A stretch of 64,000 nucleotides of DNA, taken from assembly GCA_016722945.1 (NCBI GenBank), contig JAEQMT010000023.1, positions 310,001 to 374,000 of the forward strand, given 5' to 3'. The position numbers and the translations under genes were made by a program. Shown here in pieces: positions 1-64,000 of the stretch (position 1 is its first letter; every line of letters begins with the position of its first letter). This DNA comes from Desulfofustis sp. PB-SRB1. GTDB lineage: Bacteria > Desulfobacterota > Desulfobulbia > Desulfobulbales > Desulfocapsaceae. Under the pieces are notes generated by a model. The model ran no database searches, was not told the origin of the DNA, and saw nothing but the letters and a program-made list of their open reading frames with translations.

Positions 1-689
<689 letters not shown>

Positions 690-705
690 CCCAAGCGCGC
701 ATTAA

Positions 706-741
706 GGCGCTCCGTCCCCCTTTGGGCCGGGGCGTTTTTTT
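706..741 (+). terminator. Rho-independent terminator after tuf copy 1
   Basis: An 11-position stem (708-718 with 724-734, one G-U pair and one mismatch) is followed by a run of seven T (735-741). It lies 17 bases after the tuf stop and would separate tuf from rpmG. Confidence 0.85.
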
Positions 742-759
742 CTGCACGGGAACGAGAAC

Positions 760-909
760 ATGAGAGATATTATCACCCTGGCATGCGGGGTTTGCTCACG
801 GCGCAACTATACTACCACCAAGAACAAGAAAAATACGCCGGGTAAACTCGAGTTTAAAAAATACTGCCCGTTTTGCAGGTATCACACCCCGCACAAAGAG
901 ACTAAGTAG
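760..909 (+). CDS. rpmG: 50S ribosomal protein L33
   Basis: A 49-residue reading frame starting ATG and ending TAG, encoding a basic protein that begins [12 protein letters not shown]. Two CxxC pairs (Cys9/Cys12 and Cys36/Cys39) show the zinc-binding C+ form of L33, a small protein near the ribosomal E site. The size and the position between tuf and secE are typical for rpmG. It sits directly before tRNA-Trp with 8 bases between them. The start has a weak purine-rich site (gaacgagaac) just upstream. No other family fits this pattern of length, cysteines and context. Confidence 0.95.
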
Positions 910-917
910 GCTTGTGC

Positions 918-994
918 AGGCCAGTAGCTCGAATTGGTAGAGCATCGGACTCCAAATCCGAGGGCTGGGGGTTCGAATCCCTCCTGGCCTGCCA
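918..994 (+). tRNA. trnW: tRNA-Trp (anticodon CCA)
   Basis: The cloverleaf folds by eye: acceptor AGGCCAG pairs with CTGGCCT, the D arm has GCTC/GAGC, the anticodon stem TCGGA/TCCGA encloses the loop CTCCAAA with anticodon CCA, and the T arm GGGGG/CCCTC carries TTCGAAT. The 3' CCA is encoded (992-994). A tRNA-Trp gene between rpmG and secE is a conserved arrangement in many bacteria. Confidence 0.97.
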
Positions 995-1034
995 CGATTG
1001 TGCCTCATAAACGTCGATCACAGGACGCATAGCA

Positions 1035-1280
1035 ATGGCTCAGAAGAGTAAGGATAAGAAACAGAGTGGTGAAGGCCGGAACCAGCCGGCGTGGTGGACC
1101 GTTGCTGGTATAAAGCTGTTTGTGGGTGAGGTACAGGCTGAATTCAGCAAAATTGTCTGGCCCGACAAAAAGGTGACGCTCGGTCTTACCGGTATGGTGG
1201 TGCTCTTTGCCATCCTGATGTCCGCGTATCTGGGGACGATTGATCTGCTGCTGGGTAATTTAATCGGCATGATTCTGTAA
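1035..1280 (+). CDS. secE: Preprotein translocase subunit SecE
   Basis: An 81-residue protein with a charged N-terminal tail (about residues 1-20), the amphipathic SecE motif around GEVQAEFSKIVWPDKK (residues 32-47) and one C-terminal membrane helix (about 50-80). SecE clamps SecY in the inner-membrane translocon. This is the short, single-helix form found in most bacteria outside the enterics, which have three helices. It lies between tRNA-Trp and nusG, 39 bases before the nusG start, which is the near-universal secE-nusG pair. The start is the first ATG; no alternative in-frame start preserves the family length. Confidence 0.96.
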   Translation: MAQKSKDKKQSGEGRNQPAWWTVAGIKLFVGEVQAEFSKIVWPDKKVTLGLTGMVVLFAILMSAYLGTIDLLLGNLIGMIL

Positions 1281-1319
1281 AAAAAACGCATGTTAACAGC
1301 GCCATTAAACGGATAAATC

Positions 1320-1880
1320 ATGACTGTAGCTGACAATATCGAGCCCAGCGCCCAAAAATGGTACATCCTGCAGGTCCACTCTGGACACGAAGAGCGGGTA
1401 AAGACCATCCTGCTCGAGCGGATAACCAAGGAGGGTCTTGAAGATTCTTTTGGTGAGATTCTGGTCCCCACCGAACAGGTGGTGGAGATGATCAAGGGAA
1501 CCCGGAAAACATCGTCACGGCGGTTTTTCCCCGGTTATATGCTGGTCAGCATGGATCTCAACGATCAGACCTGGCATTTGATCCACGATAACATGCCTCG
1601 GGTTATCGGCTTTGTCGGCGATGATCTCAACCCGGAACCGCTGCCTGATGAGGATGCCGGCAAGATTATTGGGCGGATTCAGGATGGCTCGGAACGTCCC
1701 CGGCCCAAGGTTGTCTTTGACGTGGGCGAGGTGGTGCGCGTGGTTGATGGCCCGTTCGCTAACTTTCAGGGGGTCGTCGACGAGGTCTTCCCGGAAAAGG
1801 GAAGGGTTCGGGTTATGGTTTCTATTTTCGGGCGGGAAACACCGGTGGAATTGGAATTCGTCCAGGTATCCAATACCTGA
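1320..1880 (+). CDS. nusG: Transcription termination/antitermination factor NusG
   Basis: A 186-residue protein with the two expected NusG domains: an N-terminal NGN domain starting at KWYILQVHSGHEERV (about residues 13-120), which binds the RNA polymerase clamp, and a C-terminal KOW domain (about 130-186, around VVRVVDGPFANFQGVVDEV), which binds Rho or ribosomal protein S10. Length is normal for the family (about 175-190). It follows secE and precedes rplK as in most bacteria and probably shares their transcript. No insertion domain of the kind seen in Thermotoga or actinobacterial NusG is present. Confidence 0.97.
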   Translation: MTVADNIEPSAQKWYILQVHSGHEERVKTILLERITKEGLEDSFGEILVPTEQVVEMIKGTRKTSSRRFFPGYMLVSMDLNDQTWHLIHDNMPRVIGFVGDDLNPEPLPDEDAGKIIGRIQDGSERPRPKVVFDVGEVVRVVDGPFANFQGVVDEVFPEKGRVRVMVSIFGRETPVELEFVQVSNT

Positions 1881-1932
1881 TCGTGCCGAATACATGGTTT
1901 ATATTAAACAGTGATGATCGTGGGGTAGCAAG

Positions 1933-2359
1933 ATGGCCAAAAAAGTAATGGCGTATATCAAACTTCAGATTCCGGCAGGTAAGGCTAACCCATCTCCTCC
2001 GGTGGGTCCGGCCCTTGGTCAGCACGGGGGTAAATATCATGGAGTTTTGCAAGGCGTTTAACGCCAAGACTCAGCAGATGGGCGATACCATCGTTCCGGT
2101 GGTGATCACCGTCTACCAGGACCGTTCCTTCAGCTATATTACCAAGACGCCGCCCGCATCCGTGCTATTGCTCAAGGCGGCTGGGATCAGCAAAGGTTCG
2201 GGAAATCCGAAAACTGAACGGGTGGCTGAGGTAAGCCGGGATAAGATCCGTGAGATTGCCGAATTGAAGATGACCGATCTCAACGCCTATGACGTTGAGA
2301 GCGCCATGCGAATCATCGAAGGATCGGCCCGCAGCACCGGTATTACCGTGGTTGATTGA
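1933..2359 (+). CDS. rplK: 50S ribosomal protein L11, interrupted by an apparent +1 frameshift
   Basis: The frame opens at ATG 1933 and encodes [19 protein letters not shown] followed by the canonical [11 protein letters not shown] segment, then runs into a stop after a run of five G at 2026-2030. The rest of L11 ([14 protein letters not shown] onward to 2359) continues in the +1 frame. Removing one G gives 142 codons, that is 141 residues, exactly the usual L11 length with normal sequence through the junction. L11 forms the GTPase-associated centre and is needed for RelA activation. A one-base error in a homopolymer of the assembly is the likeliest reason; a true mutation or programmed shift is less likely. 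It lies between nusG and rplA as expected. Confidence 0.9.
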
Positions 2360-2423
2360 CCACCTATTTTTAGTAACAATACTACGCGTCCACTATCAAT
2401 AAGCGGCGCAGTAGGAGGCACCC

Positions 2424-3125
2424 ATGCCGAAACATGGAAAGAAGTATCGCAACGCCGTCAAGAATCTGGATCGTACCACCGCCCGGCCCGTTGACGAGGC
2501 CATGAAGCAGGTTGTCGAACTGGCCTATGCCGGTTTTGACGAGACCGTTGATATCGCTGTTAAACTGGGCGTCGACCCGCGTCATGCCGACCAGATGGTC
2601 AGGTCATCGGTGGTACTGCCCCACGGCACCGGCAAGACTACCCGCGTTTTGGTCTTTGCCAAAGGCCCCAAGGAGGCTGAGGCCAAAGAGGCCGGCGCTG
2701 ACTATGTCGGCGGTGATGAGTTGGTGGAAAAAATCAAGGAGGGCTGGCTGGAGTTTGATAAAGCGGTGGCCACTCCGGACATGATGGCCACGGTGGGCAA
2801 GATCGGCCGTATTCTCGGGCCACGCAACCTCATGCCCAATGCCAAGCTCGGCACCGTAACCTTCGACCTTACCGCCGTCATTAAGGAAATTAAGGGTGGC
2901 AAGGTTGACTTTCGGGTTGATAAGGCGGGGATCATCCATGCCGGTATCGGCAAGGTATCCTTTGGCGTGGAAAAATTGTGCGACAATGCACTGGCCCTGG
3001 TGGAGCGCTTGATTCAGCTCAAACCGTCCACCAGCAAGGGGCTCTATCTGCGATCCATTTCGCTGTCGTCAACGATGGGGCCGGGATTCAAGGTTGACCC
3101 TGTGGAGCTGAGAACCCGCCTCTAG
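2424..3125 (+). CDS. rplA: 50S ribosomal protein L1
   Basis: A 233-residue protein matching L1 over its whole length, with the two-domain pattern [16 protein letters not shown] at the N-terminus, the central segment [17 protein letters not shown] (about residues 130-146) and the closing GPGFKVD near the C-terminus. L1 forms the mobile stalk that helps release deacylated tRNA from the E site and in many bacteria represses its own operon by binding the mRNA leader. A strong ribosome-binding site (aggagg) lies a few bases before ATG 2424. It follows rplK and precedes the L10 leader, the standard rplKAJL order. Confidence 0.98.
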
Positions 3126-3139
3126 CAAAATGAAGTAAA

Positions 3140-3305
3140 AATTTGGAAGTTGCATCGGTGAACGGGTTTGCCGATGGACACTGTCGAAGACAGCAGGCAC
3201 CTTTGTTTAATCGGCTCTGGCCGACCTGCCGAGACGCGGTTGATATCGAAATAATGACATCGATTACATCCTCTGGCTGCTGCTTCGCGTAAAGATTCAT
3301 ATTAG
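3140..3305 (+). promoter_or_regulatory. L10 leader (autoregulatory mRNA structure upstream of rplJ)
   Basis: The 196-base gap between rplA and rplJ contains a hairpin ctgtc-gaa-gacag (about 3181-3193) and the conserved segment cctgccgaga (about 3224-3234), both typical of the ribosomal protein L10 leader that binds the L10-(L12)4 complex and shuts down rplJL translation. Position, size and motif agree with the Rfam L10_leader family as I know it; the full fold was not computed. Confidence 0.75.
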
Positions 3306-3321
3306 ACAATAGGAGGAAAAC

Positions 3322-3864
3322 TTGAATCGTGATGAGAAAGCAGCGGTTATCGCCGAGTTGAACGATTCATTCAACCGGTCGAATTTTTCCGTGGTGGCGA
3401 ATTATTGCGGCCTTACCGTTGCCGAGCTTGAAAAGATCCGCCGGGAATTGCGCGGTTGCGATTCCGAAATTCGCATTGCCAAGAACACCTTTCTGAAACG
3501 GGCGGTTGCCGATACCTCCCATGTATCATTACATGACGACTTTGTCGGTACCACCGCGGTAGTGACCTCTTATGGCGATCCGGTAAGGGTTGCCAAGGTT
3601 GTCGCCAAATGCGCCGAGGACTATGAAGAGTTTCAGATCAAGAGCGCTATTTTGGGAAGCGAGAGAATCGATGGTGCGAAGATCGTCGCCCTCTCCAAAC
3701 TGCCGGCCAAGGAGGTCCTGCTGGGCCAGCTGTTGTCGGTGATGAACGGTGTGCCCACGGCAATGGTGAGAGTGCTCTCCGCCGTGCCGCGGAAGCTGCT
3801 CTACGGGTTGCAGGCAATCAAATACGAGAAAGAGCAACAGGCCCCTGAGACGCCTGTGCAATGA
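3322..3864 (+). CDS. rplJ: 50S ribosomal protein L10
   Basis: A 180-residue L10: the N-terminal rRNA-binding domain starts [15 protein letters not shown] and includes [18 protein letters not shown], and the helical C-terminal tail (about residues 135-175) is where L12 dimers attach to build the ribosomal stalk. The start codon is TTG at 3322, chosen because a clear ribosome-binding site (aggagg, 3311-3316) lies six bases upstream and because the translated start matches the family. It is preceded by the L10 leader, so it probably controls its own translation, and it is followed 31 bases later by rplL. Confidence 0.97.
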
Positions 3865-3895
3865 ATCAAACAACATAACTTTTCAGAGGAATGTC

Positions 3896-4279
3896 ATGGC
3901 TGTTAGCAAAGAAGATGTAATTGAGTATATCGCCAATATCAGCGTATTGGAGCTCTCCGAACTGATCAAAGAGCTGGAGGAAAAATTCGGTGTATCCGCG
4001 GCCGCTCCGGTGGCTGTCGCTGCTGCTGGACCGGCTGCCGAAGCGGCTGCCCCTGTGGCTGAGGAGCAGACCGAATTTGATGTGATCCTGGCCAGTGTTG
4101 GTGACCAGAAGATCAAGGTTATCAAGGAAATCCGGGCAATAACCAGCCTTGGTCTGAAAGAGGCCAAGGAATTGGTGGAATCAGCACCAAAGCCGGTCAA
4201 AGAAGGGGTTGCCAAAGAAGAGGCGGAAGAGATCAAGACCAAGCTCGAGGGCGTCGGCGCCGGGGTCGAGATCAAATAG
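3896..4279 (+). CDS. rplL: 50S ribosomal protein L7/L12
   Basis: A 127-residue L12 with the three usual parts: an N-terminal dimerisation domain (about residues 1-33, VEDV-like helices), an alanine-rich flexible hinge (about 36-56, made mostly of Ala, Pro and Val) and a C-terminal domain with [19 protein letters not shown], the surface that recruits EF-G, EF-Tu and IF2. Normal family length is 120-130. It shares the rplJ transcript, while a hairpin-rich 409-base gap separates it from rpoB. Confidence 0.98.
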
Positions 4280-4688
4280 CGGTGCGGATGGGGCCGCCCT
4301 TGCGGCCCATGCTTCGTACCTGCTCCGTAGTCTGGGCACGCTGCGTACCCGTTGTACGCAGCGTGCAGTGTTTTTTGGCTGGTGGCGGCGCCCGCCACCC
4401 CCGGTGCACCGGCGAAAGCCGCTCAGCGCAGTGCGGTTTTCAGTACCCCCGAGCCGTTTCGCTTTATCAGAAGCGGCACGGGTACGTGGCGATAGAGTGC
4501 TCGATTGATTGACACCATAAAGGGCAATGACAATTATCTGCCACTTGATGCTTTTACCTGGACCTTCTCTTTTCCGCCGTCTCCTCGCGATGCGGCCATT
4601 TACCAACTTTTTTTTCGGGTAGCACATTCTTCCCATCGTCTTCGATCACCACCCCTTTGTAATGTGGGTGGAAACGTAAAGGAAACAC
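4280..4688 (+). other. Long structured gap between rplL and rpoB
   Basis: 409 bases without a gene. Besides the 13-bp hairpin at 4336-4376 it has a second GC-rich inverted repeat (GGTGGCG/CGCCACC, about 4382-4400) and a short perfect palindrome around ccggtgcaccgg (about 4403-4414). A purine-rich ribosome-binding site (aaagga) precedes ATG 4689. I see no coding frame with family similarity. Such structure fits attenuation or RNase processing of the rplJL-rpoBC transcript. Confidence 0.6.
4336..4376 (+). terminator. Perfect 13-bp hairpin with T run between rplL and rpoB (attenuator-like)
   Basis: GCACGCTGCGTAC (4336-4348) and its exact complement (4354-4366) enclose a 5-base loop and are followed by AGTG and six T (4371-4376). 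The four-base gap before the T run suggests a partial terminator. In E. coli a partial terminator at the same place lowers rpoBC expression below that of rplJL; the same role is inferred here. Confidence 0.7.
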
Positions 4689-7600
4689 ATGGAACGAGTA
4701 AGAAAGTACTTCGGCAGAACGAATCGAGTTCTTGAACCTCCACATCTCATTTCCATGCAGCGTAAGTCCTACGAGGATTTTCTGCAGCTGGACAAGGAGC
4801 CGGAAGAGCGCGAAGATAAGGGGTTGCAGGCGATATTGAAAGAGATCTTTCCGATCAACGACTTCAACAATGTCTGTTCGCTGGAATTTGTCAGATATAA
4901 ATTCGGAGAGCCCAAATATACCGTTCAGGAGTGTCTGCAACGGGGAATGAGCTACGAGATTCCCCTTAAAATCGTGGTCCGCCTCATCACCTTCGAGGTG
5001 GATGAGGAGACCGGAGTACAGACGATACGCGACATAAAGGAACAGGAGGTATTTTTCGGTTCGTTGCCGCTGATGACCGCCGACGGGGTCTTTGTGGTCA
5101 ATGGAACCGAGCGGGTCATCGTTTCCCAATTACAGCGTTCGCCCGGCCTTTTCTACACCCACGACCAGGGCAAAAGCCATTCCAGCGGTAAATTGCTCTA
5201 TTCAGCCCGGATTATTCCGGTACGAGGATCATGGATCGATCTTGAATTTGACATCAAGGATGTACTGTATGCCCGCATTGACCGGCGCCGCAAATTCCCG
5301 GTGACGACCCTGCTCAAGGCGTTGGGGCACACTGGAGAAGAGTTGCTGGCGATGTTTTATCCGGTGCTCACGGTGAAAAGACAGCGTGGTCGCTATCTGA
5401 TCGAGTTCACCGAGGAAACTGCCCGTGACTCGCGACTTGAGTTTGACCTGGTCAATCCTGATGACGGCTCGGTCATTGCAAAAAAGGGAAGGAAGGTGAC
5501 CAAGGCGCTGTGTCGACGGATCGAAGAGGCCGGCATCAAGTTCCTGCAGATCTCGGTTGAAACCCTGTCCACCAAGTTTCTCGCCCATGACATAATCAAT
5601 CCCAAGGAAGATGAACCGCTGGTGTTTCACAACACGGAACTCAGCGAATCGCTGCTTGAGACCCTTGCATCGATGAAGATCAAAGAGTTCAAGGTGCTTG
5701 GGGTGGACGGCGTGCATTATTCCGATTGCTTCAGCAAAACCCTTGCCATGGACAAGGTGGTGGACACCGATGAGGCGCTGCTCGATATCTATCGCCGTCT
5801 GCGGCCGTCCAGCCCGCCAACCGTTGAGGTGGCCAAAACCCACTTCAACAATCTCTTCTTCAATCCTGAGCTTTACGATCTCTCCGAGGTCGGTAGATAT
5901 AAGATCAACGCGCGGCTCAATCTTAATACGGAAATTTCGCGGCGAGCCCTGACCCCCGAAGATATCATTGAGTCGATTAAATATCTGGTCAGGCTCAAAG
6001 ACAGTCAGGGGGCGGTGGATGATATCGATAATCTGGGTAACCGGCGTGTGCGTACGGTGGGAGAACTGGTGGAAAACCAGTATCGGATGGGATTGGTGCG
6101 TATGGAGCGGGCCATCAAGGAACGTATGACCCTGCAGGACGTCGAAACCCTGATGCCGCATGACCTGGTAAATCCCAAGCCGATTTCAGCGGCCATCAAA
6201 GAGTTTTTCGGTACCTCCCAGCTTTCCCAGTTTATGGATCAGACCAATCCAATGTCCGAGGTCACCCATAAGCGCCGCCTCAGCGCTCTGGGGCCCGGCG
6301 GTTTGTCTCGCGAGCGGGCCGGTTTCGAGGTGCGTGACGTCCATCCCACCCATTACGGTCGGATCTGCCCGGTGGAAACGCCGGAAGGGCCCAATATCGG
6401 CTTGATTGTCTCCCTGGCCACCTATGCCCGGGTAAACCCATATGGATTTATCGAAACACCCTATCGCAAAGTGGAAGACCGCATCGTCTATGATGATGAC
6501 ATCTCCTATCTGTCGGCCCTACAGGAGCATAACAAATACATAGCCCCGGCTCTCACTCCGTTGGATGACAACAATCGGATCATCGCCGATAATCTCATCG
6601 TCCGTGAAGACGGCGAGGTTATCACCACTACGGCGAATCGGGTCACCCATATGGATATTGCCCCGAATCAGCTGGTCAGCGTAGCCGCCTCGCTCATTCC
6701 CTTTCTGGAAAATGACGATGCCAACCGGGCCCTGATGGGGTCCAACATGCAGCGCCAGGCGGTACCGTTGCTGAGGCCGTCGGCGCCCCTGGTGGGCACC
6801 GGCATGGAGCACTACGTGGCGCGCGATTCCGGGGCGTGTCTACTGGCCGGCGGACCGGGCGTGGTGGAGGAGGTGGACGCCAACCGGATCGTCATTCGCT
6901 ACGATGAGCCGGGAACTGACGGACATGAGACCGGAGTGGCGGTGTACCGGTTGGAAAAATATAAAAAATCGAACCAGAACACCTGCTTTAATCAGCGTAC
7001 CATTGTCACCCCCGGCATGAGGGTGGAAGCGGGCACGGTGTTGGCCGATGGGCCGTCGTGTGAAGATGGCGAACTAGCCCTGGGCAAAAATGTGATGATC
7101 GCCTTCATGCCGTGGCGCGGTTATAATTTTGAAGACTCGATTCTGATCAACGAACGTCTGCTCAAGGAGGACACCTTTACTTCCCTGCATATCGAAGTGT
7201 TCGAGACCATGGCTCGCGACACCAAACTCGGTAAAGAAGAGATCACCCGTGATATTCCCAACGTCAGTGAGGAGACCCTCCGTAACCTCGATGATTCCGG
7301 AATTGTCCGCATCGGTGCCGAGGTAAGCCCCGGTGACACCCTGGTGGGCAAGGTCACGCCAAAGGGTGAGACGGTGCTCTCACCCGAGGAAAAACTACTG
7401 CGGGCAATTTTTGGTGAAAAGGCGCAGGACGTCAAGGATTCCTCTCTCAAGGTGCCGCCCGGCGTGGAGGGGGTGGTCATCGATGCCAAGGTCTTCTCAA
7501 GAAAAGGTGTCGACAAGGATGAGCGCTCCCTGATGATCGAAGATCTCGAGGTTGCCACGCTCAACCAGGATAAGCTCGATGAAATTGCCAGTTTGAGGCG

Positions 7601-8771
7601 CGGCGTCTGCCTCGAGGTAGGCGAGATCATCGACGGCCGAGTGGTAAAGCAGGATGTGCACGATACAGGCGGGGCTCTGCTTGTCAAACTGGGTAAGAAA
7701 TTTAGTGCGGAGCTTGCCCCGGCGGTGGGATTTCACGGCCTGCGCACCCTGGATTTCTCCGAGCGCGCCAAACACCTTGCCCTAATCGAGGAGATATACG
7801 GCCGCTATGAGAGACAGGCATCACTCATCAGTGAACGTTATGATGGGGTGATCGACCGGCTCAAAAAGGGCGACGATCTGCCTCCCGGCGTGGTTAAGAT
7901 GGTCAAGGTGTACGTGGCAACCAAACGCAAGCTGTCGGTGGGTGATAAGATGGCCGGCCGGCACGGCAACAAGGGCGTGGTCTCGCGTATCCTGCCCGAA
8001 GAGGATATGCCGTTTTTTGCCGATGGGCGCAGTGTCGATATCGTTCTCAATCCGCTGGGAGTGCCGTCACGGATGAATGTCGGCCAGGTCCTGGAAACCC
8101 ATCTCGGGTATGCGGCACGAAAGCTTGGTGCTCAATTGGAGGAACTGGCCACGACTATGGGAGCTGCCCACATCAGAGAAAAACTGTCAGCGATTTACCG
8201 TGAAGATGAAATCAGCCGGATTACCGAGGGCCGTGACGACCAGCAGCTCATCGCCTGGGCACGCGATCAGGCGATGGGTGTGCATATGGCTACCCCGGTA
8301 TTTGACGGCGCCGAAGAGAGCCAGATCCGCCAGCTGCTGGTGGAGGCCGGGCTCGACGAGGTGGGACAGGCGCAGCTCTATGATGGACTCAGCGGAGAGC
8401 CGTTTGCCAACAAGGTCACGGTGGGTATCATGTATATGCTCAAGCTCCACCACCTGGTGGATAACAAGATTCACGCCCGTTCCACCGGCCCCTACTCTCT
8501 GGTGACCCAGCAGCCACTGGGCGGCAAGGCTCAGTTCGGTGGACAGCGGCTGGGTGAGATGGAGGTCTGGGCCATGGAGGCATATGGTGCGGCCTATACC
8601 TTGAAGGAGTTTCTGACCGCGAAATCAGATGATGTCGAGGGCCGAACGGCCATGTATGAGCGCATCGTCAAGGGCGATAACTTCCTGGTTACCGGGTTGC
8701 CCGAGTCTTTTCACGTTCTGGTCAAGGAGCTGCAGGGGCTGTGTCTCAATATGGAGCTGATCGAAGAATAG
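4689..8771 (+). CDS. rpoB: DNA-directed RNA polymerase subunit beta
   Basis: A 1360-residue beta subunit, close to the usual 1340-1380 for proteobacteria. It has the rifampicin-pocket segment [15 protein letters not shown] (about residue 505) and [12 protein letters not shown] shortly after, where the residues equivalent to E. coli D516, H526 and S531 are the sensitive wild type. [18 protein letters not shown] follows, and the C-terminal clamp segment [17 protein letters not shown] is intact near residue 1280. RpoB forms one side of the active-centre cleft with RpoC. It starts at ATG 4689 after a structured gap and is followed 81 bases later by rpoC. No insertion, truncation or frameshift is seen. 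Confidence 0.99.
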
Positions 8772-8852
8772 CGCGGAGCGGCGGCATATATTTGCGAGGA
8801 TCGCATCCGCATCCCGCCCACGGGCGGGGTAATTTCCAGCAGAGGTGATGAG

Positions 8853-11800
8853 GTGGAAGAACTCTTTAATTTTTTTCATAAACCCAAAGCGCCGACCAAA
8901 TTCAAGGCGGTAAAGATATCACTGGCGTCGCCCGAAAAAATCCTGGACTGGTCGCATGGTGAGGTCAAAAAGCCGGAAACCATCAATTACCGTACCTTCA
9001 AACCGGAGCGTGACGGGCTCTTTTGCGCCAAGATTTTCGGACCGGTGAAGGATTTTGAGTGTAATTGCGGCAAATATAAGCGCATGAAGCATCGCGGCGT
9101 GGTCTGCGAGAAATGCGGGGTTGAGGTTATCCAATCAAAGGTGCGGCGTGAGCGGTTGGGCCATATCAAGCTGGCCGCGCCGGTGGCCCATATCTGGTTT
9201 CTCAAGAGTTTACCCAGCAAGATCGGTGCGGTTCTGGATATGACCCTTAAACAGCTCGAACGTATCCTCTACTTCGAGCAGTATGCGGTGGTTTCCTCGG
9301 AAACCGAGGCGATCCCGGTCGGCACCCTGTTGACCGAAGAGAAATACCGGGCCGCTAAACAGGATTATCCAGGCCAGTTCGAGGTAGGGATCGGGGCCGA
9401 GGCGATCCGTGAGTTGCTGGCCAAGCAGAACCTCGAAGAGTTGTCGAAAACCCTGCGGGTGGAGATGCATGAGACCGGTTCTCAGACCAAGCGGGCCAAA
9501 CTGGGAAAACGGCTGCACGTTATCGAGGCGTTTCTTGATTCCGGCAATCGTCCGGAATGGATGGTCCTGCAAGTCATTCCGGTGCTGCCACCCGATCTGC
9601 GTCCTCTTGTCCCCCTGGAGGGCGGCCGTTTCGCCACCTCCGATCTCAACGATCTGTATCGGCGCGTCATCAACCGCAACAACCGCTTGAAGCGTCTGCT
9701 CGAACTCGATGCCCCCGATATCATAATCCGTAATGAAAAACGGATGTTGCAGGAAGCGGTTGACGTGCTCTTTGACAACGGCCGTCGCGGCCGGGTCATC
9801 ACCGGCGCCAACAAACGGCCCCTGAAATCGCTGGCCGATATGCTCAAGGGCAAGCAGGGGCGGTTTCGCCAGAACCTGCTCGGCAAGCGGGTCGACTATT
9901 CCGGCCGGTCGGTGATTGTCGTTGGCCCCAGCCTGCGCCTTCATCAGTGTGGGTTGCCGAAAAAAATGGCATTGGAGCTGTTCAAGCCGTTCATATACAA
10001 CAAACTGGAGCAACGCGGCTATGTTACCACCATTAAAAGCGCCCGTAAAATGGTGGAGAAAGGTGCCAAAGAGGTGTGGGACGCGCTTGACGAGGTGGTG
10101 ACCGAATACCCGGTCATTCTCAACCGCGCTCCGACCCTGCACCGTCTCGGTATGCAGGCCTTCGAGGCGGTCCTGATCGAGGGTAAGGCAATCCAGCTCC
10201 ACCCGCTGGTCTGCTCGGCATTCAATGCCGATTTTGACGGCGATCAGATGGCGGTGCATATCCCCCTTTCGGTGGAAGCCCAGGTGGAAGCACGGGTTTT
10301 GATGATGTCCACCAACAATATCTTGTCACCGGCCAACGGCGAGCCGATAATTCTGCCGTCCCAGGATATCGTCCTGGGACTCTACTACATGACTCGTCAG
10401 CGTCTCAATGTCGCCGGTGAGGGCAAGGCCTTCAGCTCCATGAGTGAAGCCCGGATTGCCCACGACAACGGCGAGGTCGATTTGCAGGCGGGGATCAAGG
10501 TGCTGGCGGATGGCGCCCTGGTGGAGACTACCATGGGCCGGGTTATCGTCGGCGAGGTACTGCCCCCCGCGGTGCCCTTTGCCGAGGTCAACAAGGTGCT
10601 GAGCAAAAAGGCACTGGCCAAACTGATCGATTACAGCTACCGCCATGCCGGTACCAAGGAGACGGTTATTCTTGCTGATCGGATCAAGGACATCGGCTAC
10701 GAATACGCCACCCGCGCAGGTATCTCCATCTGCATCAACGATATGAAAATTCCGCTGGCCAAAGAGGAACTGGTGGAACGGGCCGAGTGTAACGTGGCCG
10801 ATGTGGAGCAGCAATACTCAGAGGGGCTGATTACCTCCGGTGAGAAATATAACAAGCTGGTGGACATCTGGTCCAAGGTAACCGAGGATGTCGCCAACGA
10901 AATGATGGGCGAGATCAAGGTCGAGTATGTCCGCAGCCGTGAGAAAGAGACAGTGGAATGGCCTGCCTTCAACTCCATTTTTATCATGGCCGATTCCGGC
11001 GCCCGTGGGTCTCGCGATCAGATCAGGCAGCTGGCCGGGATGCGCGGGTTGATGGCCAAACCCTCCGGCGAAATTATCGAAACCCCGATCAAGGCGAATT
11101 TCCGCGAGGGGCTTGGCGTTCTGGAATATTTCATTTCCACCCACGGGGCCCGCAAAGGTCTTGCCGATACCGCACTGAAAACGGCGAACTCAGGATATTT
11201 GACCAGGCGGCTGGTGGACGTCGCCCAGGAATCGACCATTGTCGAGCGTGATTGTCAGACCCTCGACGGCATCGAGGCCGAGCCACTGGTTGACGGCGGT
11301 GAGATTATCGTCGGTATCGGTGACCGGATTCTTGGCCGGGTTGCCCTGGAGGATGTGATTGACCCCTACAGCGGCGAGATAATCAGCCCCGCCGGTGAAG
11401 AGATCACTGAGTCGGTGGTGGAAAAGATCGAGGAGGCCGGCATCGACCGGGTCACCATTCGCTCGGTGTTGACCTGCCGTTCACGGCGCGGTGTCTGCGC
11501 CAAGTGTTACGGTCGTGATCTGGGCCGTGGCCATCTTGTCAATATCGGCGAGGCCATCGGCGTGATTGCCGCCCAGTCCATCGGCGAGCCCGGCACCCAG
11601 CTGACCATGCGTACCTTTCATATCGGCGGCGCCGCCAGTAGCTCGGTGGAACAGGCAGAACTGAAAACCATCCGGGGCGGCACCGTGGGGTTGAAAAACC
11701 TGCACTTTGTCGAAAATGCCGAGGGCGTCAAGATCGTCATGAACCGCAACGCCGAGATCGTCCTCAAGGATGAGCTGGACCGCGAGCGGGAACGATTCAA

Positions 11801-12905
11801 GGTAAACTATGGTGCCCAACTGCACGTCGATGAAGGCGCCGAGGTCGAGCCGGGCGGACTGCTGGCGGATTGGGATGCCTATACCATTCCCATTGTCGCC
11901 GAGGTCGGCGGCGTCATCAAGTATGGCGACGTTCTTGAAGGGATTAGCATGCAGGAGAAGGTGGATCCCATTACCGGCAAGTCATCCAAGGTGATTGTCC
12001 ACTCCAGCGGGAGCGCTCAGCTCAATCCCCGGGTTTCGGTGAAAAATGAGCGGGGCAAAACCCTCAAGTTGCCCGATTCCGACATCTTTGCCCGCTACAG
12101 TCTGCCGGTGGGCTCGATCATCACGGTGGAGGAAGGCAGTGAGATAAAACCGGGTACGGTGGTGGGCAAGATCCCGCGGGAGACCTCCAAGGCAAAAGAC
12201 ATCACCGGTGGTCTTCCCCGTGTTGCCGAGCTTTTTGAGGTGCGCAAGCCCAAAGAGCCGGCGGTTATTTCAGAGATCGACGGGCGGGTGAGTTTCGGCA
12301 AGGAACTCAAGGGCAAACGGCGTATCGTCGTTACCCCGGAATATGGTGAGCCGCAGGAGTACCTCGTTCCCAAGTCAAAACATATCATTGTCCATGAGGG
12401 TGATTATGTGCAGGCGGGTGAACGGCTGATGGAGGGCACGGTGGTGCCCAACGACATCTTGCGGGTACTGGGCGTAAAGGAACTGGCCCGCTTTCTGGTC
12501 AACGAGATTCAGGAGGTATACCGGTTGCAGGGGGTTAAGATAAACGACAAGCATATCGAGGTGATTGTCCGACAGATGCTGCGCCGCGTCCAGATCACCG
12601 CCGCCGGCGATTCCCGCTTCATGATCGGCGAACAGGTGGAGTGGTGGGTATTTGAAGATGAACGTGACCGGCTCTTTGCCGAAAACATGCAGCCGCCGGT
12701 GGCTGAGCCGCTGCTGCTCGGCGTTACCAAAGCATCGCTCTCCACCGAGAGCTTTATCTCGGCGGCATCCTTTCAGGAAACCACCAAGGTCCTTACCAAT
12801 GCCGCCATGGCCGGCAAGGTGGATGAACTCAAAGGGCTCAAGGAGAATGTCATCATGGGACGGCTCATTTCTGCCGGCGCCGGTGTCGAAGGGGAAGCAG
12901 CGTAA
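8853..12905 (+). CDS. rpoC: DNA-directed RNA polymerase subunit beta'
   Basis: A 1350-residue beta' subunit starting at GTG 8853. It has the N-terminal zinc ribbon ([20 protein letters not shown], about residues 69-89), the catalytic loop [12 protein letters not shown] (about 457-468) whose three aspartates hold the active-site magnesium, the second zinc site ([11 protein letters not shown], about 876-886) and the bridge-helix/trigger-loop region around [13 protein letters not shown]. The GTG is preferred because aggtgatgag lies just before it and the protein starts as the family does. It is co-transcribed with rpoB. The str promoter lies 29 bases after its stop. Confidence 0.99.
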
Positions 12906-12933
12906 TTAAAACCTTGTCCACACTGTTTTTGCC

Positions 12934-12962
12934 TTGACATGAATTCATTGGCAAGTTATTTA
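12934..12962 (+). promoter_or_regulatory. Likely sigma-70 promoter of the str operon
   Basis: A perfect TTGACA (12934-12939) is followed after 17 bases by TATTTA (12957-12962). It lies between rpoC and rpsL, leaving a leader of about 60 bases before ATG 13026. The pairing of a consensus -35 with a fair -10 and ideal spacing makes this the clearest promoter in the window. Confidence 0.65.
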
Positions 12963-13025
12963 TACGTGCTTTCGCCGCCTTCTCGCGGTGAAGATTGAAA
13001 TGGAAAAGAAAAGTATGGAACTCGT

Positions 13026-13394
13026 ATGCCGACAATAAATCAGCTGATTCGCAAGGGCCGCAAAAAATTGGTGAAAAAAACCGATACACCGGCGCTGAAA
13101 GGGTCGCCCCAGAAGCGTGGCGTTTGTGTGCGGGTATACACCACCACACCGAAAAAACCGAATTCGGCGCTGCGCAAGGTTGCCCGTGTCAGGCTGACCA
13201 ACGGCATTGAGGTCACTTCATATATCCCCGGCATCGGCCACAATCTCCAGGAGCACTCGGTGGTCCTGATTCGCGGCGGCCGGGTGAAAGATCTGCCCGG
13301 TGTGCGGTATCACATCATTCGGGGAACGCTGGATACGCTGGGGGTCTCTCAGCGGAAACAGGGACGCTCGAAGTACGGGGCAAAGCGTTCGTAA
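13026..13394 (+). CDS. rpsL: 30S ribosomal protein S12
   Basis: A 122-residue S12 starting [14 protein letters not shown]. The decoding-centre loop [13 protein letters not shown] keeps Lys43, and [14 protein letters not shown] keeps the second lysine (about residue 87), so the common streptomycin-resistance changes are absent. S12 monitors codon-anticodon pairing in the A site. It is the first gene of the str operon, downstream of the promoter at 12934, and is followed 19 bases later by rpsG. The length is normal. Confidence 0.98.
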
Positions 13395-13413
13395 TGCGGC
13401 GGGGAGGATATTG

Positions 13414-13887
13414 ATGGCTCGCAAGAAGGCAGCGGAAAAACGGGTGGTAGAGGCTGATCCGCGTTATCAGTCCGTCTTGGTGACAAAATTCACCAACGGA
13501 TTAATGCAGCGGGGGAAGAAAAGTCTGGCGATGCGGATCTTTTACGGCGCCATGGATATTGTCGCCGCCAAAGTGCCGGGTGAGGAGCCGTTGGCTGTTT
13601 TTGAGCAGGCCATGGAAAATGTTCGCCCGCGGGTGGAGGTTAAATCCAGGCGGGTGGGTGGTGCCACCTATCAGGTTCCTATTGAAGTCCGGCAGACCAG
13701 GAGAAATGCCCTGGCGATTCGCTGGATCGTGAATTTCGCCAAATCTCGCTCCGGTCGCTCAATGTCGGAAAAATTGGCGGCCGAGCTGCTGGATGCCTAC
13801 AACGATCGTGGTGCATCGGTAAAAAAACGTGAGGATACACATCGGATGGCAGAGGCCAATAAGGCCTTTGCCCATTACAGCTGGTAA
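13414..13887 (+). CDS. rpsG: 30S ribosomal protein S7
   Basis: A 157-residue S7, starting [18 protein letters not shown] with the family pattern [17 protein letters not shown] and [21 protein letters not shown]7 starts assembly of the 30S head and contacts tRNA in the E site. The start at ATG 13414 is chosen over an upstream in-frame opening that would overlap rpsL, because a strong ribosome-binding site (ggggagg) lies just before it and the residues match S7 from the first position. It sits between rpsL and fusA as usual. Confidence 0.97.
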
Positions 13888-13948
13888 TCGGTAATTAGGG
13901 GCGGTAGCCCCGGAGCTGTAATCGGCATGGTGAAAATGAGGCGTGTTG

Positions 13949-16024
13949 ATGACAGTTCCAAAAGATTTATCGGTGGTTCGCAATATCGGCATCATGGCCC
14001 ATATCGATGCCGGCAAGACCACCACCACCGAGCGCATCCTCTACTACACGGGACGGTCGCACAAAATGGGCGAGGTTCATGACGGCAATGCCGTTATGGA
14101 CTGGATGGAGCAGGAGCAGGAGCGGGGCATAACGATAACCTCGGCGGCAACCACCTGCAATTGGCATGACCATCAGATAAATATAATCGACACCCCCGGT
14201 CATGTGGACTTCACCGTTGAGGTGGAGCGCAGCCTGCGGGTGCTCGACGGCGTTATTGCCGTGCTGTGCGCGGTAGGCGGGGTTGAGCCGCAGACTGAAA
14301 CGGTCTGGCGGCAGGCGGATCATTATGAGATTCCCCGCCTGGTGTTTGTGAACAAGATGGACCGGTTAGGGGCCGATTTTGATCGGTGCGTTACGATGCT
14401 CCATCGACGGCTCGGTGCCAATCCGGTGCCCATTCAGATTCCGGTGGGTGCGGAGAACGAGTTTGACGGGGTCATCGACCTCGTGGAAGAAAAGCTGCTC
14501 AGTTTTACCGAGCAGACATTGGGTCAGGAGATGGTCGAATCGGCCGTTCCTGAGAGTTATAAAGCAGTATTCACGGCCGCACGTATGACGCTTCTCGAGA
14601 AGTTGGCCGACTTCGATGAGGAGGTCATGGATAGGTATCTCAACGATCAACCGGTTTCGGCGCCGCTCATCCATCGGGTGCTGAGATCGGCGACCCTGGC
14701 ACGTACGGTCGTGCCGGTTCTGTGCGGCAGCGCGTTTAAGAATAAGGGGATTCAACCGTTGCTCGATTGTGTCGTCAACTATCTGCCTTCACCGCCAGAC
14801 ATTGCCACGGTGACCGGCATTGACCGCGAAGGAAAGACGCTGACGCGTCAAACCGGTGTGGAGCAACGTTTTTCGGGCCTGGTTTTTAAGCTTATGAGTG
14901 ATGCCTTCGTCGAAAATCTGGCCTTTATCCGGGTCTACTCCGGCATCTTGAAGATCGGTGACAAGATCTTTAACCCGGTTAAAAGGAAAAAAGAAAAAGT
15001 TTCCAAGATTCTCAGGATGCACGCCAACAAACGTGAAGAAATAGATAGTCTGGCGGCGGGTGATATCGGTGCACTGGCCGGGCTCAAATTTACCACTACC
15101 GGCGATACCCTGTGCGAAAATGGTGACTTCATCGTTTTAGAGAGCATGGACTTTCCCGAACCGGTAATCGGCGTGGCTATCGAACCGAAGAGTAAAGCGG
15201 AAGAGGGGCGGCTGACGGAATCTCTCAACAAGATATCCCTTGAAGATCCTACCTTCACGGTACGGGTCGATGAGCAGACCGGGCAGACGATCATATCCGG
15301 GATGGGCGAGCTCCACCTGGAAATCATCACCCACCGGCTGCTCAACGATTTCAAGGTTTCCGCTCATGTCGGTACCCCGCAGGTGGCATACAAGGAGACG
15401 ATAACCGCCGCGGCGGCCGGCGAAGGCCGTTTTGAACAACACACCGGCAGTCGCCAGTACGGTCACGTGATGCTGCGTATGATGCCCCTTGAACGTGGGG
15501 CGGGCTTCACCTTCATCAATGAGGTGGCGCCGGAAACGATACCCAGGGAATTTCTCGCCGCCATCGAAAAAGGTGTCCGCGATACCCTGGACTCTGGGCC
15601 TCTGGTCGGCTATCCGCTCACCGACTTGGAGGTTCGCCTGGTGGGCGGCTCATACGATGAGGAAGATTCCACCGATATGGCGTTTGGGGTGGCGGCAACC
15701 ACCGCGGTTCGCCAGGCGGCAAAAGCCGGTGTACCTATGCTGCTTGAGCCGATTATGAAGGTGGAAGTGGTGACGCCGGAGGAATATGTCGGTGAGGTTA
15801 TCGCCGATATAAATATGAAACGAGCCCGGGTAAGCGGGATAGAGGTGGAAAAAAACCGCCAGATCATCGGCGCCCAGGTGCCGCTGGCCGAGATGTTTGG
15901 TTACTCCACCGCCCTTCGTTCGGCCACCCAGGGACGGGCAAACTTTACCATGGAATTTCTGCGCTACGATGTGGTGCCGGAAAACAGGGCCGCGGTCATT
16001 ATCAAAAAGATCAGAGGAATCTAG
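13949..16024 (+). CDS. fusA: Elongation factor G
   Basis: A 691-residue EF-G, the GTPase that drives translocation. G1 is [15 protein letters not shown] (about residues 18-32), followed by the switch region [20 protein letters not shown] and [10 protein letters not shown]; domains II-V follow with normal spacing. In-frame GTG (13943) and TTG (13946) codons precede the chosen ATG 13949; the ATG is preferred because gagg lies at 13938-13941. Being 691 residues and encoded between rpsG and tuf marks it as the housekeeping copy rather than an FusA2 paralogue. The tuf gene follows after 19 bases. Confidence 0.96.
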
Positions 16025-16043
16025 ATATAAAACGGGGATTGAC

Positions 16044-17234
<1,191 letters not shown>

Positions 17235-17243
17235 GAAATTGCC

Positions 17244-17558
17244 ATGATACCGACCGAAAAGATACGGATTCGCCTTAAGGCCTACGATCATAAGCTGCTC
17301 GATCAATCGACTCATGAAATTGTCGATACCGCCCGGCGCACCGGTTCGGCGGTGGCCGGCCCCATTCCGCTGCCGACGACGATCAAAAAGTTCTGCGTGC
17401 TGCGCTCACCGCATGTGGACAAGAAATCACGCGAACAGTTTGAGATGCGTACCCATCGGCGTCTGCTCGATATTCTTGAGCCCACCCAGCAGACCATTGA
17501 TCTGCTGATGAAGCTTGAGCTGTCGGCCGGGGTGGATGTGGAGATTAAACTGCCGTAG
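17244..17558 (+). CDS. rpsJ: 30S ribosomal protein S10 / NusE
   Basis: A 104-residue S10, starting [20 protein letters not shown] and including the loop segment SGPIPLPT-like [20 protein letters not shown]10 belongs to the 30S head and, as NusE, binds NusB and the NusG KOW domain in antitermination and coupling. It begins 9 bases after tuf with no promoter or S10-operon leader of the E. coli type between them, so the S10 operon here seems to be fed from the str operon. Length is normal (102-105). Confidence 0.97.
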
Positions 17559-17595
17559 CAGCTAACCGTACGCACGATTTTATTGGGGTAAGAGC

Positions 17596-18222
17596 ATGAG
17601 AGCAATGGGCATTTTAGGAAAAAAAATCGGCATGACCCGCGTCTACGATGAACTCGGCGTGGCGATTCCGGTCACCGTGGTCGAGGCTGGGCCGTGTACC
17701 GTACTGCAGGTAAAGACCAGTGCCAAAGAGGGTTATGATGCCATCCAGGTCGGCTTTGATGCTAAAAAACCGCGGCGGGTCAACAAACCACTTGCCGGCC
17801 ACGTCGCCAAAGCCGGAGCGGATGGGTTTTATCATATCCGTGAGTTTCGGGTAGAGAACTCGGGCGACTATGAAATAGGTCAGCAGGTCGCCGTGAAGGA
17901 TCTCTTGCAGATCGGCGATCGGGTGTCCGTTCAGGGAAAAAGCAAGGGGCGTGGGTTTCAGGGCGTGGTTCGGCGGCACGGCTTTAAGGGCGGCGGCGCC
18001 TCCCATGGTTCGATGTTTCATCGTGCCCCCGGAGCCATCGGCTGCAGTGCCTGGCCCAGCAGGGTAATCAAGGGCAAAAAAATGCCCGGCAGGATGGGCA
18101 ACGACACCGTGTTTCGAAAAAATGTCAGGGTCGTCGATATTCGGCCGGATGAGAACCTTGTTCTGCTTAAAGGACCGGTTCCCGGGGCTAAAAACGGTCT
18201 TTTGAAAATTTTTGCGGCGTAG
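17596..18222 (+). CDS. rplC: 50S ribosomal protein L3
   Basis: A 208-residue L3, starting [19 protein letters not shown]. The extended loop that reaches the peptidyl transferase centre is visible as [17 protein letters not shown] and the methylated-glutamine region [15 protein letters not shown]3 is one of the first proteins to bind 23S rRNA. Start is ATG 17596 after ggggtaag; an internal ATG at 17605 is possible and would remove three residues. It is followed by rplD after 28 bases. Confidence 0.96.
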
Positions 18223-18250
18223 TCAGCGCGATGGTCGCGGGGGAAGCACA

Positions 18251-18874
18251 ATGTCCACAATAGCGGTGATCAACACCAAGAACGAAAAAGTCAGTGAGAT
18301 TGAACTGAGCGATCAGGTGTTCAATCGAGAGGTCAAGACCCATCTGCTCCACGAGGTGGTACGTATGCAGCGGGCGTCATGGCGCAGCGGCAATGCCTCT
18401 ACCAAGACCAAAGGCGAGGTTCGCGGCGGCGGCGCCAAACCCTGGCGGCAGAAGGGAACCGGCCGGGCCCGCTCGGGCAGCAGGCGTTCACCGATCTGGC
18501 GCGGCGGCGGTACGGTGTTCGGCCCAAAGCCCCGTGATTACGGCTTCAAACTGAATCGCAAGGTGAAAAAACAGGCGGTGGCCATGGCTCTTTCGGCCAG
18601 GTTCCAGGAGGGTAATCTGATTGTCCTTGATGATTTTGTCATGGAACGTATCAAGACAAAGGATTTCGTCTCGGTCATGCAATCGCTGGCTGCCCCCAAT
18701 GCCCTGATTGTGGCGCCTGATGAGCGTTATAACCTGTCTCTTTCGGCCCGCAACGTTCCCGGCTACAAAGTCATGCGCCCGGAAGGACTCAATGTGTACG
18801 ACATCCTGTTGCACAAGAAAGTTGTCCTGCTGCAGGATACTATCGGCGGAGTGGAAGAGAGGTACTCGGCATGA
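18251..18874 (+). CDS. rplD: 50S ribosomal protein L4
   Basis: A 207-residue L4. The long arm that lines the peptide exit tunnel is the basic stretch around RGGGAKPWRQKGTGRARSG (about residues 58-76), followed by PIWRGGGTVFGPKPRDY. The start at ATG 18251 is preferred over an upstream in-frame opening because gggggaag lies just before it and STIAVINTKNEKV fits the family. Its stop overlaps the rplW start by four bases (ATGA), which indicates translational coupling. In E. coli L4 also represses the S10 operon; no such leader is seen here. Confidence 0.96.
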   Translation: MSTIAVINTKNEKVSEIELSDQVFNREVKTHLLHEVVRMQRASWRSGNASTKTKGEVRGGGAKPWRQKGTGRARSGSRRSPIWRGGGTVFGPKPRDYGFKLNRKVKKQAVAMALSARFQEGNLIVLDDFVMERIKTKDFVSVMQSLAAPNALIVAPDERYNLSLSARNVPGYKVMRPEGLNVYDILLHKKVVLLQDTIGGVEERYSA

Positions 18875-19158
18875 AAAATATTCACGACGTGCTGAAAGGG
18901 CCGTGTCTCACCGAAAAGGCCAATCTGCAGCATGAAACCATGGCCAAGGCGGTCTTTGAGGTGCATCCGGACGCCAACAAAATTGAGATTAAACAGGCCG
19001 TGGAAAGAATGTTCAAGGTCAAGGTGGCGACCGTGAGAACCACCCGGATACCGGGTAGAAAAAAACGGGTAGGCCGGCATATTGGCCATACTTCCGACTG
19101 GAAAAAGGCCTATGTTACCCTTTCCGAAGGCGAAATCAGTTTTGTTGACGAGTTATAG
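18871..19158 (+). CDS. rplW: 50S ribosomal protein L23
   Basis: A 95-residue L23 (family 92-105), starting MKNIHDVLKGPCLTEKANLQ, the usual LKxPxxTEKA pattern. L23 sits at the exit of the peptide tunnel and is the docking site for trigger factor and SRP. Residues FKVKVATVRTTRIPGRKKRVG carry the basic loop, in slightly longer than the shortest form. It begins inside the last codon of rplD (ATGA overlap) and precedes rplB by 39 bases. Confidence 0.96.
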   Translation: MKNIHDVLKGPCLTEKANLQHETMAKAVFEVHPDANKIEIKQAVERMFKVKVATVRTTRIPGRKKRVGRHIGHTSDWKKAYVTLSEGEISFVDEL

Positions 19159-19197
19159 GCTGGCAGGCAAATCAGCCGATAAAGCGATGGTGAAATA

Positions 19198-20019
19198 ATG
19201 GCGCTCAAAACCTTCAAACCAACATCACCCGGCAAACGTCACCAGCTTGCTGTTGTCAATCCTCAATTGTCCTCCGACGGTCCGGAACGCGCATTGATTG
19301 TGCCCCTGTCCAAGAGCGGAGGCCGGAACAACTATGGTCGGGTTACCGCCCGTCGTCGCGGCGGCGGTCACAAACGCAAGTACCGGATTATCGATTTCAA
19401 GCGCAATAAAATCGATGTAGTGGCCCGTGTCGTATCCATTGAGTACGACCCGAACCGCTCGGCCAATATTGCCCTGCTTAGCTATCTCGATGGTGAAAAG
19501 ACCTACATTCTGGCACCAGACGGCATTGCCGTCGGTGATCAGGTGGTGGCTGGCGATAACGCTGACATCCAGCCGGGTAATTGCCTGCCCATGGCCAATA
19601 TTCCGCTGGGTACGGTGATTCACAACATTGAGATGAAGATCGGCAAGGGCGGGCAACTGGTGCGCAGCGCCGGTGCGGCCGCTCAACTGATGGCTAAAGA
19701 GGGCTCTCACGTGCTGGTACGTCTTCCCTCCGGCGAGGTGCGCCGATTTCATCGGCGCTGTCGCGCCTGTATCGGCCAAGTCGGCAACCGTGAGCACGAA
19801 AGCGCCAAGCTGGGCAAGGCGGGGCGTTCGAGGTGGCTCGGCAGGCGTCCGAAAGTACGCGGCGTTGCCATGAACCCGGTGGATCATCCCATGGGTGGCG
19901 GCGAGGGCAAGAGTTCCGGTGGGCGGCACCCATGCACACCGTGGGGTAAACCGACCAAAGGATATAAGACCCGGAAGAAGAAAGCTTCCGATAAACTGAT
20001 AGTCAAGCGTCGCTCATAA
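19198..20019 (+). CDS. rplB: 50S ribosomal protein L2
   Basis: A 273-residue L2, starting [17 protein letters not shown]. The C-terminal segment with [19 protein letters not shown] holds the histidine (E. coli His229) near the peptidyl transferase centre and the basic tail [11 protein letters not shown]2 helps the two subunits associate. Length matches the family (272-277). It lies between rplW and rpsS with short gaps, inside the S10 operon. The start ATG 19198 has a modest upstream site (ggtgaaat). Confidence 0.98.
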
Positions 20020-20029
20020 AGGGGATCAG

Positions 20030-20302
20030 ATGGCTCGCTCGATAAAAAAAGGACCGTTTGTAGATGACCATCTCATGAAGAAGGTCAATGTCGCCGTTGA
20101 AACGGGTTCACGAAAAGTGATCAAGACCTGGTCTCGGCGATCGGACATTACTCCGGAGATGGTGGGGTTGACCTTTGCGGTTCATAACGGCAGAAAATTT
20201 ATTCCGGTGTTTGTTTCGGAAAACATGGTTGGTCATAAACTCGGAGAGTTCTCCCCAACCAGAACCTATTACGGACATGCTTCCGATAAAAAGAAGAAGT
20301 AA
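20030..20302 (+). CDS. rpsS: 30S ribosomal protein S19
   Basis: A 90-residue S19, starting [18 protein letters not shown] and ending in a lysine-rich tail. The body [20 protein letters not shown] and [16 protein letters not shown] matches the family closely. S19 pairs with S13 in the head of the 30S subunit next to the A-site tRNA. It follows rplB by 10 bases (ribosome-binding site ggggat) and precedes rplV by 39. Nothing is unusual. Confidence 0.97.
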
Positions 20303-20341
20303 TCAGGAGCAGATCTGAGGATTGCCCGGGAGGACAGAGGT

Positions 20342-20674
20342 ATGGAAACACGAGCCGTAGGTAAATATATCCGGATTTCTCCGCAAAAGGCGAGACTGGT
20401 GGCCGATGTGGTGCGCGGTATGAACGTTGATCAAGCGATCACCACCCTGAAATTCATGCCAAAAAAGGCAGCGGTTCTCGTTCGTCAGGTTGTGGAATCG
20501 GCGGTGGCCAATGCCACCCAGAACGACCAGGTGGATGTGGACAGTCTGTTCATTAAAAACATATATATCGATGGCGGGCCGTCGCTCAAGCGTATCAGGC
20601 CGCGGGCGATGGGGCGGGCTACCCCGATCATCAAGCGCTCCAGCCATATTACCGTTATTTTGGATGAGAACTAA
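20342..20674 (+). CDS. rplV: 50S ribosomal protein L22
   Basis: A 110-residue L22, starting [20 protein letters not shown], with the long hairpin tip [13 protein letters not shown] (about residues 84-96) that reaches into the peptide exit tunnel, where macrolide-resistance deletions occur in other bacteria; it is intact here. A ribosome-binding site (ggaggacagagg) precedes ATG 20342. Order rpsS-rplV-rpsC is the standard S10 arrangement. Length is normal. Confidence 0.97.
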
Positions 20675-20709
20675 ACGCCGCGCTCAGCGGCAGCAATAGG
20701 AGGATTATT

Positions 20710-21357
20710 TTGGGGCAGAAAGTTAATCCGATTGGACTGCGATTGAATATTACCCGCACCTGGGATTCAATCTGGTATGCCGATGACAAATATGCGGCCA
20801 ATCTGCTTGAGGATCAGAAGATTCGCAAGTACCTCAAAAAAAGGCTCTATCATGCCGGCATATCGAAGATCAAAATCGAGCGTACCGGCGACAAGGTCAA
20901 GGTCAAGCTGGCAACCGCTCGTCCCGGTGTGGTGATCGGCAAAAAAGGCGCTGAGATCGAAATTCTCAAAAATGACCTGGAGCAATTCGCCAACCGACCG
21001 GTATTGCTGGATATCCAGGAGGTGCGACGGCCTGAGGCCGATGCCCAGCTGGTGGCGGAAAGCGTGGCATCGCAGCTGGAAAAAAGGATTGCCTTTCGCC
21101 GGGCCATGAAAAAAGCGGTCAATTCGGCCCTGCGCTTCGGCGTGCAGGGGATCAAGATCTGCTGTGCCGGGCGCCTTGGCGGTGCTGAAATGTCTCGCAG
21201 TGAATGGGTGCGCGAAGGTCGCGTACCCCTGCATACGCTGCGGGCGGATGTCGACTATGCGCTGGCCGAAGCGACCACGACCTATGGCATTATCGGCGTC
21301 AAGGTATGGATTTTTCACGGCGAGGTCCTCGCCGACGGACAAGAGGCAAACATTTAG
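20710..21357 (+). CDS. rpsC: 30S ribosomal protein S3
   Basis: A 215-residue S3, starting [20 protein letters not shown]. The KH domain motif [14 protein letters not shown] (about residues 76-89) binds RNA, and the C-terminal domain around [20 protein letters not shown] helps form the mRNA entry site with helicase activity. The start is TTG at 20710, supported by the ribosome-binding site aggagg at 20698-20703 and by the family N-terminus. No ATG is available at that position. Confidence 0.96.
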
Positions 21358-21394
21358 GCGGTCTGTGGTTGCCGCTCATTTCGTGGAGTAAGAT

Positions 21395-21811
21395 ATGCTG
21401 AGCCCGAAAAAAGTAAAACGTCGCAAGGTGTTCACCGGCAAGTTGCGCGGTACCGCCCAGCGCGGCTCGTCCATCTCCTTTGGTGATTTCGCCCTCAAGG
21501 CGACGGCCAGCGGAAAGATGACGGCGCAGCAGATAGAGGCGGCACGTGTTGCGATCAATCGTAAGATAAAGCGTGGCGGCAAGGTGTGGATTCGAGTGTT
21601 TCCCGATAAGCCGGTTACCAAAAAGCCCGCGGAGACTCGGATGGGCAAGGGAAAGGGAAGCCCTGAGTACTGGGTGGCGCCGATCAAGCCTGGCCGAATC
21701 CTCTATGAATTGTCCGGAGTGGACAGAGAACTGGCGGTGCGCGCCCTCACTCTGGCCGGAAACAAGTTGCCCTTTGCCACTAAGGTTATCGCCAAGGAGA
21801 CTACCCTGTGA
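21395..21811 (+). CDS. rplP: 50S ribosomal protein L16
   Basis: A 138-residue L16, starting [19 protein letters not shown]. It has [20 protein letters not shown] and the tRNA-contacting loop [19 protein letters not shown]16 organises the A-site side of the 50S subunit and the binding site of several antibiotics. Family length is 136-140. Its stop overlaps the GTG start of rpmC by four bases, indicating coupled translation. Confidence 0.97.
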
Positions 21812-22023
21812 AAGCCAGCGAATTTCGTGAACTCACCGAAGATGATCTGGTGAAAAAAGAAAAAGAATTGGTTGAAGAGCTCGGCAACCTGGCCTTTCAG
21901 CATCGGCTGAGACCACTTGAGGATACCTCGCTGCTCAAAAAACTGAGAAAAGATATTGCCCGGTTGCGCACCATCACCCGGGAAAAAACCAATGAGTCGC
22001 CGGCTCAGGAGACGGGCGCCTAG
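21808..22023 (+). CDS. rpmC: 50S ribosomal protein L29
   Basis: A 71-residue L29 starting at GTG 21808 (GTGA overlap with the rplP stop). The protein is two long helices, with [20 protein letters not shown] and the conserved [27 protein letters not shown]29 lies next to L23 at the tunnel exit. The tail after residue 60 ([11 protein letters not shown]) is slightly longer than in E. coli and is probably disordered. It precedes rpsQ. Confidence 0.95.
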
Positions 22024-22052
22024 CCTGATTGCCACCACATAGGGAAAAAGAG

Positions 22053-22316
22053 ATGAGTCAGGAACAGAAAAGAGTGCGGAAAACGCGAACGGGATTGGTG
22101 GTCAGTAACCGGATGGAAAAGACGGTTGTTGTCCGGGTGGAGCGGCGGTTCCGGCACAAGCTGTATGGAAAATTTGTCAAAACCAGTGTGAAATATCTGG
22201 CTGATGACCCGGAGAATCAATGTAATGTCGGCGATGTCGTCCTCATCGAAGAGTGCCGGCCGTTGAGCAAGCGTAAGCGCTGGCGGGTCAGGTCAATAGT
22301 GGAGCAGGCCGTCTAG
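22053..22316 (+). CDS. rpsQ: 30S ribosomal protein S17
   Basis: An 87-residue S17, an OB-fold protein of the 30S body, with [20 protein letters not shown] near the N-terminus and a C-terminal [18 protein letters not shown]. The start at ATG 22053 is chosen over an in-frame ATG upstream at 22029 because the intervening residues do not match S17 and gggaaaaagag lies just before 22053. It sits between rpmC and rplN, the usual spc-junction order. Confidence 0.95.
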
Positions 22317-22373
22317 TGGCGGTGCCGGATACGACGGCTTAATTACGAGGGCGGATGCCGACGAGGCCAAGCA

Positions 22374-22742
22374 ATGATACAAACCGAAACAACCTTGAAT
22401 GTTGCCGATAACTCAGGAGCACGGAAGGTGCTGTGTATCCGGGTACTGGGCGGCACCAGAAAGCGTTATGCGAAAATTGGCGATGTTATTGTCGTCACCG
22501 TAAAAGAAGCCATCCCCCACGCCAAGGTAAAAAAGGGGGACGTGATGAGCGCGGTGATTGTGCGTACCGCCAAGAATATGCGGCGCTCTGATGACACCTG
22601 GGTTCGATTCGACGAGAATGCCGCGGTCATGCTGAATCCGGCCGGTGAGCCGGTAGGTACCCGCATTTTCGGTCCGGTGGCAAGGGAACTCAGGAATCTG
22701 GGATTTATGAAGATCGTCTCACTGGCTCCGGAAGTATTATAA
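22374..22742 (+). CDS. rplN: 50S ribosomal protein L14
   Basis: A 122-residue L14, starting [20 protein letters not shown], the highly conserved beta-barrel opening. [21 protein letters not shown] follows in normal order and [19 protein letters not shown] closes the protein. L14 lies at the subunit interface, contacts 16S rRNA in bridge B8, and is the docking place of the silencing factor RsfS. It begins 57 bases after rpsQ and is the first gene of the spc part. Confidence 0.98.
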
Positions 22743-22785
22743 GAAATCACGAGCCGGGGAGCGGTTGGTGAGTAGAGAGGCAATC

Positions 22786-23118
22786 ATGAGAAAAAGCAGA
22801 ACATATCTGAAGGCCAACGACCAGGTTGAGGTCATCGCCGGCAAGGAGAAAGGCCGGGTCGGCAAGATACTGAAGATATTTCCCGATACGCAGAAGGCCA
22901 CCGTTGAGCGCATCAACATGATCAAGCGTCACACCAAGGCCCGTGACGCTTCCCAGCAGGGGCAGATCGTTGAGCGTGAAGCGCCGATTCATGTGTCGAA
23001 CCTCCAGTTGATCTGTCCCGAGTGCACCCAGACCGGAAGGGTCGGCAGAAAATTGCTTGAGGATGGAACCAAGGTTCGCTTCTGCAAGAAGTGTGGCGAA
23101 TCAATTGAAGTGAAATAG
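22786..23118 (+). CDS. rplX: 50S ribosomal protein L24 (zinc-ribbon form)
   Basis: A 110-residue L24 with an N-terminal KOW motif ([18 protein letters not shown], about residues 10-27) and a C-terminal CPEC...CKKC ribbon (about residues 77-105) that should bind zinc. L24 is an assembly starter for 23S rRNA. Start ATG 22786 is chosen because gagagg lies five bases upstream (22775-22780); an in-frame GTG at 22765 would add seven residues with no support. It follows rplN and precedes rplE. Confidence 0.95.
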
Positions 23119-23142
23119 AACGGCCGGGGTGAAAAAATAAGG

Positions 23143-23682
23143 ATGAGCGCGTTACAGGATTATTACAAGAGCGAATGTGTTCCCGCCCTCAAACAGGAGT
23201 TTGGGTATACCAATCACATGCAGGTTCCCAAACTCCACAAGATCGTGTTGAACATGGGGTTGGGCGAGGCGGTGCAGAACCCCAAAATTATTGAAGGGGC
23301 GGTCAATGAACTGACCCTGATCGCCGGCCAGAAAGCGGTGGTAACCAAGGCGAAAAAATCCATCGCCAGTTTCAAGCTTCGTGAGGGCATGCCCATCGGC
23401 TGCCGGGTTACCCTGCGCGGTGAGCGCATGTATGATTTTTTCAGCAAACTGGTAAATATTGCCCTGCCGCGGGTGCGCGACTTTCGCGGCATCTCGCCGA
23501 AGGGGTTTGACGGTCGGGGAAATTTCTCCCTTGGCGTCAAGGAACAGATCATTTTTCCGGAAATTGACTACGACAAAATCGATAAGATCAAAGGGCTTAA
23601 CATCTCGATCATCACTTCGGCGCCATCAAACGACGAGGGACGATCGCTGTTAAAACTGCTTGGCATGCCGTTTCGTGCCTAA
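23143..23682 (+). CDS. rplE: 50S ribosomal protein L5
   Basis: A 179-residue L5, starting [20 protein letters not shown], with [20 protein letters not shown] and the loop segment [21 protein letters not shown]5 binds 5S rRNA with L18 and L25 and forms bridge B1b to the 30S head. The length of 179 is the standard value. It begins 24 bases after rplX and is followed by the zinc-type rpsN, as in other spc operons. Confidence 0.97.
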
Positions 23683-23711
23683 CCAAAGCAAACGATTGGC
23701 TGGAGGGTGAG

Positions 23712-23897
23712 TTGGCAAAGAAATCATTGATTGCACGGGCGCGGCGCGAACCGAAATTTCGCGTGCGAAAGTATAACCGTTGTCCCCTGTGCGGGCGTCC
23801 ACGGGCATTTCTCAGGAAGTTCGGGGTGTGCCGCATTTGTTTTCGTACTCTGGTATCGCGTGGTGAGGTAACCGGAGTGACCAAGTCAAGCTGGTGA
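23712..23897 (+). CDS. rpsN: 30S ribosomal protein S14, zinc-binding type (type Z)
   Basis: A 61-residue S14 starting at TTG 23712. Two CxxC pairs (CPLC and CRIC, residues 24-27 and 40-43) mark the short zinc-binding form, in contrast to the 101-residue zinc-free S14 of the enterics. S14 helps assemble the 30S head late in the process. The TTG start is supported by ggagggtgag just upstream and by the family opening [11 protein letters not shown]. It lies between rplE and rpsH as in most spc operons. Confidence 0.96.
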
Positions 23898-23947
23898 TGC
23901 ATTATGGCGCCGGGTTTAATTCAAGAGGCTATTAAGGAGTCGTTGCT

Positions 23948-24346
23948 ATGTCGATGAGCGATCCCCTGGCTGATATGCTCACCAGGATACGAAACGCAAT
24001 CATGGCTCGTTTCGAGACGGTCGATATTCCCTGTTCGACCATCAAGGTCAACGTGGCGAAGGTATTGCGTGATGAGGGATATATCTCCGATTATCAGGTG
24101 CGTGATGAGGGGGTTCAGGGAACCTTGACCATCACCCTGAAATACTCCCCATCGGGAGAGTCGGTGATATCGGGAATCAAACGGGTCAGCAAGCCCGGCC
24201 TGCGCCGCTACGCCAAGGCACGAGAGATACCGGTCGTGCTCGAGGGACTGGGCATTGCCATTGTCTCAACTTCACAAGGGATTATCACCGACCAGACTGC
24301 CCGTCGACTCAACACCGGCGGCGAGGTTCTGTGTGAGGTCTGGTAG
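23948..24346 (+). CDS. rpsH: 30S ribosomal protein S8
   Basis: A 132-residue S8, starting MSMSDPLADMLTRIRNAIMA. S8 binds helix 21 of 16S rRNA and in E. coli represses the spc operon at the L5 message. The C-terminal GLGIAIVSTSQGIITDQTAR matches the family. A second ATG two codons downstream (23954) is an equally good start; the first is used because aaggagt (23934-23940) is well spaced from it. It precedes rplF by 24 bases. Confidence 0.96.
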   Translation: MSMSDPLADMLTRIRNAIMARFETVDIPCSTIKVNVAKVLRDEGYISDYQVRDEGVQGTLTITLKYSPSGESVISGIKRVSKPGLRRYAKAREIPVVLEGLGIAIVSTSQGIITDQTARRLNTGGEVLCEVW

Positions 24347-24370
24347 TGGTCGTTTAACGGGAGAATAGAG

Positions 24371-24910
24371 ATGTCACGCATTGGAAAAATGCCTATCGGT
24401 CTGCCGGCCGGGGTAAGTGTGGAAATAGACGGCCACAATATCTCGGTAACAGGCAAGAAAGGAAGCCTGAGCCGCACCATTCATCCGGATATTTCGGTGG
24501 AGTTGAAAGACAACGAAATTGTCGTCAACGGATTGGTGGAGAGCAAAAAGAATAAGGCGTTTCGCGGGTTGACCAGAACCCTGATAAACAACATGGTCAT
24601 TGGCGTTGATCAGGGATTTACCAAGGCGCTGGTCATCGAAGGGGTTGGCTATCGGGCGTCCATGTCGGGAACTGATCTTTCCCTAAACGTGGGATATTCG
24701 AACCCGGTGCAGTTCAGCCTTCCCGGTGAGGTGAAGGCGAGTGTTCAAAATAACACAAAGATTGTGCTCGAATCCATTGACAAGGAAATCCTCGGTTTAA
24801 CCGCCGCCAAGCTCAGAGCGGTGCGCAAGCCGGAACCTTACAAAGGTAAAGGAATTCGTTACGAGGGTGAGTACATTCAACGCAAGGCCGGCAAGACAGC
24901 GGCGAAGTAG
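24371..24910 (+). CDS. rplF: 50S ribosomal protein L6
   Basis: A 179-residue L6, starting MSRIGKMPIGLPAGVSVEID, made of two similar domains; the C-terminal one carries RKPEPYKGKGIRYEGEYIQR, the well-known L6 signature that binds the sarcin-ricin loop area. Length is normal (175-180). It lies between rpsH and rplR, with 41 bases before rplR. Confidence 0.97.
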   Translation: MSRIGKMPIGLPAGVSVEIDGHNISVTGKKGSLSRTIHPDISVELKDNEIVVNGLVESKKNKAFRGLTRTLINNMVIGVDQGFTKALVIEGVGYRASMSGTDLSLNVGYSNPVQFSLPGEVKASVQNNTKIVLESIDKEILGLTAAKLRAVRKPEPYKGKGIRYEGEYIQRKAGKTAAK

Positions 24911-24951
24911 GCTTTTAAACCAGAGAGGAAAAGGGCTGGGGGAAAAGGGTT

Positions 24952-25317
24952 ATGGCACGGACCAATCCACGATTTGTGGCGCGCTACAAGCGCGTTAAGC
25001 GAATCCGCAAAAATATTTTTGGAACCAGCGAACGCCCGCGATTACGGGTTTTCAAAAGCTGCAAACATACCTATGCTCAGATCATCGATGATCAGACGGG
25101 CGCCACCCTGGTGTCGATGTCCACGCTAGATAAGGAATTTACCAGCCAGGAAGAAACGGGAAAAACGGCCGCCGCCAAAGAAGTTGGTCTGGCAATTGCC
25201 AGGCGGGCACAGGCCGCGGGGATCAGCGCGGTTATTTTTGACCGGGGTGGCTACATCTATCACGGCCGCGTCAAGGCCTTGTCTGAGGGCGCCCGCGAGG
25301 GTGGTCTTGAATTTTAA
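24952..25317 (+). CDS. rplR: 50S ribosomal protein L18
   Basis: A 121-residue L18, starting [20 protein letters not shown], a basic N-terminal tail, then the globular fold with [20 protein letters not shown] and the C-terminal [21 protein letters not shown]18 brings 5S rRNA to the 50S subunit. The start ATG 24952 is preceded by a purine stretch (gggggaaaaggg). It is followed 23 bases later by rpsE. Confidence 0.97.
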
Positions 25318-25340
25318 CTGGAGATAAACGGGGGTGCTTC

Positions 25341-25853
25341 TTGTCCGAGTTTAAGCGAGCGAAGAACGAGACGACCGAAGAGCTGATTGAAAAGATCGTC
25401 TACATCAACCGGGTTGCCAAGGTTGTCAAAGGCGGACGACGATTTTCTTTTAGCGCAATTGTTGTGGTTGGTGACGGCAACGGCAAAGTGGGCTATGGGC
25501 TGGGCAAGGCCAATCAGGTTCCCGAGGCCATTCGCAAGGGGATTGAGCGGGCGCGCAAGGACATGCGCCAGGTTTCACTGACCGCTATCTCCGTGCCCCA
25601 CACGATTATCGGCAATTACGGGGCCGGCCGGGTCCTGCTCAAGCCGGCATCGGCCGGTACCGGGGTGATTGCCGGTGGGCCGGTGCGCGCGGTTCTGGAG
25701 GCGGCGGGGGTACATAACATCCTCACCAAGTGTCTCGGCTCCAACAACCCGCACAACATGGTCAAGGCCACCCTGGACGGCTTGCGAAGGCTTCGTTCAC
25801 CGGAGAAGATAGCTGGCCTGCGGGGCAAGACAGTGGCCGAAATACGCGGTTGA
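25341..25853 (+). CDS. rpsE: 30S ribosomal protein S5
   Basis: A 170-residue S5 starting at TTG 25341. It has [19 protein letters not shown] and [20 protein letters not shown], the loop where spectinomycin-resistance and ram changes are known in other bacteria; the loop looks wild type. S5 lines the mRNA entry path with S3 and S4. The TTG is supported by the family opening SEFKRA and a nearby gggggtg; no ATG fits. It precedes rpmD. Confidence 0.95.
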
Positions 25854-25897
25854 GCGGCATCCTGGATACATTGAATAACTACCAATAAGGTATCATT

Positions 25898-26080
25898 ATG
25901 GCCGACACCATCACCGTCACCCTTGTCAAAAGCGGGCTTGACAGCACAAAAAAGATTCAGGCGACGCTTACCGGGCTTGGCCTGACCAAAATGAATAAAA
26001 CGATTACCCGCAAAGACACCCCTGAAATAAGGGGGATGCTTGCCAAGGTAAGCCATTTGGTTCGGATCGAGGAGGCATAA
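25898..26080 (+). CDS. rpmD: 50S ribosomal protein L30
   Basis: A 60-residue L30, starting MADTITVTLVKSGLDSTKKI, with LGLTKMNKTITRKDTPEIRG and the C-terminal VSHLVRIEEA. It is the short bacterial form, lacking the extra C-terminal domain of archaeal L7. L30 lies on the outer face of the 50S subunit. A weak ribosome-binding site (aaggta) precedes ATG 25898. It ends one base before the rplO start codon, so the two are tightly coupled. Confidence 0.95.
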   Translation: MADTITVTLVKSGLDSTKKIQATLTGLGLTKMNKTITRKDTPEIRGMLAKVSHLVRIEEA

Positions 26081-26081
26081 C

Positions 26082-26528
26082 ATGTTGACACTTGCAAATC
26101 TCTCCCCCCAGCCCGGCTCACGGCATGCCAAGAAACGCATCGGCCGGGGTCCGGGTTCCGGTCACGGGAAAACGGCGGGTAAGGGACACAAGGGCGCCAG
26201 GGCACGCGCCGGTTTTAAATCAAAACCAGGATTTGAGGGCGGCCAGATGCCGCTGCAGCGACGCCTGCCGAAAAGAGGGTTTACCAACCCCTTCAAGCGC
26301 GTTTACGCCATTGTCAGTCTCACCCAGCTGGAGGAACGTTTTGCCGGTGGCCAGGAAATAACAAAAGAGCTGCTGGTTGCCGAAAACATAGTCAAAGGTG
26401 GTATGCCGGTTAAGATTCTTGCCAACGGTACGGTTTCAAAGCCTTTCACCGTCAAGGTGGAAAAGATCAGCGCACAGGCCAGGGTAATGATCGAAAAGGC
26501 CGGCGGCACCGTAGAAGAAGTCAGCTGA
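26082..26528 (+). CDS. rplO: 50S ribosomal protein L15
   Basis: A 148-residue L15, starting MLTLANLSPQPGSRHAKKRI, then the glycine- and arginine-rich extension GRGPGSGHGKTAGKGHKG, which threads into 23S rRNA, and GFEGGQMPLQRRLPKRGF. L15 is a late assembly protein near the exit tunnel. Length is normal (144-150). It is the last ribosomal gene before secY, and a terminator-like hairpin separates the two. Confidence 0.97.
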   Translation: MLTLANLSPQPGSRHAKKRIGRGPGSGHGKTAGKGHKGARARAGFKSKPGFEGGQMPLQRRLPKRGFTNPFKRVYAIVSLTQLEERFAGGQEITKELLVAENIVKGGMPVKILANGTVSKPFTVKVEKISAQARVMIEKAGGTVEEVS

Positions 26529-26562
26529 TTTTTTTCAGGCAGCGTTGTGGTAACTGCAACCA

Positions 26563-26588
26563 GGCCCCGGCTACGGGGCCGTTTTTTT
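26563..26588 (+). terminator. Hairpin with T run between rplO and secY
   Basis: GGCCCCG (26563-26569), a 4-base loop and the exact complement CGGGGCC (26574-26580) are followed by G and seven T (26582-26588), the form of a Rho-independent terminator. It sits only 14 bases before the secY start and may act as an attenuator inside the spc operon. Confidence 0.8.
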
Positions 26589-26602
26589 ACTAGGACAATC
26601 CC

Positions 26603-27907
26603 ATGAGCGGATTACGAAGTGCTGTCCAGATACCGGAGTTGCGCAAGCGGGTGTTTTTTACCCTTGCCATGCTGGCCGTTTACCGGATCGGTGTGCAGGT
26701 ACCGACCCCGGGGGTTAACAGCGAGGCGCTGGCGCAATACCTTCAGCAGACCGCCGGTAACCTCTACGGCATGTTCAACATGTTCTCAGGCGGCGCCCTG
26801 GAGCAGTTCTCTATTTTCGCGCTGGGCATCATGCCCTATATCAGTGCGTCGATTATCATGAATCTGCTCACCGTGGTCATCCCGCAGTTGGAAACCCTGA
26901 AAAAAGAGGGCGAAGCGGGACGTCGCAAGATTACCCAGTATACGCGCTACGGAACCATTGGTTTGAGCGTCATTCAAGGATCGTTTATTGCCATCGGGCT
27001 GGAGAGCGCGGTGGGTCCAAATAATGAGATGATCGTCTTAAACCCCGGGTTGCAGTTTAAACTCATGACGGTCCTCACCCTTACCTCCGGTACCGCCTTT
27101 CTCATGTGGCTGGGTGAACAGATCACCGAGCGCGGGGTGGGCAACGGCATTTCTCTTATCATCTTTGCGGGTATCGTGGCGGGGGTGCCGGCCGCCATCG
27201 TCAACTCGGTGCAGCTGGTGCGGGCGGATGAGATTCAACTCTTCTATGTGCCTTTCATCGTTATCATGATGCTCGCGGTTATCGGATTTATCGTCTATTG
27301 CGAGACCGCCCAGCGCCGTATTCCGATCAGCTACGCCAAGCGCGTCGTGGGGCGGCGGGTCTATGGCGGGCAAAGCTCCCATCTGCCGCTGAAAATCAAC
27401 GTATCAGGGGTGATTCCGCCGATTTTTGCCTCCTCGATCATGATTTTTCCCACCACCATCGGTAACTTCATTCAAATCGACTGGGTACAGCGGGCATCGG
27501 CCGCGATGTCACCCGGAACAGTCTATTATTACATCTGTTTCGTAGTCCTGATTGTTTTCTTCTGTTTCTTCTATGCCGCTATTCAGTTCAAGCCTGATGA
27601 CGTGGCCGAAAACCTCAAGAAAAACGGCGGTTATATTCCCGGTATCCGGCCGGGCAAAAAAACCGCGGAGTTTATTGATAAGATCCTTACCCGGTTGACC
27701 GTGATCGGCGCCATCTATCTCAGCTTCATCTGCGTCTTGCCGACGATTCTCATATCGTATCTGAACCTGCCCTTTTATTTTGGCGGCACCGCCCTGCTCA
27801 TCGTGGTCGGGGTGGGGATCGATACCATCTCGCAGATCGAGTCTCACCTCGTGATGAGAAACTATGAGGGGTTCATGAAGCAGGGGAGAATCAGGGGGAG
27901 GAGGTAA
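26603..27907 (+). CDS. secY: Preprotein translocase subunit SecY
   Basis: A 434-residue SecY, the channel of the Sec translocon, with ten predicted membrane helices. The N-terminus ELRKRVFFTLAMLAVYRIG, the plug region near YLQQTAGNLYGMFNMFSGGA, and the fifth cytoplasmic loop with QFKPDDVAENLKKNGGYIPG all match. Length is within the family range (430-445). It lies between rplO and map, the conserved spc tail. Two bases separate its stop from the map start. It partners with SecE at 1035-1280. Confidence 0.98.
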   Translation: MSGLRSAVQIPELRKRVFFTLAMLAVYRIGVQVPTPGVNSEALAQYLQQTAGNLYGMFNMFSGGALEQFSIFALGIMPYISASIIMNLLTVVIPQLETLKKEGEAGRRKITQYTRYGTIGLSVIQGSFIAIGLESAVGPNNEMIVLNPGLQFKLMTVLTLTSGTAFLMWLGEQITERGVGNGISLIIFAGIVAGVPAAIVNSVQLVRADEIQLFYVPFIVIMMLAVIGFIVYCETAQRRIPISYAKRVVGRRVYGGQSSHLPLKINVSGVIPPIFASSIMIFPTTIGNFIQIDWVQRASAAMSPGTVYYYICFVVLIVFFCFFYAAIQFKPDDVAENLKKNGGYIPGIRPGKKTAEFIDKILTRLTVIGAIYLSFICVLPTILISYLNLPFYFGGTALLIVVGVGIDTISQIESHLVMRNYEGFMKQGRIRGRR

Positions 27908-27909
27908 CG

Positions 27910-28722
27910 GTGGGCGGTGCGGCACAAGGCCCATCAGCAAAAAATATCACGATCAAGACTCGTGATGAGATCCAGATCATGGCCGCGGCCAACCAGATCG
28001 TCGCCGAGGTTCTGGTGATGCTGGAAGATGCGGTGGAACCAGGAATCACCACCTACGATCTGGACGGGATGGCTCAGTCGTTGTGTGAAAAAAGAGGGGC
28101 AAAGCCGGCGTTCAAGGGCTACCGGGGCTTTCCGGCGAGCCTGTGCGTATCGATCAACGAACAGGTAGTGCACGGCATCCCATCGCGGAAACGCAAACTG
28201 AAGAAAGGCGATATTGTCTCCTTTGACTTCGGCACCATTTATCAGGGGTATTTCGGCGACTCAGCCATTTCCGTTGCGGTGGGACGCATCGACGATGAGA
28301 AAAAACGGCTGCTTGCGGTTACCGAAGCATCGTTGATGGCGGCGATAGAGCAGATCAGACCGGGCAACCGGATAGCCGACATCGGAGCCGCCGTTCAGGG
28401 CTACGTCGAACAACACGGGTTTTCCGTGGTACGCCAGTTTGTCGGGCACGGCATCGGCGCCACCCTGCACGAGGGGCCGGAAATACCTAATTTCGTGCAG
28501 CAGGGATCCAGCCCTCGTCTGCGTGAAGGCATGGTGGTTGCCGTTGAGCCCATGGTGAATGTGGGCACCGCGCAGGTGAAAGTTCTTGCTGACGGCTGGA
28601 CGGTGGTAACTCAGGACGGCAGACCGTCCGCCCATTTCGAGCACTCAATCGCGGTCACTGAAGATGGGCCGAGGATATTGAGCAGTCGTGAGAAATTTGT
28701 TGTGGAAGCTAAAATTGCTTAA
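27910..28722 (+). CDS. map: Methionine aminopeptidase, type I
   Basis: A 270-residue enzyme that removes the initiator methionine from new proteins. The five metal ligands of the pita-bread fold are present: Asp in IVSFDFG, Asp in YFGDSA, His in QFVGHGIGATLHEGP, Glu in VVAVEPMVN and Glu in AHFEHSIAV. Start is GTG at 27910, just after the secY stop; it adds about ten residues compared with the shortest type I enzymes, and an internal start cannot be excluded. It lacks the type II insertion. It follows secY as in many bacteria and precedes infA. Confidence 0.95.
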   Translation: MGGAAQGPSAKNITIKTRDEIQIMAAANQIVAEVLVMLEDAVEPGITTYDLDGMAQSLCEKRGAKPAFKGYRGFPASLCVSINEQVVHGIPSRKRKLKKGDIVSFDFGTIYQGYFGDSAISVAVGRIDDEKKRLLAVTEASLMAAIEQIRPGNRIADIGAAVQGYVEQHGFSVVRQFVGHGIGATLHEGPEIPNFVQQGSSPRLREGMVVAVEPMVNVGTAQVKVLADGWTVVTQDGRPSAHFEHSIAVTEDGPRILSSREKFVVEAKIA

Positions 28723-28746
28723 CTTTTTTTAAATATTGATTATAAT
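28719..28746 (+). promoter_or_regulatory. Candidate promoter before infA
   Basis: A perfect TATAAT (28741-28746) follows a four-of-six -35 match TTAACT (28719-28724) with 16 bases between, in an AT-rich stretch that contrasts with its surroundings. It overlaps the end of map and would serve infA-rpmJ-rpsMKD. Confidence 0.45.
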
Positions 28747-28785
28747 AATAGATTTTGCGAATAATGTTCACACGGGGAAGCAAAC

Positions 28786-29022
28786 GTGGCCAAGGAAGAA
28801 GCGATCGAGGTTGAGGGAACGATAATAGAGCCGTTGCCCAATGCGATGTTCAAGGTCGAATTGGACAACGGTCATCAGGTGTTGGCCCATATTTCCGGCA
28901 AAATGAGAATGCACTACATTAAAATTCTGCCGGGTGATCGGGTAACCATCGAATTGTCGCCCTATGACCTCACGCGCGGGCGCGTAACGTTTCGGGCCAA
29001 GGGCGAAAAGAGGAGGAAGTAG
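28786..29022 (+). CDS. infA: Translation initiation factor IF-1
   Basis: A 78-residue OB-fold protein starting at GTG 28786 ([20 protein letters not shown]), with [20 protein letters not shown] and [17 protein letters not shown] at the C-terminus. IF-1 blocks the A site during initiation and supports IF-2 and IF-3. It is a little longer than the usual 72 residues because of a basic tail. ggggaag lies before the start codon. It lies between map and rpmJ, the order seen in many spc/alpha junctions. Confidence 0.96.
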
Positions 29023-29023
29023 C

Positions 29024-29137
29024 ATGAAGGTGCGTTCGTCGGTAAAAAAAATATGCAGTGACTGCAAGGTCTACAGACGCCACGGGGTGACCCGTGTTTC
29101 TTGTAAGATTAAAAAACATAAGCAACGACAGGGATAA
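29024..29137 (+). CDS. rpmJ: 50S ribosomal protein L36
   Basis: A 37-residue protein starting [19 protein letters not shown] and ending in the family signature KKHKQRQG. The zinc ligands Cys11, Cys14, Cys27 and His32 are all present, so this is the C+ form. L36 is the smallest 50S protein and helps fold 23S rRNA domains II and VI. Its ATG comes one base after the infA stop, and aggaggaag upstream serves as ribosome-binding site within the end of infA. Confidence 0.96.
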
Positions 29138-29190
29138 CCATTTCTGATTTGGCTGCTTTGGCAACCATTTTGCGCGGGTGAGAAAGAACT

Positions 29191-29556
29191 ATGGCACGTA
29201 TTGCTGGAGTCGACCTTCCTAAAAACAAGCACTTGGATCGGGCGCTTACCTACATTTTCGGGATTGGCCTGTCCACCGCCCACAAGATTCTTGATACCGT
29301 CGATTTACCTTACACCATGAACAGCGATGACCTCAGCGGAGAGGATGTCAATCGAATTCGTAAGGTTATTGAAAATGATTTCGTGGTGGAAGGCGATTTG
29401 CGCCGGGAAGTCTCCATGGATATCAAACGGCTGATGGATCTCGGGTGTTACCGGGGACGGCGTCACCGCATGGGGCTGCCGGTTCGCGGCCAAAGCACCA
29501 AAACCAATGCCCGGACGCGCAAGGGACCGCGCCGGGGAGCGGTAAAACGAAAATAA
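29191..29556 (+). CDS. rpsM: 30S ribosomal protein S13
   Basis: A 121-residue S13, starting [20 protein letters not shown], with [14 protein letters not shown] and the C-terminal [18 protein letters not shown] that contacts P-site tRNA. S13 forms the bridges between the 30S head and the 50S subunit. Length is within the family range (115-125). It opens the alpha part after rpmJ and precedes rpsK. Confidence 0.97.
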
Positions 29557-29580
29557 CCTCTGCTATCGGTTACCCATATT

Positions 29581-29976
29581 ATGGCTGTCAAAAAAAGTGA
29601 GACAAAATCAAGACGCAAGGTGGCGAAGAACATTCCGGAAGGAATTGTTCATATCTATTCCACTTTCAACAATACGGTGGTCACCGTCTCCGACAAACAG
29701 GGTGCGGTAATTTCCTGGTGCAGTGCTGGTGTCCTCGGGTTCAAGGGGTCGCGTAAATCCACCCCGTTTGCCGCCCAGAATGCGGTGGCGGATGCCATCA
29801 AAAAGGCAACCGACCAGGGACTGAAGAAAGTTGAGGTCAAGGTCAAGGGGCCCGGGCCGGGGCGCGAGGCGGCTCTCAGAGCACTGGTCAGCACCGGACT
29901 TGAGGTGACCCGAATATACGACGTGACCCCAATTCCCCATAACGGCTGCAAACCCCCGAAACGGCGCCGCGTATAA
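29581..29976 (+). CDS. rpsK: 30S ribosomal protein S11
   Basis: A 131-residue S11, a platform protein near the mRNA exit. It carries [20 protein letters not shown] and the C-terminal [18 protein letters not shown], the classic S11 ending whose arginine-rich tail binds 16S rRNA. Length is normal. It follows rpsM by 24 bases; no clear ribosome-binding site is seen in the short gap, so translation may be coupled to rpsM. Confidence 0.97.
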
Positions 29977-30030
29977 TAGCGGTGGCGGCTGGAACAGGCA
30001 AACTAATAGATAGATAAGCGGAGGAACAAG

Positions 30031-30660
30031 TTGGCTCGAGATACTGGTGCTTCATGTCGGCGTTGCCGGCGCGAGGGATTGAAGCTGTTTCTTAAAGGAG
30101 ATCGGTGCTACTCCGATAAGTGCTCCTTTGAGAGAAGGGCTTACGCGCCCGGTCAACATGGCCAGGCACGATTCAAAAAACAATCCGATTATGCGATTCA
30201 GCTGCGTGAAAAGCAAAAGGTAAAAACAATGTACGGTATGCTTGAAGCGCAATTTCAGCAATATTTTCAAAAGGCGGACCGACAGCGTGGGGTAACCGGC
30301 GAAAATCTGCTCATCATGCTGGAGCGCCGGCTCGACAACGCGATTTTTCGCATGGGGTTTGCCTCCTCGAGAAATCAGGCGCGACAGTTTGTCCGCCACA
30401 AACATGTTCTGGTGAATGGGCGAAAGGTCAATATTCCCTCATTTCTCGTTTCAGTTGGCGATGAAATAACGATCAAGGAAAAGAGCCGTGCCAACGCGCA
30501 GATCAATGACAACCTCGAAGCGGTTGAGCGGCGCGGGATCCCAAGCTGGATAGAGCTTGACAAGAACAGCTATCGGGCAACCATCAAGACACTGCCGAAT
30601 AGAGAAGAGTTGACGATGCCGATTCAGGAGCAGCTGATTGTTGAATTGTGCTCCAAATAG
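30031..30660 (+). CDS. rpsD: 30S ribosomal protein S4 (zinc-binding form)
   Basis: A 209-residue S4 starting at TTG 30031, with aggag upstream (30021-30026 region). The four N-terminal cysteines (Cys9, Cys12, Cys26, Cys31) form the C+ zinc site. The S4 RNA-binding domain follows ([20 protein letters not shown], then [17 protein letters not shown]). S4 starts 30S assembly and in enterics represses the alpha operon. A 289-base gap with a family B repeat separates it from rpoA, an unusual interruption. Confidence 0.96.
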
Positions 30661-30672
30661 TTGAGAATATAA

Positions 30673-30813
30673 GGGACTTTGAAAAGTGAGAATGGTCGTT
30701 CAAGATCGAGTCGCTAGGGAGATGTTTCCGCGGGCAACCACCTGATATTGCCAGGATAACATTTTTTGAGCACCAAAGAGGTTGGGCGAAAAGGCCATTT
30801 TGCAAGGTTCCCC
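30673..30813 (+). repeat. Family B inverted-repeat element, copy 1 (between rpsD and rpoA)
   Basis: About 141 bases with imperfect terminal inverted repeats: left GGGACTTTGAAAAGT (30673-30687), right end reading GGGGAACCTTGCAAAAT on the opposite strand. The interior, notably the second half (gatattgccaggataaca, then gaggttgggcgaaaaggcc), is nearly the same as at 34584-34723. No open frame of interest. Confidence 0.75.
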
Positions 30814-30949
30814 ATAAGATTAATCGCTATTTTCGAGGCAGTCCACATACCATCGCAGCACGCTGATGGCGTGCCGGCAGGTGGAGTAGCCTGTTTCCCG
30901 CCCCATCGTAATGGCGGTCAATTTCACAAACCGTAGACAAAGGAACGAG
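30814..30949 (+). other. Gap between family B repeat and rpoA
   Basis: The remaining 136 bases before rpoA hold a 6-bp hairpin GCACGC/GCGTGC (30862-30878) without a T run, and the rpoA ribosome-binding site (aaagga, about 30939-30944). No gene or clear promoter seen. Confidence 0.4.
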
Positions 30950-31987
30950 ATGACTCAAGCGGCCAGCGATAAGATACCGTTTTACCGGAATTGGCATGAG
31001 CTTATTACGCCTGAAAAACTCGACATAGAGAAGCAAGGCCATTCCAGGTCGTATGCCAAGATTGTCTGCCAGCCGCTGGAGCGGGGCTTTGCCGCCACCA
31101 TCGGTAACTCGCTCAGGCGGATCCTGCTCTCCTCAATCCAGGGAGCAGCCATCACCTCAATCAAGATCGAGGGCGCCCTGCATGAGTTCACTACGCTCAA
31201 GGATGTGATGGAGGATGTCAGTGAGATCATCCTCAATGTCAAGCAGGTGCGGATAAAGCTCAACCGGCCGGAACCACAGAAGATATCAATTGAAAAGAAA
31301 GGACCGGGCACGGTTACCGCACAAGACATCACCCCCTCGGCCGGCGTGGAAGTGATGAATCCGGAACAGGTAATCTGCACCCTGACCGGTGACTCACAAT
31401 TTTCAGCTGAAATGACGGTGGAGTGGGGTAAGGGATATCTGCCCGCCGAGCGTCAGGAAAAAGAAGAGCTTACCATCGGCCAGATTCCCATCGATGCGAT
31501 CTTTTCACCAATCAAACGCATGCAGTATGTTGTCTCCCAGGCCCGGGTCGGGCAACAGACCGACTACGATAAGCTGAGCATGGAAGTCGAAACGGACGGC
31601 AGTGTCGCCCCTGAAGATGCCGTTGCTTTTGCCGCCAAGATCCTCAAGGAACAGCTCACCATTTTTATCAATTTCAGTGAGGAAGTTGCCGAACCTGATT
31701 TGGATGATGGCGAAAACGGCGAGATCAGCCCGCCCAATCCCTACCTGGACAAGCCGGTGGAAGATCTCGAGCTTTCAGTTCGTTCGGCCAATTGCCTGAA
31801 AAACGCCGAGATTTACTTTATCGGTGATCTGGCCCAGAAAACCGACCAGGAAATGCTTAAAACCAAGAATTTTGGCAGAAAGTCGCTCAACGAAATCAAG
31901 ACCCTGCTTTCTGAGATGGGGCTGACCCTGGGAATGAAATTTGACAACTGGATTCGTCCGGAGATTCCGGAACAGAAAGAGCAATAA
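30950..31987 (+). CDS. rpoA: DNA-directed RNA polymerase subunit alpha
   Basis: A 345-residue alpha subunit. The N-terminal domain (about residues 1-235) has the dimer and beta-binding segments [20 protein letters not shown] and the loop near GKGYLPAE; the C-terminal domain (about 265-335, [20 protein letters not shown] and [12 protein letters not shown]) binds UP elements and activators. Start ATG 30950 is chosen over an in-frame ATG at 30911 because aaaggaacgag lies just before it. It lies between rpsD and rplQ as usual. Confidence 0.97.
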
Positions 31988-32020
31988 GCATTATTTTACC
32001 ATAGTGACGAGGAAGCGGCC

Positions 32021-32410
32021 ATGAGACACGGAAAATCGGGAAGAAAATTGGGCCGAAACAGCTCGCATCGGCAAGCCATGTTCAGAAATATGGTTACCTC
32101 ACTGTTTGAGCATGAGCGCATTGTTACCACCGAGCAGCGGGCCAAGGAAGTCCGCCCCATCGCCGAGAAGATGATCACCCTCGCCAAGCGTGGTGATCTG
32201 CACGCCCGTCGCCAGGCTCTGAGCTATATCCGCAGCAAATCCGTGGTGGCCAAATTGTTTGATGAGATCAGCGACCAATACGCCGACCGGGCCGGTGGCT
32301 ACACCCGCATTATCCGCACCGGAACCCGCCGCGGCGACGCCGCTCCCATGGCCATTATAGAGCTGGTTGAATACCAGGAAGATCTGGGCGAAGAAGCAGA
32401 GGATAGCTAA
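32021..32410 (+). CDS. rplQ: 50S ribosomal protein L17
   Basis: A 129-residue L17, starting [20 protein letters not shown], the standard opening, with [20 protein letters not shown] and [21 protein letters not shown]17 lies near the peptide tunnel exit on the solvent side. The C-terminal tail is short and acidic ([10 protein letters not shown]). It is the last gene of the long ribosomal run and a strong terminator follows at 32449. Confidence 0.97.
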
Positions 32411-32448
32411 ACGCCCGGCCAGTGGGCCTGATGCATTACAGAATGTAG

Positions 32449-32485
32449 GGCTGATCCGGTTGTGTGCCGGGTCAGCCTTTTTTTT
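32449..32485 (+). terminator. Rho-independent terminator ending the S10-spc-alpha run
   Basis: An 11-bp stem, GGCTGATCCGG (32449-32459) with CCGGGTCAGCC (32467-32477) and one G-T pair, encloses a 7-base loop and is followed by eight T (32478-32485). It lies 38 bases after the rplQ stop. Confidence 0.92.
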
Positions 32486-32499
32486 GCCGCTACGAAGGT

Positions 32500-33264
32500 A
32501 TGAAAGAGCAGAACCAGCAGGTAGAAAGAACCCCTCTTGGCGAACAGTGTTTCCCGTTTGCCTGTCACCCTGGTGTTGCCTGTTTTACCAGATGCTGCCG
32601 TGGGGTTGATCTTGACCTCTACCCCTTCGATATCATCGAGCTGAAAAAAGGGCTCGGGATTGGTTCGGAGCAGATCATGCGCAACCATACCCGGCTGAGC
32701 CGCGGGGCCAATCCCTATTTCCCCACTGTTAAATTGAAACTGGTTGAGTGCGGTCAGGAATTTGTCTGTCCGTTTCTGGGCGAACAGGGGTGTTCCGTCT
32801 ATCACCATCGCATGGGCGCCTGCCGTACCTACCCGCTTGAACGGGCCGTTGATCGACGCATTGAACGGGGCCGGGCGGCCGATTGCTATTTCTTGACCAA
32901 ACACTCTTATTGCCTGGGGCACTATGAAGATCAGCAGGTGAATGTGAGACAATGGCTCAGGAGTCAGCGACTGGCGGAGCACAATATGATGAACGAGCTC
33001 TGGACCGAGGTCGATACGATACTGCGGACCAACCCATTCAAGGGAGAAGGAAGCGGCGGGCCAACCCAGCAGCTTGTTTTTATGGCCTGTTACAATATCG
33101 ACGGATTTAGAAACTTTGTTTTGGAACACGGCGTGTTGGAGAGCCTATCCATTGCTGGCCGGCAGCGCCGGTGCTACCAGAGAGATGATAAAGAGTTGCT
33201 TAAATTTGCACTTGAGTGGGTAAAACATTTGTTGGGTGGACCCTCTTTTCTGGGGAGGCGCTGA
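32500..33264 (+). CDS. YkgJ-like cysteine-cluster (putative metal-chelating) protein
   Basis: A 254-residue protein of unknown function. It has a cysteine cluster near the N-terminus (Cys22, Cys28, Cys32, Cys33 in ACHPGVACFTRCC) and further cysteines in FVCPFLGEQGCSVYHHRMGA, together with CRTYPL, the pattern of the YkgJ/CxxCxxCC family (PF03692 as I know it), which is thought to bind zinc or an iron-sulphur cluster. The C-terminal half has no recognised domain. Start ATG 32500 lacks a well-spaced ribosome-binding site, so the true start is uncertain. It stands alone between the rplQ terminator and rpsB. Confidence 0.75.
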   Translation: MKEQNQQVERTPLGEQCFPFACHPGVACFTRCCRGVDLDLYPFDIIELKKGLGIGSEQIMRNHTRLSRGANPYFPTVKLKLVECGQEFVCPFLGEQGCSVYHHRMGACRTYPLERAVDRRIERGRAADCYFLTKHSYCLGHYEDQQVNVRQWLRSQRLAEHNMMNELWTEVDTILRTNPFKGEGSGGPTQQLVFMACYNIDGFRNFVLEHGVLESLSIAGRQRRCYQRDDKELLKFALEWVKHLLGGPSFLGRR

Positions 33265-33498
33265 AAAGGGGAGCGGGTTGTGCGCGGGGCTTGAAAAATT
33301 GTAGCGGGTATGGTAGTAGGACGTGTTTGGCAAAACGCCCTGGCAGATCGGGCGTTATAGATGGAAAGTAGTGAAAAACAGTACCTGCTTCATTGTTTTT
33401 CATGCTTTTCCTACACACACATCTCCATACATCTGGTGTTGGTCTGTGATGAGACCGATTTTGAGGAGATGGAGGAATAACCAGAAGGAGAATGAGCT
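33265..33498 (+). other. Leader region before rpsB
   Basis: 234 bases without a gene. It has a 7-bp inverted repeat AACGCCC/GGGCGTT (about 33334-33356) and a small hairpin ggtct-gtgatg-agacc (about 33440-33460). A weak promoter guess is TTGAAA at 33291 with TAGTAG 17 bases on. The rpsB ribosome-binding site gaaggag lies at about 33484-33490. Many bacteria have an S2-binding rpsB leader here; I cannot match it to one. Confidence 0.4.
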
Positions 33499-34284
33499 AT
33501 GACAGCGGTAAGCGTAAAAGAGATGTTGCATGCCGGATTGCACTTCGGGCATCAGACAAGGCGTTGGAACCCAAAGATGAAGCCGTATATTTACGGGCCA
33601 CGCAACGGCATCTATATCATTAACCTCGATGTCACCAAACGACTTTTTGATAAAGCGTGTGATTTTCTCGCCGAAGAGGTTGCGGCCGGTGGTACGGTGC
33701 TCTTTGTCGGTACCAAGAGACAGGCCCAGGCGATCATCAGCGAGCAGGCACGGCGCTGCAATATGCACTACGTTGATCATCGCTGGCTGGGGGGGATGCT
33801 CACCAATTTTCAGACCATAAAAACCAGCGTTGAACGTCTTAAGTCCATCGAGTCAATGCAAGAAGATGGCTCTATTGCAAAGTTTCCCAAAAAAGAGATC
33901 CTGAAAATGGAAAAAGAGCGTTTCAAACTGGAACGCAATATCGGCGGCATTAAGGATATGCGAAATCTGCCCAATGCCATGTTCATCGTTGATCCAAGAA
34001 AAGAGGCAATTGCAGTGAACGAGGCGCAAAAGCTGGGCATTCCGATTGTCGCCCTGGTTGATACGAACTGCGATCCTGACGGTATAGATTATGTTATCCC
34101 AGGCAACGATGATGCCATAAAATCCATCAAGCTGATCACCACTCACCTGGCCGAAGCCGTTTTGAGAGGTGCCGCGGCGAGCGCTGGAGAGCCGGTTGCC
34201 GACGAGGAGCTGGCCGCCGAGATGGCAGCAGCGGAATCGGAGGGAGAATCGGAAGCCTCTAGTGAACCATCTGAAGAGCAATAA
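33499..34284 (+). CDS. rpsB: 30S ribosomal protein S2
   Basis: A 261-residue S2, starting [20 protein letters not shown], the normal opening, with [20 protein letters not shown], the central coiled coil (about residues 105-160) and [21 protein letters not shown]2 binds late to the 30S subunit next to S1. The C-terminal 30 residues are acidic and Ser/Glu rich (from about residue 235), an extension often seen. Its start has a good site (aaggagaatgagct). The tsf gene follows, but only after a 469-base gap filled by three inverted-repeat elements. Confidence 0.97.
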
Positions 34285-34287
34285 ATA

Positions 34288-34449
34288 TGATGAACTCGTA
34301 AAAACCTTGAATTTGATTGCTAACGTCATTCCCGCCCTCGATAACAACACTCAAGGGCAGGCTGCAGCGGGAATCCAGTAATTTCAAATGATAGTGGATT
34401 TCGGTTCAACCCCACAAGGAGTGCAATTGGGGGTTTTACGACGCCATCA
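34288..34449 (+). repeat. Family A inverted-repeat element, copy 1 (rpsB-tsf gap)
   Basis: 162 bases. The left end TGATGAACTCGTAAAAACC (34288-34306) and the right end, which reads TGATGGCGTCGTAAAACCC on the opposite strand (34431-34449), are imperfect terminal inverted repeats. The core contains ATTCCCGC and GCGGGAAT arms (a REP-like palindrome) with GCCCT/AGGGC inside. A 44-base stretch from 34320 is the same in all three full copies. Confidence 0.85.
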
Positions 34450-34453
34450 GATA

Positions 34454-34576
34454 TGATGCACTCGTAAAAACCCTAAATCCTAACTTTGATGAGCAACATA
34501 TAGTGTTTCAGATTCTAAAGTATATACAACAAGTAGTGTAAATGTGGTTTGTCGAGGACTTTTTACGAGAGCATCA
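34454..34576 (+). repeat. Short family A relative with the same terminal repeats but a different core
   Basis: 123 bases. Left TGATGCACTCGTAAAAACC (34454-34472); right end reads TGATGCTCTCGTAAAAAGTCC on the opposite strand (34556-34576). The ends match family A, but the AT-rich interior lacks the REP-like palindrome. It follows copy 1 with four bases (GATA) between, and GATA also follows its right end, possibly a target duplication. Confidence 0.7.
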
Positions 34577-34583
34577 GATATAA

Positions 34584-34723
34584 GGGGCCCTGAAAAATTA
34601 GCATGTTCGTTCAAGATCAAGTTGCAGGCAAAATTTTACCTCAGGCATATATTTAATATTGCCAGGATAACATTTTTTGAGCAGCAAAGAGGCTGGGCGA
34701 AAAGGCCATTTTTCAAGGTTCCC
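34584..34723 (+). repeat. Family B inverted-repeat element, copy 2 (directly before tsf)
   Basis: 140 bases. Left GGGGCCCTGAAAAAT (34584-34598) and right end, read on the opposite strand, GGGAACCTTGAAAAAT (34708-34723) are terminal inverted repeats. The interior is close to the element at 30673-30813. It ends 30 bases before the tsf start codon. Confidence 0.8.
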
Positions 34724-34753
34724 ATAACCATGTCTTGATTGAGGAAAACAGTC

Positions 34754-35350
34754 ATGAAGATTACCACCGCAATGGTGAAGGAGTTGCGTGATAAAACCAG
34801 TGCCGGAATGATGGATTGCAAGAAGGCGCTTACCGAAACCGACGGAGATATGGATAAAGCGGTCGATCTGCTGCGTAAAAAGGGCTTGGCGGTGGCCGCC
34901 AAGCGGGCCGGTCGGGCAACCAGTGAAGGTGTTGTGGAGACCTATATTCACGCCGGCGGTAAGCTGGGCGTAATGATCGAGCTCAATTGTGAGACCGATT
35001 TCGTCGCCAAGACAGACCAGTTCAGGGAACTGGCCCGAGACATCGCCATGCATGTGGCCGCCTCCAACCCGGTTGCCGTTGAGCGCGACGGGGTGCCGGC
35101 CGATTTGATGGAGCGTGAGCGCCAAATTTATGTTGAGCAGGCCGAGGAGTCGGGCAAGCCCGCCAACATTGTCGAGAAAATCGTGGCTGGAAAAATCGAC
35201 AAATTTCTTGCCGAGGTCTGTCTGCTGGAACAGAAATTCGTCAAGGATCCGGAGCGTTCGGTGCAGGATCTGATCACCGATTGTGTCGGCAAGATGGGCG
35301 AAAATATCAGCATCAAACGTTTTGCACGGTTTCAGATCGGGGTTGAGTAA
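34754..35350 (+). CDS. tsf: Elongation factor Ts (short form)
   Basis: A 198-residue nucleotide exchange factor for EF-Tu. It has the N-terminal UBA-like domain (about residues 1-50, with [19 protein letters not shown]) and the core with [12 protein letters not shown] (about 78-90), the loop that displaces magnesium from EF-Tu. Like Thermus EF-Ts (about 196 residues) it lacks the second half of the core found in the 283-residue E. coli protein. ATG 34754 is preferred because gagga lies at 34741-34745; a TTG at 34739 also lies in frame. The rpsB-tsf pair is interrupted by repeats here. Confidence 0.95.
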
Positions 35351-35385
35351 AGCCCAACATATTTAGGGTATCACCAATCCTTACC

Positions 35386-36126
35386 ATGAGTGTATCGGCT
35401 GACGAACAATCCATGTCCGCTCACTATTCCCGTATCCTCCTCAAGCTCAGTGGTGAAGCACTGATGGGTGATGAAGCTTACGGGATCAAGACCGGTGTGC
35501 TCGACTTCGTGGCGGCGGAAATTAAAAAGGTCGTGGAAATCGGTGTACAGATGGGTCTGGTGATCGGCGGAGGCAATATCTTCAGAGGCGTTGCCGGGGC
35601 CAGCAAGGGGATGGATCGTTCCACCGCCGACAATATGGGAATGCTGGCTACGGTGATGAACAGTCTGGCCATGCAGGACGCCCTGGAGCGAATTGGGGTC
35701 GATACCCGGGTTCAGTCGGCAATTCCCATGGCATCAGTCTGCGAACCGTATATCAGACGGCGGGCCACCCGGCATCTGGAGAAGGGCAGGGTTGTCATCA
35801 TGTCGGCCGGAACCGGGAATCCATATTTTACCACAGACTCGGCCGGAGTACTGCGTGCCCTTGAGATCGATGCCGATCTGATCATCAAGGCAACCAAGGT
35901 GGACGGCGTGTACGACAAGGATCCGGTGACCAACCCCGATGCTGTCCGCTACGAAAAGCTCAGCTACTATGAAGTATTGAGCAGGGGGCTGCGGGTCATG
36001 GATGCAACCGGTATCGCCCTTGCCAGAGAGGATGGCAAGCCGATTCTGGTGATGGACATGTCGGTGCCGGACAACATTAAAAAAGCGGTGTGCGGCGAAC
36101 CGGTGGGAACCTTGATTGGTGCGTAG
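35386..36126 (+). CDS. pyrH: Uridylate kinase (UMP kinase)
   Basis: A 246-residue hexameric kinase of the amino-acid-kinase fold that makes UDP from UMP in the pyrimidine pathway. It shows [19 protein letters not shown] (phosphate binding), [19 protein letters not shown], and [23 protein letters not shown] 35386 gives nine more residues than ATG 35413; neither has a strong ribosome-binding site, so the N-terminus is uncertain. It sits between tsf and frr, the conserved rpsB-tsf-pyrH-frr order. Confidence 0.96.
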
Positions 36127-36164
36127 TTGGTGATCGCCCATTGCCGAACCGGGAGGAGCGTGAG

Positions 36165-36719
36165 ATGAGCGAAGTAATTCTGGAACTGATCGACAAGATG
36201 GAAAAAAGCATCGAGGCCTTCAAGCAGGAATTGGCCAAGGTTCGCACCGGGCGTGCCTCGTTGAACATACTCGATGACGTAAAGGTTGAGGCCTACGGCA
36301 GTGCCATGCCGTTGAATCAGGTGGGTACCATAACTATCCCGGAGGTACGTACCATCGCCATTCAACCGTGGGACCCGCAGCTGCTCGCGGCGATTGAAAA
36401 AGCTATCTTGAAATCAGACATCGGTTTGACACCGGTCAGCGACGGTAAGACTATCCGTCTGAACATCCCGCAGTTAACCGAGGATCGGCGCCACGAACTG
36501 GTCAAACAGGTCAAGAAGATTGCCGAGGAGTTTCGCGTGGCAATTCGCAATATCCGGCGTGAAGCCATCGAGACCCTTAAAAAACAGAAAAAAGAGAAAC
36601 AGATCTCCGAAGATGACCTCTTTAAACTGCAAGATGACGCACAAGCTGAGACAGACACCTTCATCGGCCAGATAGATACGCTCACCGCCGGTAAGGAAAA
36701 AGAGGTTATGGAAGTTTAG
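36165..36719 (+). CDS. frr: Ribosome recycling factor
   Basis: A 184-residue RRF, a three-helix bundle with a small sandwich domain, which works with EF-G to split the ribosome after termination. It has KVRTGRASLNILDDVKVEAY, PLNQVGTITIPEVRTIAIQPWD and the arginine-bearing KIAEEFRVAIRNIRREA. Start ATG 36165 has gggagg upstream (36151-36157 area), and an in-frame opening upstream was rejected because its residues do not match. It precedes uppS by 45 bases. Confidence 0.97.
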   Translation: MSEVILELIDKMEKSIEAFKQELAKVRTGRASLNILDDVKVEAYGSAMPLNQVGTITIPEVRTIAIQPWDPQLLAAIEKAILKSDIGLTPVSDGKTIRLNIPQLTEDRRHELVKQVKKIAEEFRVAIRNIRREAIETLKKQKKEKQISEDDLFKLQDDAQAETDTFIGQIDTLTAGKEKEVMEV

Positions 36720-36764
36720 CGCCATTTACGGTTTATCACAAACAGGTGCATCCCCGGTTGTTTC

Positions 36765-37517
36765 ATGATTGCTTCTGACCTGTCACCAGCCGGCCGTATC
36801 CCGGCGCACGTGGCGATTATCATGGACGGAAACGGCCGGTGGGCAAAGCGTCGGCAAAAACCGCGTCTCTACGGCCACCGGGTGGGTGCCGATTCGGTTC
36901 GTTCTGTCGTCGAAGCGGCCCGCGAAATCGGCGTATCGTATCTTACCCTGTATGCCTTTTCTTCGGAGAACTGGCAGCGTCCCGCCCAGGAAGTGAAGGG
37001 GCTCATGAATATCCTTGGTCACTTTCTCAAGAGTGAACTGGCCCGCATGCTGGAAAACGGTATTCGTCTCAACGCCTTTGGCGACTGCACCAGGCTGCCC
37101 GAAGGCATCCGCCGCACCCTGCTGGAAACCATGGCGAAGACGGCGCATCATCACGAGCTCACCCTCAACCTCGCCCTTAATTACGGCGCCCGTGATGAGC
37201 TGTGCCGGGCGGTACGAGCGATCGCGGCGCAGTGCCGAGATGACGGCATGCAGCCGGAAAGCATCGACCCCGAAACCATCGGCCGATATCTCGATACCGC
37301 CGGTCAGCCCGATCCGGACCTGCTGATTCGCACCGGCGGAGAGAAACGGTTATCAAATTTTCTGCTGTGGCAGGCCTCTTATGCGGAACTATATTTTACC
37401 GATGTAATGTGGCCCGATTTTCGTAAACCCGAATTTATCCAGGCGCTCGCTCATTACCAGGGGCGTGAGCGGCGGTTCGGCAAGGCATCTGAACAATTAG
37501 CGGTACATTCCTCATGA
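36765..37517 (+). CDS. uppS: Undecaprenyl diphosphate synthase (isoprenyl transferase)
   Basis: A 250-residue cis-prenyltransferase that makes the C55 lipid carrier for peptidoglycan and O-antigen. The catalytic segment HVAIIMDGNGRWAKRR (about residues 15-30, with the key Asp), LTLYAFSSENWQRP, and the C-terminal LLIRTGGEKRLSNFLLWQAS and ELYFTDVMWPDF are all present. Length is normal (about 245-255). Its stop overlaps the cdsA start by four bases (ATGA). Confidence 0.97.
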   Translation: MIASDLSPAGRIPAHVAIIMDGNGRWAKRRQKPRLYGHRVGADSVRSVVEAAREIGVSYLTLYAFSSENWQRPAQEVKGLMNILGHFLKSELARMLENGIRLNAFGDCTRLPEGIRRTLLETMAKTAHHHELTLNLALNYGARDELCRAVRAIAAQCRDDGMQPESIDPETIGRYLDTAGQPDPDLLIRTGGEKRLSNFLLWQASYAELYFTDVMWPDFRKPEFIQALAHYQGRERRFGKASEQLAVHSS

Positions 37518-38320
37518 AACGTACGCTTCCAGGGCTTGCTCTGGCCATCGGCTGGCTGCTTTTGTTGTTGTACGGCAACTTTCTGCTTTTCTGGGCGGTT
37601 GTCGCCCTCTTCGGGTATCTGGCTGCCCGTGAGTATTGCCGGCTGGTTTTTCCGTATAGCTTTTACGAAAGTGAGCGGATCATACTGGCGGTTTTGCTCA
37701 TTTTTCCGGTTATTGCCGCCGTCTTTGCCGGTGTCCCTGGGTTTCATGAGACCATAGGCCTGTTTTTGGGATTTTTGGGAATTATCAGCTTTGTCATGGT
37801 CTACTATGGCCGATTTGAAAATCCGCTGCACACCATGGCGGGGTTGCTCTCCGGTCTACTCTTTGTCGGTTTTCTCGGTTCACACGTAATATTGATTCAT
37901 GCCCTGGAAAAGGGCTCCCACTGGCTGCTTATCCTCACCGCCGTCACCGCCACCTCCGATACCTGCGCCTATGTGGTGGGCAGTCGATGGGGAAAACGAA
38001 AATTATATGCCCGTATCAGCTCCGCCAAAACCATCGAGGGCGCTGCCGGCGGGGTTGTCGGCGCGATTGGCGCAGCGCTTCTGTTCGCCCTTTTATTTCC
38101 CGTTGAAGCCGGTTTTATCTTGATTGCCGCGCTTGCCGTGTTGTTGTCGCTGGTGGGGATGGTGGGCGACCTGCTGGAATCGCTGATCAAGCGAGGAACC
38201 GGGAAAAAAGATTCGGGGACGATGCTGGCCGGTCACGGCGGTGTCCTTGATCGAACCGACTCGCTGCTGCTTGCCGCACCGGTGCTCTACTACCTGCTGA
38301 TCTATACAGGCTATCGATGA
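37514..38320 (+). CDS. cdsA: Phosphatidate cytidylyltransferase
   Basis: A 268-residue integral membrane enzyme that makes CDP-diacylglycerol, the precursor of all membrane phospholipids. Several hydrophobic helices fill the first 120 residues. The signature near the C-terminus is SLIKRGTGKKDSGTMLAGHG with GGVLDRTD; the usual Pro or Gly before GHGG is Ala, a small deviation. RISSAKTIEGAAGG is also conserved. It overlaps uppS and dxr by four bases at each side, so these three are translationally coupled. Confidence 0.95.
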   Translation: MKRTLPGLALAIGWLLLLLYGNFLLFWAVVALFGYLAAREYCRLVFPYSFYESERIILAVLLIFPVIAAVFAGVPGFHETIGLFLGFLGIISFVMVYYGRFENPLHTMAGLLSGLLFVGFLGSHVILIHALEKGSHWLLILTAVTATSDTCAYVVGSRWGKRKLYARISSAKTIEGAAGGVVGAIGAALLFALLFPVEAGFILIAALAVLLSLVGMVGDLLESLIKRGTGKKDSGTMLAGHGGVLDRTDSLLLAAPVLYYLLIYTGYR

Positions 38321-39462
38321 AATCACTTGCCATTCTCGGATCAACCGGCTCCGTCGGTCGCAATGTGGTGAGTGTTGCCAATCAGTTTCCGGAACGTTTT
38401 GCCGTCGTTGCCCTGGCCGGCGGCAAAAACATTGCCCTGCTTGCCGAGCAGATCAGACTGTGCAACCCTGCCATGGTTTCGGTGATCGATGCACACCACG
38501 CGGATCTGCTGGCAAACATGGTGAAAAACCAGTGGCACGGCGCCATTGTCCACGGTACTGATGGCTATTGCACGGTGGCCCGGCTACTGGAAGCTGAGCT
38601 GGTGGTGTCGGCCATGGTGGGGGCGGCTGGTCTGTTGCCCACCATCGCCGCGATTGAGGCCGGCAAGGATGTCGGCCTTGCCAACAAAGAGACGCTGGTG
38701 GTGGCCGGCAAACTGGTCATGGATCTGGTGGCCGCCCATAAGGTTCGCCTGCTGCCCATTGACTCCGAACACAGTGCCATCTTTCAGGTTCTCGAAGGCG
38801 GTCGCGATGATATAGCGGCGCTGGTGCTCACCGCTTCGGGTGGACCGTTCTTGCGAAAACCGCTGCATGAATTTGGTGAGATCACCAGGGCCGAGGCCTT
38901 GTCTCACCCCACTTGGGAAATGGGAAAAAAGATTACGATCGACTCGGCAACCATGATGAACAAGGGGCTCGAGGTGATCGAGGCGCACTGGTTGTTTGGG
39001 ATTAAACCCACCGCCATCAGGGTACTGGTGCATCCGCAGTCCATCGTTCATTCCCTGGTGGAGTACGTCGATGGTTCGGTGCTTGCCCAACTAGGGGTTG
39101 CCGACATGAAAATTCCCATCGCTTACGCCCTTTCCTACCCGCACCGGCTCGATCTGGGGCTGGCCCCGCTGAACCTGCCGCACTGTGCAAATCTTGAGTT
39201 CATCGAGCCCGATGTACGCCGTTTTCCGGCCCTGAGGCTGGCCTACGAGGCCCTTGCCCGGGGCGGGGTGAGTCCAGCCGTGCTCAATGCGGCAAACGAG
39301 GTGGCGGTGGATGCTTTTTTGCATGATCGGATAGGTTTCACCCGTATCATCGAAGTAGTTGAAACAGTGGTTGCGCGGGTGGACGAGGGTGATGAAAACG
39401 ACATTTCCTCCCTGCTCGATGCCGATGCGGCGGCCCGCCGGATGGCCGCTGGCCTAGTATGA
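38317..39462 (+). CDS. dxr: 1-deoxy-D-xylulose 5-phosphate reductoisomerase
   Basis: A 381-residue NADPH enzyme of the MEP isoprenoid pathway, converting DXP to MEP. The N-terminal nucleotide site is SLAILGSTGSVGRNVV; LLPIDSEHSAIFQ and TASGGPFLRKP hold substrate and metal ligands; MGKKITIDSATMMNKGLEVI is the conserved central segment. It supplies the precursors that UppS (upstream) uses. Length is near normal (380-400). It starts in the cdsA stop (ATGA) and ends 30 bases before rseP. Confidence 0.97.
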   Translation: MKSLAILGSTGSVGRNVVSVANQFPERFAVVALAGGKNIALLAEQIRLCNPAMVSVIDAHHADLLANMVKNQWHGAIVHGTDGYCTVARLLEAELVVSAMVGAAGLLPTIAAIEAGKDVGLANKETLVVAGKLVMDLVAAHKVRLLPIDSEHSAIFQVLEGGRDDIAALVLTASGGPFLRKPLHEFGEITRAEALSHPTWEMGKKITIDSATMMNKGLEVIEAHWLFGIKPTAIRVLVHPQSIVHSLVEYVDGSVLAQLGVADMKIPIAYALSYPHRLDLGLAPLNLPHCANLEFIEPDVRRFPALRLAYEALARGGVSPAVLNAANEVAVDAFLHDRIGFTRIIEVVETVVARVDEGDENDISSLLDADAAARRMAAGLV

Positions 39463-39492
39463 TTCTATTTTTGAATACTGTAGTGAGTTAAG

Positions 39493-40569
39493 ATGAATAC
39501 GCTGGTTTCTTTTATTATTGTTTTAGGGGTTTTGATTTTTGTTCATGAGCTGGGCCATTTTCTGTTTGCCAAGCTCTTTCGCGTCAAGGTTCTGGTGTTC
39601 TCGCTTGGTTTCGGCCCCAAGGTGTTGAGCCGGGTGATCGGTGAAACCGAGTACCGCCTTTCGGCCCTGCCGCTGGGCGGCTATGTCAAGATGTTCGGGG
39701 AACAGGAGGATGAACCTCGGGACGCGCAGGAGGATGAAAAGCGTTCGTTTGCCCACAAGCCGGTGTGGAACCGGTTTCTCATCATATTGGCCGGGCCGTT
39801 GTTCAACTTTCTCTTCTGCATCTTTTTATTCTTCTTTATTTACCTGGTCATGGGGCTGCCCCAGGATCAGGATACCACCACCATCGGTGTGGTAAATGAG
39901 AACTCCCCGGCCTTTGCGGCGGGGCTAGAGCCGGGCGACACCATCATTGCCATAGACGGTATTGCGGTTTCCGGCTGGCTCGACGTGTTGAACCTGGTAA
40001 AAAACAGCGAGGGTGAAGAGCTGATTTTTGCGGTTGACCGTGCCGGTGAACAGCGCCGGTTTGCCGTCGTCCCCGCCATGGATGAGGTCAGAAGCATCTT
40101 TGGCGAGGAGCTGGAACAGCGCTACATGATTGGAGTCATGAAGCAGGAAGTGATGGTTCTCCAGCGGGTGGGACTATTTGAGGCCTTTCAGCAGGCGCTC
40201 GTGCAGACATGGATGTTTATCTATCTGACGGTCATGGCGGTGATCAAGCTTGTCCAGGGGGTGGTACCGGCATCGGAGCTTGGCGGTCCAATTTTGATCG
40301 CCCAGATGGCTGGCGAGACGGCCCAGGCCGGCTGGTTGAATTTTTGTTATTTTATGGGACTGGTCAGCGTCAATCTGGGGATTCTCAACTTGCTGCCGAT
40401 CCCGGTGCTCGACGGCGGGCACCTCGTCTTTCTGACCCTTGAGGGTCTACGCGGCAAGCCACTTAACGAGCGGGTACAGATTGCCGCCCAGCAGGTGGGG
40501 ATCGCCCTGCTCGGTACCCTGATGATCTTTGTCTTTTACAATGACATTGTCAGGCTTTTCAGCCCATGA
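39493..40569 (+). CDS. rseP: Site-2 protease RseP (membrane zinc metalloprotease)
   Basis: A 358-residue intramembrane protease. The zinc motif HELGH (about residues 17-21) is in the first membrane helix, PDZ domain residues run from about 125 to 195 (GVVNENSPAFAAGLEPGD), and the third ligand motif NLLPIPVLDGGHLVF lies near residue 297. It cleaves anti-sigma factors such as RseA in E. coli and leftover signal peptides. It carries one PDZ domain, where E. coli RseP has two. It follows dxr and overlaps tsaB by four bases. Confidence 0.94.
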   Translation: MNTLVSFIIVLGVLIFVHELGHFLFAKLFRVKVLVFSLGFGPKVLSRVIGETEYRLSALPLGGYVKMFGEQEDEPRDAQEDEKRSFAHKPVWNRFLIILAGPLFNFLFCIFLFFFIYLVMGLPQDQDTTTIGVVNENSPAFAAGLEPGDTIIAIDGIAVSGWLDVLNLVKNSEGEELIFAVDRAGEQRRFAVVPAMDEVRSIFGEELEQRYMIGVMKQEVMVLQRVGLFEAFQQALVQTWMFIYLTVMAVIKLVQGVVPASELGGPILIAQMAGETAQAGWLNFCYFMGLVSVNLGILNLLPIPVLDGGHLVFLTLEGLRGKPLNERVQIAAQQVGIALLGTLMIFVFYNDIVRLFSP

Positions 40570-41285
40570 GTGCGGATCCGTTATTGTTATCTCTTGATAC
40601 CGCAACGCCTTGCTGTTCCGTCGCCATTACCCGTGGCGGCAGCGGTGACGGTGAAGTTATCGCCAGCCTGGGCCTTGGTTCCGGAACCACCCACTCGAGA
40701 AAACTACTTGGCGCCATAGAGTGGCTGCTGAGCGCGGCAGGCATGGTTCCGTCTGAACTGGATGGGGTTGCGGTGGGGCTGGGACCGGGCAGTTTTACCG
40801 GACTGCGCATCGGCATGGCCACCGCCAAGGGGTTGTGTTATGGGAGCGGTTTGCCGTTGTTCGGGGTATGTTCGCTGGACAGCATCGGGGTATCGCTGAG
40901 ATCCACCAAACGGGTCTGGGTGGTGCTCGATGCCAAAACCCGTGAGGTGTATTGTGGTTCTTATCAGACCGGTGTGGATGGCTTCATGGAGCGATGCAGT
41001 GATATCAGGGTGATGAAGCCCGATGATCTGGCGGCCGCTCTTAATGAGCCGGTAATCCTGGCGGGGGACGGCGTCGACGCCTATCTGGACACCTGGCAGA
41101 CAATGACACCGGCAGTGGAGTTTGCACCCCTCTGGCATCGGTTTCCCCGGGCCGACATGATAGGCCTGCTGGCCGCTGATCAGGCTCGAAATGGCCATTC
41201 ACTTGATCTGGCCACGGCGGTACCGCTCTACGTGCGTGCTACCGCCGCCGAGCTTATATTTCGCAGGCACCAGGAGCAAGGGTGA
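40566..41285 (+). CDS. tsaB: tRNA threonylcarbamoyladenosine protein TsaB
   Basis: A 239-residue ASKHA-fold protein that pairs with TsaD to make t6A37 in tRNAs reading ANN codons. LLSLDTATPCCSVAI opens the fold, VAVGLGPGSFTGLRIGMATA (about residues 68-87) is the signature and the C-terminal part is divergent as usual. TsaB has no catalytic metal site of its own. It starts inside the rseP stop (ATGA) and ends seven bases before the ispG start. Confusion with TsaD is excluded by the short length and missing metal histidines. Confidence 0.92.
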   Translation: MSADPLLLSLDTATPCCSVAITRGGSGDGEVIASLGLGSGTTHSRKLLGAIEWLLSAAGMVPSELDGVAVGLGPGSFTGLRIGMATAKGLCYGSGLPLFGVCSLDSIGVSLRSTKRVWVVLDAKTREVYCGSYQTGVDGFMERCSDIRVMKPDDLAAALNEPVILAGDGVDAYLDTWQTMTPAVEFAPLWHRFPRADMIGLLAADQARNGHSLDLATAVPLYVRATAAELIFRRHQEQG

Positions 41286-41292
41286 AACTGTT

Positions 41293-42420
41293 ATGATTGC
41301 CCGGCGAAAGACCAGAAAAATAATGATCGGCCCATTCGGTGTCGGCGGCAATGCCCCGATCAGCGTGCAGTCGATGACCAATACCAATACCGCCGACTAT
41401 GAGGCGACGATTGCTCAGATCAATGAGCTCAGTGAGGTGGGCTGCGAGCTGGTTCGGGTGGCGGTGCCGGATATGGCGGCGGCTCGCGCCATAACCGCCA
41501 TACGCGACGCCATTACCATTCCGCTCATTGGTGATATCCATTTTGACTGGCGTCTGGCTATCGCCGCCATCGAGCACGGCGTTCAGGCGATTCGGATCAA
41601 CCCCGGCAATATCGGCGGTTCACGCAAACTTGCCAGAGTGGTCGAGTGTGCCCGGCAGCATCAGGTTCCCATCCGGGTGGGGGTGAACAGCGGCTCCATT
41701 GAAAAAGATCTTTTACGTACCTATGGCTACCCGACCGCGGATAATCCCCGCGCTCTGGTAACAAGTGCGCTGCGCAATGTGGAGATGATCGAGAAACTGG
41801 GCTGGGATCAGATCAAAATTTCGATCAAATCGGCGGATGTGCTCACTACCGTCAACAGCTACCGCGCCCTGGCGGAGCGAACCGATTACCCGCTTCATCT
41901 AGGGGTAACTGAGGCGGGTGGCCTGCTTGCCGGCACCGTCAAATCCAGCGTTGCACTTGGGATCCTGCTGCATGAGGGAATCGGTGACACCATCCGGATT
42001 TCGCTGACCCGCCCGCCCACGGAAGAGGTGCGGGTGGCCTACGAGCTGCTCCGTGCCCTGAAAATCAGGATGCGTGGGCCGGAGCTGATATCGTGCCCTA
42101 CCTGCGGGCGCACGAAAATCGATCTGTTCTGCCTGGCCGACCAGGTGGAGAAACTGGTTCAAACCATGCGCTCACCACTTAAGGTAGCGGTTATGGGATG
42201 CGTGGTGAACGGTCCCGGTGAGGCCAAGGAGGCTGATATCGGGGTGGCCGGCGGCAATGGAGTAGGTATTATCTTCAAGAAGGGACGCATTTACAAGAAG
42301 GTTGCCGAGGAGCACCTTGTGGATGCTTTTATCGAGGAACTTACTGAAATGGATCGTCAATGGATGGCGGCCCATACCAAAGAGGTAGCTGACGACCCGT
42401 CGCTGACGGGCAGCGGGTAA
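41293..42420 (+). CDS. ispG: 4-hydroxy-3-methylbut-2-enyl diphosphate synthase (flavodoxin/ferredoxin)
   Basis: A 375-residue iron-sulphur enzyme of the MEP pathway, converting MEcPP to HMBPP. TIM-barrel start is PISVQSMTNTNTADYEATIA; the C-terminal domain has the 4Fe-4S cysteines in SCPTCGRTKIDLF (two) and MGCVVNGPGEAKEADIGVAG (one). ATG 41293 is chosen over an upstream in-frame opening that overlaps tsaB because its residues fit the family. It is in the same run as dxr (38317) and uppS, so three lipid-isoprenoid steps are grouped here. Confidence 0.96.
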   Translation: MIARRKTRKIMIGPFGVGGNAPISVQSMTNTNTADYEATIAQINELSEVGCELVRVAVPDMAAARAITAIRDAITIPLIGDIHFDWRLAIAAIEHGVQAIRINPGNIGGSRKLARVVECARQHQVPIRVGVNSGSIEKDLLRTYGYPTADNPRALVTSALRNVEMIEKLGWDQIKISIKSADVLTTVNSYRALAERTDYPLHLGVTEAGGLLAGTVKSSVALGILLHEGIGDTIRISLTRPPTEEVRVAYELLRALKIRMRGPELISCPTCGRTKIDLFCLADQVEKLVQTMRSPLKVAVMGCVVNGPGEAKEADIGVAGGNGVGIIFKKGRIYKKVAEEHLVDAFIEELTEMDRQWMAAHTKEVADDPSLTGSG

Positions 42421-42455
42421 TCTGTTTTGCCCGCCAATTTTGACAAGATGAGGCA

Positions 42456-44165
42456 ATGCGCTATACCAATCTGTTTGTCCCAACCCTGAAGGAGTCACCC
42501 GCCGAGGCCGAGGTCATCAGTCATCAGTTGATGCTGCGGGCCGGTTTCATCAGAAAGCTTACCTCCGGGATATACACCTATCTGCCCTATGGCCTGGCCG
42601 CAATCAGGCGGGTTGAGAGTATCGTTCGTGAGGAGATGAACCGGGCCGGTGCCCAGGAAATCCTCATGCCCATGGTGCAACCGGCCGATTTGTGGCGCGA
42701 GTCGGGTCGTTATCTGAAATATGGCCCGGAACTGCTTCGTTTCACCGATCGACACGAGCGTGAATCGTGTCTGGGGCCGACCCATGAGGAGGTGATTACC
42801 GATATCGCCCGCCGGGAGATCCATTCCTATCGTGACCTGCCCGTCAACCTCTATCAGATCCAGACCAAGTTCCGCGATGAGATCAGGCCCCGATTCGGCC
42901 TCATGCGCGGCCGTGAATTTATCATGAAGGACGCCTATTCCTTCGACATTGATGATAAAGCGGCGGAGCAATCGTATCGCGCCATGCATGACGCCTATAC
43001 CCGGATTTTTTCCCGATGCGGACTTGATTTTAGATGCGTGGAAGCCGATTCCGGTGCGATCGGCGGCAGTTTCTCCCACGAATTCATGGTATTGGCCGAA
43101 ACCGGTGAAGACACCATCGCGGTCTGTACAGCCTGTTCCTGGGCCGCGAATCTGGAAAAAGCGGCGGTGTTGCCGCCGCGGCAGAAGAATATCGCCGCCA
43201 TGCTGCCACTCGGCGAGGTGGAGACGGTGGGCAAGAAAAAGGTGGCAACAGTATGTGAGTTTCTGGGCATACCAACCACCGCGCTGGCCAAGACTATTGT
43301 GTTTACGGCCGATGGCGTCGCGGTTGCCCTGCTGATTCGCGCTGACCGTGAGGTGGAGCTGGTCAAGATAAAAAACTATCTGGGGGTTCAGGAACTGAGG
43401 GTGGCGGAGGAAAAAGAGATATTTGATGCCGTCGGGGTTGCCGTCGGCTATCTGGGTCCGGTTGCTCTGCCCATCCGGCTGCTGGTTGACCAGGAGATAA
43501 CCGGCATGGCAAACTTTACCACCGGCGCCAATCGTAAAAATTATCACCTTGTCAACGTTAATCCGAATCGTGATGTTCTCCTCAAGGAGGTGGGAGATTT
43601 TCGGCGCATCGACGGTGATGACCCCTGTCCGTCATGTGGCGGGCCCCTGCAACTGATCCAGGGAATTGAGGTCGGCCACATCTTCAAACTCGGTACCGCT
43701 TACTCAGAAACCCTGAAGGCATACTACCAGGATCAGAACGGCAATGAAAAACCACTGGTTATGGGATGTTACGGGATCGGGGTAAGCCGGGTGGTGGCGG
43801 CGGCAATCGAACAGAATCATGACAAGAACGGCATCATCTTTCCCGTTCCGCTGGCGCCGTATCAGGTAGTTGTGCTGAATCTGGCAACGGACGATGACGA
43901 ACTGACCGCGGTAGCCGAGACCATCTACGCCGATTTACAGGCGGCGGGCATCGAAACCCTGCTCGATGATCGCGGCGAGCGACCCGGGGTGAAGTTCAAG
44001 GATGCGGATCTTCTCGGTTTTCCTTATCGGGTTACGGTGGGCAAGCGTTTTCGGGAGCATGGTATGGCCGAGGTGGTGCGGCGCCGAGATGGGCGAAGTG
44101 AAGCATGTGCACCGGCTGAACTGGCCGGGTTTCTCGGTGACCGGCTCAGCGGTGGATCTGACTAA
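42456..44165 (+). CDS. proS: Prolyl-tRNA synthetase (bacterial type)
   Basis: A 569-residue class II synthetase. It has motif 1 around AGAQEILMPMVQPADLW, motif 2 with FRDEIRPRFGLMRGREFIMK, the inserted editing domain (about residues 220-400) and motif 3 with GCYGIGVSRVVAAAIEQNH, followed by an anticodon domain from about 470. This is the long prokaryote form with INS domain, not the eukaryote-like form. ATG 42456 has gatgagg upstream. The next gene begins 25 bases after its stop. Confidence 0.97.
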   Translation: MRYTNLFVPTLKESPAEAEVISHQLMLRAGFIRKLTSGIYTYLPYGLAAIRRVESIVREEMNRAGAQEILMPMVQPADLWRESGRYLKYGPELLRFTDRHERESCLGPTHEEVITDIARREIHSYRDLPVNLYQIQTKFRDEIRPRFGLMRGREFIMKDAYSFDIDDKAAEQSYRAMHDAYTRIFSRCGLDFRCVEADSGAIGGSFSHEFMVLAETGEDTIAVCTACSWAANLEKAAVLPPRQKNIAAMLPLGEVETVGKKKVATVCEFLGIPTTALAKTIVFTADGVAVALLIRADREVELVKIKNYLGVQELRVAEEKEIFDAVGVAVGYLGPVALPIRLLVDQEITGMANFTTGANRKNYHLVNVNPNRDVLLKEVGDFRRIDGDDPCPSCGGPLQLIQGIEVGHIFKLGTAYSETLKAYYQDQNGNEKPLVMGCYGIGVSRVVAAAIEQNHDKNGIIFPVPLAPYQVVVLNLATDDDELTAVAETIYADLQAAGIETLLDDRGERPGVKFKDADLLGFPYRVTVGKRFREHGMAEVVRRRDGRSEACAPAELAGFLGDRLSGGSD

Positions 44166-44190
44166 CGAAAGCGGTATCTCCGGTTCAGCG

Positions 44191-46374
44191 ATGACACCTG
44201 CTTCCGTAATCAATCCCGAGCGGCTCAAATGGATGGCCGCCGAGTATCTGCGGGGGATTGACCTGAGCCCCATTGACGAGGCGTGGGAGATGGCCGCCGT
44301 CGTCCATAAAGATACCGCCCATTTTTCCGGCGAGCCGTATCTGCTGCACGCCCTTGAAGTGGCCTCCACCCTGGCGTCGATGCGTCTGGACCTGGATACA
44401 ATCGTTTCCGGCCTGCTGCACGGAGTGCTCAAACGCGGGATGGAACCCGCTGAACTGCGGCAAAAATTCGGTGACGATGTGGCCTATATCGTGGGCGGCA
44501 TGACCCGTATTACCACGGTCAAGTTTAACAACCGTCAGACCAGTCAGGCAGAATATGTCCGCCGTATGCTCATGGCCATGGCAAAGGATATCCGGGTTTT
44601 GCTGGTGCGGCTGGTTGACCGCTTTCAGGATATGCTCGTGCTTTCCCTGGTATCCCGTGAGCAGCAGCGGGAAGTGGCTCGGGAGACCATGGATCTGTAC
44701 GCGCCGCTGGCCGGCCGGCTCGGTATCGACTGGTTGAAACGCGGTTTTGAAGACAGGGCCTTTAAGTTTCTCCATCCCCAGGAGTACGAGGATATCAGCA
44801 CCAGGCTGCAGGCTACCCTCACCGAGCGCCAGGCCTATGTCGACCGGGTTGTGGCCGTTCTTACCAACAAATTAACAGAAGGCGGCGTCACTCCGAGGCT
44901 GGTATTCGGTCGCCCCAAGCATCTCTTTTCCATATATAAAAAGCTGATTGCCCAGAATATCACGGTCGATCAGGTGTACGACCGGGTGGCCTTTCGGATT
45001 ATTGTCGGTTCGGTGAATCAGTGCTACGAGGCGCTGGGGCTGATTCATGCTGATTGGGTGCCGGTTCCCGGCCGGATTAAGGATTTTATTTCAGTCCCCA
45101 AACCGAATAACTATCAGTCCCTTCACACCACCGTCAACGGGCCGGAAAATCAGTTCATGGAAATCCAGATCCGCACCGAAGAGATGGATCGGGTGGCCCA
45201 GGAGGGGGTAGCCGCCCATTGGGCCTACAAGGAAGGACAGCCCATCGAGGATCGGGATGCGAAGCTTTTCAGGGGATTGAAAGGGATTGTCAATTCGCTG
45301 CGGGAGGTCGAGGATCCTCGTGAGTTTCTTGAGGGGCTGCGCGGTGAGCTGCATGATCCCGAAGTGTATGCTCTGACCCCCAATGGAGAGGTTAAAGAGC
45401 TTCCGGCCGGCAGTTGTCCGCTTGATTTTGCCTACGCCATTCATACCGAAGTGGGAGATCATTGCAAGGGCGCCAAGGTAAACGGCCGCATGGTGCCGCT
45501 TAAGTATCAGCTCCAGAACGGTGATATTGTCGAGATTATCACCGCCCCCGATCAGCGGCCGCGGCGGGGCTGGCTCGATTTTGTCAAAACCAACCGGGCT
45601 CGCACCAGGATTCGCGCCTGGTTGCGCCGTGAGGAACGTGACCGGGCCCTGGCGCTGGGTAAGGAGATCAGTGAACGAGAGCTGAGAAGACACGATCTGA
45701 GCATTAAAAAACTGGTCAAGAGCGGCCACATCAAGATGTTGTTCAAGGAGCTTCGCTGTAATTCCCTCGATGATATGCTGGTGAAGATCGGCAGCGGTGA
45801 CATTACCGTCCAGATGCTGCTCAAGGCACTGGATCCGCCGGAGATGCGTCAGGAGCATGAATTAGCCGGCGCCCCGTCCAGCCCGGAGGAGCTGGCCGCC
45901 GCCATGGTGAGCCATCAGCACGACCGGTCGAAAGCGGGGACAACTGCCCTGACCATCGACGGTATCGATGACATGCTCGTGAAGATCAGCCAGTGCTGTC
46001 GGCCGGTGCCCGGCGATCCGATCATCGGCTTTATCACCTCCGGTCGTGGCGTCTCCGTCCACAAGGCGGATTGCCGTAATCTGCTGAGCGCTGATCCGAG
46101 ACGGTGGATCGAGGTTGACTGGCATCGCGAGGAGGGCAGGAATTATCGTGCCGATCTCTTTATCGTTACCGAAAACCGGCGCACCATTCACACTGAGATC
46201 AGCGCGGTGATCAGTACCGATGTCGCCCAGATAACCAGTATTGCCGCCCATACAACCGCAACCGATACGGTGGAGTTTACCATCGGCGTTCAGGTAAACG
46301 ATGTTGACCATCTGGCCCAGGTGATGAGAAATCTGCGCCATCTGGAACCGGTTATTTCCGTTCGCAGATTATAG
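44191..46374 (+). CDS. RelA/SpoT-family (p)ppGpp synthetase with a degenerate hydrolase domain
   Basis: A 727-residue stringent-response enzyme. HD hydrolase domain (about residues 30-190): His53 and His77 are kept, but the metal Asp after His77 is Gly (LLHGVL), the next acidic pair is Lys81-Arg82, and the later Asn is Asp, so hydrolysis is unlikely. Synthetase domain: Asp264 (YDRVAFRIIV) and Glu324 (EIQIRTEE) are kept, with RIKD (295-298), the RXKD form usual in bifunctional Rel/SpoT rather than the ExDD of RelA. TGS (DPEVYALTPNGEVKELPAG) and a C-terminal ACT domain follow. ATG 44191 has no clear ribosome-binding site; a GTG at 44152 overlapping proS is the alternative. Confidence 0.92.
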   Translation: MTPASVINPERLKWMAAEYLRGIDLSPIDEAWEMAAVVHKDTAHFSGEPYLLHALEVASTLASMRLDLDTIVSGLLHGVLKRGMEPAELRQKFGDDVAYIVGGMTRITTVKFNNRQTSQAEYVRRMLMAMAKDIRVLLVRLVDRFQDMLVLSLVSREQQREVARETMDLYAPLAGRLGIDWLKRGFEDRAFKFLHPQEYEDISTRLQATLTERQAYVDRVVAVLTNKLTEGGVTPRLVFGRPKHLFSIYKKLIAQNITVDQVYDRVAFRIIVGSVNQCYEALGLIHADWVPVPGRIKDFISVPKPNNYQSLHTTVNGPENQFMEIQIRTEEMDRVAQEGVAAHWAYKEGQPIEDRDAKLFRGLKGIVNSLREVEDPREFLEGLRGELHDPEVYALTPNGEVKELPAGSCPLDFAYAIHTEVGDHCKGAKVNGRMVPLKYQLQNGDIVEIITAPDQRPRRGWLDFVKTNRARTRIRAWLRREERDRALALGKEISERELRRHDLSIKKLVKSGHIKMLFKELRCNSLDDMLVKIGSGDITVQMLLKALDPPEMRQEHELAGAPSSPEELAAAMVSHQHDRSKAGTTALTIDGIDDMLVKISQCCRPVPGDPIIGFITSGRGVSVHKADCRNLLSADPRRWIEVDWHREEGRNYRADLFIVTENRRTIHTEISAVISTDVAQITSIAAHTTATDTVEFTIGVQVNDVDHLAQVMRNLRHLEPVISVRRL

Positions 46375-46381
46375 TCACTCC

Positions 46382-46837
46382 ATGATGATCATCTGCACCG
46401 TATGCGGAAACGAGGTGAACGGTGACGACCAGCACTGTCCGTTTTGCCGGGCTGAACTGTCTTATCTAAAACCGCACCATGACACTGGGGCTCCTCTGCA
46501 TAAAACGGTCAACCTCAAGCAGGGTCTGCCCACCGTCGCCGTCGCCCTTGCCCGTCTTGAGCAGGCCCTGCGGCAGGCACGGTTGGAGCGGGCTGCGGTA
46601 GTAACCGTTATCCACGGGTATGGGTCTTCGGGCAAGGGCGGCGCAATCCGCATACAATGTCGAAAATTGCTTGATCACCTGATGGCAGGGGGGCACATCA
46701 AGGCGGTCATTGCCGGGGAGGATTTGCGCAGGCACAGCGGCGCCGGCAAGGATCTATGGCGCCGTTTCCCCGATCTTGACAAATACCTGCGTGTTGACCT
46801 TGGCAATCCCGGCATCACTATTATTGTGCTGAGGTGA
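46382..46837 (+). CDS. Zinc-ribbon plus Smr-domain protein
   Basis: A 151-residue protein. An N-terminal zinc ribbon has CTVCGNEVNGDDQHCPFC (residues 5-22). A C-terminal Smr-like domain follows, with VVTVIHGYGSSGKGGAIR (about 80-97), the HGxGxGxLR pattern of the nicking-nuclease Smr family. The first Smr motif LDLHG is replaced by VNLKQG, so activity is uncertain. It begins seven bases after the relA-like stop. ATG at 46385 is an equal alternative start. Target and role are unknown. Confidence 0.7.
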   Translation: MMIICTVCGNEVNGDDQHCPFCRAELSYLKPHHDTGAPLHKTVNLKQGLPTVAVALARLEQALRQARLERAAVVTVIHGYGSSGKGGAIRIQCRKLLDHLMAGGHIKAVIAGEDLRRHSGAGKDLWRRFPDLDKYLRVDLGNPGITIIVLR

Positions 46838-46937
46838 TGCCAAACTCCACTTTATTATTCGATGTGATACAAATCTAACAATTGAGGGCGGATTGGCCTT
46901 CTTCAAAGCAGCAAAAAACCAACAAGGGGAAAAATAA

Positions 46938-47651
46938 ATGAACATTATCAGAGCGGCATGTATCAGCGTGTTCTTCATAGTGGCGTCCACCGCCGCCACT
47001 GCGCAGGAGTCCACCGAGCAAACAATGAGCACCCCGGCGGAACAGGTAAGCTACGTACTGGGACTCGATCTTGGTCGATATCTTTCTCAGTTGAAAGATG
47101 AGGTGGATCTGGAGGTCGTCAAACAGGGTCTTGAGGACGGTTTCACCGGTGTTCAGCCGCTGGTAAGCGAGGCCGAGGAAGTGGCTGCCCAGCAGCAGAT
47201 CAGAACCATGATGGAAGAGCGCCAGCAGGTCCAGATGGCTGCGATGTTGGCCGAAAACAAGGCGGCCGGAGAAGTATTTCTGGCTGAAAACAGAAATCGT
47301 GAGGGAGTTGTTGAACTGGCCAGCGGCATCCAATACGAGGTGTTGCGGGAGGGCGATGGTGCGACTCCGCAACCCACTGATGTGGTCAAGGTAGACTACG
47401 TTGGCACCCTCGTAGACGGCAGCGAGTTTGACTCATCCATCAGTCGTGGTGAGCCGGCCGTGTTTCCCATCGACGGCGTCATTGCCGGCTGGAAGGAAAT
47501 ATTGCCGATGATGCCGGTGGGCTCACAATACCGGGTGGTAATTCCCAGTGAGCTGGCCTATGGCGAGCAGGGCGCACCCCCGCGGATTATGCCAAATTCC
47601 GTGTTGGTGTTTGAGATCGACCTTATTGCCATAGAGCAAGACGTCCAATAG
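46938..47651 (+). CDS. FKBP-type peptidyl-prolyl isomerase, exported
   Basis: A 237-residue protein. A signal peptide (about residues 1-22, NIIRAACISVFFIVAS, cleavage near TAAT-AQE) sends it to the periplasm. An N-terminal dimerisation helical part (about 40-130) is followed by the FKBP domain (about 135-235) with VDYVGTLVDGSEFDSSI and PSELAYGEQGAPPRI, typical of FkpA/FklB. It lies 100 bases after the Smr gene with a good site (aagggg) upstream. It converges with the DUF362 gene, whose stop lies 11 bases further on the other strand. Confidence 0.93.
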   Translation: MNIIRAACISVFFIVASTAATAQESTEQTMSTPAEQVSYVLGLDLGRYLSQLKDEVDLEVVKQGLEDGFTGVQPLVSEAEEVAAQQQIRTMMEERQQVQMAAMLAENKAAGEVFLAENRNREGVVELASGIQYEVLREGDGATPQPTDVVKVDYVGTLVDGSEFDSSISRGEPAVFPIDGVIAGWKEILPMMPVGSQYRVVIPSELAYGEQGAPPRIMPNSVLVFEIDLIAIEQDVQ

Positions 47652-47661
47652 TCGTCCACCA

Positions 47662-48498
47662 TTAAACCGTCGTTGGGATTGCTACAGATATACGGTTTAA
47701 CGGAGCACCACTTCCTAATACCTGGTGGGCAATGGCTATATGGCTGATTGCCTGCCAGGGACGTCTCAATAGTTCAGCACCGTAGGAATCGATGGCCACC
47801 GGATCGTAAGCCGCCGCCCACCGGCGCGGCGGTGGATCACAGGTGGGTCCCCACAGATGTGCCTGAGTCATCCCCAAAGAACCGTCGAGCAGGGTGAAAT
47901 CTGGTGTCCGGTAGCGGTTGAGATCGGCAATAGCGGGCTGGATATCATCATGAAATGTGGCCTTGCCCCAGCCACCTGAGCCCTGGTAGTAGCGCGGTGG
48001 GACACATCCCATCATGTTTTTCATGGTCAGGGTTACCCCTGCCATGGAGTGTGCCTTGAGTACCGGAACCGAGATGATAAAGCTGTTGAACAGGATTTCC
48101 GGCAGGTACATGGACGGCCAGCGCTGGCAATCGGGGTTTTCCAGGTAGATGAGCGGCTCGGTATTGAGATCCACCAGTCGTGCGCCGGTACGGTGCGCCA
48201 CCTCAGTATAGCCGAGTTCCTCAAAACAGTGAAAGGTGTCATAGCGCAACGAGCCGGTACCCTCACCGATGATGAACGTTTTTCCCCCGCAGTTGCGGGA
48301 AAGATACTCAAGCAGCGCTTCGACCAGCGGCGCCGGCGTGGTTATCGGGGGCGGCAGTGCCTCAACCAGATTCGGTTTGATCAGGATCTGCTCATGGTTT
48401 TGCAGGACAATGGGAAGCCCTGCCATATCAAGCATCCGGTTCAGCGCCGTACCATCCTCACTGGGACAATGGTAGACAATGCCGGTTTTGTCGTTCAT
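47662..48498 (-). CDS. DUF362-family protein (last gene of an activation-like cassette)
   Basis: A 278-residue protein of the DUF362 family (PF04015 as I know it): ILIKPNLVEALPPPITTPAP near the N-terminus, FIISVPVLKAHSMAGVTLTM and KNMMGCVPPRYYQG in the middle, and YDPVAIDSYGAELL near the end, all typical. Some family members carry ferredoxin domains; this one does not. Function is unknown. Its start overlaps the stop of the ASKHA gene by four bases, so the two are coupled. It is probably co-transcribed with fluC, lptG, the HgdB-like gene and the ASKHA gene, in that order. Confidence 0.85.
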   Translation of the reverse strand: MNDKTGIVYHCPSEDGTALNRMLDMAGLPIVLQNHEQILIKPNLVEALPPPITTPAPLVEALLEYLSRNCGGKTFIIGEGTGSLRYDTFHCFEELGYTEVAHRTGARLVDLNTEPLIYLENPDCQRWPSMYLPEILFNSFIISVPVLKAHSMAGVTLTMKNMMGCVPPRYYQGSGGWGKATFHDDIQPAIADLNRYRTPDFTLLDGSLGMTQAHLWGPTCDPPPRRWAAAYDPVAIDSYGAELLRRPWQAISHIAIAHQVLGSGAPLNRISVAIPTTV

Positions 48499-49157
48499 AA
48501 GAGATCCCTTGTCACCATACCGATGGATACCTTCAGTCCCTCAAGCAGTACCCAGCGACCCAGGCACACCACGGTACAGGGAAAGGAGCCGGTAAACAGC
48601 GGGTTTTCGCAGAGCCCGCCGGAAAGGTAAAGGGTGTCGGGACTGCCGGCAAACTGATAGCCATTGAGGGCGATACCCTTAATGAACCGAGCCACCGCTT
48701 CACTTTCACTCTGGCCGTTTACCACCGCATCGAAGATGGCGCTGATGCCCAGCACCCCGCAGGTTATCGGCAAAGAGCGGGGCGGTACGCTCATGGCCCC
48801 GAAATCGAGCTGATAGTAACGCTGCAAAAGCTCGATGGTAAATCCCATGGAGGCCCCGCACTCATCGTTCCACCCCATATCCTTGACCGCGCCGTTCTCG
48901 TAGCGGACAAATTTGATGTCTCTGCTGCCGCAATCAAGCAGAGTGAACGAGGGTTCTTCGATCAATGCCGCCCCACCTCTGGCCAGGGCGGTCAGCTCGT
49001 TGACATAGCGGCCGCCGAAACGCTTGCCGTTGTGACCGGTTGCCCAGTCGGCGCGACGCCCATCGGCGGGCAGGTCGCGCACAGCCACCAGCCGATAGGT
49101 TCCGGTCTCGGTATCCATCAGCTTGGCGTACGAGGTGCCGATATCAGCAAGCAGCAT
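48495..49157 (-). CDS. Compact ASKHA-type ATPase (BadF/HgdC-like activator)
   Basis: A 220-residue protein of the BadF/BadG/HgdC ATPase family, which uses ATP to push one electron into a partner dehydratase or reductase. Phosphate motifs are LLADIGTSYAKL (1-13) and LLDCGSRDIKF (73-83); LYLSGGLCEN (176-184) is the adenosine motif. Cys100 (NDEC) and Cys133 (ITC) match the pair that in HgdC holds a 4Fe-4S cluster across the dimer, though CAAGTG is CGASMG here. It is shorter than HgdC (about 260). It overlaps both neighbours, by 14 bases with the HgdB-like gene. Confidence 0.85.
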   Translation of the reverse strand: MLLADIGTSYAKLMDTETGTYRLVAVRDLPADGRRADWATGHNGKRFGGRYVNELTALARGGAALIEEPSFTLLDCGSRDIKFVRYENGAVKDMGWNDECGASMGFTIELLQRYYQLDFGAMSVPPRSLPITCGVLGISAIFDAVVNGQSESEAVARFIKGIALNGYQFAGSPDTLYLSGGLCENPLFTGSFPCTVVCLGRWVLLEGLKVSIGMVTRDLL

Positions 49158-49911
49158 TGTCTACTCCGCACAGCTCAATAAATGCCTGAATTTTTGCCCG
49201 CCCGCTGTTGGTGGCTGAAACGTCACCGTCCACGAAAAGCGCGCGGGGATGGCGTCGGGCGAGGTGTCTGGCCAGTGCCGTTTTGGCACAGAAGCTCTGG
49301 GCGAAAAACACCATCGGGATGGTGTGGTCGACATGCTCTTCCAGAGCCGGGTTATACGGCGTCTTGTTTTCCATGCAGCGACTCCAGCCAAACACATGGG
49401 TGGTGTCGGGAAACGGTTCCAAGAAAGAGAAATCTCGCGGCGGGACTCCCCAGAAACCGACGGTTGGTGTGCACGGCGGGTGTTGCCGATGCGGCTGCAC
49501 CGATTTAACCGAAGCGGTGATTGCTTCGAGCTTGGCGACCAGCGGCATCCTGGTGGTGCTGACCGGAGTGCCGAAATCATCGCAATCAAGATTTGTGGTG
49601 CGGATAATGTGCGTGCCCGGTAGGGCATCGGCGAGAATGATCGCCACATGTGATGCGCAATCACATTTACCGGGGCCGGTGTCGATATAAATTGCTTCCA
49701 GGTTCAGCCCCATTGCATTAATTACGGCGGTGCGCAAAATCGCGCAATACACCTTGGGTAATAGTTCGCCGGCATCGTCGATGGGTCGGCGCAAAAGCGG
49801 CTCGTCCAAATCAAAAATCACGCATCCGCGGGCGTTCAGCTCGGCAATCACCTGGCGCGGCGGCATGCCGATAATACCCACCTGCGGTTTGTTCTGGTTA
49901 TCGGTAAGCAT
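49144..49911 (-). CDS. HgdB/2-hydroxyacyl-CoA dehydratase-like short protein, with an internal duplication
   Basis: A 255-residue, cysteine-rich (ten Cys) protein. Two copies of a VGxxGxPPR motif occur (residues 11-19 and 151-159). The C-terminal LFVDGDVSATNSGRAKIQAF resembles the DxDxxxxxxR-IEAF ending of HgdB-type D-components, which carry iron-sulphur clusters activated by BadF/HgdC ATPases, and the ATPase gene lies right downstream. CDC (83-85) and others may hold a cluster. It is much shorter than the 370-430 residues of the family, so the identity is inferred. It starts three bases before the lptG stop. Confidence 0.55.
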   Translation of the reverse strand: MLTDNQNKPQVGIIGMPPRQVIAELNARGCVIFDLDEPLLRRPIDDAGELLPKVYCAILRTAVINAMGLNLEAIYIDTGPGKCDCASHVAIILADALPGTHIIRTTNLDCDDFGTPVSTTRMPLVAKLEAITASVKSVQPHRQHPPCTPTVGFWGVPPRDFSFLEPFPDTTHVFGWSRCMENKTPYNPALEEHVDHTIPMVFFAQSFCAKTALARHLARRHPRALFVDGDVSATNSGRAKIQAFIELCGVDNAAC

Positions 49912-49913
49912 AC

Positions 49914-50996
49914 TCAGCGATCCTGGTTTCTCAGAAGATAGATACCCGCCGCGGAAAAGACAATATGGACGGTCAGGGCAGCCGGCAGCGCCATGATGTA
50001 GCCGGCGGTGGCAAAGGATTGCAGCGCCCCGTAGATCCCCCAGGCAACAAAGGCCATGACGCAGCTGATGGGGATGGCAACCGAGAGATCCTTGCCCCAG
50101 GTCTGGTAGCTCAGCATCAGGATCGGCAGACCAAGCAGCAGCAGCGGGATACCTAAAAAGAGATACGAGAGCCGTCCGTAAAACTCGGCGCGGGCCTCCT
50201 GTATACGATATGGCGCCTCCTGGGCGTGGATATTCTTGTACAGGGCGGTAAGCGATTTATCGTTGATTTCATATTCGGGAACGAGGAAATCCTCGGGGGT
50301 CTCCGGCAGCTTTACGGTGCTTATTTCAAAGGGAAAGTCGACGATGCGGCCATCTTTGGACCGGTAGATTTGCCTGCCATTTTTCAAAATCCAGTGTGGT
50401 GGCACCCAGTCGGCAAATGCCACCGAAATTGTTGATTGTATATTGTAGTTTTCATCCCATTCGGAATAGGAAAAGTCCTTGAACACCATGTTCTTGCTGT
50501 TGGGCCACTGAAATGAGTAAAAGCCCTCCTGACCCTTGTAATAATAGCGGCCATTGCGGTAGATACCCAGCGGCACCTTGCCCCGCACCTGCTCAAACCA
50601 GATGTTATTCGTTCTGGCGATGGTAGAGGGTAGAACAAACTGCGCCATGGCGATAAACATACCGACAAAGATTATCGAGATCAGCAGCAGCGGTCTAATA
50701 ATTGTTCGCAGCGGAATGCCGGCCGCTTTCAGGGCGATCAACTCGTTACTGTGGTTGAGAATGCCAAGGGTGATCACCCCTGAAAGCAGGATCAGGATCG
50801 GATTGATCAAGTCCACCACGTAGGGGATGTTGAACAGGAAAAATTGCAGAACAAGGGATAATGGTTTGCCCGCCTCATCAAATTCGTCGTACTTCTCAAA
50901 AAAATCGATTAGAACATACAGGGCCACGAAGGCCACATTGAGGATAAAGAAATACCGGATAAACTGGCTGATCAAATAACGATTCAACAGGGGCAT
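49914..50996 (-). CDS. lptG: LPS export permease LptG (YjgP/YjgQ family)
   Basis: A 360-residue inner-membrane permease with three N-terminal and three C-terminal membrane helices around a periplasmic beta-jellyroll domain (about residues 120-260). The opening LLNRYLISQFIRYFFI and NHSNELIALKAAGIPLRTII (coupling-helix region, about 80-100) are typical. It works with LptF and LptB2 to lift lipopolysaccharide, so the cell has an outer membrane. LptF is not in the window. It lies 13 bases after fluC and 2 bases before the HgdB-like gene, all on the minus strand. Confidence 0.93.
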   Translation of the reverse strand: MPLLNRYLISQFIRYFFILNVAFVALYVLIDFFEKYDEFDEAGKPLSLVLQFFLFNIPYVVDLINPILILLSGVITLGILNHSNELIALKAAGIPLRTIIRPLLLISIIFVGMFIAMAQFVLPSTIARTNNIWFEQVRGKVPLGIYRNGRYYYKGQEGFYSFQWPNSKNMVFKDFSYSEWDENYNIQSTISVAFADWVPPHWILKNGRQIYRSKDGRIVDFPFEISTVKLPETPEDFLVPEYEINDKSLTALYKNIHAQEAPYRIQEARAEFYGRLSYLFLGIPLLLLGLPILMLSYQTWGKDLSVAIPISCVMAFVAWGIYGALQSFATAGYIMALPAALTVHIVFSAAGIYLLRNQDR

Positions 50997-51009
50997 GGCT
51001 AATGGCTAA

Positions 51010-51402
51010 CTATCCGATGGAATGAAAAAAACGGCTGGCGGCAACAAATCCGACAAGGGCCAGACCGATGCCGAAACCATTTGATAATGCGATGTACAAA
51101 AGAGTCTGTAAAGGCTCGCCTGCCCTGAGCAATTGCACGTTTTCCCTGGCGAAGGCGGAAAAGGTGGTAAACCCGCCGAGCAGGCCGGTAAATAGAAACA
51201 GGCGAAACTCGTTGCTGATCGATACCCGCTCAAACAGCCCCCACAACACACCGATGAGCAGACAGCCAATCAGGTTGGCGGTCAATGTCTCGACGGGGTA
51301 GGGGAAGGGTGAGCCGTGTTGTCGCTGCAGGGCCACTGTCAGGAGGTATCGGCCCATGGAGCCGAGGGCGCCACCGAGCGCCACTATGGCAAGCTTTATC
51401 AT
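51010..51402 (-). CDS. crcB: Fluoride ion channel FluC/CrcB
   Basis: A 130-residue membrane protein with four helices. GGALGSMGRYLL near the N-terminus, TLTANLIGCLLIG (the Asn of the pore) and GGFTTFSAFARE (the TTFS motif) are the Fluc signatures; it forms a dual-topology dimer that exports fluoride. ATG 51402 gives the family opening MIKLAIVALGGALG; a TTG at 51420 would add six residues. I looked for a fluoride riboswitch upstream and found none. It is the first gene of the minus-strand operon with lptG. Confidence 0.93.
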   Translation of the reverse strand: MIKLAIVALGGALGSMGRYLLTVALQRQHGSPFPYPVETLTANLIGCLLIGVLWGLFERVSISNEFRLFLFTGLLGGFTTFSAFARENVQLLRAGEPLQTLLYIALSNGFGIGLALVGFVAASRFFHSIG

Positions 51403-51445
51403 ATCAGCGTATCCAGACAACTCAATTTAATCTAATACTTACGGC

Positions 51446-51479
51446 AAGCTTGCAAAATGGCCCTTGTGCCCACTATCTG
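51446..51479 (-). repeat. Family B repeat end fragment before family A copy 2
   Basis: TTGCAAAATGGCC (13 bases) and its flanks match the right terminal repeat of family B (as at 30790-30813) in reverse orientation. It abuts the family A element at 51480. Only one end is recognisable. Confidence 0.55.
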
Positions 51480-51639
51480 TGATGCTTTCGTAAAAACCTT
51501 GAATTTGCTTTCTAACGTCATTCCCGCCCTCGATAACAACACTCAAGGGCAGGCTGCAGCGGGAATCCAGTAATTTCAAATGATTATGGATTTCGAGTCA
51601 GAGCCACCAAGACGGTTAATCGGGGGTTTTCGATTCCAT
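51480..51639 (+). repeat. Family A inverted-repeat element, copy 2
   Basis: About 160 bases. Left TGATGCTTTCGTAAAAACC (51480-51498); right end CGATTCCATTA (to about 51639) is a degenerate version of the family A end. The 44-base core shared with copies 1 and 3 begins at about 51512. It lies between fluC and the DHH gene, pointing the same way as the other copies. Confidence 0.8.
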
Positions 51640-52000
51640 TATCTTTGCTGCTCGAATAATTAAGTGAGCCCGAGGGTAGCGTATTTTGTCTCAAAAATCA
51701 AACGATAATAGTTATTTATGTTCTTTAATATTGCCTCATTGGAACTGGTGCACTAAAGTTGCGGCTACCATTGGGGCCGTCCGACAGTGTTTTTCTGAAC
51801 CCATCGCTGTCCGGCGGCTTTTCCGTCTTGCCGGATTCGGTGAGATGCAACCAGACATGAGGAGGTGAACCAGAGATCACCCGTGCGACCTATGGTGCGG
51901 CACAAGCACAAACACTTGCGGCGGAGCCAGACTCTTGCCGCGCTAAGCCCGGTGGCAGCACGGCCGGGCGAAAAGGATCTCATTTCGCCAGAGACCGTGT
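51640..52000 (+). other. Unassigned gap before the DHH-phosphoesterase gene
   Basis: 361 bases with no coding frame I trust. A 12-base imperfect hairpin (51776-51787 with 51807-51818) is followed by TTTT, a possible weak terminator or leader attenuator. aggaggtgaa at about 51861-51870 resembles a strong ribosome-binding site but no fitting start follows. TTGTCT at about 51687 with an AT-rich stretch downstream could be a promoter. The last 130 bases are GC rich and may fold. Confidence 0.35.
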
Positions 52001-53023
52001 ATGGCACGAAAAACTAAAACAAACGGCAGCTACATCTGTGAACAGTCGTATAAAAAATCCGCCAAGATACGATTGGAAGAATTCCTTGCGGTTTTTGATA
52101 AAGAAGACACCGTTCTCATCTGTATCGTTGCCGACCCCGACTCCATGGCCTCGGCCATGGCCATTAAACGGTTGTTGAGGTATCGGGTCAAACAGATCAC
52201 CATTGCCCATCCCAACGAAATCAGCCGTCTCAATAATCTGGAGATGGTTGACCGGCTGCGTATCCCGCTCATCAAGATGGGATCGGTGAAAATGTCGGAT
52301 ATCAGCAAAAAAATCATCGTCGATTCACAGCCGGATCATCTGCCGATTTTTGAGAAGATCACCTTTGACGCGATTATCGACCACCATCCCCTCAGCCAGG
52401 AGTGGGAGACGCCCTATGTCGATATCAGGCCCGATTACGGGGCGGCCTCGTCAATGATGGTGGAATATCTGCGGGCCGCCGGAATCAAGCCGTCGGTGGC
52501 GCTGGCTACGGCGCTGTTCTACGGCATCAAGGTGGATACCCAGGATTTTGAAAAAGAGGCGAGGCTGGCGGACGGCATTTCATTTCGATACCTCTTTGAT
52601 ATTGCCAATCGCAACCTGGTACGAAAATTTGAGCTCACCGATCTGCGGCGCTCCGAACTGAAATATTTCAGTATCGCCCTGAACGAACTGAAATATTCGA
52701 AAGGAAAATTCTACACCCACATCGGCAAGGTCAAAAATCCTGACATTCTCGTTATCATTGCCGATTTTCTCAATCATGTGGCCGATATCGACTGGGTACT
52801 GGTCTCCGGCATTCATGGTGATAATTTAGTTGTCATTGTTCGCTGTGACGGCTACCGTAAAAATGCGGGCGATCTCGCCGCGGGAGTATTTGGTCATCTC
52901 GGTTCAGCGGGGGGCCACAAGGGCGCCGCCCGCGCCCAGGTGCCGCTCAAGGCACTGGAACTTACCGAATATGAGATCAACTCACAGACGCTGATGCGGC
53001 TGACCTCAAACCACATGAGTTAG
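52001..53023 (+). CDS. DHH-family phosphoesterase (NrnA-like)
   Basis: A 340-residue DHH/DHHA1 protein. The DHH domain has VADPDSMASAMAIK (about residues 43-56), KIIVDSQPDHLP and IIDHHPLSQEW (metal Asp and His), and the C-terminal DHHA1 domain ends with GHLGSAGGHKGAARAQV. Such enzymes degrade nano-RNA or cyclic dinucleotide products and some dephosphorylate pAp. The Asp of the first motif is kept, though the usual DxDA/GLA is DPDSMAS, so the substrate is uncertain. A basic start ARKTKTNG precedes the domain. No strong ribosome-binding site is seen at ATG 52001. Confidence 0.88.
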   Translation: MARKTKTNGSYICEQSYKKSAKIRLEEFLAVFDKEDTVLICIVADPDSMASAMAIKRLLRYRVKQITIAHPNEISRLNNLEMVDRLRIPLIKMGSVKMSDISKKIIVDSQPDHLPIFEKITFDAIIDHHPLSQEWETPYVDIRPDYGAASSMMVEYLRAAGIKPSVALATALFYGIKVDTQDFEKEARLADGISFRYLFDIANRNLVRKFELTDLRRSELKYFSIALNELKYSKGKFYTHIGKVKNPDILVIIADFLNHVADIDWVLVSGIHGDNLVVIVRCDGYRKNAGDLAAGVFGHLGSAGGHKGAARAQVPLKALELTEYEINSQTLMRLTSNHMS

Positions 53024-53093
53024 TTCGCCGTCATCGTCGTCGCAACCGGTCGGGGCGGGCCGGAACCGACCAATCAACAGGGGAGCGCTGGTC

Positions 53094-54347
53094 ATGCTCA
53101 AACCCACAACGCTAGCCATGATTCTCGCCGGCGGGCGAGCCGATGATCTTAACGTGCTCACCTATTATCGCCCAAAGGCGGCGGTACCGTTCGGCGGGTT
53201 TGCCAGGGTAATCGATTTTGCCCTGTCGAATCTGATGAATTCGGGCATTGAACAGGTGGCCATCCTCAGCCAGTACCGGAGCTATTCGCTCATCAACCAC
53301 ATCGGCACCGGTGCCGCCTGGGACATGATCGGGCGGTATCGCGGCGTCTCCATCCTGCCGCCCTTTATCGATTCGGAACAAAACGACTGGTACCGAGGTT
53401 CCGCCGATGCGGTTTACAAAAATCTCGACTACATCCAGTATAGCCGGCCCGAGGATATTCTCATCCTATCCGGTGATCATATCTATCAAATGGATTACCA
53501 GGATATCATTGACTACCACCATGAAAAGGGCGCCGATCTCACCATGGCCTGCCGGCGAATCGATCCGCGCCGTGCTTCCCGCTTCGGCATGGCGATGATT
53601 AACGATGAAGACGGCGATCGCGGCGGCAAGGTGGTCTCGTATCAGGAAAAACCGCGTGACCCGGAAGGGGAGTGGTCATCACTGACGGTACTCTGTTTCA
53701 AACCCGAGGTGCTGTACCGGGTGCTCACCGAAAATCAGGCGGATGATTCGTTTGAATTCGGCCGTGACATCATCCCTCGTCTGATGGAGCAGGGCCGCCG
53801 CATCTACGGCTACAAATTTCACGGCTATTGGGGCTATACCCGCACGGTGCAGGAATACTGGCAGGCCAACATGGATCTGCTCGGCGAGCGTCCACTCATC
53901 GATATGGAGCAGTGGGGGATTCGTACCAATCTCGATCACCGCGGTCTGCGCGACTTTCAGCCGGCCATCATCGGCCCGCACGCCAAAGTAAGCAACAGCC
54001 TGCTCTATAACGGATGCGAAGTTGAGGGAGAGGTGAGAAATTCAGTACTTTTTCCGGGCGTACACATCAATGCCGGATCGGTGGTAGAGGATTCGGTTAT
54101 ATTTTTCAGCAATAAAGTCGGTGCCGATTGCCGGTTGCACAAACTCGTCTCAGACGTCAACACGATCTACGAAGATGGGGTTGAAATCGGCGGCACCACA
54201 AGTTCAGTCAACGGCGGGATTACCGTGGTGGGATGGAACAATCAGGTGCCGGCCAACACAAAAATCGGCAGCGGAGTGACGGTTACTCCGATCCTGGCCC
54301 GTGATAAATGGGAAGCGGTAATCGAGTCGGGGAGGGTGCTCAAATGA
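53094..54347 (+). CDS. Divergent ADP-glucose pyrophosphorylase paralogue (GlgC/GlgD-like)
   Basis: A 417-residue member of the GlgC family, with a nucleotidyltransferase domain (about 1-270) and a C-terminal left-handed beta helix. It keeps LSGDHIYQMDY, PKAAVPFGG and WYRGSADAV, but the ATP-loop GGxGxRL is GGRADDL (residues 13-19, the Arg replaced by Asp) and YWRDVGT is YWGYTRT (245-251), losing the Arg-Asp pair. In E. coli GlgC the Arg and Asp at these places matter for catalysis, so a regulatory, GlgD-like role is inferred. It overlaps the next GlgC by four bases. The good site ggggagcgc precedes ATG 53094. Confidence 0.85.
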   Translation: MLKPTTLAMILAGGRADDLNVLTYYRPKAAVPFGGFARVIDFALSNLMNSGIEQVAILSQYRSYSLINHIGTGAAWDMIGRYRGVSILPPFIDSEQNDWYRGSADAVYKNLDYIQYSRPEDILILSGDHIYQMDYQDIIDYHHEKGADLTMACRRIDPRRASRFGMAMINDEDGDRGGKVVSYQEKPRDPEGEWSSLTVLCFKPEVLYRVLTENQADDSFEFGRDIIPRLMEQGRRIYGYKFHGYWGYTRTVQEYWQANMDLLGERPLIDMEQWGIRTNLDHRGLRDFQPAIIGPHAKVSNSLLYNGCEVEGEVRNSVLFPGVHINAGSVVEDSVIFFSNKVGADCRLHKLVSDVNTIYEDGVEIGGTTSSVNGGITVVGWNNQVPANTKIGSGVTVTPILARDKWEAVIESGRVLK

Positions 54348-55609
54348 AGCGGCAAGGCGATGCCCTGGTGCTGCTTTTAGCCGGCGGGGTAGGCAGCCGC
54401 CTTAACGTGCTGGTTGAGACGCGGGCCAAACCCGCGGTTACCTTTGGCGGCATCTATCGGATTATCGATTTCAGCCTCAGCAATGTCATGAACTCAGGGC
54501 TTACCAAGGTGGGAGTACTCACCCAGTACAAGCCGCTGTCGCTGATGTATCATATCGCCACCGGCGCCGCCTGGGAGTTTACCGGGCGCAGCCGTGGCAT
54601 TGAGATCCTGCCGCCGCGCACCGGTTCCAAGGATCACGACTGGTACAAGGGCACTGCCGATGCGGTGCGGCGCAATATCGATTTTATCAGCGCAAATAGT
54701 AGTGATGAGGTGGTGATCCTTTCCGGCGACCATATCTACCATATGGATTTTTATGCCATGCTCGAATACCATCGTGCCAAGAAGGCCGATGTCACCGTCG
54801 GCATGATGGTGGTGCCCAAAGAGCAGATTCACCAGTTTGGCGCCGGCATCACCAACAATGACAACCGAATCGTCGAATGGGAGGAGAAACCCGAAGTCGC
54901 CCGCACGAACCTCGCTTCGATGGGCATTTATGTGTTCGACACCCAGTATCTCCTTAATTCGCTCGCCCGCAATAAGGATGAGATCGATTTCGGGATGCAT
55001 ATTCTCCCCTGGGCCATCGACAATGACAACGTCTTTGCCTATCCGTTTTACGGATACTGGCGTGATGTCGGCACTATTCAGGCATACTGGCAGGCTAACA
55101 TGGATCTGCTTAACCCCCAGAGCGGTATCTGGCCGCAGAAATGGGGAATACGCACCAACGTCGAGGCAACCAAGCGAATGGCCGACCGACCCGCCACCCG
55201 TTACCTGGAGACGGCCCGGGTATCAAACTCGCTTATTTCGGCCGGGTGTACTATTCGTGGTACGGTAATAAATTCGGTGCTTTCGCCCGGTGTTGTAGTG
55301 GAGAAAGATGCGGTGGTGAAAGACTCCATAATCTGTCGTGACACGGTAATCGAAGCGGGGGCAACGGTGGATCTTACCATCACCGATAAACTGGTGCGGA
55401 TCGGCCGCGGCGCCACGGTTGGCCACGGTGAGCATCACGATATCACCAACCGCCTCTACCCCAAGCACCTCTATACCGGCATCACCCTGGTGGGAGAATT
55501 CGCTCACATCCCGCCAGCAATGCGTATTGGTCGCAACTGTATCATCAAGTGCCGGGCCGAGGCCGAATCCTTTACCGGCGACTTTCTGCCCGACGGCGAA
55601 TCGGTGTGA
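54344..55609 (+). CDS. glgC: Glucose-1-phosphate adenylyltransferase (catalytic copy)
   Basis: A 421-residue enzyme that makes ADP-glucose from ATP and glucose 1-phosphate, the committed step of glycogen synthesis. The full catalytic set is present: LAGGVGSRLNVL (12-23), TRAKPAVTFGGIYRIIDF, WYKGTADAVRRN, LSGDHIYHMDF, WEEKPE and YWRDVGTIQAYW (Arg240, Asp241). A beta-helix C-terminus follows. Start ATG 54344 overlaps the stop of the paralogue (ATGA), so the two are made together and probably assemble together. No glgA or glgB lies in the window. Confidence 0.93.
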   Translation: MKRQGDALVLLLAGGVGSRLNVLVETRAKPAVTFGGIYRIIDFSLSNVMNSGLTKVGVLTQYKPLSLMYHIATGAAWEFTGRSRGIEILPPRTGSKDHDWYKGTADAVRRNIDFISANSSDEVVILSGDHIYHMDFYAMLEYHRAKKADVTVGMMVVPKEQIHQFGAGITNNDNRIVEWEEKPEVARTNLASMGIYVFDTQYLLNSLARNKDEIDFGMHILPWAIDNDNVFAYPFYGYWRDVGTIQAYWQANMDLLNPQSGIWPQKWGIRTNVEATKRMADRPATRYLETARVSNSLISAGCTIRGTVINSVLSPGVVVEKDAVVKDSIICRDTVIEAGATVDLTITDKLVRIGRGATVGHGEHHDITNRLYPKHLYTGITLVGEFAHIPPAMRIGRNCIIKCRAEAESFTGDFLPDGESV

Positions 55610-55613
55610 TTTC

Positions 55614-55662
55614 AGAAGTCAGAAGTCAGAAATCAGAAATCAGAAATCAGAAATCAGAAATC
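55614..55662 (+). repeat. Tandem 7-base repeat (AGAAATC type)
   Basis: Two AGAAGTC units, then four AGAAATC units and a degenerate AGAGGCC unit run from 55614 to 55662, just after the glgC stop and before tRNA-Arg. Copy number may vary by slippage. No role is evident. Confidence 0.85.
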
Positions 55663-55688
55663 AGAGGCCAGCGGACAACATTCACCAT

Positions 55689-55764
55689 GCCCCCGTAGCT
55701 CAGGGGATAGAGCACGGGATTCCTAATCCCGGTGCCGCAGGTTCGAATCCTGCCGGGGGCACCA
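55689..55764 (+). tRNA. trnR: tRNA-Arg (anticodon CCT)
   Basis: Acceptor GCCCCCG pairs with CGGGGGC; the D arm has GCTC/GAGC; the anticodon stem CGGGA/TCCCG encloses TTCCTAA with anticodon CCT; the T arm GCAGG/CCTGC carries TTCGAAT. CCA is encoded at 55762-55764. It reads AGG. Confidence 0.96.
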
Positions 55765-55830
55765 GTATCAATAGTGACGTTGGGTTACCACAGTGATTGG
55801 ACCGGTATTTCACCTCTTTGAAGGAACATC

Positions 55831-56706
55831 ATGACCGGCGGGATATTTGCCATTCTCGATGACATTGCCGTGCTCATGGACGATGTTGCGGTCATGAGCA
55901 AGGTTGCCGCCAAGAAAACGGCCGGGATCCTCGGCGATGATCTTGCCGTCAATGCGGAAAAGGCCACCGGTTTCAAGGCATCGCGGGAGTTGCCGGTGCT
56001 CTGGGCGATCACCAAGGGTTCGTTTTTGAACAAGGTGATTATTTTGCCGTTTGCCTTTTTGCTCAGCGCGTTTGCACCATGGCTGATCGTGCCGATTCTG
56101 CTGGTCGGCGGCGCCTACCTCAGCTATGAGGGGATGGAGAAGATCCATCACTCCATCACACACCGTTCTCACCGGCAGCCGCAGGCAAAAGAGCAGAGTG
56201 ACCGGGAGTCCTTGCTCAGAGTCGAGAAAGCAAAGATACAATCGGCCATTCGCACCGATTTTATCCTTTCCATCGAGATCATCATGATCACCCTGGGCAC
56301 CGTGATGCAGGAGTCTCTGCTGCTGCAGATTATGGTGGTAAGTTTGATCGCCCTGCTTGCCACCGTCGGCGTCTACGGCCTTGTGGCGCTGCTGGTGCGG
56401 ATGGATGACGCCGGATTTTACCTGGTTGCCGCGGCCCGGAACATCGCTGGGGGAGGGGCGCAACTGGTGAGGCGTTTCGGCATGTTTCTGGTGAAATCGT
56501 TGCCGGTGGTGATTCGCGCCTTGACCGTCATCGGCACCATCGCCATGCTGCTGGTAGGCGGCGGCATGTTCACCCACAATCTTCATTTCCTGCATCAGAT
56601 CCTGCATGCCATACCCTCTGTGCTCGGCGACCTGCTGGTCGGCATTGTCGTTGGCACCGTTCTGGTTGGCGGACATTTGCTGATTAAAGGAGCTGTTAAA
56701 AGGTGA
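55831..56706 (+). CDS. DUF808 (YedI-like) membrane protein
   Basis: A 291-residue integral membrane protein. The opening GGIFAILDDIAVLMDDVAVM and KKTAGILGDDLAVNAEKATG are the conserved N-terminal region of the DUF808/YedI family; about six hydrophobic helices follow from residue 70 onward. RELPVLWAITKGSFLNK matches too. Function is unknown; members are proposed to be inner-membrane proteins of about 300 residues. It is placed 66 bases after tRNA-Arg. It converges with the Ugp-like transporter, with 16 bases between the two stop codons and no clear terminator there. Confidence 0.85.
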   Translation: MTGGIFAILDDIAVLMDDVAVMSKVAAKKTAGILGDDLAVNAEKATGFKASRELPVLWAITKGSFLNKVIILPFAFLLSAFAPWLIVPILLVGGAYLSYEGMEKIHHSITHRSHRQPQAKEQSDRESLLRVEKAKIQSAIRTDFILSIEIIMITLGTVMQESLLLQIMVVSLIALLATVGVYGLVALLVRMDDAGFYLVAAARNIAGGGAQLVRRFGMFLVKSLPVVIRALTVIGTIAMLLVGGGMFTHNLHFLHQILHAIPSVLGDLLVGIVVGTVLVGGHLLIKGAVKR

Positions 56707-56722
56707 TGGTTCGCACCTGCTT

Positions 56723-57547
56723 CTATTTAATCCCGGCCCTCATGAATGACTGCACGAACTGGCGTTGAAAGAGCAGAAAGGCGATGAGCAGCGGCGCCAC
56801 CGAGAGCAGGGTGGCGGCTGATATCACCGACCAGTTCACCCCCGATTCGGGCGCCCCGAATACCCCCAGCCCCACCGTCAGCGGCCGGGTAGCCACCGAG
56901 TTGGTTACCACCAGCGGCCAGAGAAAATTGTTCCAGTGGTGCGATATGGAAACCAGCCCGTAGGCCAGGTAGGTGGGACGCGCCAGCGGTACATAGACCC
57001 GCCACAATACCCCCAGCACCCCGCATCCCTCCAGCCGGGCCGCTTCTTCCAGTTCGCGCGGCGTCGACTTGAAGGCCTGGCGCAGCAGAAAAATACCAAA
57101 GGCGCTGGCCATGTAGGGCAGCCCGATACCGGCGATGGTATCCACCAGACCGAGATCCGCCAGGATCGCGTAGTTTTCCACAATCAGTATTTCCGGGGTA
57201 ATCATCAGCTGCACCAGCACCAGACCAAAGGCGATGGAGCTGCCCTTAAACTCAAAGCGGGCAAAGGCGTAGGCGGCCAGGGTGCAGAGTACCAGCTGAG
57301 CGCTCAGCAGGGAGGTGACCAGGATGAAGGTATTGAAGGCATAGCGCGGAAACGGCGCCCGCTCCAGGGCGTGGGCAAAGTTTTCCAGGGTGAGCGGGGC
57401 AAACAGATCAAAACGCACCGCGTACTCCCCGGGGTGAAAGGCGGCCCACAGGGCATACAACAGCGGTGCTATCCAGACAATGGCCAACAGCCAGGCGGCG
57501 CCGGTCTCCAGGGCGTTGCCGAGCCATGAAATCGGGTCACGTTTCAT
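56723..57547 (-). CDS. ugpE: ABC transporter permease, UgpE-like
   Basis: A 274-residue inner-membrane permease with six predicted helices. The EAA loop that meets the ATPase is STPRELEEAARLEGCGVLGV (about residues 165-184). Sequence style (FNTFILVTSLLSAQLVLCTL) fits the second permease of carbohydrate or glycerol-3-phosphate importers. It overlaps the ugpA-like gene by four bases (ATGA). It is the last gene of the minus-strand run ugpC-ugpB-ugpA-ugpE, named by similarity of the whole set. Confidence 0.75.
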   Translation of the reverse strand: MKRDPISWLGNALETGAAWLLAIVWIAPLLYALWAAFHPGEYAVRFDLFAPLTLENFAHALERAPFPRYAFNTFILVTSLLSAQLVLCTLAAYAFARFEFKGSSIAFGLVLVQLMITPEILIVENYAILADLGLVDTIAGIGLPYMASAFGIFLLRQAFKSTPRELEEAARLEGCGVLGVLWRVYVPLARPTYLAYGLVSISHHWNNFLWPLVVTNSVATRPLTVGLGVFGAPESGVNWSVISAATLLSVAPLLIAFLLFQRQFVQSFMRAGIK

Positions 57548-58407
57548 CGATAGTGCACCCGCTTGTCAAGTAGATAGAACTGCGCCAGGGCCATCAGGGC
57601 CAGCAGGAAGAGCAGGGCGACGGTGAGGGTGGCGGCAAAGTTGGTGTCAAAGTAGGAAAAGGCGGTTTCAAAGATATAGTAGAGCAGCAGATTGCTGGCG
57701 TTGTTGGGACCGCCCTTGGTGAGAATGAAAAGATGATCCACCAGCTTGAATGAGTTGATCACCGCGTTGATCAGCACAAACAGGGTGGTGGGCATGAGTA
57801 GCGGAAAGGTCACCCGGCGGAAATGGTGCCAGCGCCCGGCACCCTCCAGCCGGGAGGCCTCACGCAGCTCCGGCGGCAGGTGCTGGAGGGCGGCCAGGTA
57901 GAAAATCATGAAAAATCCGGCCTCCTTCCAGATGGTCATCACGATGATGGCTCCCAGCACCGTGGCCGGATCTCCCAGCCAGTTATGACCGCTGATGCCC
58001 ACCAGTGAGAGGATCTGATCGATAAGGCCGATGTCCGGGGTGTAGAAAAAGAGCCAGATGTTGGCAACGGCGATCATCGGTAGAATGGTCGGCGTGAAAA
58101 ATGCCATCCGCACCAGTGCCCGGCCCGGCAGCGCCCGGTTGACCAGCAGCGCCATGGTCAGGGCAAGAATGATGGAGGTGGGAATGGTGCCCAGGGCAAA
58201 CCAGAGGTTGTTGGTCAGCACCTTCCAGAAAATCGGATCGTCGAACATGGCCCGGTAGTTATCCAGGCCGATGAAACGTGAAGGACGCAGGCTGGAGCCG
58301 CGCGAAAAAAAGCTCTCCCCGATGGTGCGCAGGGTCGGGTAGTGGGTAAACCCGATAAGCAGGATGGCCGCCGGGGTGAGCAGCAGCCATCCATAGACGT
58401 GTTTCAT
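57544..58407 (-). CDS. ugpA: ABC transporter permease, UgpA-like
   Basis: A 287-residue permease with six predicted helices. The N-terminal helix LLLTPAAILLIGFTHYPTLR and SRFIGLDNYRAMFDDPIFW are typical of the first permease of Ugp/Mal-type importers; the EAA loop is LPPELREASRLEGAGRW (about residues 170-186). It is coupled to the ugpE-like gene by overlap and lies 89 bases downstream of the binding-protein gene. Substrate is inferred from that binding protein. Confidence 0.78.
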   Translation of the reverse strand: MKHVYGWLLLTPAAILLIGFTHYPTLRTIGESFFSRGSSLRPSRFIGLDNYRAMFDDPIFWKVLTNNLWFALGTIPTSIILALTMALLVNRALPGRALVRMAFFTPTILPMIAVANIWLFFYTPDIGLIDQILSLVGISGHNWLGDPATVLGAIIVMTIWKEAGFFMIFYLAALQHLPPELREASRLEGAGRWHHFRRVTFPLLMPTTLFVLINAVINSFKLVDHLFILTKGGPNNASNLLLYYIFETAFSYFDTNFAATLTVALLFLLALMALAQFYLLDKRVHYR

Positions 58408-58496
58408 ATACTCGTTTAACTTACGGGCGAGTGAAAAAGAAGGCGGCGGTGGAAGCTCTGTGCAGCTCGCACCGTCTGCCCTCTCTTACGACCATC

Positions 58497-59771
58497 TTAA
58501 CGATACGGCTTGAGCAGTCGTTCAGCCACAGCTTGGGCCTCGCCAAGTGCCTGCTCAGGCGTCGCGGCACCGGTAAGGGCGGCCTGAATGGCGTCATCGA
58601 GCGCTTTTCTCACCCGACCGGTCTGATAAGTGGAAAGCTCAGCGGTGGCGAACTCAAGCTGATCGCGGGCAACCGCCGCATACGGAAATTCCTCGACGTA
58701 ATTAACCAACGCCTCGTTTTGATAAGCGGCCGGGCTGATGCCCACGTAGCCGGTTTTCATGGACCATTCGGCGGAGCGCTCGGGGCTGGTCATGAACTTG
58801 ATCAGTTTCATGGCGGCAGTGCGCTCTTCCGGAGTTGTCTGCTTGAAGATATAGAAGTTACCGCCGCCGGTGGGGGTGCCGCGCCGCTCGCTGGCCGGCA
58901 GCATGGCAACGCCGAAATCAAAGGTGGCGTTATCCTTGACCGCGGTCAGATTGCCGGTGGAGTGCCACATGATCGCGGTCTTGCCCTCGAGAAAATTCTG
59001 GCGCAGGGTGCCCCATTCGATGGTGCCGGCCGGCATGATCTGGTGGGTGTTGCCCAGGTCGTACCAGAATTGCAGGGCCTCCACCACGGCCGGATCATCA
59101 AAGAAGGTGGTGTCGCCGCTGTCGTTCATCAGCACCTGGCCATTTTGCATGGTCAGCGCCCCGAACATCCAGTAGGGGTAGCCGGTAGAGGGAATCATCG
59201 CGCCCCATTGCGAGCCGTCTTCCTTGGTCAGTTTTTTACCCATCTCCACCAACTCGTCCCAGGTCTGGGGCGGCGCTTCGGGATCGAGACCGGCGGCCCG
59301 GAAGGCGTCTTTGTTGTAATACATGACGATGGTGGAGCGCTGAAACGGTATCCCCCAGGTCTTGCCGCCGGTGGTACCGTTTTCCATCAGGGCCGGGTAG
59401 AACGAGTCGAGCCAGGCACGCTCTTCGTCGGTGGTTACGATATCGTCGAAGGCGACGATGGCGTCCTGCTCGATGAGCTCGTAGAGATCGATGGAGAACA
59501 TCACCGAGGTCTGGGCCGGCTGGCCGGAGTTAAGCGCCGCCAGCGCCTTGATGCGGGCGTCGTTGTAGTTGCCGGCGTAGATGGCATTGACGGTGATGTC
59601 GGGGTTCTCCGTCATGAAATCGGCGACCATGGAATCGACGATTGCCGTCAGCGGTCCGCCCACCGCAACCGGGTAATACATGGTCAACTCGGTTGCCGCC
59701 GCGGCGGGATTGGCGCTCCAGCACATGGCGGCGATGCTGAGTGCACCAAGCAGTTTCTTCAGTGGCTTCAT
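58497..59771 (-). CDS. ugpB: Extracellular solute-binding protein, UgpB-like
   Basis: A 424-residue periplasmic binding protein. A signal peptide (about residues 1-25: KPLKKLLGALSIAAMCWSAN, cleavage after AAA) is followed by the Ugp-like fold: ENPDITVNAIYAGNYNDARI, IPFQRSTIVMYYNKDAFRAAG, DPEAPPQTWDEL and KTGYVGISPAAY. This resembles E. coli UgpB, which binds glycerol 3-phosphate and its diesters; the exact ligand is inferred. ATG 59771 is chosen over one at 59804 because aaggagaa lies directly upstream. It is 96 bases downstream of ugpC. Confidence 0.8.
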   Translation of the reverse strand: MKPLKKLLGALSIAAMCWSANPAAAATELTMYYPVAVGGPLTAIVDSMVADFMTENPDITVNAIYAGNYNDARIKALAALNSGQPAQTSVMFSIDLYELIEQDAIVAFDDIVTTDEERAWLDSFYPALMENGTTGGKTWGIPFQRSTIVMYYNKDAFRAAGLDPEAPPQTWDELVEMGKKLTKEDGSQWGAMIPSTGYPYWMFGALTMQNGQVLMNDSGDTTFFDDPAVVEALQFWYDLGNTHQIMPAGTIEWGTLRQNFLEGKTAIMWHSTGNLTAVKDNATFDFGVAMLPASERRGTPTGGGNFYIFKQTTPEERTAAMKLIKFMTSPERSAEWSMKTGYVGISPAAYQNEALVNYVEEFPYAAVARDQLEFATAELSTYQTGRVRKALDDAIQAALTGAATPEQALGEAQAVAERLLKPYR

Positions 59772-59867
59772 CTTCTTTCTCCTTTTATGTGTGTTTTTCT
59801 CCATTGCCCCAAACGGGGTGTTTGTTGTATCACCGGCATCAGCGCCGGTATGCCAACCTCGTTATCT

Positions 59868-60929
59868 CTATGGATGTATGCTTTCTTCGGCTTCCGTGCG
59901 TCCATTTGCGGAAAACAGATGCACCGCCTCCGGCGGCCACCGCAGATACACCTGCTGGCCGATGGTAAGGGCGGCACGCCCGGAACAGCTTGCCAAAAGC
60001 TGCTGGTTCTGGTGGTGAAGCGTGATGATGGAGCCGGCGCCGAGAAAATCAACCGCCTCTACCCGGGCGGACAGGCCGTCCTCGGCCAGTTCTATATCTT
60101 CCGGCCGCACCCCGTAACGCATTCCGGCTGGTGACCGCGGCAGGCTCATGTCATCGGTTGCGGCCTTGATTTCATTGAGATTGGGCAACTCATCGAGGAC
60201 CAGCAGATTCATCGGCGGGGCGCCGATAAAGCCCGCCGTAAAGGCGGTGGCAGGGCGTTCGTAGAGCTCATGGGGCGGCCCGCTCTGCTCGACACGCCCG
60301 TCCTTGAGCAGAATCACCTGATCGGCCATGGTCATCGCCTCTATCTGATCGTGGGTAACGTAGACCATGGTCAGACCAAGTCGCTTCTGCAGTGCCCTGA
60401 TCTCTGAGCGCATTTCGCTGCGCAATTTGGCGTCGAGGTTGGACAGGGGTTCGTCCATCAGACAGACCGGCTGCTGCGAGACAATGGCACGGGCCAGCGC
60501 CACCCGCTGCTGCTGGCCGCCGGAGAGCTGCGCCGGTTTGCGTTCGAGCAGTTCGGCAAGCCCCACCAGCTCGGCCGCCTGCCGCAGACGGGCGGCACGC
60601 TCGGTTGCCCCAATCTTGCGTACCTTGAGCCCGAAGACGATATTCTCACCGACACTTAAATGCGGGAACAACGCATACGACTGAAACACCATGGAGACGC
60701 CCCGGCGGGCGGGATCTATCGTGGTCACGTCGCGTCCGGCGATATAAATGGAGCCGCCGCTTGCCTCCTCGAGCCCCGCAATCATCCGCAGGATGGTCGA
60801 CTTCCCGCAACCCGACGGCCCAAGTAGGACACACAGGGTGGACTCGGCAACGGTGAAACTGACCCGGTCAACGGCGGTAAAGTCACCCCATCTTTTCTCC
60901 AGGCAGACGACCTGCAGATCATTTCCCAT
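59868..60929 (-). CDS. ugpC: ABC transporter ATP-binding protein, UgpC-like
   Basis: A 353-residue ATPase for the permeases downstream. Walker A is GPSGCGKST (about residues 38-46), Q-loop MVFQSYALFPHLS, signature LSGGQQQRVALARA, Walker B CLMDEPLSNLDA and the H-loop YVTHDQIEA. A C-terminal MalK/UgpC-type regulatory domain follows (about 240-345, with GVRPEDIELA). It is the first gene of the minus-strand operon. The start is ATG 60929. Upstream lie repeat fragments and no clear promoter. Confidence 0.85.
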   Translation of the reverse strand: MGNDLQVVCLEKRWGDFTAVDRVSFTVAESTLCVLLGPSGCGKSTILRMIAGLEEASGGSIYIAGRDVTTIDPARRGVSMVFQSYALFPHLSVGENIVFGLKVRKIGATERAARLRQAAELVGLAELLERKPAQLSGGQQQRVALARAIVSQQPVCLMDEPLSNLDAKLRSEMRSEIRALQKRLGLTMVYVTHDQIEAMTMADQVILLKDGRVEQSGPPHELYERPATAFTAGFIGAPPMNLLVLDELPNLNEIKAATDDMSLPRSPAGMRYGVRPEDIELAEDGLSARVEAVDFLGAGSIITLHHQNQQLLASCSGRAALTIGQQVYLRWPPEAVHLFSANGRTEAEESIHP

Positions 60930-60984
60930 GGGTGGTCCAGATTAGTGTTAAAATTTTTGAGATAGAGCCCGGCAATCCCTTGCA

Positions 60985-61025
60985 CTTCGACCGTGAACGA
61001 ACATGCTCATTTTCCAGGGTTCCCT
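60985..61025 (-). repeat. Family B repeat end fragment
   Basis: On the opposite strand this reads AGGGAACCCTGGAAAATGAG followed by CATGTTCGTTCA, close to the left end of the family B element at 34584. The rest of the element is missing. It lies about 75 bases before family A copy 3, echoing the pairing at 51446-51480. Confidence 0.6.
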
Positions 61026-61099
61026 GTATACTTCGTTACGCGTTCAGTTGCAAAGTGGTGTTATGCCCCCTCAATCATGCAGTCGCGGCCCAGCAAAAA

Positions 61100-61261
61100 T
61101 GATAACTTATTGAAAACCTTGAATTTGCTTGCTAACGTCATTCCCGCCCTCGATAACAACACTCAAGGGCAGGCTACAGCGGGAATCCAGTAATTTCAGA
61201 TGATTAGGGATTGCGGTTCAACTCCACAATGACCGCAATTGGCGTTTTTACGACGCCATCA
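61100..61261 (+). repeat. Family A inverted-repeat element, copy 3
   Basis: 162 bases. The left end TGATAACTTATTGAAAACC (61100-61118) is degenerate; the right end reads TGATGGCGTCGTAAAAACGCC on the opposite strand (61241-61261), the best-kept version. The core is the same as in copies 1 and 2 apart from a few changes. It lies between ugpC and the rSAM gene. Confidence 0.82.
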
Positions 61262-61583
61262 AAAATAGCGGTGCTGTAATCGGCGTGTTACACACAACAT
61301 GGCAGGGCCACAGAGAAGCTAAGATATGACCTTAGATGTTTATAACAGATTAAATTTCAGTTTGGAAACGATTAAGCACAGTCCGTCCTCAGGATGAAAT
61401 GGGTGGTGAGATACGATATGTTCAAAGACCTTTCCGAGGTCGGTCACCTCTTGGGCGATGTGGCCTTTCTTGTGCAGCTTTTTCCATGAATCTCTGGTAG
61501 AATTGACAGATATCCAGGTTGATGCAAGGCAGTTCAATGTTATTTCGTATTACCTCAATGTGATATTTCGCACCTTACCACCG
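61262..61583 (+). other. Gap before the rSAM DNA-repair-like gene
   Basis: 322 bases. A perfect TTGACA lies at 61503-61508, but no good -10 is found at 16-18 bases. A minus-strand frame of 65 residues (61340-61537) has no recognised similarity and could be a remnant. The frame of the next gene stays open through the last 126 bases with residues that do not match its family. Confidence 0.35.
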
Positions 61584-62831
61584 GTGAAAACATCTGAAAA
61601 ACTCCGCATTCTCGCCGGCGCCGCCAAGTATGATGCATCGTGTGCCTCCAGCGGCTCCCGGCGCACGAGGCAAACCGGCGGAGTGGGCAACGCGGCTGCC
61701 CACGGCATCTGCCACAGCTGGTCGGCGGATGGCCGGTGTATTTCGCTGCTCAAGCTGCTTTTGAGCAACGAGTGCATCTTTGATTGTGCCTACTGCCTCA
61801 GCCGCCGCTCCAACACCATCGAACGGGCCCGCTTTACCTGTGAAGAGGTGGCTGATCTCACCATCCAGTTCTATCTGCGCAACTATATTGAAGGACTGTT
61901 TCTCAGTTCCGCCGTCTATGGCTCACCCGAACGCACCATGGCCGATCTGGTGGAGGTCTGCCGGCTGCTGCGCGAGGTACACAAATTTGGCGGCTATATC
62001 CATCTCAAGGTAATTCCCGGTGCCCCGGCTGAACTGGTGCGGATGGCAGGGCTGCTGGTTGATCGGCTCAGTGTCAATATCGAACTGCCGTCCTCGGCTT
62101 CGCTCAAGCGACTGGCTCCGCAGAAACATAAACCGCAGATTATCGCCCCCATGCACCAGATTGCCCAGGAGTCGGGGGGATATAAAAAGGATCGCCGGGT
62201 GCATCGGAACGCTCCGAGCTATTGTCCGGCCGGTCAATCAACCCAGATGATTATCGGCGCCTCACCCGAGGATGACCGCAGGATTCTGCACCTCAGTGAA
62301 CACCTGTATCGCCGTATCGGTCTCAGGCGGGTATATTACAGTGCCTACATGGCGGTGAACGAGGATTCCCTGCTGCCGGCGCTGCGTTCCACGCCGCCGC
62401 TGGTGCGCGAACATCGGCTCTACCAGGCGGATTGGCTGATGCGGTTCTATCATTTTCAGGCCCATGAAATTCTCTCCGAAGATGCCCCGTTTCTCGATGT
62501 GGAGCTTGATCCCAAATGCGCCTGGGCCCTGCGCCACCATGATCTCTTCCCGCTTGACATTAACCGCGCCTCCTACGAGGAGCTGCTGCGGGTGCCGGGC
62601 ATCGGGGTGGTGTCGGCCAAACGCATCGTGAAACACCGCCGGGCCTGCATCCTGCGTGAACAGGACATCAAAAAGATCGGTTTGGTCTGGTCGCGGGCCA
62701 GACATTTTATCTCCATCGGCGGTCGTTTTCAGGGAGGCGCCGCCCATGACCCCGAATGGCTGCGCACCCTGTTGCGCGGCCCGGTCAAGCCCCGGCAGCT
62801 AAGGCTTTTTGACGCGCCCTCACCATCATGA
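61584..62831 (+). CDS. Radical SAM protein with helix-hairpin-helix, putative DNA modification/repair (TIGR03916-like)
   Basis: A 415-residue protein. A radical SAM CxxxCxxC motif is at Cys64, Cys68, Cys71 (NECIFDCAYCLSRR), preceded by the family opening KLRILAGAAKYDASCASSGS. A helix-hairpin-helix DNA-binding motif lies at about 322-352 (INRASYEELLRVPGIGVVSA). This matches the rSAM family linked to a DUF4130 partner, which follows with a 4-base overlap. The GTG 61584 start is chosen by family length; the frame is open back to 61458, and no clear ribosome-binding site is seen. Substrate is unknown. Confidence 0.85.
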   Translation: MKTSEKLRILAGAAKYDASCASSGSRRTRQTGGVGNAAAHGICHSWSADGRCISLLKLLLSNECIFDCAYCLSRRSNTIERARFTCEEVADLTIQFYLRNYIEGLFLSSAVYGSPERTMADLVEVCRLLREVHKFGGYIHLKVIPGAPAELVRMAGLLVDRLSVNIELPSSASLKRLAPQKHKPQIIAPMHQIAQESGGYKKDRRVHRNAPSYCPAGQSTQMIIGASPEDDRRILHLSEHLYRRIGLRRVYYSAYMAVNEDSLLPALRSTPPLVREHRLYQADWLMRFYHFQAHEILSEDAPFLDVELDPKCAWALRHHDLFPLDINRASYEELLRVPGIGVVSAKRIVKHRRACILREQDIKKIGLVWSRARHFISIGGRFQGGAAHDPEWLRTLLRGPVKPRQLRLFDAPSPS

Positions 62832-63628
62832 CGGCGGTCTACCTCTATGATTCCACCTGCGAGGGCATGCTCTGCGCGGTGGCCCGCGCCGTAAAAGAAA
62901 ACCCTGATATCGCCCGGGTAACGGGGATTTATGCGGCCCATCGGTATGCGCCGCGGTTGTTTGACGCGGCTCACGAGGTAATCACCGATGGTGATCAGGC
63001 CGGCCGGTTACTGAACTATCTGCGCGAGCTTGGAGACGGCGCCCCCACCCTGGCGCTCAATGCGTATCTCAGCGAGGATGATCAGGCGGCGCGGCACCTG
63101 GCCGTTGTCGTTTCCGAAAGCCTTAGCAGAGGGAAAACCGTGCTCTCTCATCTGACCCACGACTCGGTGCATTACCTGCGCCGCTGTTCCAGGGCAGTAA
63201 GTTTTGAGGCACATCGCTATAAGGGAATGCTGCGCTTTGCAAAACTTGGTGACGGGATGCTGTACGGGCCGTTTGCTCCGCGCCACCAGGTGCTGCACTA
63301 CTGTGCCAAGCACTTTGCCCATCGTCTGGGCAGCCGGCACTGGATTATCCACGATCTGCGGCGTGGCTGGGCGATATACTGGGATACCAGAAAACCCCGC
63401 GAAGTGCGGGTGGATGAGGAGATTGCCCGGCAGGTGCGGGCGGCGGGCGCGGTCCCGGCAGAGCATGTGGCCCAGGATGAATTATATTACCAGATGATGT
63501 GGCGCGAATTTCACCACGCTATCAGTATCGGTGCACGCACCAAAACGCGGCTGCAACGCCAGTTCATGCCGCACCGGTTCTGGAAATATCTGGTGGAGCA
63601 GCAGGGGGGAAGTGAGCTTAAATCATAG
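62828..63628 (+). CDS. DUF4130 protein, partner of the rSAM gene (TIGR03915-like)
   Basis: A 266-residue protein with the family opening VYLYDSTCEGMLCAVARAV and the central ALNAYLSEDDQAARH, then SHDSVHYLRR-like THDSVHYLRRCSRAVSFEAH, FAPRHQVLHYCAKHFAHRL and the C-terminal RKPREVRVDEEIARQVRAAG. It is coupled to the rSAM gene by an ATGA overlap. The pair is proposed to act in DNA repair or modification, and in some genomes it lies beside a uracil-DNA glycosylase; none is visible here before the window ends. Confidence 0.85.
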   Translation: MTAVYLYDSTCEGMLCAVARAVKENPDIARVTGIYAAHRYAPRLFDAAHEVITDGDQAGRLLNYLRELGDGAPTLALNAYLSEDDQAARHLAVVVSESLSRGKTVLSHLTHDSVHYLRRCSRAVSFEAHRYKGMLRFAKLGDGMLYGPFAPRHQVLHYCAKHFAHRLGSRHWIIHDLRRGWAIYWDTRKPREVRVDEEIARQVRAAGAVPAEHVAQDELYYQMMWREFHHAISIGARTKTRLQRQFMPHRFWKYLVEQQGGSELKS

Positions 63629-63630
63629 CT

Positions 63631-64000
63631 ATGAAACCAACAGACACCTTTTACGGCGTTCGCATCGCCAGGCTGCATCTGGAGCTGACCGAAAAGTGCA
63701 ACGCCGCCTGCCCGCTCTGCATACGCACCAATCCTGATGGATTGAGGCCTCAGTCTTATCTGGGCACCCAGGAACTTCGCCTGGATGATCTGCGCGCCTT
63801 TCTGCCGGTGGAACTGAGAAGAAATCTTCTCGAAGTGCATATGTGCGGCAGCTATGGCGACCCGATAATGGCGAAAGATTGCCTGGCTATAGCGGCGCTT
63901 TTCTGCACACCGAATTGCTCCGTATCGCTGAGCACCAATGGCAGTGCGCGATCAACGAGGTGGTGGTCCGAGCTTGGCCGGATACTTGCGAAAAACCCCA
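63631..64000 (+). CDS. Radical SAM protein, N-terminal part (runs off window end)
   Basis: 123 residues visible. The radical SAM cluster is Cys23, Cys27, Cys30 (LTEKCNAACPLCIR), followed by EVHMCGSYGDPIMAKDCLAI, a pattern like the SPASM/MoaA-type family. The full protein continues past 64000. It starts two bases after the DUF4130 stop, so the three genes are probably co-transcribed. No substrate can be named from this part. Confidence 0.8.
   Translation, partial: MKPTDTFYGVRIARLHLELTEKCNAACPLCIRTNPDGLRPQSYLGTQELRLDDLRAFLPVELRRNLLEVHMCGSYGDPIMAKDCLAIAALFCTPNCSVSLSTNGSARSTRWWSELGRILAKNP

Follow-up and report, generated by a model that had tools for sequence, protein, structure and literature searches.

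A conserved, unannotated gene pair predicted to encode a minimal ATP-driven electron-activation system

HgdC-type proteins are known partners of D-components, and the ATP-driven electron-activation systems that they form reach, to our knowledge, the lowest potentials known in biology. In E. coli the D-component-like YjiM (383 aa) and the HgdC-like YjiL (255 aa) are encoded by an adjacent pair with the yjiM gene first, an order shared by the two genes described here, designated A and B. TudS (4-thiouridine-5'-monophosphate desulfidase) consists of one domain only, and we know of no ATPase partner for it. The DCCP system combines an ATPase carrying a bridging [4Fe-4S] cluster with a homodimeric electron-accepting partner, the arrangement proposed below for A-B, and the physiological role of DCCP is unknown (PMC11971306). 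In the benzoyl-CoA reductase BzdNO, the [8Fe-9S] cluster of BzdN is held by Cys 36/73/100/263/293/327 and the single [4Fe-4S] cluster of BzdO by Cys 95/128/380, and new functions in the family have been argued to have arisen through sub-cluster loss (PMC11971306). Gene pair A-B is a conserved unit without annotation that may represent a minimal version of these systems, some of which (DCCP, YjiLM) lack a known role.

Layout and distribution of the gene pair

The locus was analysed in a stretch of 64,000 nucleotides from Desulfofustis sp. PB-SRB1 (the window). Downstream of lptG lie three overlapping minus-strand genes, A, B and C (Table 1), as described in an earlier note made from the sequence alone; when coordinates, strands and overlaps (14 bases, then 4 bases, the latter reading ATGA) were rechecked, all proved exact. 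A-B and lptG are probably carried on one transcript. No acyl-CoA degradation genes were seen beside A-B in the window.

Table 1. Positions in the window of the genes and of the predicted cluster cysteines.
Feature	Position	Strand	Description
Gene A	49144..49911	-	255 aa; predicted Fe-S protein resembling a compact D-component with two domains
Gene B	48495..49157	-	220 aa; short HgdC-type ASKHA ATPase / activase
Gene C	47662..48498	-	278 aa; DUF362 protein; facultative neighbour, outside the core
lptG	49914..50996	-	upstream neighbour; 2-base gap to A
A/B overlap, 14 bases	49144..49157	-	A and B also overlap in 56/71 related loci
B Cys100	48858..48860	-	predicted [4Fe-4S] ligand; aligned with HgdC cluster Cys; invariant
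B Cys133	48759..48761	-	predicted [4Fe-4S] ligand; aligned with HgdC cluster Cys; invariant
A Cys56	49744..49746	-	equivalent of BzdN Cys73 / BzdO Cys95 (PMC11971306)
A Cys83	49663..49665	-	equivalent of BzdN Cys100 / BzdO Cys128 (PMC11971306)
A Cys179	49375..49377	-	near the BzdN Cys293 equivalent; alignment one residue off
A Cys208	49288..49290	-	equivalent of BzdN Cys327 / BzdO Cys380 (PMC11971306)

Within the class, which comprises anaerobes of the sulfur cycle, the pair is near-universal: A was found in 153 of 193 genomes, those listed without it belonging mostly to genera of the window's own family (f1), and B orthologues were present in 39 of 58 relatives (E < 1e-80). The pair has been lost in parts of that one family, and these natural losses make its function testable. 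Among 297 genomes sampled phylum-wide, 24 carried A, 13 of them in two families outside the order (f31 and f53), where A is ~35-52% identical to that of the window and the pairing with B is kept; in f53 the linkage holds with A and B at ~35% and ~50% identity, respectively. Linkage was scored in 71 loci that had been found through A or B alone, with one contig (L022/L131) counted twice. A and B lie on the same strand, separated by at most 100 bases, in 70 of the 71; at the sole unlinked locus (G024, L028:7443-10319) a PMT_2 transferase gene and a GT2 gene sit between them. The upstream gene is lptG in most loci of the order but not in f31 or f53, and no constant neighbour pointing to a substrate was found across the A-B loci. 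In f53 the pair is followed by a gene for a metallo-beta-lactamase-fold protein (L076-L082) and, at some loci, also by one for a DUF6811 protein.

The window's genome yielded no further match to HGD-D and, at E 0.001, none to PF01869, so that the two proteins would work with one another. Replacement of A by a full-size HGD-D protein was considered and rejected, such proteins being both present and absent in genomes with A and in genomes without it. Spread of the pair by viruses or plasmids was likewise dismissed, no relative having been found.

Relationship of the two proteins to activators and D-components

Judged by its sequence, protein B is homologous to HgdC, DCCP reductase and MbdP/MbdQ. 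Searches with phmmer matched it to HgdC (1hux, E 1.3e-7) and to 7yyl, which we take to be DCCP reductase (E 4.5e-7), and a profile of B matched 7yyl at E 7.2e-10; similarity to YjiL extends over 151 columns (26% identity, E 2e-8). Matches to TIGR00241 (E 1.1e-7, 31.6 bits against a cut-off of 125.4) and PF01869 (19.1 bits against 31.5) fell below the family cut-offs. At the positions of the two HgdC cluster cysteines B has Cys100 and Cys133, both invariant in 54 sequences, and the ASKHA phosphate and adenosine motifs are conserved (D5-x-G7-T8...K12, D75-x-G77-x-x-D80 and S179-G180-G181), bearing out the earlier observation that this short protein keeps both cysteines and its phosphate motifs.

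Sequence searches assigned protein A to no Pfam or NCBIfam family and revealed no significant PDB relative. The HGD-D family (PF06050) gave no match to the window's A; it matched the N-terminal half of 4 of 20 A members, the best match among A relatives (L022) having E 0.0062 and 16.6 bits, below the cut-off of 28.4. In HMM-HMM comparison with 31 HgdB/DCCP-type (HGD-D) proteins of relatives, the profile of A aligned end-to-end and colinearly, skipping the middle of the template, with a score of 29.3 (maximum of 120 column shuffles, 27.8; reversed profile, 15.4). Compared separately, with 100 shuffles each, both the N-terminal half (29.1; shuffles at most 23.2) and the C-terminal half (23.5; at most 21.7) matched the expected domain, so that the HgdB-like C-terminal end noticed previously is real and the resemblance reaches the N-terminal half as well.

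The HGD-D templates have six conserved cysteines, the spacing of which fits the [8Fe-9S] ligands of BzdN. Four cysteines of A, C56, C83, C179 and C208, are invariant across 55 sequences or absent only at fragment ends. Of these, C56, C83 and C208 match template cysteines two, three and six, which correspond to the proximal [4Fe-4S] ligands of BzdO (C95, C128 and C380) in the class I benzoyl-CoA reductase BzdNO/BzdPQ and to those of HadB, and the distance from C56 to C83 is 27 residues, as between C73 and C100 of BzdN. C179 lies one residue off the fifth template cysteine, the fourth is paired with C147, which is common in A without being invariant, and no cysteine occupies the position of the first double-cubane ligand. 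Because of this cysteine count, A was rejected as a full DCCP, which has six cysteines per subunit for its [8Fe-9S] cluster where the much shorter A has four that are invariant.

The large alignment gap in the middle of the template leaves the helical intermediate domain of D-components without a counterpart in A, which has 255 residues as opposed to 376 in BzdN and 442 in BzdO. A and B are both shorter than YjiM and YjiL, with the middle domain missing from A; YjiM and A share the motif order LPR-x-x-C ... CD. A is thus most likely a compact D-component as far as alignments can tell; it would fit the pattern of sub-cluster loss, and it may show which parts of a D-component are dispensable.

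Proposed mechanism and alternative readings

Reading A-B as a reductive-activation system is likely, and we put at about 0.62 the probability that the pair is a minimal ATP-driven system for electron activation, made of two components and of the same kind as benzoyl-CoA reductase I, 2-hydroxyacyl-CoA dehydratase and DCCP. From the observed adjacency, conservation, motifs and half alignments we infer a role in electron transfer, and the clusters, ATPase activity, electron flow, dimers and target class are all proposed on that footing. B would dimerise round one [4Fe-4S] cluster with Cys100 and Cys133 of each subunit as ligands. With ferredoxin or flavodoxin as its electron donor, it would use ATP hydrolysis to deliver the electron to A at low potential, as expected from its family. 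A, probably a homodimer, would hold one [4Fe-4S] cluster between its two alpha/beta domains through Cys56, Cys83, Cys208 and possibly Cys179 as a fourth ligand, and would reduce a substrate or partner. BzdNO and the 2-hydroxyacyl-CoA dehydratases are heterodimers that act on CoA esters and possess a helical domain at the CoA channel; since A lacks this domain, which helps to bind CoA in BzdNO, a CoA thioester is an unlikely target.

That A might be an unrelated cysteine protein with a chance resemblance to D-components, and B an ASKHA protein in another role, would be consistent with the low HMM-HMM probability of A as an HGD-D protein (7.9%) and with the unusable AlphaFold models of A and B, built from three-sequence alignments, at pLDDT 48.7 and 36.5; it is nevertheless improbable, since each half of A matches the right domain above all shuffles with the cluster cysteines aligned, and A is strictly linked to an HgdC-type protein. 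A function in cell-envelope lipid or LPS chemistry, such as reduction of an isoprenoid or sugar-lipid, is suggested by the position of lptG, which immediately precedes A at most loci of the order, by UppP/BacA adjoining A in two f53 loci and B in G033, by the transferase and GT2 genes within the G024 locus and by an ABC transporter pair downstream in f31 that reads like LolCD. Envelope genes are common, however, and none is constant here; lptG is kept in genomes without A-B, and the f53 neighbours also include the metallo-beta-lactamase and DUF6811 genes, leaving this reading very doubtful. Equally hard to sustain is an obligate A-B-C system in which C handles the substrate or acts as a third redox component. 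C is a DUF362 protein, as the earlier note had it (PF04015, E 1.7e-40), its gene overlaps the pair in the window, and it adjoins B in families f1, f4 and f12, but beyond the window this holds for only 9 of the 71 loci. Among 58 relatives C was found (E < 1e-80) in 18 of the 39 that carry B and in 12 of the 19 that lack it, and genomes having both A-B and C mostly carry C elsewhere. Eight f1 genomes lacking A-B at this site have lptG-C-FKBP followed by Smr and RelA, the window's order minus A-B. The fixed three-gene cassette proposed earlier was therefore rejected on distribution and synteny, and C is not required for the A-B system; the gene order recurs in other genomes for A-B but not for the trio, and the notion of a miniature reductive-activation system survives for the pair of HgdC-like ATPase and D-component-like partner only.

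A possible partner is a RACo-family protein (PF14574, 2e-96) whose gene stands near lptFG-A-B, in opposite orientation, in ~40 of the 71 loci. It retains the middle and linker regions and lacks the ferredoxin domain, and A-B could be a repair or priming system in which A, without turnover of a small substrate, passes electrons on to a single client protein, such as a corrinoid protein that this neighbour serves. The absence of a CoA-channel domain from A would agree with such a role, as would the nesting of the RACo-like protein (E 1e-145) within A-positive genomes: 117 genomes of the class have both, 36 have A only, 36 have neither and 4, each at most 85% complete, have the RACo-like protein only (Fisher p 9e-15, with related genomes not independent). 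Against it, the RACo-like protein was not found at 1e-145 in 36 of the 153 A-positive genomes, the window's included, although in two of these (G040 and G053) it is split in two pieces. A link to the Wood-Ljungdahl corrinoid protein was rejected, CdhD (PF03599) being present with and without A-B. As a partner the RACo-like protein is thus suggestive but not required, and the repair or priming reading is rather unlikely. Less likely still is a composite in which B charges A and A replaces the missing ferredoxin domain as donor to the RACo-like ASKHA protein and a corrinoid or other client; if true, it would constitute a chain of two ASKHA ATPases from different families. The minimal two-component system remains the preferred reading of A-B.

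Several minor observations concern these neighbours. The RACo-like protein has ~515 aa and is encoded beside crcB/lptFG in L022, L032, L146 and ~37 other loci; in one genome (G044) both A-B and the RACo-like gene are present twice, at L032 (G044:C33) and L033 (G044:C27). The Pfam clan of C also holds the lactate racemase LarA (PMC11770544). In the DUF362 subfamily formed by C (47662-48498) and 28 relatives, two cysteines, C124 and C220, are invariant, and outside f1 the gene often lies near one that reads like a PEP synthase regulatory protein.
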